In this document: piece by piece, positions 1 to 32,962 of the stretch
Position numbering within the stretch: position 1 is the first letter of the stretch
Layout of the letters: every line of letters starts with the position of its first letter
Assembly (NCBI GenBank): GCA_019136135.1
Contig: JAGVUR010000012.1
Location: 1-32,962, forward strand
Source of the DNA: Verrucomicrobiota bacterium
Lineage (GTDB): Bacteria; Verrucomicrobiota; Lentisphaeria; Oligosphaerales; Oligosphaeraceae
Direction of reading: 5' to 3'
DNA length: 32,962 nucleotides
Notes under the pieces: model-generated
What the model was told of the DNA's origin: nothing
Seen by the model: the letters and a program-made list of their open reading frames with translations, nothing else
Databases searched by the model: none
Program-made: the position numbers and the translations under genes

Positions 1-50
1 TTCAGCATTCAGCATTCAGCATTCAGCATTCAGCATTCAGCATTCAGCAT
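1..50. repeat. Heptamer tandem array (TTCAGCA)7, first copy
   Basis: Seven perfect head-to-tail copies of TTCAGCA fill bases 1-49, and the array is probably cut by the window edge. A T-run follows directly. The same heptamer, in the same orientation and also followed by a T-run, recurs at 4168-4251. Here it lies about 90 bases upstream of the IclR gene. The perfect copies suggest slippage or recent expansion. Confidence 0.95.
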
Positions 51-103
51 TTTTCTTCCTCTGTTGCTTGCAATCCCTCTTTTGCTAAGTAACTTAATAA
101 TAA

Positions 104-130
104 TTGAACTCATATTCAACATTATTGAAT
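104..130. promoter_or_regulatory. Candidate IclR operator: TTGAA/TTCAA half-sites
   Basis: Three alternating half-sites lie just before the regulator gene: TTGAA (104-108), TTCAA (115-119) and TTGAA (125-129). ATTCAA at 114-119 and TTGAAT at 125-130 form a perfect 6-bp palindrome with a 5-base spacer. IclR-family proteins commonly bind palindromes near their own start, so autoregulation is a reasonable inference. AT-rich sequence can give such dyads by chance. Confidence 0.35.
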
Positions 131-141
131 TAATTGGAACA

Positions 142-876
142 ATGTTGATACAGTCGATAGACAGGGCATTCTACTTGCTTGAGCAACTAAGCGCCGCAGG
201 ACCGGACGGGTTGTCGCTGGGCACCCTGGCGCAAACTTCAGGCCTGAATCCGCCTACCGCCAGGAATTTACTGGCGACCTTGGTTCAATTAGGCTATGTT
301 GTCCAGCCTTCGGGACGTGGGAACTACGTGCTTTCGGATCGCCTTTCCTTCAAGACGCCAGGCGACAGGGACACAAATTTGGCGTCCTTCGCCACACCTA
401 AGATCCAGCAGCTTTCAGCCCTCGTCAACGAGACGATCGTCTTCTCCATCCTTCGAAACGACCATAGGAAAACATTGGTCGCCATGGAAAGCCAGCAATC
501 GCTCAGGGTCTCCGCCCAGGAGGGGCTTGACGACCACTTCTACCAAACCGCAACGGGACGGTCGCTCCTCAGCCAACTCACACCCACGGAACTCAAGACA
601 TTCCTGCGAAAACATGGACTGCCAGGAGAAAAGTGGCCTGACGTAAACTCAAAGCAAGACCTGATAAGGCAGCTAGACGAAATCAAGCGCGACGGATATG
701 TCAGCATCAGCAAGGGAATGGTCAGGGCAATCGCCGTGCCCGTCATCTTCGCAAACGGAAAACCCAGGGGAGCACTGGGACTCCACTACCCGAGCGGACG
801 ATACCCAACCGCGAAAATCCCTGGGTTCATCGACAAACTCAACCAAACAGCGCAAAATATCCAGCAATGGTCGTAA
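142..876 (+). CDS. IclR-family transcriptional regulator
   Basis: The predicted protein of 244 residues has the IclR layout. An N-terminal winged helix-turn-helix (about residues 1-65) begins with MLIQSIDRAFYLLEQL and contains the recognition-helix stretch LNPPTARNLLATLVQLGYV. An effector-binding domain follows to the C-terminus. The reading frame is open to base 64, but the ATG at 142 was chosen because IclR proteins start just before the 'QSIDRA' helix and the upstream extension is unrelated hydrophobic sequence. Only a weak GGAA precedes it. The gene sits 55 bases upstream of three QueG-like genes on the same strand with no terminator between, so it probably controls and may be cotranscribed with them. 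The effector is unknown. Confidence 0.88.
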   Translation: MLIQSIDRAFYLLEQLSAAGPDGLSLGTLAQTSGLNPPTARNLLATLVQLGYVVQPSGRGNYVLSDRLSFKTPGDRDTNLASFATPKIQQLSALVNETIVFSILRNDHRKTLVAMESQQSLRVSAQEGLDDHFYQTATGRSLLSQLTPTELKTFLRKHGLPGEKWPDVNSKQDLIRQLDEIKRDGYVSISKGMVRAIAVPVIFANGKPRGALGLHYPSGRYPTAKIPGFIDKLNQTAQNIQQWS

Positions 877-931
877 TGAAGTGTTTTTTCTAAGTTTCGT
901 CCCGGTAAAACCCCAAACCAAGGAACAGAAA

Positions 932-1720
932 ATGAACGCAACCGAACTCAAGAGCCTGGCAAAACAGCTGGGTGCCGACTTGGTCGGAATCGCCCCGCGG
1001 GAACGCTGGGCAGATCTCCCGCCAAACCAAAATCCGCTGTCGATCATGCCGCAGTGCCAATCCGTCATCGTGCTCGGACGGAAAATCCTCCGCGGCGCAT
1101 TCCGAGGCGTCGAAGAAGGAACCAACTTCGGCTCGACGTACAACATGTACGGACAGAGCTGGATGGAATTCACATTCATGCCAAGGGTTGTCATCGCCAT
1201 CACCAACGAAATCGAAAGCACCGGAGCAGAAGCAGTCCCAATGTCAGGAGGCACACCAGCCGGTGAAAACGTCTCGATCAATGTCAACACAATGGCCAAC
1301 CTCGCAGGACTGGGAGCCGTCGGAAAAGGCGGATTCTTCCTCACCAGGCAGTACGGGATCAGGCAGCGCTTCGCTTATATCCTTACAGATGCAGTCCTCG
1401 ATGGCGATCCCATCGACACGCCGGATTTCTGCGACGGATGCGATGCTTGCATCAAGGCATGCCCGCTCAACGCCTACAGGCCGGACAATTCGATTGATAC
1501 CAAACTCTGCAATGCCTGTTCAAACGGAAGAACCGGTGGATCCGCACTCTCCTGCGCACCCCTCGACCGATTTGCGGCATCCTGCGGACGCGCCTGCATC
1601 GTAGCCACGGAAGACAAAATCCAGGAGAAATTCTCCTCGCCATTCCGCAAGCGCGCCGTCTGGACCCGTGACTTCTTCGGCGTTCCCACTGTGACACCAC
1701 TCGAAGACGGAGGCAAATGA
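932..1720 (+). CDS. QueG/RdhA-like double [4Fe-4S] protein, paralog 1
   Basis: The product is 262 residues long. A glycine-rich AGLGAVGKGGFFLT segment (about 125-138) and RFAYILTDAVL (146-156) precede a ferredoxin motif CxxCxxCxxxCP (C167, C170, C173, C177). A second cysteine set follows (C193, C196, C208, C218, C222), ending in SCGRACI. This order matches the C-terminal half of epoxyqueuosine reductase QueG and the reductive dehalogenase core, which carry two [4Fe-4S] clusters and, in those families, a cobalamin. A housekeeping QueG is unlikely because three diverged copies sit together and the protein is shorter than typical QueG. AAGGA (920-924) lies 7 bases before the ATG. The substrate is unknown; a cytoplasmic redox role is inferred. 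Confidence 0.75.
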   Translation: MNATELKSLAKQLGADLVGIAPRERWADLPPNQNPLSIMPQCQSVIVLGRKILRGAFRGVEEGTNFGSTYNMYGQSWMEFTFMPRVVIAITNEIESTGAEAVPMSGGTPAGENVSINVNTMANLAGLGAVGKGGFFLTRQYGIRQRFAYILTDAVLDGDPIDTPDFCDGCDACIKACPLNAYRPDNSIDTKLCNACSNGRTGGSALSCAPLDRFAASCGRACIVATEDKIQEKFSSPFRKRAVWTRDFFGVPTVTPLEDGGK

Positions 1721-1722
1721 CC

Positions 1723-2577
1723 ATGAACACGGCAGAACTGAAGCAAGCAGCAAAACGATTCGGCGCCGACTTGATCGGAATCGTCTCAACGGCGGACCTC
1801 GCATACCTTCCATTGCAGGAAAACCCGCTCTCCATCTTCCCCCAGGCAACCTGCGCCATCGTCATCGGAAAACGTATTCCCCGCGGAACGATTCGCGGCA
1901 TCGAGCAAGGAGCAGAATTCGCAAACTCCTTCTCGCAATACGGCTTCTTGACGATGGAAGACAACTTCCTCTCGAAAACCACCTACGACATCACGATCTG
2001 GATGGAAGCGCGGGGATTCGAAGCAGTCCCCCTCTTCGCCTACGACGCCCCTGACGGAAATGCTTGTGGCGTACCAGTCGCGCCAGGAAAGGCAGCCCCT
2101 AACGTCATGCTCAATGCAAAGGTCCTCGCACAAGCAGCAGGACTGGGCGAAATCGGAAAAAATGGCCTCTTCCTTACTCCGGAATTCGGTCCCAGGCAAC
2201 GATTCGCCATGCTGCTGACCGACGCCGAACTCGAACCCGACAAGCCATTCGAACCCTACCTCTGCAAAAACTGCAATGCTTGCATCGACGCATGCCCGCT
2301 TGAAGCCTTCTCCAGGGCAGACAAAGCCAAGGTCGGATTCGAAAAATTCGCCTCCACAATCCCATTCCGAAACAACACGATGTGCACACGCTGCAAGAAC
2401 GGCGCCATCCAGACCAACGAAGGACGCTTCAATACCGTCGAACGCATCGCGGCAGCATGCGGGCGCGCTTGCATCGCGGCGCTTGAGGAAAGGGGACTCA
2501 CCAAGGAAAAGTTCAATCTTCCGTTCCGTCAAACGGCCCCGTGGTCCAAGGATATCTTCGGCGAGAAGGCCAACTAG
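1723..2577 (+). CDS. QueG/RdhA-like double [4Fe-4S] protein, paralog 2
   Basis: This 284-residue protein is clearly paralogous to the one before it: both start MNxxELK and share AAGLGEIGKNGLFLTPEFGP (about 138-157) and RFAMLLTDAEL. Cluster ligands are C181, C184, C187 and C191 in CKNCNACIDACP, then C221, C224, C246 and C250 in the C-terminal part. Two ATGs are possible. The one at 1717 overlaps the previous stop codon; the one at 1723 was preferred because GGAGG at 1709-1713 is 9 bases away and the alignment with paralog 1 begins there. The tight spacing shows translational coupling. Function is inferred as an iron-sulfur oxidoreductase, possibly corrinoid-dependent, acting with its neighbours. 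Confidence 0.75.
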   Translation: MNTAELKQAAKRFGADLIGIVSTADLAYLPLQENPLSIFPQATCAIVIGKRIPRGTIRGIEQGAEFANSFSQYGFLTMEDNFLSKTTYDITIWMEARGFEAVPLFAYDAPDGNACGVPVAPGKAAPNVMLNAKVLAQAAGLGEIGKNGLFLTPEFGPRQRFAMLLTDAELEPDKPFEPYLCKNCNACIDACPLEAFSRADKAKVGFEKFASTIPFRNNTMCTRCKNGAIQTNEGRFNTVERIAAACGRACIAALEERGLTKEKFNLPFRQTAPWSKDIFGEKAN

Positions 2578-2607
2578 TTCAAAGCTCCAAACCAGAAAGA
2601 GGTAATT

Positions 2608-3738
2608 ATGTCAAATAAAGTCTTGACTTCAAGGATGATCAAGGATTTGGCGCTAAAGCTGGGCGCGGGCGGTGGCGGTGTCGAAGTCGTCGGCGTCGCA
2701 AACATCGAACGTTTCAGCGAAGCACCGGAGAGAATGCACCCGAAAAACATCTTCCCGGACTGCAAGTCCGTCATCTCCATTGTCCAGCCCATACCGAGAA
2801 GCTCCTATCGCGGCATCACGGAAGGCACGCACTGGTCGAACTACACGTACTACTCGTACAATCGGCTCAACACCCTGTTCCGCCCGATCCTGACTGACGA
2901 AATCTCCCGCTTCATCGAGGAGCACGGGTTCGAAGCCGTACCGGTTTACCCAGGCGTACCAGAAACATATCCAAACAACCCCAATCCAATCCCCGGAAGA
3001 CCAGCACCGGACGTCAACCTCAACATCCGTATCGCCGCAATGGCCTGCGGACTCGGCGAAATCGGCTGGTCAAAGGTCTTCTTGCATCCCGTATTCGGGC
3101 CACGTGTGCGTATCGGAAACATCTTGACCGACGCCGTGCTCGAGCCCGATCCGCTAATCAAGCCCAGGACGCTCTGCAAGCGCTGCATGAGATGCGTGCC
3201 GGATTGCCCCGGCAACGCAATCCCGCCAAAGGATGGTCCCGTCATTAAGATCCACATCGATGGACAGGAGTACACATGGGGCGACGTCAACATGGGACGT
3301 TGTACAGCAACCCACCATGGGATCAACTACAAGGTTTCCCCGTTCCTCAAGAAATACTTCCCGGGATTCAACCTCGACATTACCAAGACGACGATGTCAG
3401 AGGAACTCGCCTACAAGATTACCCACAACCTGGGCCTTGCCAATTGGCACCGCGCAAACCCGGAATTCCCAGGCAATCAATCCTACCCCTACATCAAGCA
3501 GATTTCTTCCCATGTGGGATATCTTGCCCTCTGCGGAGCCAAGGGCTGCATCAGGGCTTGCATGGAATTCCAGGAAAAGAGCAAAAACATCAAGCAGAAC
3601 ACCTTCAAGACCCCAGTCTTCCCAGGGCCAAAATGGGAACTCTGCCCGCCGGAAGAAGACCCAACTGGAGGCATCGTCGAAAAGAAACTCCTAACCGATA
3701 TCTATCAAAAGCCTGACACCAACGCAGGACAGTGGTAA
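2608..3738 (+). CDS. QueG/RdhA-like iron-sulfur protein, longer paralog 3
   Basis: At 376 residues this is the longest of the three. It keeps the same core: ACGLGEIGWSKVFLHPVFGP (about 146-165), NILTDAVLEPDP, and the ferredoxin motif CKRCMRCVPDCP (C190, C193, C196, C200). The second cysteine set, CGAKGCIRAC (C309, C314, C318), is separated from the first by an insertion of roughly 90 residues that includes a C232/HH region. In reductive dehalogenases a GPR...LTD segment precedes the clusters in the same way. An AGAGG Shine-Dalgarno precedes the ATG. It ends the operon, just before a terminator. The insertion suggests a different substrate or partner from paralogs 1 and 2. No Tat signal or membrane anchor is seen, unlike respiratory RdhA. 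Confidence 0.72.
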   Translation: MSNKVLTSRMIKDLALKLGAGGGGVEVVGVANIERFSEAPERMHPKNIFPDCKSVISIVQPIPRSSYRGITEGTHWSNYTYYSYNRLNTLFRPILTDEISRFIEEHGFEAVPVYPGVPETYPNNPNPIPGRPAPDVNLNIRIAAMACGLGEIGWSKVFLHPVFGPRVRIGNILTDAVLEPDPLIKPRTLCKRCMRCVPDCPGNAIPPKDGPVIKIHIDGQEYTWGDVNMGRCTATHHGINYKVSPFLKKYFPGFNLDITKTTMSEELAYKITHNLGLANWHRANPEFPGNQSYPYIKQISSHVGYLALCGAKGCIRACMEFQEKSKNIKQNTFKTPVFPGPKWELCPPEEDPTGGIVEKKLLTDIYQKPDTNAGQW

Positions 3739-3772
3739 TACCCGCACAGCCGTTGTAAAACCAGTCTAACCA

Positions 3773-3841
3773 AAAGCTCAAGCCGCATGCCCAGAGACGC
3801 CAAACACGCCTCAAACACATGCGGCTTGAGCTTTGTTTTTT
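3773..3841 (+). terminator. Intrinsic terminator after the QueG-like operon
   Basis: A perfect 17-bp inverted repeat pairs 3773-3789 with 3818-3834 (arms read AAAGCTCAAGCCGCATG and its complement). The loop is 28 bases, and after one G there is a run of six T. The position, 34 bases after the third QueG-like gene, fits the end of that transcript. Confidence 0.85.
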
Positions 3842-3899
3842 CACCAGTTTTGTACTCAAAAACAATGTGACATGCCCCATGAATACCAAATCGAACAAA
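3842..3899 (+). repeat. Dispersed intergenic repeat, copy A
   Basis: This copy contains the core TACTCAAAA then ATGTGACATGCC, followed by CCAT and ACCAAA. It matches copy B at 4097-4153 over nearly its whole length and shares the core with copies C and D at 12208 and 12425. It starts directly after the operon terminator. Confidence 0.8.
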
Positions 3900-3929
3900 T
3901 CGGACATCCGTGTTGGTTTTGCGAAAATT

Positions 3930-4036
3930 AGCCCCAACGGGGCAAGACATATCAAGCCCACGGCAAGCGGTCCGCAGGATCGCGACGCCCTGGGTGGGCA
4001 TGAAAAAGAAGTTGGAGCCCTGACAGGGCGAGACAT
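3930..4036. repeat. Pair of REP-like hairpins with AGACATA tail
   Basis: Two related short palindromes lie 86 bases apart: AGCCCCAACGGGGCAAGACATA at 3930-3951, and the same plan with a GCCCTGACAGGGC hairpin at 4016-4036. Each is followed by AGACATA. Between them are further imperfect inverted segments (GCCCACGG ... CCCTGGGTGGGC). This is the build of repetitive extragenic palindromes. No coding frame is convincing here. Confidence 0.65.
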
Positions 4037-4096
4037 AAACCTGGACGAAGGAACCTGTGCTACTGTTTTCCCGGATAAATTTCCATCGCTTTTTTT

Positions 4097-4153
4097 CACA
4101 CTTCCGTACTCAAAAACAATGTGACATGCCCCATAAACACCAAACCGCACAAA
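4097..4153 (+). repeat. Dispersed intergenic repeat, copy B
   Basis: This is the direct-orientation copy of the element at 3842-3899. It shares TACTCAAAAACAATGTGACA and the following CATGCCCCAT segment, then ACCAAA-CG-ACAAA with a few substitutions. Upstream it also has TTTTCACACTT as in copies C and D, so it links the two subtypes of the repeat. It ends 14 bases before the second heptamer array. Confidence 0.8.
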
Positions 4154-4167
4154 CGCATTTTCCATAA

Positions 4168-4251
4168 TTCAGCATTCAGCATTCAGCATTCAGCATTCAG
4201 CATTCAGCATTCAGCATTCAGCATTCAGCATTCAGCATTCAGCATTCAGCA
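4168..4251. repeat. Heptamer tandem array (TTCAGCA)12, second copy
   Basis: Twelve perfect copies of TTCAGCA run from 4168 to 4251 and are followed by six T. Unit and orientation are the same as in the array at the left edge, so the IclR/QueG-like block lies between two identical arrays. The array is immediately upstream of the putative promoter and leader of the TonB receptor gene. Confidence 0.97.
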
Positions 4252-4519
4252 TTTTTTCTATCAGAAAAATTGATATAATCCAAACCAGCGTTATTTTCTA
4301 TCTATGCTCAGGTTGCTTCACACAGGCATTTGAGGTGGATCATCGGCGTGGATCAGAAGATCAACGCCTAGCTCAGAAGGGCTTGCTGTGGCGTGCCACG
4401 CCACTGAATCAATGTTACTGGTATTTGATCGAAAACTTGAATTGTTGCCAGGAAGGCACAAGGTTTCCAGAAGGAATTGCGTGCCTTTTTTTGTGCCACA
4501 ATCTTAAGGAGTCAACCAA
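4252..4519 (+). promoter_or_regulatory. Structured 5' leader of the TonB receptor gene
   Basis: A -10-like TATAAT at 4273-4278 is followed by about 230 bases without a gene but with several paired elements. One is a hairpin at 4345-4368 (GGCGTGGATC, AGAA loop, GATCAACGCC). Another is a 17-base palindrome at 4388-4404 (GTGGCGTG C CACGCCAC). A terminator-like stem with T7 follows at 4454-4492. Shine-Dalgarno AAGGAG (4506-4511) stands 8 bases before the ATG. A terminator between promoter and start codon suggests attenuation or a riboswitch-like control. The conserved boxes of the cobalamin riboswitch could not be found, so no ligand is named. Confidence 0.5.
4454..4492 (+). terminator. Leader attenuator with a competing stem
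   Basis: AGGCAC (4454-4459) pairs with GTGCCT (4481-4486), and T7 begins within the right arm (4486-4492), which is the form of an intrinsic terminator. The left arm GGCACAA (4455-4461) can instead pair perfectly with TTGTGCC (4491-4497). That alternative would use up part of the T-run, so the two folds exclude each other. Confidence 0.6.
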
Positions 4520-6424
4520 ATGAAACGAAAGATTTTTCTCTGGATTCTAGTCTTTTCCTGCCTTGCCATCGCGCAGGAAAACAAGCCAGTTGTTGAAGAG
4601 GAAAGCAAGCCGATTGAATTGGAGCCGATGGTCGTCACGGGAACGCCAACGCCCAAGAACATCTCCGGCGTGACCGCAACCGTGTCGGTCATACCAAGGG
4701 AAGAGATCGAGGGATCGGACGCCGTCTATGTTGGAGACCTCCTCAAGTACCATCCCGCAGTCCACATCAGCGACGAAGGCACCTTCGGACGTCAAGGCAT
4801 CAACATCAGAGGCCTGGGAAGCAACTGCAGGCGAATACAGCTGCTGATCGACGGACGCCCGGAAAAAATGTCCCTCTTCGGCTGCATCGTCACACAAACA
4901 GTCCCGCTGACCAACATCGACAGAATCGAGTTGGCGCGAGGACCAGAATCCGTCCTCTACGGCTCGGACTCACTAGGCGGAACGATCAATGTCATCACCC
5001 GTAGAAGAACTGAACCGGGATACGAAACCTCAATCATCGGTTCCTATGGCTCTAACGGAACTTGGCATTCGCAACTGTCGCACGGAGGCAAATCCGGAGC
5101 CTTTGACTACTACATCACGGCAGACCACAAGCAAACCGAAGGACATCGCCCAAACTCGGAATACAAATCGGATTTCGGTTCAATCCGGCTCGGCTACCAG
5201 ATCGACCCAGTATGGAGAGCCGAATTCAGATCCCAATTCTTCGAGGACGATGCCGAAAACCCAGGCCCTACCTGGAGACCGGCCCAAAATGCAGATGAAA
5301 TGATGTACAGAAGATGGTCCTGGGATGCATCGCTCTCCGCAAAGGTCGACCTGACAGACTTCGTCATATCCTGCTACCAAAACTACGGGAAGCACGACTT
5401 CAACATGCCGACGTTCAATGACTACTGGCTCTCGAAAGACTACACCTTCGGAGTCTTGACGAAACTGACACAGGTCGTCTATGAAAGCGATGCCGTCTCG
5501 GACGCAATAACCATTGGATATGAATACCAAAGGCAATGGGCAAAGCCCTTGGACGATTACACGGACCGAATCGTCGCAATGAGACAATTCTACGACTTCG
5601 GACCCTACACGACAAACATGCATGAGGCTTTCGCATACAACGAACTCACCATCGGTCCCGTCGTTGCAACTGCAGGTTTGAGAGCGCACTGGGACGACTG
5701 GAAAGAAGAGTTTGAATGGATACCACAGGCTGGTTTGCTCTGGCATGCAACCGACTCGACAACCTTCAAGGCTAAGGTCTCGAAGGGCTTCAGGCTCCCC
5801 AGGTTCAGCGAACTGTATCTCTTCCCGGCGCATAACGAAAGGCTCAATCCCGAAAAGCTCTGGAACTTCGAGGCGGGAGTATCGCAGACGTTGTTTGACA
5901 AGCGCTTGCAGCTGTCGGCAACAGGGTTCTACTCAAGGATGAGAAACCAGGTCAGGACCTTGAACAATCCAAATCCGCCGCCAATGAGGCTCAATGTCAA
6001 CACCGAATCCTTCTTCATCCGAGGAATCGAACTTGAAGCGCGAGCCAATCCTTGGGATCCACTGACCCTCGCCATCGCATATTCGCTGATCGACGTTCAA
6101 GACCCGCGTGGAACAGGACACATCAACAGAGAAGATACCCCGCAACACATGGTCGCGGCAATGGCACAACTCAAAGTCAATAAACTAACCTTCACATGCG
6201 AAGCTAAATTCGTCGAAGGACTCTATGCATCAAACCAAACCGATGGCGGCATCGGACTCCTAAACGACTACTTCGTCTCAAACCTCGGACTTTCATACCA
6301 AGTCGCCAAAAACCTCAGGGTCTTTGGCGGAGTCGACAATCTTTTCAACACGACCTACGAGGAGTACCGTGGCTATCCCGCTCCGGGACGCACGTTCCAT
6401 GTAGGAATGCACGTAACATTCTAA
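4520..6424 (+). CDS. TonB-dependent outer-membrane receptor (BtuB/siderophore type)
   Basis: The protein has 634 residues and an N-terminal signal peptide (MKRKIFLWILVFSCLAIAQ). A TonB-box-like segment EPMVVTGTPTP (about 35-45) follows, then a plug domain with VSVIPREEIEG, INIRGLGSNCRRIQLLIDGR and LTNIDRIELARGPESVLYGSDSLGGTINVITRR. The 22-strand barrel ends with an aromatic-terminated strand (VGMHVTF). The length is close to BtuB (about 600). It should import a scarce ligand such as a corrinoid, siderophore or heme across the outer membrane; the sequence alone does not decide which. Two plug cysteines (SNC, FGC) are unusual. A terminator-bearing leader precedes it, and the next gene starts 17 bases downstream, suggesting an operon. 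Confidence 0.88.
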   Translation: MKRKIFLWILVFSCLAIAQENKPVVEEESKPIELEPMVVTGTPTPKNISGVTATVSVIPREEIEGSDAVYVGDLLKYHPAVHISDEGTFGRQGINIRGLGSNCRRIQLLIDGRPEKMSLFGCIVTQTVPLTNIDRIELARGPESVLYGSDSLGGTINVITRRRTEPGYETSIIGSYGSNGTWHSQLSHGGKSGAFDYYITADHKQTEGHRPNSEYKSDFGSIRLGYQIDPVWRAEFRSQFFEDDAENPGPTWRPAQNADEMMYRRWSWDASLSAKVDLTDFVISCYQNYGKHDFNMPTFNDYWLSKDYTFGVLTKLTQVVYESDAVSDAITIGYEYQRQWAKPLDDYTDRIVAMRQFYDFGPYTTNMHEAFAYNELTIGPVVATAGLRAHWDDWKEEFEWIPQAGLLWHATDSTTFKAKVSKGFRLPRFSELYLFPAHNERLNPEKLWNFEAGVSQTLFDKRLQLSATGFYSRMRNQVRTLNNPNPPPMRLNVNTESFFIRGIELEARANPWDPLTLAIAYSLIDVQDPRGTGHINREDTPQHMVAAMAQLKVNKLTFTCEAKFVEGLYASNQTDGGIGLLNDYFVSNLGLSYQVAKNLRVFGGVDNLFNTTYEEYRGYPAPGRTFHVGMHVTF

Positions 6425-6441
6425 AACACCCGAAGGCACCC

Positions 6442-7608
6442 ATGAAGCATTTGACCATCCTCAGCATTGCATTAAGTCTCTTGAGTTTCGGCTACGGAAT
6501 CCAGTACGTCGGCGATCGCACCGAAGTATGGGACCAAGGAAAACGCCTGGATTTCAACTGGTGCCTCCGCGAACAGCTCAAGCTGCACCCGTCGATGCAA
6601 CCTCAGGACCTGGTCAAACTATGCTTCCAGGGTGCCTTCGGAGCAGAACACGCCATCCCCGACGAAAACCGGGCAAAGCAATTCCTGGAAGACGAATTCA
6701 AACAGGTCGAACCTGCCCAAACACCATTGTTCGAAATCATTTCGCCAGACGTCTGTAGGGTCAACATCGCAGAATGGAAGCGACAAGGCATCCCCTCGAC
6801 TTGGCTGCTGAGACTCTTCATTGCCTCGACAAAGGTTGTACCCGACGGCAAGCAGGTCTTCGAGGACTTGATCGCAACCGCCACCGAAATGGTTCGCCAA
6901 AACCAAGCGCCTTTCACCCTAAAGGCCTGGGAAGACTACCTGACCGAGTATCGCAAAGGCGGAATCAAAGCCGTCCATCACTCGCAAGGTTATCGGGACG
7001 CCGAAAAACCAGCCTACCGAATCGCCAGCACCAGATTCATCCCACTCTTTAAAATCCTCGAAAAAGCCGCAACGCTCAACGACGGCACAGTAAGGGTCGT
7101 TGCTTTTGACGGACGATGCGCCTCAGGCAAAACCACCTTGGCGAAAATGCTCCAAAACATCCTCGATGCGGAACTGATACAAATGGACGACTTCTTCCTG
7201 CCTCCAGACGTAAGGACTCCAGAAAGGCAGGCGGAACCAGGAGGAAACGTCCACTACGAGCGATTCGAAACAGAAGTCCTCAAATACATCAAGCAACCTG
7301 TTCCCTTTGAATACAGGATATTCGACTGCAAAATCCAGGACTACAAAGGAAAACGCGAAATCGGCACCAAGCCCTGGCGAATCGTCGAAGGCGCCTACAG
7401 TTTCCATCCGCGCTTCGGCGACTACGCAGACATCCGGGTCTTCTCGAACATCAACCCACGCGAACAAATGCGTCGAATCCTCAATCGAAACGGAGAACAG
7501 CAGGCGCAAGTCTACAGGACACGATGGATCCCCATGGAGGAAAAGTACATCCGCACATGCAACGTGCTCCAACGATCACACATCGTCATCGGAGACGAAC
7601 TAGAATAG
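6442..7608 (+). CDS. Signal-like segment + unknown domain + uridine-kinase-type P-loop domain
   Basis: The protein has 388 residues. Residues 1-19 (MKHLTILSIALSLLSFGYG) look like a signal or anchor segment. An unrecognised domain follows (about 35-200) with FQGAFGAEHAIPDENRAKQF. From about 215 comes a kinase domain of the uridine kinase/phosphoribulokinase class: Walker A in VAFDGRCASGKTT, then LIQMDDFFLP with the acidic pair of this family, and WRIVEGAYSFHP. Such kinases are cytoplasmic, so an export-type N-terminus is odd. The start is supported by GAAGG 6 bases upstream and there is no early alternative ATG. The gene lies 17 bases after the TonB receptor. A role in handling the imported compound is only a guess. 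Confidence 0.65.
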   Translation: MKHLTILSIALSLLSFGYGIQYVGDRTEVWDQGKRLDFNWCLREQLKLHPSMQPQDLVKLCFQGAFGAEHAIPDENRAKQFLEDEFKQVEPAQTPLFEIISPDVCRVNIAEWKRQGIPSTWLLRLFIASTKVVPDGKQVFEDLIATATEMVRQNQAPFTLKAWEDYLTEYRKGGIKAVHHSQGYRDAEKPAYRIASTRFIPLFKILEKAATLNDGTVRVVAFDGRCASGKTTLAKMLQNILDAELIQMDDFFLPPDVRTPERQAEPGGNVHYERFETEVLKYIKQPVPFEYRIFDCKIQDYKGKREIGTKPWRIVEGAYSFHPRFGDYADIRVFSNINPREQMRRILNRNGEQQAQVYRTRWIPMEEKYIRTCNVLQRSHIVIGDELE

Positions 7609-7756
7609 ATGTATCGCATTACAAATCCCGAAGAAAACCCAATGGATGATCCATGGGAAGGTCAAGGTCTTGGCGCGAACTGACCGCCCGCAACCAAACG
7701 GACGGGACACGGATTCCCTGTGCCAAGGCATAAGTTCTTCCAGTGCAATGCATTAA

Positions 7757-8053
7757 GCTCGGAGAGCTGACATCATAAGCAACCTCAGGTGAAGCGAAGC
7801 GAAACCTGGGGAAAGGCATCCCCCACGAAATCAAAGCCTTGGAAAGGCGACACATGAACTGGCGCCGACATTGCGGATTAAAAGAAAATCAAAGGCGTTG
7901 GCTCAAGTGTCTTCATTCGCCGCGGCGCATATCGACGCCATGACAGTGCCGCCCTCCGAGGCTCCGGTCCTGGGGGGGAAGTGGCGACGCCCCAGGTTCC
8001 GCTGTGTTCCGTACAGCTTCACCAGGATTAAGCATGACATCGCCTCTCCAAGG
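7757..8053. repeat. Inverted pair of a diverged palindromic repeat
   Basis: The left copy (about 7757-7825) contains the hairpin CCTCAGGT (7783-7790) / ACCTGGGG (7804-7811). Its complement reads CCCCAGGTTTCGCT ... CTTCACC ... CTTATGATGTC ... CTCTCCGAGCT. The right copy (about 7958-8053) reads CCCCAGGTTCCGCT ... CTTCACC ... AGCATGACATC ... CTCTCCAAGGCT on the plus strand. The two are therefore diverged copies in opposite orientation. No protein is encoded. Confidence 0.6.
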
Positions 8054-8123
8054 CTATTCATGCCCAAAAAGCGTGATGTTCTGCGAGTACCTGCACTATG
8101 ATAATCTCCATCAGATATATTGC

Positions 8124-8145
8124 AAGCACCCGGGTGCTCATACCT
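8124..8145 (-). repeat. GAGCACCCGGGTGC palindrome, left copy
   Basis: Read on the minus strand the segment is AGGTATGAGCACCCGGGTGC followed by TT. Nearly the same sequence occurs on the plus strand at 12046-12072. The two copies therefore form an inverted pair around the 3.9-kb block with the methyltransferase/nuclease cassette. Confidence 0.6.
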
Positions 8146-8301
8146 TGTTTAGCTAATTGACGGGCGTCACGATGTCAACTGCTTTTTTTAGATTTATTGT
8201 TTTTCGCCTTTTTATATATGCTGGAATGGGCAAAAAAGTGCCACTTTAGCCATGTAAAATAGAAACAAGCAGACGCGGCAAGACCGCAAGGATCAAGAAA
8301 A

Positions 8302-8646
8302 ATGAACGAATCCAGTTTTGAAGTCATTCAACTCGCCCTCGAACTAATCAAACCCACCGCGTTGACGGCGGCGATGCAACCCGATGAAAAATGGGATGGT
8401 AAAATTCCAGCGGGAAATCGCTGCGAGTTGTGCGCCATGTTCCAAGACAACGGCAAATGCCAGCTTCTCAATGACACTCAACAGAAAAAACAGGTCTACA
8501 AAGACGAAGCCACGAGGCAAGCCATGGTCGGACTGACCCAATACGGCTATTGCAAGGAGTTCCGCTTCTCGCTCCCCGATGCACTTGTTCGCGCAGCATA
8601 CCTGCTCCAGGCGGGTGATTTCGCAATAGGCAGAACCGAATGGTGA
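8302..8646 (+). CDS. Small four-cysteine protein, function unknown
   Basis: This 114-residue protein has cysteines at C41, C44, C53 and C84 in the pattern NRCELCAMF...GKCQLL...GYCKEF. That spacing resembles small metal-binding modules (zinc knuckle or HiPIP-like 'GWC'), but the family was not recognised. The N-terminal half is helical (FEVIQLALELIKPTALTAAM). No signal peptide or membrane segment is seen. AAGGA lies 9 bases before the ATG. It stands alone between repeat-rich gaps, about 260 bases upstream of the methyltransferase gene, and may or may not belong to that cassette. Confidence 0.6.
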   Translation: MNESSFEVIQLALELIKPTALTAAMQPDEKWDGKIPAGNRCELCAMFQDNGKCQLLNDTQQKKQVYKDEATRQAMVGLTQYGYCKEFRFSLPDALVRAAYLLQAGDFAIGRTEW

Positions 8647-8802
8647 GATAAAAAGCAAAAATGACGCTTTGGCGCATTCCAATCTCAATAAATTGCTACT
8701 GCAAAAGAAGGATAACAAATAAAGTTAGAAGAAATGCATGTACAACTTCCGATGCAAAGTGAAAAAACTTGGATAAAGGGTTACATTTATCGGAGAAATT
8801 TC

Positions 8803-8869
8803 ATTGCCTGTCGGAATTGCGATTGTGTGGTCCAAAGCGCAATGTGTTCTAATCCGATAAGCAGGCAAT
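8803..8869 (+). promoter_or_regulatory. Extended stem-loop upstream of the methyltransferase gene
   Basis: A continuous 19-base left side (8803-8821) pairs in three blocks with the right side: ATTGCCTG with CAGGCAAT (8862-8869), TCGGA with TCCGA (8853-8857), and ATTGCG with CGCAAT (8838-8843). Small bulges separate the right-hand blocks. It ends 37 bases before the methyltransferase start. It could be a leader structure, an operator region for controlled methylase expression, or the remnant of a mobile palindrome. Confidence 0.6.
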
Positions 8870-8906
8870 GGAGACCGAATAATGATAACAAGATAGTAGG
8901 ATGGAT

Positions 8907-10046
8907 ATGGGAAACAGGAATCTTACAAGAGCCAAGAGAGCAAAAAACGATGAGTTTTATACCCAATATGACGATATTCAGAAAGAGATAGAAGCCTATT
9001 TAGAATTCAATCCCGACGTTTTTCGCGGCAAAGTGGTGTATTGCAATTGCGATGATCCGTTTGAAAGCAATTTCTTCCGGTACTTTGCGCTCAATTTCAA
9101 TAGACTCGGCTTGAAACAGCTTATCACGACCAGCTTCGATCCATCATATATAGCCAATACACAACTGGAATTGTTTGACTTTGATAATTTCGAAAAGCCC
9201 AAAGGACGCCCCAAAGCCTCTGCCAATATATTTATTATCAATCAAATATATGACATGGACGAAGACGGCGAGTTCAACCTGAAGGATATCGCTATGCAGT
9301 TGAAGGCTAACAAGCAAAACGAATGGATGCCGTTGAAAGGCAATGGCGATTTTCGAAGCGATGAGTGTATCGCATTGCTGAAGCAAGCGGATGTCGTGGT
9401 GACAAACCCGCCATTCAGCTTGTTTCGGGAATATGTAAAACAACATTTTGATTACAATAAGCAGTTCCTGATTATTGGCAACATGAACGCAATCACCTAT
9501 AAAGAAGTTTTTCCAAAGATTCAAGAAAACAAAATGTGGCTTGGTGCAACAGGGAACGGAAGCGACATGGTTTTTGCTGTGCCAAATGGAACGGAGATTG
9601 CAGATAGCGATAGAAAAAAAGCAGCTCGTCTTGGCTATGAAGGTAATTATACTAGGCTTGGAAACTCATGCTGGTTCACCAATCTTGATCATGGAAGACG
9701 TCACCAACCACTTCCGCTGATGACCATGGCTGAGAATTTGAAATACAGCAGACATAAGGAAATCAGGGGTAAAGAGGCATACGATAAATACGACAATTAC
9801 GATGCCATTGAAATACCTTTTACGGATGCGATTCCGAGTGATTATGACGGCGTAATGGGTGTCCCGATTAGTTTTTTGGATAAATACTGTCCTGAACAGT
9901 TTGAGATTGTTGGTGCTACAGAAAGCGAAGACAGAGGATTTTCAAACGGGCTTTGGAATGAAAGTAGCGGTGTCAGTCAAGCGTTAGTTAACTCAAGACG
10001 AGTTTATAAGCGTCTTTTTATACGCCATGTTTCAATATTGGGATAA
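8907..10046 (+). CDS. EcoRI-family adenine-specific DNA methyltransferase
   Basis: The protein has about 379 residues. It begins MGNRNLTRAKRAKNDEFYTQ and has VVYCNCDDPFESNFFRYF near residues 43-60, both typical of the M.EcoRI family (EcoRI_methylase). The catalytic N6-adenine motif NPPF sits in VVVTNPPFSLFREYV (about residues 164-178). The C-terminal part (NSCWFTNLDH, GVPISFLDKY, QFEIVGATES) is also family-typical. The ATG at 8907 is preferred over 8901 because AGGA (8897-8900, reading into G) gives a normal 6-base spacing. It should modify adenine in a specific site and protect host DNA from a partner nuclease. The next gene starts 6 bases after its stop. Codon use is AT-richer than in the flanking genes, suggesting transfer. 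Confidence 0.9.
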   Translation: MGNRNLTRAKRAKNDEFYTQYDDIQKEIEAYLEFNPDVFRGKVVYCNCDDPFESNFFRYFALNFNRLGLKQLITTSFDPSYIANTQLELFDFDNFEKPKGRPKASANIFIINQIYDMDEDGEFNLKDIAMQLKANKQNEWMPLKGNGDFRSDECIALLKQADVVVTNPPFSLFREYVKQHFDYNKQFLIIGNMNAITYKEVFPKIQENKMWLGATGNGSDMVFAVPNGTEIADSDRKKAARLGYEGNYTRLGNSCWFTNLDHGRRHQPLPLMTMAENLKYSRHKEIRGKEAYDKYDNYDAIEIPFTDAIPSDYDGVMGVPISFLDKYCPEQFEIVGATESEDRGFSNGLWNESSGVSQALVNSRRVYKRLFIRHVSILG

Positions 10047-10052
10047 CTTAGA

Positions 10053-11216
10053 ATGAAAACTACTTTAGTTACTGACATTACTATCAAAGACGTCTGCGAT
10101 GGGTTTGTCTACAATGAACTTGAGGGTAAAGGTCTCTTTGGACTTTCAGGCAAACTCACAATTCAGCCGAAATACCAGCGCAATTATATTTATGCTTCAG
10201 ACGGCGGCAAAAAAGAAATGGCCGTCATTGATTCCCTGTTAAAGGGGTATCCCATTGGCCTGATTTACTTTAACAAGGTTTCTGACGGTAAGCTGGAGGT
10301 ATTGGATGGACAGCAACGCATTACCAGTTTTGGGCGTTTTGTAAATAATAAATTTGCTTTTAAAGGCGAAGATGGCCAGATACAGTATTTTAGAGGAATG
10401 GCAGAAGACAAAAAGACCAAGATTTTGAATACGAAACTGCTTATTTACGAATGCGAAGGCACGGAAACTGAAATCATAGACTGGTTTAAGACAATCAACA
10501 TTGCCGGAATAGAGCTGAATCGTCAGGAAATGCGTAATGCCTCGTATTCCGGAAATTTTGTAACGCTCGCCAAAGAAGAATTCAGCAATAGCCAAAACGC
10601 CAATATCCAGAAATGGAGCGCATATATAAATGGCAGCGTCAACCGCCAGGATTTCCTGGAATGCGCACTTAATTGGGTGAGCAAGGGGAATATCGACGCT
10701 TACATGAGCCTTCATCGCAACGACACGAATATAAATGAACTCAAAAAATACTTTAACAGCGTGCTTGATTGGGTGTCGGCCGTATTTACAGATGTCGAGA
10801 GGGAGATGCGCGGACTCGAATGGGGCCGATTGTACGAAAAGTATCGCAATACGGCATACAATCCCACCAAGGTTTCTGTTGATGTGCAGAAGCTCCTAGA
10901 AGATCCGTATGTCAAGAGCAAGAAAGGAATCTTTGAATACATTCTTGGAGGGTCGACAGATACAAAACTGCTGGATATTCGTGTATTTGATGAGGCCACA
11001 AAGAAAAAGGTGTATGCAATCCAAACCAAGCAAGCCAAAGATAAGTCAAATTGCCCACTTTGCGCTGTTGGACACGATGCCAACAAGAAAAGAATCTGGA
11101 AACTTGCAGAAATGGATGCGGATCATGTAACTGCATGGAGCAAAGGTGGCGAGACAAATATCGAGAATTGTCAGATGTTATGCAAGACTCACAACCGCGT
11201 AAAGGGAAATCGGTAA
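10053..11216 (+). CDS. DUF262 (GmrSD/ParB-like) protein with C-terminal HNH nuclease
   Basis: The protein has 387 residues. The N-terminal DUF262 domain shows its two hallmarks: PKYQRNYIY (39-47) and LDGQQRITS (84-92), the latter the ParB/Srx-like DGQQR motif linked to nucleotide hydrolysis in GmrSD-type and BrxU enzymes. The C-terminus is a zinc-type HNH domain: C334-x2-C337, DADH (355-358), N369, C373-x3-C377 and KTHNR (378-382). All expected catalytic and zinc residues are present, so it should be an active nuclease. It is translationally linked to the EcoRI-family methyltransferase 6 bases upstream. The pair could be a restriction-modification system with an unusual endonuclease, or a modification-guided defense. 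GmrSD enzymes usually attack modified DNA without a paired methylase, which makes this pairing notable. Confidence 0.88.
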   Translation: MKTTLVTDITIKDVCDGFVYNELEGKGLFGLSGKLTIQPKYQRNYIYASDGGKKEMAVIDSLLKGYPIGLIYFNKVSDGKLEVLDGQQRITSFGRFVNNKFAFKGEDGQIQYFRGMAEDKKTKILNTKLLIYECEGTETEIIDWFKTINIAGIELNRQEMRNASYSGNFVTLAKEEFSNSQNANIQKWSAYINGSVNRQDFLECALNWVSKGNIDAYMSLHRNDTNINELKKYFNSVLDWVSAVFTDVEREMRGLEWGRLYEKYRNTAYNPTKVSVDVQKLLEDPYVKSKKGIFEYILGGSTDTKLLDIRVFDEATKKKVYAIQTKQAKDKSNCPLCAVGHDANKKRIWKLAEMDADHVTAWSKGGETNIENCQMLCKTHNRVKGNR

Positions 11217-11865
11217 AGAGTTCTTGATGACGATGCAATGTAGCAGGTTTCGTCGATGACGACTTCAACCAAAGCCTTTCCCAAGACCCCAGGCTATTTG
11301 CCGTCGCCCGTTGAAATCTTCTACCAGCTTTTTGGGTAGAACTTATCTATGGCTATACCAATTGCATAGATTTGCTTTTTTAGGGACAGAAAGGCACTAA
11401 AAAACCATTGCTATTTTTAATTTGCTATAAATCCGAACGCTAAGCCCGCATGCGTGCAAAGAGACAGGAAATCATTGATTATTGGTTGCTCATCTTTGTC
11501 GCTTCGCCTTCGCACAACAGCAAACAGGGATGCACGCAGAAAAACGCAACGGAAGCCGCCTAGGGCTTGTTTCGGCAAGCGACCGCTAAACCACTGGCGC
11601 AACGGCAAAGCGCCCAGATGAGCCTTCTGTTCGCCTTTTTCGGCTTTGGCGCTGTTTTCATTGCTCGTGTCTTTCCATTTGTCGTCGGCTCTTACGTCCC
11701 GGAACCTGAAAATGAAAAAAAACAGGCGAAGAGGCTAAATGACCATGCGGGAAGATTACATGCCGGGGGGCCGGGCAAAATTCTCAGCTGGGAGGAATGG
11801 GTCCCCATATAGGCGGGAAACGCCCATTTTCACTACTTATCAACTTCATTTTCAACGACTTGCAA

Positions 11866-11997
11866 AAGTTAAGTACAGATAAGTACAGTTTTTCGGGCTT
11901 TTCCGTCGCCGTCTCGCCGTCCGTCATCACCTTCCTTGCCCTAGCCTTCGACACCCTGATTCAGGTACGAAAAAAACTGTACTTATCTGTTACTTAT
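11866..11997. repeat. Long inverted repeat AAGTACAGATAAGTACAG
   Basis: The left arm at 11868-11894 (GTTAAGTACAGATAAGTACAG then TTTTTC) is complementary to the right arm at 11969-11997 (GAAAAAAACTGTACTTATCT then GTTACTTAT), with one-base length differences. The spacer is about 74 bases and contains no gene. Each arm holds two copies of a GTAC-centred unit. Confidence 0.75.
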
Positions 11998-12045
11998 CTC
12001 ATAAAATTACTTTTTATTTTAGGCATCTTGACTGTGTGTCATCGC

Positions 12046-12072
12046 AGGTACGAGCACCCGGGGTGCCCGTAC
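12046..12072 (+). repeat. GAGCACCCGGGTGC palindrome, right copy
   Basis: The sequence AGGTACGAGCACCCGGGGTG, followed by CCCGTAC, is nearly self-complementary. It matches the minus-strand copy at 8124-8145. Confidence 0.6.
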
Positions 12073-12129
12073 TTAAAAGCCGTTTTGATCTGTAGAGAGC
12101 GGATAAGCCTGACCAGTCCAGACAAGTTC

Positions 12130-12189
12130 GGACGGGTCGGACGGGTCGGACGGGTCGGACGGGGTCGGACGGGTCAGACGGGTCGGACC
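12130..12189. repeat. 9-bp GC-rich minisatellite (GGACGGGTC)n
   Basis: About six tandem copies of GGACGGGTC run from 12130. One unit is lengthened by a G and one carries a G-to-A change. The unit length is a multiple of three, so open frames through it are artefacts of the repeat (Gly-Arg-Val on the plus strand, Ser-Asp-Pro on the minus strand). Confidence 0.9.
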
Positions 12190-12207
12190 TAAGGCATTGG
12201 CTTTCTT

Positions 12208-12291
12208 CTGGAAAACTACCCCGAAACCAAAGCGAAATTTTCACACTTTCGTACTCAAAATGTATGTGACATGCCTCCCGAGTTCGGCATT
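12208..12291 (+). repeat. Dispersed intergenic repeat, copy C
   Basis: This 84-base segment begins CTGGAAAAC and contains CCGAAACCAAAGCGAAATTT, TCACACTTTCGTACTCAAAA and ATGTGACATGCC, ending in GAGTTCGGCATT. It is repeated almost exactly 217 bases downstream (copy D) and shares its core with copies A and B near 3.9-4.1 kb. Confidence 0.9.
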
Positions 12292-12297
12292 GGAGAT

Positions 12298-12375
12298 CAT
12301 GGGACTGAGACCTATGGGACACATGGGACGAATGCGACCCATGGGACTGGGACATGGGACTGGGACTATGGGACG
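12298..12375. repeat. Degenerate ATGGGAC tandem repeats
   Basis: Many imperfect units of CATGGGAC and CTGGGAC follow one another here, including near-palindromic parts with ACCCATGGGAC. The block lies exactly between direct copies C and D of the dispersed repeat. Confidence 0.75.
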
Positions 12376-12424
12376 TGACGTCGGGTTTTATGACCATGAA
12401 GGCTTCGGAGCTTGACCTTTTCCA

Positions 12425-12508
12425 CTGGAAAACCATCCCGAAACCAAAGCGAAATTTTCACACTTTCGTACTCAAAATGTATGTGACATGCCGCCTGAGT
12501 TCGGCATT
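12425..12508 (+). repeat. Dispersed intergenic repeat, copy D
   Basis: This is a direct duplicate of 12208-12291 with only a few substitutions. Both start CTGGAAAAC and end GAGTTCGGCATT. Together the copies bracket the ATGGGAC minisatellite. Confidence 0.9.
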
Positions 12509-12580
12509 TACTTTTTAAGGTTCAAAGCACAAAAGTTAGCTGAAAGTTAGACGAACACTTTTTGCGCACCCAAAAGTAAA

Positions 12581-12606
12581 GCCTCGCAACCCATTGATTG
12601 CGAGGC
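12581..12606 (-). terminator. tRNA-Arg terminator, possibly bidirectional
   Basis: GCCTCGCAA (12581-12589) and TTGCGAGGC (12598-12606) form a perfect 9-bp stem with an 8-base loop. On the minus strand it is followed by TTTACTTTT, and on the plus strand by TTTTAAATTT. It begins 9 bases after the tRNA 3' end. Confidence 0.85.
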
Positions 12607-12615
12607 TTTTAAATT

Positions 12616-12692
12616 TGGCAACCCGGGCGCGGCTCGAACGCGCTACCTACTGCTTAGAAGGCAGTTGCTCTATCCGGGTGAGCTACCGGGTC
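12616..12692 (-). tRNA. tRNA-Arg (anticodon TCT), CCA encoded
   Basis: On the minus strand a complete 77-base cloverleaf can be drawn. The acceptor stem pairs GACCCGG with CCGGGTT, the D arm is GCTC/GAGC, and the anticodon stem pairs ACTGC with GCAGT around loop CTTCTAA, giving anticodon TCT. The T arm pairs GCGCG with CGCGC around TTCGAGC. A discriminator G and an encoded CCA complete it. The anticodon reads AGA/AGG, so the amino acid is arginine. The tRNA is transcribed toward the repeat-rich block, so its 3' end, a classic integration target, faces the methyltransferase/nuclease side. Confidence 0.97.
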
Positions 12693-12707
12693 GCTTTGAA
12701 ACAGCGG

Positions 12708-12713
12708 ATTATA
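12708..12713 (-). promoter_or_regulatory. -10 element of tRNA-Arg
   Basis: A consensus TATAAT on the minus strand lies 15 bases before the first base of the mature tRNA. No -35 hexamer at normal spacing is obvious; TTGATT at 12740-12735 is 21 bases away. Confidence 0.45.
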
Positions 12714-12731
12714 ATATGGCTCAAGAAGCCG

Positions 12732-12801
12732 AAAAATCAACTTGACCGAGGTTTTTTCGTGAAAAGCATTGAAAGAAAGGCATTGGTCAAGTTGAATTTT
12801 T
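12732..12801. repeat. Inverted repeat between tRNA-Arg and the next gene
   Basis: TCAACTTGACC (12737-12747) is perfectly complementary to GGTCAAGTTGA (12785-12795). A-rich and T-rich outer bases extend it with one bulge. It lies between the divergent tRNA and the secreted-protein gene. It could act as a transcription barrier or an operator. Confidence 0.6.
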
Positions 12802-12868
12802 ACCGTTTCTTATCTATAGTTAAAACTTAACCATCTTGGTTGTAACCCAAATCTAGGAGGAACGATAT

Positions 12869-13918
12869 ATGTTGTCACCCAAAAGCCGAAGGCTTGTCTT
12901 GATCTGCCTGCTGGTAATAGGCATGTGCCACGCCCAAGACATCAAGAGCGAAAATGAAAAAGGCAACGCTGAAGCGCCCGCAGTCGTAGCGCCTAAATCC
13001 ATCCGGACAAGGACACTGGAGGAACTGGACGCAAAAAACCGAAGAGACCGGGAATTGAGCGACATTGCCACCATGCTGAAAACCATCCCTGCCTTGCAGA
13101 ACATGGAGCAAAGGATCATCGAATACCTGCGGATCCAGAAGCGTTTCGGGAAGCTTATGGATGACCTCAAGGACGCCTCCTCGCGCCAGGCGGATATCGC
13201 GGAAGACATCAGGACTTCGCTGCTTGATACCAAGCTGACTCCCCAGGAGGAAGCGCGATTGCATGAATGCCGCCAAAACCTGAAAAGCTTCGCGGAGCAG
13301 CAGCAGTTGATGATCCAGCAAATCAGGCTCGCCTCACGCAATGTCCAGAACTCCATCGGCGCCCTGCCGCCGCCACCATCGTACACGAGCCGTGCAGGCA
13401 TCAAGATGAACCTGGTCGGCACGATGCCTAATGCGTTCTACGTTTCGTCGACCTGCATCTCGAAGGACTTGTTCATCGCCGCCTCGGAATCCCTGAAGCT
13501 CCAGCAGGAGCCGAACCTTCCCGAGGCAAACGCTCCGTACGCTGTGGCAAACGTTGACTATTATCAGGCGTCTACCTTCTGCAGCTGGTTGTCCACGTAC
13601 GAACAAGCCGTCTATACGATTCCCGGAAAAAAGGTTTTCGAGTCCCTGGCGCAATTCAACATGTTTCCCAACGAAGCGGTTTGGTCCTCCACCGAGTGGA
13701 AGACGGACGACGTCGGGCAAATTCGCGCCATCGAGCGCTTCGGCGTGAAATTGCAACAGATTTGGGATCCGAAGCAACGCCTATCCTCCGAGCAATTCAT
13801 CGGCGAGTTGCCTATTGCACACTACGAGTCCCTGGGATTCCTGGTGATAACCCCTGCGATGACGGGCATCGCACGAAGATGGCAACTCCTGTCGCAGCAG
13901 GTCGCCAACGAGCCTTGA
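12869..13918 (+). CDS. Secreted coiled-coil protein with degenerate FGE/SUMF-like domain
   Basis: The protein has 349 residues. A signal peptide (MLSPKSRRLVLICLLVIGMCHAQ) leads into a charged helical region (about 45-155) rich in Arg, Glu and Gln that is likely a coiled coil. After a GALPPPPSYTSR linker, the C-terminal half resembles the formylglycine-generating-enzyme fold used as a sugar- or peptide-binding module. Examples are MPNAFYVSSTCISKDLF (like 'FYMGKYEVTNAQY'), VANVDYYQASTFCSWLS and VWSSTEW. It is shorter than a full FGE domain and lacks its usual C-terminal part, so a binding rather than catalytic role is likely. AGGAGG precedes the ATG at good spacing. The next gene starts 31 bases downstream and probably works with it in the envelope. 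Confidence 0.65.
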   Translation: MLSPKSRRLVLICLLVIGMCHAQDIKSENEKGNAEAPAVVAPKSIRTRTLEELDAKNRRDRELSDIATMLKTIPALQNMEQRIIEYLRIQKRFGKLMDDLKDASSRQADIAEDIRTSLLDTKLTPQEEARLHECRQNLKSFAEQQQLMIQQIRLASRNVQNSIGALPPPPSYTSRAGIKMNLVGTMPNAFYVSSTCISKDLFIAASESLKLQQEPNLPEANAPYAVANVDYYQASTFCSWLSTYEQAVYTIPGKKVFESLAQFNMFPNEAVWSSTEWKTDDVGQIRAIERFGVKLQQIWDPKQRLSSEQFIGELPIAHYESLGFLVITPAMTGIARRWQLLSQQVANEP

Positions 13919-13949
13919 CGATTCCACAACTTTATTGGAGACAAAGCAG

Positions 13950-14945
13950 ATGACTTCAAAAGCATACAGAAGATTGTACACTCTGGTCGTCGCAATCATC
14001 GCACTGGTTGTTTCGACGTCTATTGCCGACAACAAGCTGAAGCGCCGGGGCAGGTATGTGCGCACGGACATAGAGAAGACGGTTGACAAGGATTCGTTCA
14101 GTGTTGAACTATCCTGTTCAACCACGGGTTCCATTCCCGTCTTGACGTTCAAGGGTCAGACGATACGCACGATCCACGAGGTCAAGATGTATGAGACGAT
14201 TATCGAAACACCTCACTCAGCGGCTGAAACGGGTCCTGTTTTCCGCGAGAAGAACGAGATCAAGGTGATTCCCGGCGAGTTCATGCCTGGAGAACGAAGC
14301 GAAAGGGTCGAGATCATCGACGGAAAGCCCTTGCCAAATGAAACCTTTTCCATAAACGGAGTCTTTACCGTTAAGACCGACAATGAGGGCAAGTGCCTGG
14401 ACAAGAAACAAATAATCCTCGAGTTCATGGACGACTTGTCAGTGAACTCCGGAAAATTGTCGCTGAAGCACGAAAAGCTAGGCGAAAAGGAAATATTTTT
14501 GTCACGCGAGCTGCTGAAGAGATCAAACCAGGCACGTACAGTCAAGCCAACGCCGAACGAGACACCGACGGTTGACATCCTAGAGGCTTTCGGGCTTGAT
14601 TTCACGCAGCTGCGAAGCATCGGCAAAGAAGGACTTGAGTTGAAGATCGATTTGCCAGAGGAAGTACAACCCAGGACAATCTTCACCGCGACCGTTACGG
14701 CGACCAACAAGGGGAACAGAACCATCGGGACATTGATGGTCAGGACATTCTCCCGCGAAGGCTGGCTGGACGGCAAGATGTTCTACTTCGGCAATCTGGA
14801 GCCAGGAAAGACCATGGTCTTCTCAAGGCAATTCCTTGTCCCGGATAAAGCCGCCGCCGAGGCCAGCCATGTGGCATTCGCCGTATGGAACCTACTAGGA
14901 AGACAACAGGAGCAACTTCAGGCTTTCCGCCTTAAAAGGCGATGA
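13950..14945 (+). CDS. Exported protein with C-terminal Ig/CARDB-like domain, function unknown
   Basis: The protein has 331 residues. The start at ATG 13950 follows GGAG (13937-13940) by 9 bases; a TTG at 13935 is not needed. An N-terminal signal segment (RRLYTLVVAIIALVVSTSIA) is followed by a long strand-rich, charged region. A C-terminal module (about 235-325) reads like a CARDB/Ig fold: IFTATVTATNKGNRTIG, LMVRTFSREGWLDG, GNLEPGKTMVFSRQFLVP. Such domains occur in envelope proteins. No enzyme motif was recognised. It lies between the FGE-like gene (31-base gap) and the oxidoreductase gene (39-base gap) on the same strand. Confidence 0.65.
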   Translation: MTSKAYRRLYTLVVAIIALVVSTSIADNKLKRRGRYVRTDIEKTVDKDSFSVELSCSTTGSIPVLTFKGQTIRTIHEVKMYETIIETPHSAAETGPVFREKNEIKVIPGEFMPGERSERVEIIDGKPLPNETFSINGVFTVKTDNEGKCLDKKQIILEFMDDLSVNSGKLSLKHEKLGEKEIFLSRELLKRSNQARTVKPTPNETPTVDILEAFGLDFTQLRSIGKEGLELKIDLPEEVQPRTIFTATVTATNKGNRTIGTLMVRTFSREGWLDGKMFYFGNLEPGKTMVFSRQFLVPDKAAAEASHVAFAVWNLLGRQQEQLQAFRLKRR

Positions 14946-14984
14946 TTTCCTAAGAAAACAACCATCAACCAGGGACATTGCACA

Positions 14985-15998
14985 ATGAAGAACAACAAGT
15001 ACCAGGCAGGCGTCATCGGATTGCGAATGGGAAACGCCCATTGCATCGGCTACAGAAGCAACCCATACTGCGAACTCGCGGCAATCTGCGACCCCGATGA
15101 AGATATCCTCAAGGCCAGAAAAGCTGAATACAATCCAAGAATTGCCACAACTAACTACACCGATATCATCAATGATCCGGAAATCGACATCGTTTCCGTC
15201 GCATCGCCGGATTTCTTCCATGCCGAACAATGCATCGCAGCACTCAAGGCAAACAAGCATGTCATGTGCGAAAAGCCCCTGACACTCGACCTGGAAGAGG
15301 CAAAGCAAATCATCGAGGCAACCAAAACCTCAAAGGGAAAGTTCATGATCGGCCAGGTTTGCCGCTACGCCCCTGGCTTCATCCTGGCCAAGCGCCTGAT
15401 TGACGATGGAGCCATTGGAGAACTCTACTTCGCCGAAAGCGAGTACGCGCACAACTACGACCGAGCAAAAGGAGTCGGAAATTGGCGCATCGACCCACGC
15501 CGCGAACCGTTCATCGGCGGCGGATGCCACGCAGTCGACCTGCTCAGGTGGATCGTCGGCGAAACCAGGCAAGTCTCCGCATTCGCAAACCACAAGTGCC
15601 TCAAGGACTGGCCGGTCAACGACTGCACAGTCGCAATCTACAAGTTCGACCGCGACATCATCGGAAAGGTGATGGTCTCGATCGGATGCATCAGGCCCTA
15701 CACGATGAGATCATGCTTCTATGGCACGGAAGGAACGATCATTTGCGACAATACCAGCCCAGACATCAAGATCTGCTCCAAGAAATTCATGTCAGGCAAA
15801 CTGGATTTCGCAACGTTGCCAGTAAACATCGCCAACCACAACGTATCCGCCGAAATCAACGATTTCCTGGATTGCATCGTCAATGACAAGCCAGTGGCGA
15901 CCTCGGTCTACGAGGGTGCCCGCACGGTAGCGGCGGCATTGGCGGCGGCGAAGTCTGCTTCCCTCGGCGGCCAGCCCATAGACATCGAAGTCATCTGA
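14985..15998 (+). CDS. Gfo/Idh/MocA-family NAD(P)-dependent oxidoreductase
   Basis: The protein has 337 residues, the usual family length. The Rossmann N-terminus is AGVIGLRMGNAHCIGY (about 8-23), in which the normal GxGxxG is altered to GLRMGNAH, a variant seen in parts of this family. Then come VSVASPDFFHAEQCIAAL, the signature CEKPL (95-99) with the conserved lysine, and the substrate-domain stretch GGGCHAVDLLRW with the likely catalytic histidine. It should oxidise or reduce a sugar or cyclitol hydroxyl using NAD(H) or NADP(H) in the cytoplasm. It lies 17 bases upstream of a sugar-type permease gene, so its substrate is probably the transported saccharide. Confidence 0.88.
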   Translation: MKNNKYQAGVIGLRMGNAHCIGYRSNPYCELAAICDPDEDILKARKAEYNPRIATTNYTDIINDPEIDIVSVASPDFFHAEQCIAALKANKHVMCEKPLTLDLEEAKQIIEATKTSKGKFMIGQVCRYAPGFILAKRLIDDGAIGELYFAESEYAHNYDRAKGVGNWRIDPRREPFIGGGCHAVDLLRWIVGETRQVSAFANHKCLKDWPVNDCTVAIYKFDRDIIGKVMVSIGCIRPYTMRSCFYGTEGTIICDNTSPDIKICSKKFMSGKLDFATLPVNIANHNVSAEINDFLDCIVNDKPVATSVYEGARTVAAALAAAKSASLGGQPIDIEVI

Positions 15999-16015
15999 TC
16001 CCATCCGATTGAACC

Positions 16016-16906
16016 ATGAAGAGCCATCCCGCCACACCGTATGCATTTTTATTGCCTGCACTGGCGGTGTATGGTCTCTTCGTGCTGGTTCCGATCGCAG
16101 GCTCCTTGCGTATGAGCCTATTCTCCTGGGGCGACACGCCGACTTCTGTCTTCGTAGGACTTCGCAACTACGCACAGCTGCTTGGCGACCATGTCTTCTG
16201 GAGGGCATTGTACAACAACATCCTCCTGCTGGTGGCCTCGTTGCTCCTGCAACTCCCCTTGGCGGCAGCAGTGGCAATGTTGCTGAGCTACAAGACTCTC
16301 TTCAAGCCACTGTTCAGAATGTCGTTCTTCGCGCCAATGGTGATGCCGACAGTTGCCATCGCCATCCTTTGGCAGTACATCTACCTGCCGGAAGGCGGCC
16401 TGGCAAGCACGCTAGTCTCGAAAATCCTGGGCAAGCCCTTCGCCTATGCCTGGCTTGCCCAGCCATCCTCTTCCCCATGGTTGCCAAGCCCGTCCATGTT
16501 CTGGATCTTCGTGACCATTTGCTGGCAATACACGGGCTTCCACATGGTGCTCTTCATGGCGGGCATCGCAGCAATCCCCGAGGAACTCTACGAAGCCGCA
16601 AGGCTGGACGGGGCTTCAGAACTCCAAGTCTGTAGGCATATTGTCATCCCCGGCATCAAGCCAACCATCGCCGTCTCCGCAACGCTCTCCATCATCGGGT
16701 CGCTCAAGTACTTCGACCTTATCTACCTGATGGCGGCGGGCTTGCCGGAAACCGACCGCGAGGTGATGGCGACCTACATCTACAGGCTCGCCTTCGACCA
16801 GGGGCAAGGCAGGTTCGGATACGGTTCCGCTGCAGCTATCATGCTCTTGCTCGTCGCCATCGTGGTCGTCGTTCCAATCCAATGGTCGAAACGCAAAAGA
16901 CAATGA
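16016..16906 (+). CDS. ABC sugar transporter permease, MalF/UgpA type
   Basis: The protein has 296 residues and six predicted membrane helices, starting with PYAFLLPALAVYGLFVLVPIAGSL. The EAA loop that contacts the ATPase reads EELYEAARLDGASELQVCRH (about 191-210), then IVIPGIKP. This is the binding-protein-dependent CUT1 sugar permease pattern. The second permease of the pair follows 244 bases later, after a palindromic repeat. No ATPase or solute-binding protein for it is encoded in the window; a shared MsmX-like ATPase elsewhere is plausible. Confidence 0.88.
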   Translation: MKSHPATPYAFLLPALAVYGLFVLVPIAGSLRMSLFSWGDTPTSVFVGLRNYAQLLGDHVFWRALYNNILLLVASLLLQLPLAAAVAMLLSYKTLFKPLFRMSFFAPMVMPTVAIAILWQYIYLPEGGLASTLVSKILGKPFAYAWLAQPSSSPWLPSPSMFWIFVTICWQYTGFHMVLFMAGIAAIPEELYEAARLDGASELQVCRHIVIPGIKPTIAVSATLSIIGSLKYFDLIYLMAAGLPETDREVMATYIYRLAFDQGQGRFGYGSAAAIMLLLVAIVVVVPIQWSKRKRQ

Positions 16907-16937
16907 ACTTAAAAAAAGCAGTTGACACCTTAAGATT

Positions 16938-17040
16938 GTAGTGCCTTTACAAGGCACGGTCTTCGGGTGGGTTTCCCGCCCCAGGCTAAAAGCCTGGGGA
17001 TAGGATGCCCCCCATGTCGGGCGCCTTGTAAAGGCGCTAC
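16938..17040. repeat. MITE-like palindromic element, copy 1
   Basis: The ends are inverted repeats: GTAGTGCCTTTACAAGGCAC at the left and GCGCCTTGTAAAGGCGCTAC at the right (17021-17040). Inside lies a hairpin CCCCAGGC-TAAAA-GCCTGGGG followed by ATAGGATGCCCCC. The same design with matching flanking sequence (AAAAGCAGTTGA and CCTTA-GATT on the left) occurs at 24717-24852. It encodes nothing and separates two permease genes that normally adjoin. Confidence 0.85.
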
Positions 17041-17150
17041 GGAAGACTGGCGCATTTCAACTCACCAGCATGGCGAACGGAATAAAACTTATAACCACTT
17101 GAAAATCAATCAATTAGGAACAAAACCAAGTTTAAACTACTTTTTTTAGG

Positions 17151-18158
17151 ATGAAGTATCTCAGGCATCTCATCTTGTTTTTCGGGCTTCTCTGTAGCGC
17201 CTACCCGCTGGTGTGGATGTGCGTCACCGCATTTCGACTGGAAGCCGACGCTCAGGCGTCTCCCTTTGCCTTCCCGAAGCACTGGGTTACCCGCAACATC
17301 TCGAAGGTCTTTGCCAGCGGCGGCTTCGAGGATCCATGGCTCAACGCCCTTCTCATTTTGGTCGCCCTTTGCCTGGCCGGCCTTGCTGTGCTGGTTTTGC
17401 TTCACATTGTCCAAGGACGATTCCGGATTTCGACTTGTATCGCAGTCGCAATCCTGACATCCACCGTAGTCTTCTCCAAGTGCCATCCATCCGTTCAGGA
17501 AGCCCTATCCGGCAAGGGTTTTGCCAATGCCTACGTGAACAGCCTGCTTGTTTGCATCGGAAGCGTGGCATTGACGGTGGCGTTGTCGTCCCTGGCCGCC
17601 TTTGCCTTTGCCTTGTGCGAATTTCGCGGCAGGAACACCTTGTTCGTGATCATCCTCGCAGGGATGATGCTTCCCGTTCACGTCACTTTGATTCCGTTGA
17701 ACTTATTGCTGGGACCTGACTTTTTGGGCTTGAAGGAATCCTTATGGGCTCTTGTAGGTCCCTACGTCGGCTTCGCCTTGCCTGTCTCGATCCTCATTCT
17801 CAGAAGTGCGTTCCAGGCAGTTCCCACCGAATTGCTGGATGCCGCCCGAATCGACGGTTGCTCCACTTGGCAAGTCTTCGCCCATGTCGCGCTCCCGCTG
17901 GCAAGGCCGTCGATCGCAACCATAGTCATCTTCAATTTCCTGACGATGTGGAACGAATTCGCATTCGCATTGACCCTGCTCGGTCCCGATAACTCAACAC
18001 TCCCCATCGCGCTCAACGACTTCAAGGGCGAACGGGGAATGTACATCGCCGAAACCTGCGCCGCGCTTGCCATCGTCGTCGTCCCCCTGATGATTGTCTA
18101 TGGAATTGCACAAAAACACATCATCAGGGGACTTACAGCCGGGGCGGTCAAAGGCTGA
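17151..18158 (+). CDS. ABC sugar transporter permease, MalG/UgpE type, with N-terminal insertion
   Basis: The protein has 335 residues, longer than the usual 270-290. The first helix (LILFFGLLCSAYPLVWMCVTAFR) is followed by an extra hydrophobic stretch of about 60 residues (LNALLILVALCLAGLAVLVLLHI and CIAVAILTSTVVF) before the normal core. The core carries NAYVNSLLVCIGSVALTVALS, MMLPVHVTLIPL, the EAA loop ELLDAARIDGCSTWQVFAHV and IFNFLTMWNEFAFAL. It should pair with the upstream permease. The extra helices are unusual for CUT1 transporters. Its stop is only 8 bases from the stop of the convergent MacB-like gene. Confidence 0.85.
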   Translation: MKYLRHLILFFGLLCSAYPLVWMCVTAFRLEADAQASPFAFPKHWVTRNISKVFASGGFEDPWLNALLILVALCLAGLAVLVLLHIVQGRFRISTCIAVAILTSTVVFSKCHPSVQEALSGKGFANAYVNSLLVCIGSVALTVALSSLAAFAFALCEFRGRNTLFVIILAGMMLPVHVTLIPLNLLLGPDFLGLKESLWALVGPYVGFALPVSILILRSAFQAVPTELLDAARIDGCSTWQVFAHVALPLARPSIATIVIFNFLTMWNEFAFALTLLGPDNSTLPIALNDFKGERGMYIAETCAALAIVVVPLMIVYGIAQKHIIRGLTAGAVKG

Positions 18159-18166
18159 CCAATCTG

Positions 18167-19438
18167 TCACTCATGGCGCAACGCCTCGATCGGATCCAAG
18201 GCTGCCGCGCGCATCGCGGGATAGATACCGAAAACGATACCTACCGTGACGCTGATGCCAAGTGACAGAACCAGGCTGGACATGCGAACAATCGTCGGCA
18301 TGCCAACCGCCTTCTCAATCACCCAGGGGATAAACAACCCAAGACCAATCCCAAACAAGCCGCCAGTGAAAGACAAAACAACAGTCTCGATAAGGAACTG
18401 GGCGATGATTTGACGCTGCTTTGCCCCAATCGCACGGCGAATCCCAATTTCCCGGGTACGCTCAGTCACGCTGGCAAGCATGATGTTCATAATCCCAATG
18501 CCACCAACGAGAAGACTGATCCCCGCAATCGCACCAAGCACGATATTGAACGTGCGCTTTGTGGCCTCCGCCTGGCGCAACAGCGTCAACGGAACATTAA
18601 TGCTGTAGTCCTTCTTCTTGTGGAAAGTAGTCAGCATGCGCTCGATGGCGCCTGCAGTGGCCTCCACATTCTCTTCGCTGTCAACCTCTATGATCAGTTG
18701 GTGCAACTCCACAAGTTCACGTACCCGGGTTCCTGACTTGCTCTGCGTGAAATAATCACCGATATGTTCGCGTGCAGCCGTGAGAGGGATGTAGGCGTCA
18801 GTCATCTGGTCGGGCGTCTGCATGGCACCTTCGGTGGCGCTCTCGCTTTGTACGATCCCCACGACCTCGTAGTAGTTCGATCCCAGCCTGAGCGTTTCGC
18901 CAATGACGCCTTCTGACGCCAACAGCCGCCTCGCTCCATGTTCAGTCAGCACGGCAACGCTGCTTTTCTCGTCAATGTCAAGTTTCGTCAATACACGACC
19001 GGCAATGACAGGACGCTGGACCAAGTCAAACCAATGTTCATTGGTTCCGACGACGCGCATCTCCAGGCTACGATTTTTCAGGCGACCTTCCTTTTGGATG
19101 ATCTTGACGGGTACGATCCGCTTGACGGTGGGAATCGTCCCTTGCAGACGCAGTTCGTCCTGATAGAGCAATCCGTAGATGCTGATGAACGAACGCACAT
19201 TCGAAGCCCCCTGTTCCTCGGCGGGCTTTTGGGCCGTCACGATAATGTTACGACTGCCGAGCTTGCGGATCTGCTCCAATGCGACCTCGCTGGCACCTTC
19301 GCCAACGGCAAGCATCGCAATCACGCTGCCAACTCCGAAAACCAAGCCCAGCATCGTCAAAAACGAGCGCAACTTGTGCAAAAGCAAGTTCTTTACGCCT
19401 AACTGGACGTCACGGAAAAATCTGCCTGGCGTCATCAT
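18167..19438 (-). CDS. MacB-like ABC transporter permease
   Basis: The protein has 423 residues. The N-terminal helix follows LLLHKLRSFLTMLGLVFGVGSVIAM. A large periplasmic MacB_PCD domain (about 50-285) comes next, and then three C-terminal helices of the FtsX type with ISLLVGGIGIMNIMLASVTERTREIGIRRAIGAK. The end is MRAAALDPIEALRHE. Four helices and this domain order define the type VII mechanotransmission exporters (MacB/LolCE class). It starts 3 bases after the ATPase gene ends and acts with the adaptor and outer-membrane factor upstream, exporting peptides, drugs or lipophilic compounds. No separate promoter is seen. Confidence 0.92.
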   Translation of the reverse strand: MMTPGRFFRDVQLGVKNLLLHKLRSFLTMLGLVFGVGSVIAMLAVGEGASEVALEQIRKLGSRNIIVTAQKPAEEQGASNVRSFISIYGLLYQDELRLQGTIPTVKRIVPVKIIQKEGRLKNRSLEMRVVGTNEHWFDLVQRPVIAGRVLTKLDIDEKSSVAVLTEHGARRLLASEGVIGETLRLGSNYYEVVGIVQSESATEGAMQTPDQMTDAYIPLTAAREHIGDYFTQSKSGTRVRELVELHQLIIEVDSEENVEATAGAIERMLTTFHKKKDYSINVPLTLLRQAEATKRTFNIVLGAIAGISLLVGGIGIMNIMLASVTERTREIGIRRAIGAKQRQIIAQFLIETVVLSFTGGLFGIGLGLFIPWVIEKAVGMPTIVRMSSLVLSLGISVTVGIVFGIYPAMRAAALDPIEALRHE

Positions 19439-19441
19439 TGC

Positions 19442-20152
19442 TCAGCCCTCCACCTTTTGGATTTTCCCGTCCATCATGTAAAGCCGCTTTGACGCATGCG
19501 CAGCAATATGGGGTTCGTGAGTCACCATAATGATGGTTTTCCCTTCGCGATTCAATTTCGTAAGCAGTTCGATGATTTCCAAGCTGTTGACGGAATCCAG
19601 GTTGCCGGTCGGTTCGTCGGCAAGCAGGAATACAGGATCGTTGGACAATGCCCGGGCGATGGCAACACGCTGCTGCTGACCGCCCGACAACTCCGTGGGC
19701 CTGTGCTTCAAGCGCTGTTCCAACCCAACCAATGCAGCCAATTCCTGGGCTCGACTTGTCCTTTCAGATGTCGACCAACCGAGGTAATACAAGGGCAATG
19801 CGATGTTCTCCTCGACCGTCAACTGCGGAATCAAGTTAAAGCTTTGGAAGATGAATCCCAAGTACTTGAGCCGGATGTCGCTTAGGTCGTTGTCATCGAG
19901 CTTGCTCACATCTCGTCCATCCAAATAGTACTTTCCGGCCGTTGGTCGATCCAGGCAACCAAGGAGGTTGAGCATCGTGCTTTTTCCGGATCCGCTAGGT
20001 CCCATAATCGCCCAGAAGCTGCCTTTTTCAAAAGTCGCCGTCACGCCATCCAGCGCCCTGACCTCGTTGTTTCCCATCTTGTAGATTTTCTGCAGGTTTT
20101 CGAAACGAACCGCATAGTCCGCCCCGCCTGATTGTTCTTGCCTATCCGTCAT
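19442..20152 (-). CDS. MacB/LolD-type ABC transporter ATPase
   Basis: The protein has 236 residues. Walker A is GPSGSGKST (51-59), the Q-loop lies in FIFQSFNLIPQLTVEENI, the signature is LSGGQQQRVAIARAL (155-169), Walker B is VFLLADEPTGNLDS (174-187), and the switch histidine is in VTHEPHIA. The open frame extends upstream to 20461, but ATG 20152 was chosen because AGGAG lies 6 bases before it and the upstream part is a shadow of the adaptor's low-complexity tail. It powers the adjacent permease from the cytoplasmic face. Confidence 0.95.
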   Translation of the reverse strand: MTDRQEQSGGADYAVRFENLQKIYKMGNNEVRALDGVTATFEKGSFWAIMGPSGSGKSTMLNLLGCLDRPTAGKYYLDGRDVSKLDDNDLSDIRLKYLGFIFQSFNLIPQLTVEENIALPLYYLGWSTSERTSRAQELAALVGLEQRLKHRPTELSGGQQQRVAIARALSNDPVFLLADEPTGNLDSVNSLEIIELLTKLNREGKTIIMVTHEPHIAAHASKRLYMMDGKIQKVEG

Positions 20153-20177
20153 TGTCGCTCCTAATTCCGTTTCGTGC

Positions 20178-21998
20178 TCAATTACCGGCTGGTTGTTGTT
20201 GTGGCGGCCTTTGCGGACCACCAGGCGCTCCACCCTCGCCTTGAGGACGCTGCGGACGCATGCCGCCCTGACCTTCCGGACGCATGCCGCGAGGACGACC
20301 TTGACCTTCTGGACGCGTCCCACCCTGACCTTCCGGACGACGCATCCCACCCTGTGGCATGCCGTCTTGTCCAGACGGCATTCCACCGCCTTGTCCAGGC
20401 GGCATTCCACCGCCTTGCTGCCTCCAATTGCCCTGTGGACGACGACGTTGCACGCCGCCATTGGCTTCGCCCTGTGGACGATCGGGAATATTCACATCGA
20501 GGATTTCATCGGTCAGCCTTACCGAAACCGCCGAGTCCAAAGGAGGCGTCATTTGCACTTCCTCGCCAACCTTCAGCCCTTCGATGACATGAATCATGCG
20601 ATTGTTGTCAAGTCCGACCTTGATTTCGCGTTTTTCAACTCCAGTCGGCGTCTTCACGTACACAACAGGCTGGCCACTAATCTTCACAACGCTTTGGACA
20701 GGAACATACATCGCCTTCTCGTGCTGCTCCACGATAATTTCAGCCTCGCAGTTCATTCCCGACTTCAGCCCAGCACCGTCTTCAATCACGACCTGCGTAT
20801 TGTAAACCTTCAGATCCGGATTCATCCACATGCTCTGGGCATCGGGCAACGGAGCAATCTTCGCAATCTTGCCTTGGAAAATCTGTCCTGGAAGAGCGTC
20901 AATCCTGATACGAACGGGCAAGCCGGGATAAATCTTCTTCAGATTCGTCTCATGAACCTTGATTTCGCCGATGAATTCATCGCCAACGGGCAGGTAGATC
21001 AGTTCCTGACGCTCATAGACTTCCTGACCTTCAGCCAAAGGCTCAGCATTCATTCGACGGAACGAGCCCTGAGAACTGGTGGAGTAGATCACCAAGCCGT
21101 CAGCAGGAGCCAGAATCTTGCACTTCTCAATCTGCTCAATCAACTTCAACAAACGGCTTTCCTGGCGATTGAGCTCCAATTCCCTCGCCCTCAACTGCGC
21201 TTCGGCCTGAACCACGTTGGCACGGCAACTGCGACGGGTACGCTCCAATGCCATCTTGTTCTGCGACACATCGCTTTCCAACTGTGCAATCTGACGCTTG
21301 TACGTATATCTTTCCAGCAGATCCAGTGAGTTTTTCGCAGATTTCAGGTCGAGTTCATGCCGCCTGCAGCTCAGCTTGTCCGAAAGGAATTCGCTTTCGG
21401 AGAGGTATTTTTCATCGAAGAGCTTTTGCGACCATTCGAGTTTGTCCTGCGCTCTTTTGAGTTCTTCTTCGGAGAGCGTCACTCTGCTTTGCGCCTCGTT
21501 GAGGATCTTCGGGTATTCCCCGTCCTTGTACTTGGTGAGATCCTCTTCTGCGAATCTCAGGTTCAATTCTGCCTTTTCGATATCCGCCTGTGCCTGATTC
21601 TTGACCACTTCCAGGTTTTCTTCCGACTGGACGTAGGCTGACTTGGCATTTTGGACGGTGATATCCTGGTTCAGCTTGTTGTCTGTCATCGTTGACGCAT
21701 CGAGTTCCACCAGGAGATCGCCTTTCTTGACCCGTTCGCCTTCAGGCCTGATGTAGAGGATCGAGACTCGGCCTTCCACCTGGCTCTTGATCGTAATCTG
21801 CTCGCGGGGCTTCACCGATCCTGACTCCAGCAAATTGATGATCAGGGGGCCCTCTTCGACCGTCGCATACACCATCGTCCTCTCGGCCTGAGACCTTTCA
21901 AATTGGCGCTTCTTGTACCACTTGTACCCCCCATAGCCAACGAGACCCAAAATCGCCAATGAGAGGACTACCTTGACCAGTTTCTTTAGAAATTTCAT
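20178..21998 (-). CDS. HlyD/MacA-family periplasmic adaptor with Gly/Pro/Gln/Arg tail
   Basis: The protein has 606 residues. An N-terminal anchor helix (VVLSLAILGLVGYGGYKWY) leads into a biotinyl-lipoyl half (VKPREQITIKSQVEGRVSILY...GERVKKGDLLVELD). A long coiled-coil hairpin follows (about 120-300), then the second lipoyl half (KILAPADGLVIYS) and beta-barrel/membrane-proximal domains (MYVPVQSVV...PVVYVKTPTG). The last 90 or so residues are an unusual low-complexity tail with RPEGQGG, GMPPGQGG and RPQG repeats. The start was set at 21998, where AGGA lies 7 bases upstream. It bridges the ATPase/permease pair to the outer-membrane factor encoded 50 bases upstream. MacA is normally about 370 residues, so both the hairpin and the tail are enlarged. 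Confidence 0.88.
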   Translation of the reverse strand: MKFLKKLVKVVLSLAILGLVGYGGYKWYKKRQFERSQAERTMVYATVEEGPLIINLLESGSVKPREQITIKSQVEGRVSILYIRPEGERVKKGDLLVELDASTMTDNKLNQDITVQNAKSAYVQSEENLEVVKNQAQADIEKAELNLRFAEEDLTKYKDGEYPKILNEAQSRVTLSEEELKRAQDKLEWSQKLFDEKYLSESEFLSDKLSCRRHELDLKSAKNSLDLLERYTYKRQIAQLESDVSQNKMALERTRRSCRANVVQAEAQLRARELELNRQESRLLKLIEQIEKCKILAPADGLVIYSTSSQGSFRRMNAEPLAEGQEVYERQELIYLPVGDEFIGEIKVHETNLKKIYPGLPVRIRIDALPGQIFQGKIAKIAPLPDAQSMWMNPDLKVYNTQVVIEDGAGLKSGMNCEAEIIVEQHEKAMYVPVQSVVKISGQPVVYVKTPTGVEKREIKVGLDNNRMIHVIEGLKVGEEVQMTPPLDSAVSVRLTDEILDVNIPDRPQGEANGGVQRRRPQGNWRQQGGGMPPGQGGGMPSGQDGMPQGGMRRPEGQGGTRPEGQGRPRGMRPEGQGGMRPQRPQGEGGAPGGPQRPPQQQPAGN

Positions 21999-22048
21999 GA
22001 TGTGTTCCTGCTTGCCTATGTTGATGCCTTGTTGCCTTGTTGACTTGT

Positions 22049-23887
22049 TTACTTGTAAGCCGTCAAATCCACTTCCTGCCACAAACCGCTTTCCGATACG
22101 CTAAGAACCCCAAGGTCACGCTGCAATTCCAACTCGTTGATCCGGTACGATACCGTTGCAGAATAAAGGGCATTCTGGGCAGAGGTCAACGCACTTTGGG
22201 CTTCCAGAACGTCACGCAATTCCGCACGCCCTGCCTGCAACAGCATATCCGTACTGCGCACTCGACGTTCAGCCAGCTTCACAGCCTGGATCTGGATGAC
22301 GAGACGCTCGCGGTTCTCACGCAGATCGCGCAACTTGCCGTAGACGTCCTGCTTGATCTGATCCTCGGCAGCCTGGTACGAACGCACCGCCTTCTCCAAC
22401 GAAATCAAACTGTTGCGATAACGATTGCGCTCGCTGGTCCGCTCAATTGGCAGATCGACTCTCAGGAGACCGCCGTAGGAACCACGAGTCGCACGGAACG
22501 ATCCATCAGGCTGGTTGCCGCTCATCGCGCCGCGACCTTCGCCGATCGAGGCGCTGCCGCCCAAGGTCACTTCCCCACGAAGACCGTCCTCCGCAATCAA
22601 CACCGCACGCTGGGCATCCTCGACCCTCTCCAGCGTATTGCGGAAATCAGGCCTGTTGGCAAACGCCAGTTCCAGGGCCTTGCCGGGATCGATTTCATTG
22701 GGCCCCGCCTTGCTCCGATCGGGAGCCTTCAATTCCACTTCCGCATCCGCCGCAGGAATCTTGCCGGAATAATCGGCCATCACGACGCCTTCGCTCAAGC
22801 CCATCAACGTCGTCAGCAACGCGTCAAGTTCCTCGCTACGAGGCACGATGTCGGCATCCGGCGGCAAGCCCAGCAACACCCTGAACGACTCCTGGTTTTC
22901 AGTATAGCTCTGCTGGGAACTCACCCAGTTCTCGCGTGCATTCAATTCCGTCTGAATCGCCTGGTCAAACTGGTACTCAGTCATCAAGCCAGCGTCAGCC
23001 ATGCGACGGGAACGACGGGTCGTCGTGACAATTCGCTTGTAGCTCTCCTCCTGATTCTTCACCGTCTGGGCAGAACGCAAGACATTCAAGTACGCATTCG
23101 CAATCTGAACCACGAAGCGACGCTTGTACTGCTCAAACTCGCGAACCTGATACACCAAATTGCGTTGCGCCTGCGTCAAAGGCTCCGTCACCACAAACTC
23201 GCCCGAGCCGCGCAACAGGGGAATTGCAATGCTTCCGTCATAGACAATTCCAAAACTCGATCCGCGATCGCCAGTCAGCATCTTGGCCAAATCAACAGAA
23301 AGGCTGCTGGTCAACTCAACGCCATTCTTGAACTTCTGGGAAAAACTCGCATCTGGACTCAAAACTCCACCGGTATTCCGCCTATTTCCGTCATGGCCGC
23401 TTTGTATCGCACCGCTCATCATCCCCCTGAAAGTCGTCCTGAACTCCTTTGCCTCAAGGTCCAACGCCAAGGCAACCTGGAACAACTGCTCCTTCTGGGA
23501 CTGGAAATCACGGTTGTTCTTCGCGGCAATCTCAATTGCTTCCAGCAACGTGGGACGAACCGTCGTCTTCGTGTCCCAACGAGCCGTGTACTCACTGCCC
23601 GCCTTCAAATGGTCAGTGCCACTCCAACGTTCCGTCGAAGCCAAATCACGCACACCCTTGGATGCAGGAGAATTCGAAGGCAACGATTGATCCAGCAAAA
23701 GACGGCGACGCAACGTGTCGGAAGCACTCTCAACCTCGATAGGCTCCGTCTTACCGATCACCTCGGACTGGGCGGACGATATCAACGACGACGCACGATC
23801 GTCAGCCTCGTCGCGCCATTCGCGGCTGCTGCGACAGCCAACCAAACCCAATAACAGCAAAAAGGACAAGAACTTCCGATACTTCAT
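22049..23887 (-). CDS. TolC-type outer-membrane factor lipoprotein
   Basis: The protein has 612 residues with a lipoprotein signal (FLSFLLLLGLVGC, lipid-bearing Cys about 18). Two outer-membrane-efflux-protein repeats follow, rich in long helices. Family features are LEAIEIAAKNNRDFQ, KALELAFANRPDF, and paired segments such as AQRNLVYQVREFEQYKRRF and ALTSAQNALYSATVSYRINELELQRDLG. It is longer than TolC (about 490) because of an N-terminal extension and a mid-protein insertion. It should form the outer-membrane channel for the exporter encoded downstream. The Shine-Dalgarno is weak. A full-length open frame lies antisense to it but is a composition artefact. Confidence 0.9.
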   Translation of the reverse strand: MKYRKFLSFLLLLGLVGCRSSREWRDEADDRASSLISSAQSEVIGKTEPIEVESASDTLRRRLLLDQSLPSNSPASKGVRDLASTERWSGTDHLKAGSEYTARWDTKTTVRPTLLEAIEIAAKNNRDFQSQKEQLFQVALALDLEAKEFRTTFRGMMSGAIQSGHDGNRRNTGGVLSPDASFSQKFKNGVELTSSLSVDLAKMLTGDRGSSFGIVYDGSIAIPLLRGSGEFVVTEPLTQAQRNLVYQVREFEQYKRRFVVQIANAYLNVLRSAQTVKNQEESYKRIVTTTRRSRRMADAGLMTEYQFDQAIQTELNARENWVSSQQSYTENQESFRVLLGLPPDADIVPRSEELDALLTTLMGLSEGVVMADYSGKIPAADAEVELKAPDRSKAGPNEIDPGKALELAFANRPDFRNTLERVEDAQRAVLIAEDGLRGEVTLGGSASIGEGRGAMSGNQPDGSFRATRGSYGGLLRVDLPIERTSERNRYRNSLISLEKAVRSYQAAEDQIKQDVYGKLRDLRENRERLVIQIQAVKLAERRVRSTDMLLQAGRAELRDVLEAQSALTSAQNALYSATVSYRINELELQRDLGVLSVSESGLWQEVDLTAYK

Positions 23888-23920
23888 AAAGCATAAAACC
23901 TTATATGTTAACCGATTGAA

Positions 23921-24547
23921 TCAACGCATCACACCACGGCAAAACAAACCGACGACATTAGACAAACTCAAACCATCTTCGCCCAATACACAACGAGAAC
24001 GACTCCAGCCGTGCATTAAATCCATAAAGCACATCGACAAGGCACGAGCGCTGTAGCCTTCGCGCAAAACACCCTCGGATAACCCAGACGCAAAAATCGA
24101 AGACAATGCGGACAGCATCGAATCAATGTTACGCTGAAACTCGGCTCGACGATTCGACGCCTTACCACTGCCCGAACGAGAAGACACGCGACGGCTTAAA
24201 CCCATCGTCATATGAAACAAGGGATGACGACGCTCATGGGACTCGACGATCCGACGACTGACCAACTCCAGCTTCTCCACAAAACTACCTGGTCCCTCGG
24301 ATACGGACTTGATCGAAGCGACAAGATCATCATGGCCACTCTGTAAGATTGAGTGCAACAACGCTTCCTTGCTCGGAAAATAACGGTACAACGTGCCCTT
24401 CCCTACACCGGCACGCAACGCTATCGCCTCCATCGTAATCTCGTCATAACGATGGGACGAAAACAACTCCTCGCCTGCCAATAGGATCTTGCGACGCTTC
24501 TCGGCATAACGGGGACTTTCTTGATGACGTGTAACCTGACCTGACAA
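23921..24547 (-). CDS. TetR-family regulator of the efflux operon
   Basis: The protein has 208 residues. The helix-turn-helix region is KRRKILLAGEELFSSHRYDEITMEAIALRAGVGKGTLYRYFPSKEALL (about 18-65), given here in parts: the recognition helix is GVGKGTLYRYF. The C-terminal ligand domain is helical and diverse. The start appears to be TTG at 24547, with GGGGTAGG just upstream; no earlier ATG in frame is available before the DNA-binding domain. It is the first gene of the efflux cluster, and a perfect palindrome lies 47 bases upstream, so local autorepression relieved by an exporter substrate is likely. Confidence 0.9.
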   Translation of the reverse strand: MSGQVTRHQESPRYAEKRRKILLAGEELFSSHRYDEITMEAIALRAGVGKGTLYRYFPSKEALLHSILQSGHDDLVASIKSVSEGPGSFVEKLELVSRRIVESHERRHPLFHMTMGLSRRVSSRSGSGKASNRRAEFQRNIDSMLSALSSIFASGLSEGVLREGYSARALSMCFMDLMHGWSRSRCVLGEDGLSLSNVVGLFCRGVMR

Positions 24548-24593
24548 AACCTACCCCAGGCGCAAAAATGAAAAACAAAGAAAAAAACTAACA

Positions 24594-24653
24594 GAACTGA
24601 CCAGTCAGTTCCAAACAAATGTTTAAACATATTGCGTCAAGACTGCCTGTCAA
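24594..24653 (-). promoter_or_regulatory. Promoter and TetR-type operator of the efflux operon
   Basis: GAACTGAC (24594-24601) and GTCAGTTC (24604-24611) form a perfect 8-bp dyad around CA, a layout common for TetR-family sites. On the minus strand, TTGACA (24653-24648) and TATGTT (24631-24626) stand 16 bases apart. The dyad falls just past the -10, where a bound repressor would block transcription. The TetR start codon is 47 bases further on. Confidence 0.7.
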
Positions 24654-24716
24654 GCAATTAAACGGAAAAAACAGCGATTTATTTTAGTTTGAAAAAGCAG
24701 TTGATGCCTTATGATT

Positions 24717-24852
24717 GTAGTGCCTTTACAAGGCGCCTGGAGTTTGGCAAAACTCCGGGGGGACCTAGCGCCGTAGGCGCCTGACCATGCTTAACCCCGG
24801 GCTTCAGCCCGGGGATAGGCTGCCCCCATGCGGGCGCCTTGTAAAGGCGCAA
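24717..24852. repeat. MITE-like palindromic element, copy 2
   Basis: This is the second copy of the element at 16938-17040. The left end is GTAGTGCCTTTACAAGGCGC and the right end GGGCGCCTTGTAAAGGCGCA. The core hairpin is CCCCGGGC-TTCA-GCCCGGGG followed by ATAGGCTGCCCCC. It is longer because of an added inner stem (CCTGGAGTTTGGC ... AAACTCCGGG) and a GGCGCC palindrome. The flank AAAAGCAGTTGATGCCTTA is also shared. It lies between the glycosidase gene and the efflux promoter. Confidence 0.85.
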
Positions 24853-24892
24853 CAGGATGGCTTTGGCTGCTATTTCAGCTTAATGCCATCGC

Positions 24893-25795
24893 CTAGACGA
24901 AATAAGGGACATCCCCGTTCCATCGGATTGACTTTCTCGAGATGAACCAGGACTTGCCTTTATCGTTGTTTCCTTGGAAGAAGAGGTGTTGTGATCCGTC
25001 AGGGGCCTGGAAGGCGAAAGGATGTCCTGACTCCGATGAGTTCCATTCCCCGGGTTTGCCATTTGGCAGGACTGGGCTGTCCGAGACTCGCGTCCAATTC
25101 ACGCAATCTGTTGTCACGGCGCATCCGATTTGTTGCGGCCAGTTGTTGTAGGCTCCTGCGTAGAACATAAAGAGCTTGCCATTATGCTTGATGAAAGCCG
25201 GCGCCTCGATGCATTCTCCCTCCCAAGGCAAAACAGGTTCCAAGATTGACTTGTCAACCAATTGCGTCCACTTGTCCCGTGCGAAATCGGAGTCAAGCGG
25301 CGCATCGGCGATTGCGAGCTTTTGGATTTTCATGTCGGGGTCGCGTGTTGCGACGGCCATGACGAGCCTGTCGTTCCAGGGAATGACATCTGCGTCGATC
25401 GCCCTTCCGCAATTCCAATCTCCATGAGGCCTGAAGATTGGGTTTGTCGGATTTGGGGTTAGGTTGATGCCGTCAGTCGTGGTTGCATGGCAGATGGCGT
25501 CGTTTCTCCAACCACCGTATGTTTGGTAGAAGAGGTGGATTTTATCGTCGATGACGATTGCCCCGGGTGCGCAGAAGCCTTTTCGTTCCAGTTCGGAAGG
25601 TTTTTTCACGTCTCCGAGCTTGGTCCAGTTGTCCAGGTCTGTCGAGGTCGCCACGGCGATGTTCCAGCCATCGTCCTCACGTCCGTCGCCAAATGGCGGA
25701 GCTGAATAGAACATCCAGTACTTGCCACGGTATGCGACTACGGCAGGATCCTTGGCAAACCTCTTTCCACGTGATTCATCCGCATAATACATCAT
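24893..25795 (-). CDS. Five-bladed beta-propeller glycosidase, GH43/GH32-like
   Basis: The protein has 300 residues. Repeated strand motifs of the GH43/32/68/117 propeller are plain: DPAVVAYRGKYWMFYSA (D16, candidate base), APGAIVIDDKIHLFYQTYGG, GRAIDADVIPWNDRLVMAVA (D134 or D136, candidate pKa modulator), and GECIEAPAFIKHNGKLFMFYAG (E197, candidate acid). No signal peptide is present, so a cytoplasmic role on imported oligosaccharides fits. The ATG at 25795 was chosen because GGAGG (25810-25806) is 10 bases upstream; a TTG at 25804 would be too close. It follows the DMT transporter gene by 21 bases. Substrate specificity is not predictable. Confidence 0.8.
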   Translation of the reverse strand: MMYYADESRGKRFAKDPAVVAYRGKYWMFYSAPPFGDGREDDGWNIAVATSTDLDNWTKLGDVKKPSELERKGFCAPGAIVIDDKIHLFYQTYGGWRNDAICHATTTDGINLTPNPTNPIFRPHGDWNCGRAIDADVIPWNDRLVMAVATRDPDMKIQKLAIADAPLDSDFARDKWTQLVDKSILEPVLPWEGECIEAPAFIKHNGKLFMFYAGAYNNWPQQIGCAVTTDCVNWTRVSDSPVLPNGKPGEWNSSESGHPFAFQAPDGSQHLFFQGNNDKGKSWFISRKSIRWNGDVPYFV

Positions 25796-25816
25796 TGTAG
25801 GCAAGCCTCCTTGACG

Positions 25817-26782
25817 TCACTTGTAGTTGAAGGCGGCTATGGCGCCGATCATCAAGGCGCCGGCAATCAATCGACGGACAAACACCTGCCAGTCCACCTT
25901 CTCCTCCAATTCCGTAAAACCCAATTTCGCCAGCAACGCGCCAAGCAAAATGGCGATGATCCCGCGACTGCTCTGAATGATGTTGCCGTTCACGGTCCCG
26001 ACGCGACCAAAGCAGGTGAACAAAAACAGCATCGCAATCAGCCAACAAACCGCAAACGGGGAAATCCATCCCCATACGCGAATCGCCTTCATGTCCTTGG
26101 GGATACGGAAAAAGCCTACCAGGCACAAGCAAACCAAGCCGCATAGGACATAAGACAAAAACGCAGCCACAATCGCAGGACGAGTAGTACCCATCAAGCC
26201 CACCTCGCCAGTCGCTTCGCCAAGCTCGCGCAAACGACGGACCAATACCTCGATGAACGTATCGGACAAAGCATACCCGGTGCAGGCGCCTAATACCCAC
26301 ATGAATCCAGATAAAGGAATCTTACGACCGGCTTTGTTCAACAACGCCGCCGACAATAATGTCATCCCAATCCCGCACCACTGCCAAATACCATAAACGT
26401 CACCAGGCTTCCCGAAAAACGCAATCCGAGGAACGATGTACACGTTCAATAAAGCCAAAATCACAAGCTTCAAACCCAACAACGGCACAACACGACTCGG
26501 ATCAATCGTGCGCTGGGCTACAAACAAACTAGCCTGACCCAGCAAATAGAAAAAGATGCTGAATACCAAAGGAACGATGTAGATCGAAAATCCATCGCGT
26601 ATCGAGGGAGTCCAAAAAAATATGAGGCCAATGGCAGCCAATACCCCCATCACAATATGGGCGCGACACAATAAACCCAAGGTGCCTACACGATGGTTGC
26701 GGCGTACGGACATCCCCGAAAATATGTACGATAACGCCAGGAAAAATGCCGCAAATCCACCAGGCAATAGCCCAGACCACAT
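25817..26782 (-). CDS. DMT-superfamily (EamA-like) membrane transporter
   Basis: The protein has 321 residues and about ten hydrophobic helices in two halves. Helix 1 is LPGGFAAFFLALSYIFSG; the late GRVGTVNGNIIQSSRGIIAILLGALLAKLGF matches the conserved segment of EamA-type carriers before the last helices. It is probably an inner-membrane exporter or importer of a small metabolite. RhaT-like sugar transport is possible given the glycosidase next door, but the family resemblance alone cannot decide. AGGGG precedes the ATG by 8 bases, and the gene begins 10 bases after the phosphatase gene ends. Confidence 0.75.
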   Translation of the reverse strand: MWSGLLPGGFAAFFLALSYIFSGMSVRRNHRVGTLGLLCRAHIVMGVLAAIGLIFFWTPSIRDGFSIYIVPLVFSIFFYLLGQASLFVAQRTIDPSRVVPLLGLKLVILALLNVYIVPRIAFFGKPGDVYGIWQWCGIGMTLLSAALLNKAGRKIPLSGFMWVLGACTGYALSDTFIEVLVRRLRELGEATGEVGLMGTTRPAIVAAFLSYVLCGLVCLCLVGFFRIPKDMKAIRVWGWISPFAVCWLIAMLFLFTCFGRVGTVNGNIIQSSRGIIAILLGALLAKLGFTELEEKVDWQVFVRRLIAGALMIGAIAAFNYK

Positions 26783-26792
26783 AGCAAAACCC

Positions 26793-27437
26793 CTACTTTA
26801 CACCATAGATTCTATTCGGAAGCAAGACCTTGTGGCGACAATGCCCGCCAACCAAGTCGCTCTCTTGATCGCCGACGTTGATCAAGATCTTGTAGCCACG
26901 AGACTCAATCGCAGCACGACAGCCACTCTTGAAACCGACAACCGACTCGTCGTTGAAATTGTCCGGCTTCATGAACAACTCAGTCCAACCATCAAAGCCG
27001 CACTGACGTAAATTCGACTCCGTCACAGCACGAAACTTCTCGCGCCGCCCCGTCACGAAAAACACCGGCATCCCCCGATCCTTGGCCTGGTTGTAGAAAT
27101 CCAGCACCGGCTTGATCGCCGTCGCCCTGCTCATTCCAATCCATTGGTGCCACGCTGGACCATGGTGACCGAATCCCACGCCCTTCTGGTACTCGTACGT
27201 GTTCAGCGCAGTATCGTCAATATCAAATACGACCGCTGATCCCTCGACGTTGTAGCTTCCCTTGGCCGGCAGCAACTTAACCGCTTTGGACATGATACGC
27301 GCAACATCCCGCTCATGCTTGCCGCTCTCGTAGTACGAAGCCACTTCAGCCTTGACGGAATCAAGCGTTCGATGCGCACAGCCACAAAACAGGACCGCGA
27401 CAACGGGGACGACAACCAACCAACGTGATATCTTCAT
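26793..27437 (-). CDS. HAD-superfamily acid phosphatase lipoprotein (class B / e(P4)-like)
   Basis: The protein has 214 residues. A lipoprotein signal (WLVVVPVVAVLFCGC, Cys 20) precedes a HAD subfamily IIIB domain. Motif I is FDIDDTALNT (D72 nucleophile, D74 acid), motif II is FFVTGRREKF (T129), and the C-terminal acidic motif is NVGDQESDL (D190, D194). The enzyme would be anchored in the periplasm and remove phosphate from nucleotides or sugar phosphates. GGAG precedes the ATG closely. It lies 20 bases after the ACT-domain gene and 10 bases before the transporter gene, in one operon. Confidence 0.88.
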   Translation of the reverse strand: MKISRWLVVVPVVAVLFCGCAHRTLDSVKAEVASYYESGKHERDVARIMSKAVKLLPAKGSYNVEGSAVVFDIDDTALNTYEYQKGVGFGHHGPAWHQWIGMSRATAIKPVLDFYNQAKDRGMPVFFVTGRREKFRAVTESNLRQCGFDGWTELFMKPDNFNDESVVGFKSGCRAAIESRGYKILINVGDQESDLVGGHCRHKVLLPNRIYGVK

Positions 27438-27457
27438 TCTCGCTCCAATTCCTCAGC

Positions 27458-27889
27458 TCAGCTGCGAAGCAATTCCTCGTCCGTGTAAATATGGACGCCG
27501 GCTTTTTCAAGCGCCGCAATCGCGGGCTTCGCCTGGTCGAACCGAAACACCATCACGGGATGCGTCGAACGCGGCTCCGCTATCGCATACATGTATTCGA
27601 CGTTCACGCCCGAATCGCCCAGCACTTCCAGAACTTTAGCCAAGCTGCCGGGGGCGCTGTCAATCCCAACCGCAGTCACCTCGTTCGTCTGGCACAAGAT
27701 ATCGTTCTCCCGCAAGGCCTTGACACCGACGTCAAGCTTATCGACAATCAAGCGCAGGATCCCGAAATCCTTCGTGTCGGCAACGGACAACGCCAGAATG
27801 CTGCATCCCGCATCGCCCAATACGCGGGCAACCGTAACAAGACGACCAGGGCGGTTCTCAAGGAAAATCGACAATTGCTTAACGGACAT
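27458..27889 (-). CDS. Tandem ACT-domain amino-acid-binding protein
   Basis: The protein has 143 residues and consists of two ACT domains. The first starts VKQLSIFLENRPGRLVTVARVLGDAGCSILALSVAD. The second is AVGIDSAPGSLAKVLEVLGDSGVNVEYMYAI. The paired 'NRPGRL' and 'APGSL' ligand loops are typical of stand-alone ACT regulators. It has no catalytic domain. The ATG at 27889 was chosen because GGAG lies 7 bases upstream; the open frame reaches 28030. Such genes often sit beside phenylacetate-CoA ligase genes, which is not the case here. It leads the four-gene minus-strand operon. Confidence 0.88.
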   Translation of the reverse strand: MSVKQLSIFLENRPGRLVTVARVLGDAGCSILALSVADTKDFGILRLIVDKLDVGVKALRENDILCQTNEVTAVGIDSAPGSLAKVLEVLGDSGVNVEYMYAIAEPRSTHPVMVFRFDQAKPAIAALEKAGVHIYTDEELLRS

Positions 27890-28102
27890 GGCTAGACTCC
27901 TGAATGATTTTTCAATCTCATAGAATTGTTTCTCCGACAAAAAATATATGCCTGTTTTTGACAAGTTCAATGATATCCATACACATACGACCAACTTTTT
28001 GGACTGCTCGCCAGCGTAATTTACCCCCATTGCGTGACAATCCCCAACATCCGTATTATTGTTTTACAGTTTCTTTTTCAACACGACCAAGGAAATACCA
28101 TC

Positions 28103-29116
28103 ATGACAAAAAGAATCGGAGTGATCAATTGGGACTGCAGCCTACCGAAATCAACCTACTTCGGACACTACGCAACCCGCTCCCTGCAACCTGAAAAATA
28201 CAGGGACAGAACACCATACTACGCTCGCTTTGACGAACAGGGGCAACTCGAGTACCCGCAACGGTCACTCGAAGACTACGAAGTCGAAATGAACTTCGCA
28301 ATCAATGCCGGCATCGACTACTTCGCCTATTGCTGGTATGACCAAACCCCGCCTACAGTGCTGTCGCAAAATCCAGCGACAGCCGCACCGGAACCCTACC
28401 TCCACGAGTTGACGCAAGCCAGAAACTTCCATCGCAAAAGCAAACTCAAAAATCAACTCGCCTACGCTGCGATCCTTATCACCTGCCATCCATATTCGGA
28501 CGGTTGCCTCCAAGATCTCGCCACGGAAATGACAAAACCCTATTACGAGAAAATCCAGGAAAAACCAGTCGTATACTTGTTCCCAGGCGACTGGAAGCCA
28601 TTGCTGGACAGGCTGAATCGAATTTGCTCCGACAACGATGTCCCAAAGCCCTTCGCAGTCCTGATGACCAATGGAGTAACCAGCGAAAACGCCAGGGGCA
28701 TCGACGCATTCTCAAGCTACGCTTTCGTCTATCAGGCTACGACCTGGGAAGCATTCGCCCAGGAACTGATCGCCGCCAATGCCAAGCGCGCATCCTTCGG
28801 CATCCCTGTCGTCCCCCACTTTTCCCTGGGATGGGATCCCAGCCCGCGCAACGACCACAATGTCCCATGGACAAGCTACCCACCTGGAACCTACCACCCG
28901 CCCGCAAAACCAAGCCAACTGCTCGACGCTGCACACCAACTCAAAGCCTGGATCAACCAAAACCAGCACAAATGCGTCCCAAACTCGCTCCTCGCCTTCG
29001 CTTGGAATGAATTCGAAGAAGGCGCATGGATTTGCCCGACCGTATCCAATTCCCAAACAGCTCCAGACATGACCAGGATAAGCACATTCGCTCAAATGGT
29101 CGATTGCTGGAAATAA
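28103..29116 (+). CDS. WbsX/GH99-like glycan-processing protein
   Basis: The protein has 337 residues with no signal peptide. It resembles the WbsX/GH99-like family: MNFAINAGIDYFAYCWYDQ (about 63-81), VVYLFPGDWKPLLDRL, and near the end FAWNEFEEGAWICPT, the 'NEWNEG'-type segment that carries the active-site glutamates of GH99-like TIM barrels. It may act on mannose-rich or O-antigen-like glycans; the exact activity is unknown. The ATG at 28103 follows AAGGA by 9 bases, while the open frame begins at 28034. It is divergent from the ACT operon and convergent with the lipoprotein gene that ends 17 bases beyond it. Confidence 0.75.
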   Translation: MTKRIGVINWDCSLPKSTYFGHYATRSLQPEKYRDRTPYYARFDEQGQLEYPQRSLEDYEVEMNFAINAGIDYFAYCWYDQTPPTVLSQNPATAAPEPYLHELTQARNFHRKSKLKNQLAYAAILITCHPYSDGCLQDLATEMTKPYYEKIQEKPVVYLFPGDWKPLLDRLNRICSDNDVPKPFAVLMTNGVTSENARGIDAFSSYAFVYQATTWEAFAQELIAANAKRASFGIPVVPHFSLGWDPSPRNDHNVPWTSYPPGTYHPPAKPSQLLDAAHQLKAWINQNQHKCVPNSLLAFAWNEFEEGAWICPTVSNSQTAPDMTRISTFAQMVDCWK

Positions 29117-29133
29117 CCGAACAACCAGTTAGA

Positions 29134-30468
29134 TCATTTGTCGGCCTTGGGTCGTGCAAGGACGAACTTGTCGAAACGCTCCCGATCCAACAAGGCGAAT
29201 CGAGAAATGGTATAATCAATATCGGGATGAACCCACATATCGTGTTTTAAGAGAAGGATATTGAACCCGGGAACCTTGAAGCGGACTTCCTGCAAAATCT
29301 CTTCGGGAACATCGCCGACTTGAGAGGGAATCTCAACATGGTCAGGCACGACGATAATCCTGGCGCCGACCGGGACCTCCCCAGTTTTCGTCTCCGTTCC
29401 TACGGTCCACTGCACCGACTTCGTCGCCTCCCCCAATGTCCACTTCTTCGGTCCTCGCTCTTTTTCCGCGGACTTGAAATCAACCACCAGAACTGGGACA
29501 TCGGACGGGAGTCCCGGCAATGCCGTAGTGACAAGGATTCCTTCGCGGCACTCGGCGCATTGTAGCACATGCAGGAACCTGGCGAACATCGGGTCGATAT
29601 TCTTGCCCCTCAAGTCCAAGTGGGGGAGCGAAGGATCCTTGGCGACCTTCTCGGGATACGTCTCTGCCCCCGCTTCGCGGAATGCCTTTTCAAGCCTGTC
29701 TTTCACATCCTGGCTCAAGTTGGGCGCCAGCAGGACCAAGTCAAGAGCCGTTGGTGTTCCTGGACGGTTGAGCCATGGTTCGAAGGAATACCCCGCCTTC
29801 AGCAATTTGACCAAGATGATTTCCAGCTTGTCCGCATTGTCTCTTTCCGGAATGCTGCGACCTAGTTCCTTGACGCACCAAGCGTGAACATAACCATTAT
29901 TTGGCGGTGGAATCTGCTCGTGGAGATCGTTTTCAAAGGCGTAAAAGGCAATCTCCAGTGGAGAGATGCTTGGATTGGTGACTTTCCACTTTGCCACCTG
30001 GGCGCCGTGCTTCACCAACAAGTCAAAGGCACGAAGATCCCCGCGATGTAGGGAGTAATCGATTGGGGTTTTCTCGGGATGCCAACGATGCAATTGGTCA
30101 GGATTTGTTCCCGACTTCAAGCGTGTTTCAAGCTCATCGTACCTGCCTTCCTTGATCAGAACCACCAGCGGAGGATATCTGCTGTAAAGGAACCGATCCA
30201 CTGCCACCACGGGCGCCCAAGCTGTCTCCAACACCGCTGTCGGCACCATGTCAACCGCAGTAGGAATCATCAAAGCCACTTTGACAAGACCCTCATCAGC
30301 CTCCTGCGAGACAAAGTACAGCCAAGTGCAATCCAATAGGACACCTTTATAATACAACGGTCGCTGTTCGATTAAGCCAGGATAGGAACGCGCCACAAAA
30401 AAACCGCAGCCTGATAGCAATGTGATCATCATAAGCGAACACAAAATGCAACACGCGCGCCTTCTCAT
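29134..30468 (-). CDS. Ankyrin-like lipoprotein with N-terminal YceK-like module, paralog 1
   Basis: The protein has 444 residues. The lipoprotein signal ends LMMITLLSGC. The next 80 or so residues (ARSYPGLIEQRPLYYKGVLLDCTW ... VDMVPTAVLETAWAPVVAVD, given in parts) resemble YceK-type lipoproteins. An ankyrin-like part follows (PPLVVLIKEGRYDELETRLKSGTNPD, then DLRAFDLLVKHGAQV). A conserved C-terminal domain contains LPHLDLRGKN, FLHVLQCAEC and RIIVVPDHVEIPSQVGDVP. Two paralogs lie upstream on the same strand, and one lacks the YceK-like module. AGGGA precedes the ATG. It starts 19 bases after the creatininase-family gene, so the two are cotranscribed. Function unknown. Confidence 0.75.
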   Translation of the reverse strand: MRRRACCILCSLMMITLLSGCGFFVARSYPGLIEQRPLYYKGVLLDCTWLYFVSQEADEGLVKVALMIPTAVDMVPTAVLETAWAPVVAVDRFLYSRYPPLVVLIKEGRYDELETRLKSGTNPDQLHRWHPEKTPIDYSLHRGDLRAFDLLVKHGAQVAKWKVTNPSISPLEIAFYAFENDLHEQIPPPNNGYVHAWCVKELGRSIPERDNADKLEIILVKLLKAGYSFEPWLNRPGTPTALDLVLLAPNLSQDVKDRLEKAFREAGAETYPEKVAKDPSLPHLDLRGKNIDPMFARFLHVLQCAECREGILVTTALPGLPSDVPVLVVDFKSAEKERGPKKWTLGEATKSVQWTVGTETKTGEVPVGARIIVVPDHVEIPSQVGDVPEEILQEVRFKVPGFNILLLKHDMWVHPDIDYTISRFALLDRERFDKFVLARPKADK

Positions 30469-30487
30469 AACTGTCCCTTTGCCTTAC

Positions 30488-31219
30488 TCAAGTCAACTTG
30501 TCGATCAGCTTCTCAACTGCCGTATCGAACACCGCCTGGCCCAACTCGAGGGACATGTCCCTGGCGATGCTGTCAAGATCGTCCGAACTCAAATGAGACA
30601 ATTGCGAATTGGGGTAGATGCCATGGACTTCATGGATGCGCGACTTGTCAACCGCATCGACTCCCGTCGTCCAGGACAACGACGTCTCTACCGCACCACC
30701 ATGGCCATTCGCCACCGGGAAATTGAACTTGCCGGTGGACATCACTTCAGAAAACCAGTTGAAATTCACGATTTTCATGGAACCGACGCAATAGTCGTTG
30801 TCCTTTGCAATCGCCTCCATCAGGTTCATGGCGGGATAATGTCCTCCAAGCGCAACGCACAACTTCGTCCCCATGCAAGCGAAATTCTCAAGCATTTCCT
30901 CATAGACGATTCGACAGCATTCCCCGCTTAGGAACACGCTGGGCGCATGAAGATTCGCCTTGTTGCGCATCGCCAACCGGCCATGGATCGGATTGCCAGG
31001 AGGCGCGACAAGCAACGGTGGATACACCACGCCGGGTACTGTCTCCGCCGCCTTCAGCGCAATCCGATGGACGGCATCGTAGTCAACAGTCAACGTATTG
31101 TGCGTGCCATGTTCCTCGACGCATCCAAACGGGAAATACACCGTCCCGGTTTCCTTAATGACTGCCATCACATCTTGCGGGAACATCCGTTCCCAACGGG
31201 GATACTGGGCATACTTCAT
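30488..31219 (-). CDS. Creatininase-family amidohydrolase
   Basis: The protein has 243 residues, a normal family length. The metal-site motifs are FPFGCVEEHGTHNTLTVDYD (E36, H37, D46), ALGGHYP (H127), where most members have NGHGGN, and NGHGGAVETSL (E178), the usual 'GHAGxxETS'. The fold hydrolyses cyclic or linear amides; members include creatinine amidohydrolase, MftE and formamide hydrolases of pterin and flavin pathways. Substrate cannot be assigned, and the GGHYP change may alter metal binding. It lies between two ankyrin-like lipoprotein genes and is 19 bases upstream of one, which is an unexpected partner. Confidence 0.88.
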   Translation of the reverse strand: MKYAQYPRWERMFPQDVMAVIKETGTVYFPFGCVEEHGTHNTLTVDYDAVHRIALKAAETVPGVVYPPLLVAPPGNPIHGRLAMRNKANLHAPSVFLSGECCRIVYEEMLENFACMGTKLCVALGGHYPAMNLMEAIAKDNDYCVGSMKIVNFNWFSEVMSTGKFNFPVANGHGGAVETSLSWTTGVDAVDKSRIHEVHGIYPNSQLSHLSSDDLDSIARDMSLELGQAVFDTAVEKLIDKLT

Positions 31220-31413
31220 GGACCACTCCTGTCTTTGAAAAGTGTTGCAAACAGGCCACGAATCCCCCTGCTCCGAGGTTTCTTCAACCTAAAGCTCATA
31301 AAATAAGCAACATTCACATTCTTGGCAAATCAAGCCAATTCATTTCCCAGTTTAAAAACTCCAACATGCATAAAACTTATGAATGCCCCGTCAGACTCGT
31401 TCAACCAACAAGA

Positions 31414-32544
31414 TTATTCATCGGCTTTTGGACGTTTCCCATTAATTGAGCGCAACTCTTCTGTTCCAACAAGACGGAATCGAGTAATGATACTTGCGGC
31501 AGCGGGATGAGACCAACGATTGTGTTCCAGGAGAAGGATGTTGAACCCGGGAACCTTATAACGGACTTCCCGGAGAATCCGTATGGGCACATCGCCGACT
31601 TGAGAGGGAATCTCCACATGGTCAGGCACGACGATAATCCTGGCGCCGACCGGAACCTCCCGGGTTTTCGTCTCGGCTTTCTCGGTCCACTGCACCGTTT
31701 TCGTCGCCTCGCCCAATGTCCACCATGTCCATCCGCTCGTCCCACTTACTTCTTTCGCAGATTTGAAATCAACCACTAGGACCGGAACATCGGGTGGGAG
31801 TCCCGGCAATTCAGTAGTGACCAGGATGCCTTCTGGACACTCGGCGCATTGTAGCACATGCAGGAACTTGGCAAACACAGGATCGACATTCCTTCCCCTC
31901 AGGTCCAAGTGCGGGAGCCAAGGGTGTTTGGCGACGATCTCGGGATAGGTCTCCGCCCCCGCTTCGCGGAATGCCTTTTCAAGTCTGTCTTTCACATCCT
32001 GGCTCAAGTTGGGTGCCAGCAGGACCAAGTCAAGAGCCGTTGGCGGTTCTGGATGGTAGCCTTTTCCTGATTCGAAGGAATATCCCGCCTTCAGCAACTT
32101 GACCAAGATGACTTCAAGCTTGTCCGCATTGCCTCTTTTCTCAATACCTCCAAGTGTCCTGTCACACCATTCGTAGACGACATACCCATCTTCTGAAGAT
32201 TTAGTCTCCTTGTGGAGATCGTTTTCGAAGGCGTAGCAGGCAAACTCCAGTGTAGTGTAGCTTGGACTTGTGAATTTCATCCATCTTGGTATCTTGGCAC
32301 CGTGCTTCACCAGCAGGTCAAAGGCACGAAGATCCTTGCGGTCGCGTGCGTATTCGATTGGGGTTTGCTTGGAATACTGACGATGCACTTTGTCAGGATC
32401 TGCTCCAGACTTCAAGCACTTTTCAAGCTCATCATACCTTTCTTCCTTGATCAGAACCACTAGCGGAGGATTATTAGACATGCAGCCCGACAGCAATATA
32501 GCCATCATAAGCAAACATAGAATGGAACACAAGCGCATTCTCAT
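31414..32544 (-). CDS. Ankyrin-like lipoprotein, paralog 2, lacking the YceK-like module
   Basis: The protein has 376 residues. The signal ends MAILLSGC, and the ankyrin-like part follows almost at once (NPPLVVLIKEERYDELEKCLKSGADPDK). The roughly 70-residue module present in paralog 1 is thus absent between lipobox and ankyrin segment. The rest aligns nearly end to end: DLRAFDLLVKHGAKI, ILVKLLKAGYSFE, LVLLAPNLSQDVKDRLEKAF, LPHLDLRGRN and IIVVPDHVEIPSQVGDVP. The high DNA-level identity with paralog 1 (for example in the REAGAETYP and PDHVEIPS regions) indicates recent duplication. It is probably anchored to the envelope. Function unknown. Confidence 0.75.
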   Translation of the reverse strand: MRMRLCSILCLLMMAILLSGCMSNNPPLVVLIKEERYDELEKCLKSGADPDKVHRQYSKQTPIEYARDRKDLRAFDLLVKHGAKIPRWMKFTSPSYTTLEFACYAFENDLHKETKSSEDGYVVYEWCDRTLGGIEKRGNADKLEVILVKLLKAGYSFESGKGYHPEPPTALDLVLLAPNLSQDVKDRLEKAFREAGAETYPEIVAKHPWLPHLDLRGRNVDPVFAKFLHVLQCAECPEGILVTTELPGLPPDVPVLVVDFKSAKEVSGTSGWTWWTLGEATKTVQWTEKAETKTREVPVGARIIVVPDHVEIPSQVGDVPIRILREVRYKVPGFNILLLEHNRWSHPAAASIITRFRLVGTEELRSINGKRPKADE

Positions 32545-32629
32545 AACTCTCCATGCCTCCTATACACAAACAAACTTGAAATCAACTTCTCTACTGCCGC
32601 AATGTCAACGACCTGTCCGACCAGCAAGA

Positions 32630-32962
32630 TCACTTGTCGACTTTTGGTCGTTTTCTATTAATTGAGTGCAACTCTTCTGTTCCAACAAGGCGGAATCGAG
32701 CAATGGTCGTTTCAGCATTGATATATTCCACCGGATCGCGACGCCGTAGGAGAAGGATATTGAACCCGGGAACACCGAAACGGAATTCCTGGAGAATCTT
32801 ATTGTGCACACCGCCGACTTGAGAGGGAATCTCCGCATGGTCAGGCACAACGATCAACCTGACGCCGACCGGAATCTCCCTGGCTCTCGTCTCGGTTCCT
32901 ACAGTCCACTGCACCGATTCCGTCGCCTTGCCCTTCGTGGACTTGAAATCAACCACCAGAAC
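32630..32962 (-). CDS. Ankyrin-like lipoprotein, paralog 3, partial at window edge
   Basis: Only the C-terminal 110 or so residues are inside the window; the frame stays open to the last base. It begins at VLVVDFKSTKG and continues with ATESVQWTVGTETRAREIPVG, RLIVVPDHAEIPSQVGGV and FGVPGFNILLL, ending RPKVDK. These match the same positions in paralogs 1 and 2 (given here in parts). The N-terminus lies beyond base 32962, so whether it carries the YceK-like module is unknown. It lies 85 bases upstream of paralog 2 on the same strand. Confidence 0.75.
   Translation of the reverse strand, partial: VLVVDFKSTKGKATESVQWTVGTETRAREIPVGVRLIVVPDHAEIPSQVGGVHNKILQEFRFGVPGFNILLLRRRDPVEYINAETTIARFRLVGTEELHSINRKRPKVDK

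Follow-up and report, generated by a model that had tools for sequence, protein, structure and literature searches.

The window, by which we mean the whole 32,962-nucleotide stretch of DNA analysed here, encodes an EcoRI-family DNA methylase (M) followed by a DUF262-HNH protein (R). In relatives of this pair, M carries two hypervariable cassettes, V1 and V2, that are shuffled beside a constant R, and it is this arrangement that is new. The most reasonable explanation, to which we assign a probability of roughly 0.6, is that R is a restriction nuclease with no inherent target specificity and is guided by M via V1 and V2. It rests on these observations: M and R are recurrently linked, V1 and V2 are shuffled within a better conserved M frame, R shows no detectable variation to match that of the cassettes, V2 has been swapped naturally beside a virtually identical R, and EcoRI's methylase has cassettes of the same classes. 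As the M cassettes are swapped freely and R is almost unchanging, R likely takes its DNA target from M. The pair is already in PADLOC and is therefore not itself claimed as new; among the titles, abstract openings and passages retrieved from an open-access library, none deals with the M-R pair or with cassette shuffling in EcoRI-family methylases.

The M-R pair and its genomic setting

M is encoded on the forward strand at 8907-10046 (379 aa from the ATG at 8907). Its reading frame is already open from an ATG at 8901, giving 381 aa; the start at 8907 is the likelier because the database record of the window protein (P0121) has 379 aa and because aligned relatives mostly start M(A/G/P)N at the same place. 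M matches the Pfam profile EcoRI_methylase (PF13651) over positions 1-344 of 345 (E 2.3e-124; 415.6 bits against a cut-off of 26.4) and the PADLOC model MTase_II (PDLC03297) at 2.1e-102, again over nearly the full length. The NPPF catalytic motif (9405..9416, forward strand; residues 169-172 counted from 8901) does not vary across 67 aligned sequences. M is complete and is a predicted EcoRI-family adenine methylase. Its predicted structure is of middling quality (pLDDT 66).

R begins after a gap of 6 bases in the same direction (10053-11216, forward strand; 387 aa) and is a predicted NTP-gated nuclease effector. It combines an N-terminal PF03235 GmrSD_N (DUF262) domain (E 1.5e-19) with a C-terminal PF01844 HNH domain (E 6.2e-07), and these domain types are all that Pfam returns at E 0.01: neither DUF1524 (PF07510), as found in GmrSD, nor any helicase or translocase was matched at that threshold. 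The PADLOC model REase_II (PDLC03418) covers residues 9-386 at 1.7e-82. The predicted nucleotide-binding motif DGQQR lies at 10305..10319 (residues 85-89) and the HNH region, with its Cys pairs, D357-H358, N372 and H380-N381, at 11052..11213, both on the forward strand; DGQQR, D357/H358, N372, H380 and N381 are invariant in 53 sequences. Passages in PMC4619093 and PMC10952713 give DGQQR an NTPase role in relatives and link it to nucleotide use in GmrSD, BrxU and SspE. The predicted structure of R was unusable (pLDDT 44).

The sequence-only reading of this stretch had seen a complete methylase with NPPF and a DUF262 protein with intact DGQQR and HNH motifs in adjacent, AT-rich genes, and all of this held up. 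It had also called the pair unusual, which does not stand, as the pairing is common and each of the two genes already has a Type II model in PADLOC. Both proteins have at least 8000 homologues at E 0.001, a number on which we rejected the idea that the pair is a rare oddity; as every scored candidate was homologous at that threshold, the two ORFs are not chance ORFs.

In 1-kb segments over the M-R pair the GC content is 0.41-0.44, compared with 0.475-0.574 outside 8001-12000. The pair lies within a lineage-specific, low-GC insertion of 4.9 kb (7612..12520) in place of which a congener, G208, has 16 bp, and the G208 flanks of that 16-bp site are ~97% (left) and ~93% (right) identical to those in the window. 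The insertion ends, at 7612 and 12520, hold repeats with many copies in G208. A second M-R pair is present in the host genome on another contig, C140, and its R is 89% identical to the window R. G208 itself has a pair, identical to that of locus L005. Among five scanned window ORFs (6442-12192) there was no S-type Pfam match, and no nested cargo lies between M and R in the window.

Linkage of M and R across phyla

We evaluated the pairing from both sides. In a close-relative set found by R, in which 80 loci were kept of 346, M lies upstream of R on the same strand in 76/80 loci. In three of the remaining four the contig extends no more than 198 (L007), 738 (L032) and 60 nt (L067) ahead of R. 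The fourth, L018, is a genuine exception in which R sits behind a RhuM-like gene and M is missing from R's contig and from the genome searched. Spacing is tight: 75 of the 96 loci with both genes show a gap or overlap of no more than 30 nt, with a 4-base overlap in 26 of them and a 1-base gap in 29. Viral contigs found by R have M in 15/16 cases (the sixteenth has 90 nt upstream), and the Flavobacterium phage laban6-1 carries the pair. R occurs in 82 plasmid records; M is present in all 40 of the R records listed, 39 of these being among the 60 listed of 98 M records and one coming from annotation, and in one plasmid 2.6 kb separates M from R.

Sampling of 288 genomes from the window's phylum, with an R cut-off of E 1e-20, gave M in 40, R in 33 and both in 32. 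The sole R-only genome (G222) has an R fragment of 225 codons where a contig begins. Every full-length R gene, 33 in all, is accompanied by M or an M piece on its own contig and strand. The distance is up to ~210 nt in 32 cases and 7.8 kb in G046, and the 33/33 count led us to reject hitch-hiking alone as the source of the linkage. M is broken or partial beside full-length R in G015, G282, G253 (contig C54) and G164 (contig C54), and the last of these pieces scores below the family cut-off. Contig C9 of G164 has a truncated R (residues 7-299) with no M listed on that contig.

Loci found by M give a similar picture. R lies within 1.5 kb of M in 25/29 such loci of the window's phylum (one R is broken), L126 retains an R remnant, the R of L119 sits 7.8 kb off, and L112 and L123 have no R; reversed order, R before M, was seen in L108. 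G290, the genome to which L032 belongs, is titled Patescibacteria. M is present in 39/379 genomes of its phylum, and in 30 M loci from this phylum the flank holds R or part of it in 26, an R.EcoRI homologue in one and neither in two, with no flank available in one. Viral contigs found by M.EcoRI contain 76 M loci, of which 32 have an R frame of more than 400 nt, 3 have R.EcoRI, 30 have neither nuclease and 11 have too little flank; L149 and L222, both among the 30, have shorter R.EcoRI or R matches. By these counts M can occur without R, above all in viral contigs, and full-length R almost never occurs without M.

M-R linkage therefore recurs across phyla, and in both phyla for which loci were found by M, DUF262-HNH is what M usually pairs with. 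That the DUF262-HNH protein is the partner of the linked methylase had been proposed from the window alone, with a co-occurrence search across genomes as the check set beforehand and a lack of recurrent pairing as the outcome that would count against it; the pairing recurs (76/80 R-found loci; 25/29 and 26/30 M-found loci), and the proposal stands.

In some relatives other genes are nested between M and R. More than 500 bp separates the two in 18/76 genome loci, and 16 of these 18 belong to candidate phyla that we take to be Patescibacteria. We scanned 20 nested proteins with Pfam and ten of these also with PADLOC. Matches comprise RhuM (L012, L073), Fic (L014, L065), two ThsB-type TIR proteins (L022), a CBASS-type cyclase with a Cap15-type effector (L065), HEPN AbiU2 (L031, and L073 below cut-off), Bro-N/AntA (L050, L059), T5orf172 (L026), a HATPase (below cut-off) with a STAS-like protein (L042) and a weakly matching transposase (L031); the nested proteins of L052 and L066 and the first of L012 had no Pfam match. 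The 7.8-kb interval of G046, from the window's phylum, holds a HATPase, an HTH-M78 protein, a PIN protein and a CBASS-type cyclase together with a C5 methylase and an NgoFVII-like nuclease. The systems found between the two genes thus include CBASS, Thoeris-type TIR proteins, a second restriction-modification system, Fic and RhuM.

Two hypervariable cassettes in M beside a constant R

Variation in M is concentrated in two short stretches, both predicted target-recognition modules. In the window these are V1 (9543..9662, forward strand; residues 215-254), which belongs to V1 class 1, and V2 (9915..10004, forward strand; residues 339-368), which belongs to V2 class 8. Our first set comprised the 74 pairs left from 82 loci once we had set aside four lacking M, three whose M runs off the contig and one truncated case. 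Mean pairwise identity within M is 0.23 for V1 and 0.10 for V2, compared with 0.70-0.75 for conserved stretches. In the first set the M frame averages 0.70, and entropy reaches 2.46 in a V1 block and 2.73 in a V2 block of M; R has a mean of 0.56 and a highest 15-residue block of 1.22. A third variable stretch of M (residues 88-122) is milder and two-peaked, with a mean identity of 0.44, and may also contribute; neither the natural swap nor the class comparisons depend on it.

That R looks better conserved than M in the first set is in part a matter of selection, as those loci were chosen by R. Clade B comprises 20 pairs chosen by M instead; there R (0.60) is as diverged as M (0.58), and the most variable full block of R reaches 1.84. 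The entropy peaks of M in this clade are again V1 and V2 (2.16 each), along with the third stretch (2.03 and 1.86) and a ragged N-terminus.

To class the cassettes we used 91 pairs: the 74 minus a duplicate, plus 15 viral and 3 phylum-sample pairs. At a similarity of 0.4, 12 classes of V1 and 29 of V2 are obtained, which occur together in 59 combinations; between 0.3 and 0.5 the class counts range over 7-13 for V1 and 27-32 for V2. L096 and L097 are identical, and dropping L097 leaves 90 distinct pairs with the same 12, 29 and 59. Cassette classes recur across distant M frames and phyla. Under random pairing 73.8 combinations (sd 2.6) would be expected, and the lower observed number indicates that ancestry is still visible in the V1-V2 pairing. 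We consider it very probable that V1 and V2 are target-recognition cassettes. Neither M's two swappable cassettes nor the constancy of R had been noticed in the sequence-only reading, and these are the features that say most about mechanism.

R shows no sign of tracking the cassettes. Of the 60 locus pairs with an R identity of 88% or more, 54 have a difference in at least one cassette; V2 is common to 12 pairs, V1 to 14 and both to 6. With the duplicate L097 kept, the 60, 12, 14 and 6 become 61, 13, 15 and 7. We also scanned R in 47 segments of 16 residues, with overall R identity regressed out and a permutation control. Across 90 pairs no segment tracks V1 (best r 0.069, permutation 95% 0.077) or V2 (best r 0.036, permutation 95% 0.060), a null result whose power is limited by the ~90 related pairs. 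The same kind of scan applied to M reaches 0.87 and 0.69 in the cassette segments.

A natural V2 swap is seen when the C140 pair is compared with its orthologous locus in G208. The aligned blocks that flank the swap, of 10.0 kb and 3.8 kb, are 97.8% and 98.2% identical, and over the whole M-R stretch the two loci differ only in one 378-bp block and, in R, 2 point changes. This block contains 197 differences and replaces the end of M from ~residue 279, including V2, together with the first few codons of R. We rejected assembly junk as the origin of the V2 difference between L002 and L005, as both V2 types recur elsewhere: class 9 in L049, L069 and L121, and class 12 in L094. In the comparison of the window pair with that on C140, both cassettes differ (V1 0.12, V2 0.05) within an M frame at 0.94 and beside an R at 0.89.

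Relation to EcoRI and the proposed mechanism

M.EcoRI, taken from an E. coli plasmid where it is annotated beside the type-2 restriction enzyme EcoRI, belongs to the same methylase family, and its cassettes fall closest to classes of this series: V1 to class 2 (70% identity over 37 residues) and V2 to class 11 (65% identity over 17 residues). The M.EcoRI frame averages 54% identity, with a highest value of 62%. The normalised cassette scores are 0.72 for V1 and 0.58 for V2, and the maxima of 500 shuffles are 0.18 and 0.28. M.EcoRI reads GAATTC.

The nuclease of EcoRI is a different protein with a fixed specificity, its gene is upstream of M, and it was seen only with that one cassette pair. 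Sought in 106 loci, R.EcoRI homologues adjoin only Ms with both EcoRI-type cassettes (L152, L153, L154 and L224, with a shorter frame at L149), a small sample; L150 and L151 have both EcoRI-type cassettes with no nuclease found. When an EcoRI-type V2 is combined with another V1, the partner is a DUF262 R in L167, L168, L226 and L230, with no nuclease found in L158 and L169, and when an EcoRI-type V1 (class 2) is combined with another V2 it is a DUF262 R in 14/14 class-2 pairs. Among the pairs and loci compared, no DUF262-linked M has both EcoRI cassettes, and DUF262-HNH was found with 59 other cassette combinations. The sequence-only reading held that EcoRI-family methylases pair with PD-(D/E)XK enzymes; in the loci compared, R.EcoRI homologues were found beside the EcoRI cassette pair only.

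That the M-R pair is a restriction system we regard as very probable. How R finds its target is less so, and a conventional Type II system, in which R itself recognises M's sequence as the PADLOC label implies, has to be weighed. Both proteins match the PADLOC Type II models (PDLC03418, PDLC03297) over nearly their full length, the methylase is linked to the nuclease (76/80 loci; M or an M piece with 33/33 full-length R), and the existence of solitary Ms with almost no solitary full-length R is the classical pattern. However, the models as returned are silent on cassettes and on R targeting, R does not vary with cassette class in any of its segments among the ~90 related pairs, virtually identical R proteins adjoin two different V2 cassettes, and R.EcoRI, a true Type II enzyme, was seen with a single cassette pair; we consider self-recognition by R unlikely. 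It is more unlikely still that specificity resides in the conserved frame of M or in its third variable stretch, is the same everywhere, and leaves V1 and V2 without a role in target recognition. A constant R would suit one shared target and residues 88-122 do vary, yet cassette classes recur over distant frames and phyla, swapping is localised, and R.EcoRI was seen beside one cassette pair only. This last explanation we judge the least credible of those considered.

Two further explanations separate R from the sequence that M reads. R shares with GmrSD, BrxU and SspE a DUF262 domain with DGQQR, N-terminal as in the Type IV enzyme GmrSD, and a His-metal-finger nuclease, and passages in PMC12707154 and PMC10952713 describe these three enzymes as responding to DNA modifications. 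R might accordingly be a Type IV enzyme that needs no M to cut phage-modified DNA, in which case the genes would just happen to travel together. This is improbable, given that full-length R without M is nearly absent (33/33 with M or an M piece), that M precedes R in 76/80 loci found by R and follows it in one locus found by M (L108), and that R, with its linked methylase, carries HNH PF01844 rather than DUF1524. The suggestion in the sequence-only reading that R may recognise DNA marked by M is likewise disfavoured, because the host's own genome would become the target. Alternatively, the M protein could act as a guard that restrains a toxic R, freed when a phage inhibits M, with cassettes varying to escape such inhibitors and not to set DNA specificity. 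Tight M-R linkage is consistent with this, as are the abortive-infection-type genes nested between M and R in relatives, but both cassettes of the GAATTC methylase M.EcoRI are closest to classes in this series and the catalytic NPPF is invariant, and we hold the guard model to be very improbable.

A nuclease that stays constant while its methylase switches target must either do without a target or get that of the methylase, and we therefore prefer a guided nuclease. That R is directed by M is, in our judgement, probable. On this guided reading V1 and V2 would each supply part of the DNA site, and M would methylate adenine at the site so read in host DNA. On incoming DNA an M-R complex would assemble at the unmethylated site, and nucleotide binding or hydrolysis by the DUF262 domain, through DGQQR, would license HNH cutting. 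Swapping one cassette would then alter modification and restriction at once.

Labour would then be divided as in Type I and Type III systems, for which passages in PMC3983042 describe mobile target-recognition domains, two of them in HsdS. The likeness lies in exchangeable cassettes, presumably DNA-reading, in the modifying part, beside a constant nuclease-like partner. The differences from Type III (Mod/Res) and Type I (HsdRMS) are that R has no helicase or translocase match, that there is no separate S protein, and that an EcoRI-type methylase holds both cassettes, so the work would be done by two small proteins.

Taken more broadly, we lean somewhat towards a widespread and unrecognised restriction class in which a two-cassette M guides one universal, nucleotide-gated DUF262-HNH nuclease, a cassette swap changes both what is methylated and what is cut, and M and R serve as bookends around nested defence systems. 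Should this hold, M would direct a very large family that is at present modelled as Type II, and its specificity could be read from two short cassettes. EcoRI's methylase would represent a single combination within a shuffled series that as a rule has a partner unlike EcoRI, and DUF262, known from modification-sensing enzymes, would be tied to a methylase that recognises the site. Natural experiments are available within the series, in the form of near-isogenic systems that differ in one cassette. The pair would be a small restriction module of two proteins, retargeted when a cassette is exchanged, and so a plug-in kind of defence against foreign DNA.

Insertion holding the pair

The gene pair, which comprises the EcoRI-family adenine methylase M (8907-10046, + strand) and the DUF262-HNH protein R (10053-11216, + strand), lies within a 4.9-kb insertion (7612-12520) that is missing from the congener G208. 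Stretches near its two edges (~7725-8202 and ~12123-12493) each have multiple matching places in G208; judging from these sequence matches, they are dispersed repeats. Inside the insertion and upstream of M is an ORF of 114 aa (8302-8646), for which no match was found in Pfam or NCBIfam at E 0.01. A short GACGGGTCG-like tandem repeat with a unit of ~9 bases (12121-12188) and a 90-base direct repeat (12202-12508) are close to a tRNA-Arg on the - strand (12616-12692).

Partners and intervening genes

An M-R pair is also carried by the Flavobacterium phage laban6-1 genome (L146:2781-5143). The one clear solitary R is in locus L018 (3405-5623), where its motifs are intact, a RhuM-like gene immediately precedes it and no M was found in either the contig or the genome. 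Defence genes or systems occupy the interval between M and R in loci L065, L022, L012, L014, L042, L283 and others, the kinds found being CBASS, TIR proteins, Fic, RhuM and a second R-M system. On an Enterococcus dispar plasmid (L148:61-4699), the interval contains a predicted drug-resistance gene, annotated optrA.

Variation and doubling of the methylase

Comparison of the host's second M-R pair (G000:C140:70475-72834) with the orthologous locus in G208 (contig C23) showed a 378-bp replacement of V2, one of the two hypervariable cassettes of M that are predicted target-recognition modules. A third variable stretch in the window M (residues 88-122, 9162-9266) is milder, with two-peaked identity; its variability is stronger in the second clade, and it may bear on specificity too. 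In locus L099 (1534-4991), a single R follows two EcoRI-family methylases that lie in tandem and differ in their cassette pairs (V1-2/V2-3 versus V1-1/V2-26); this R may serve two specificities.
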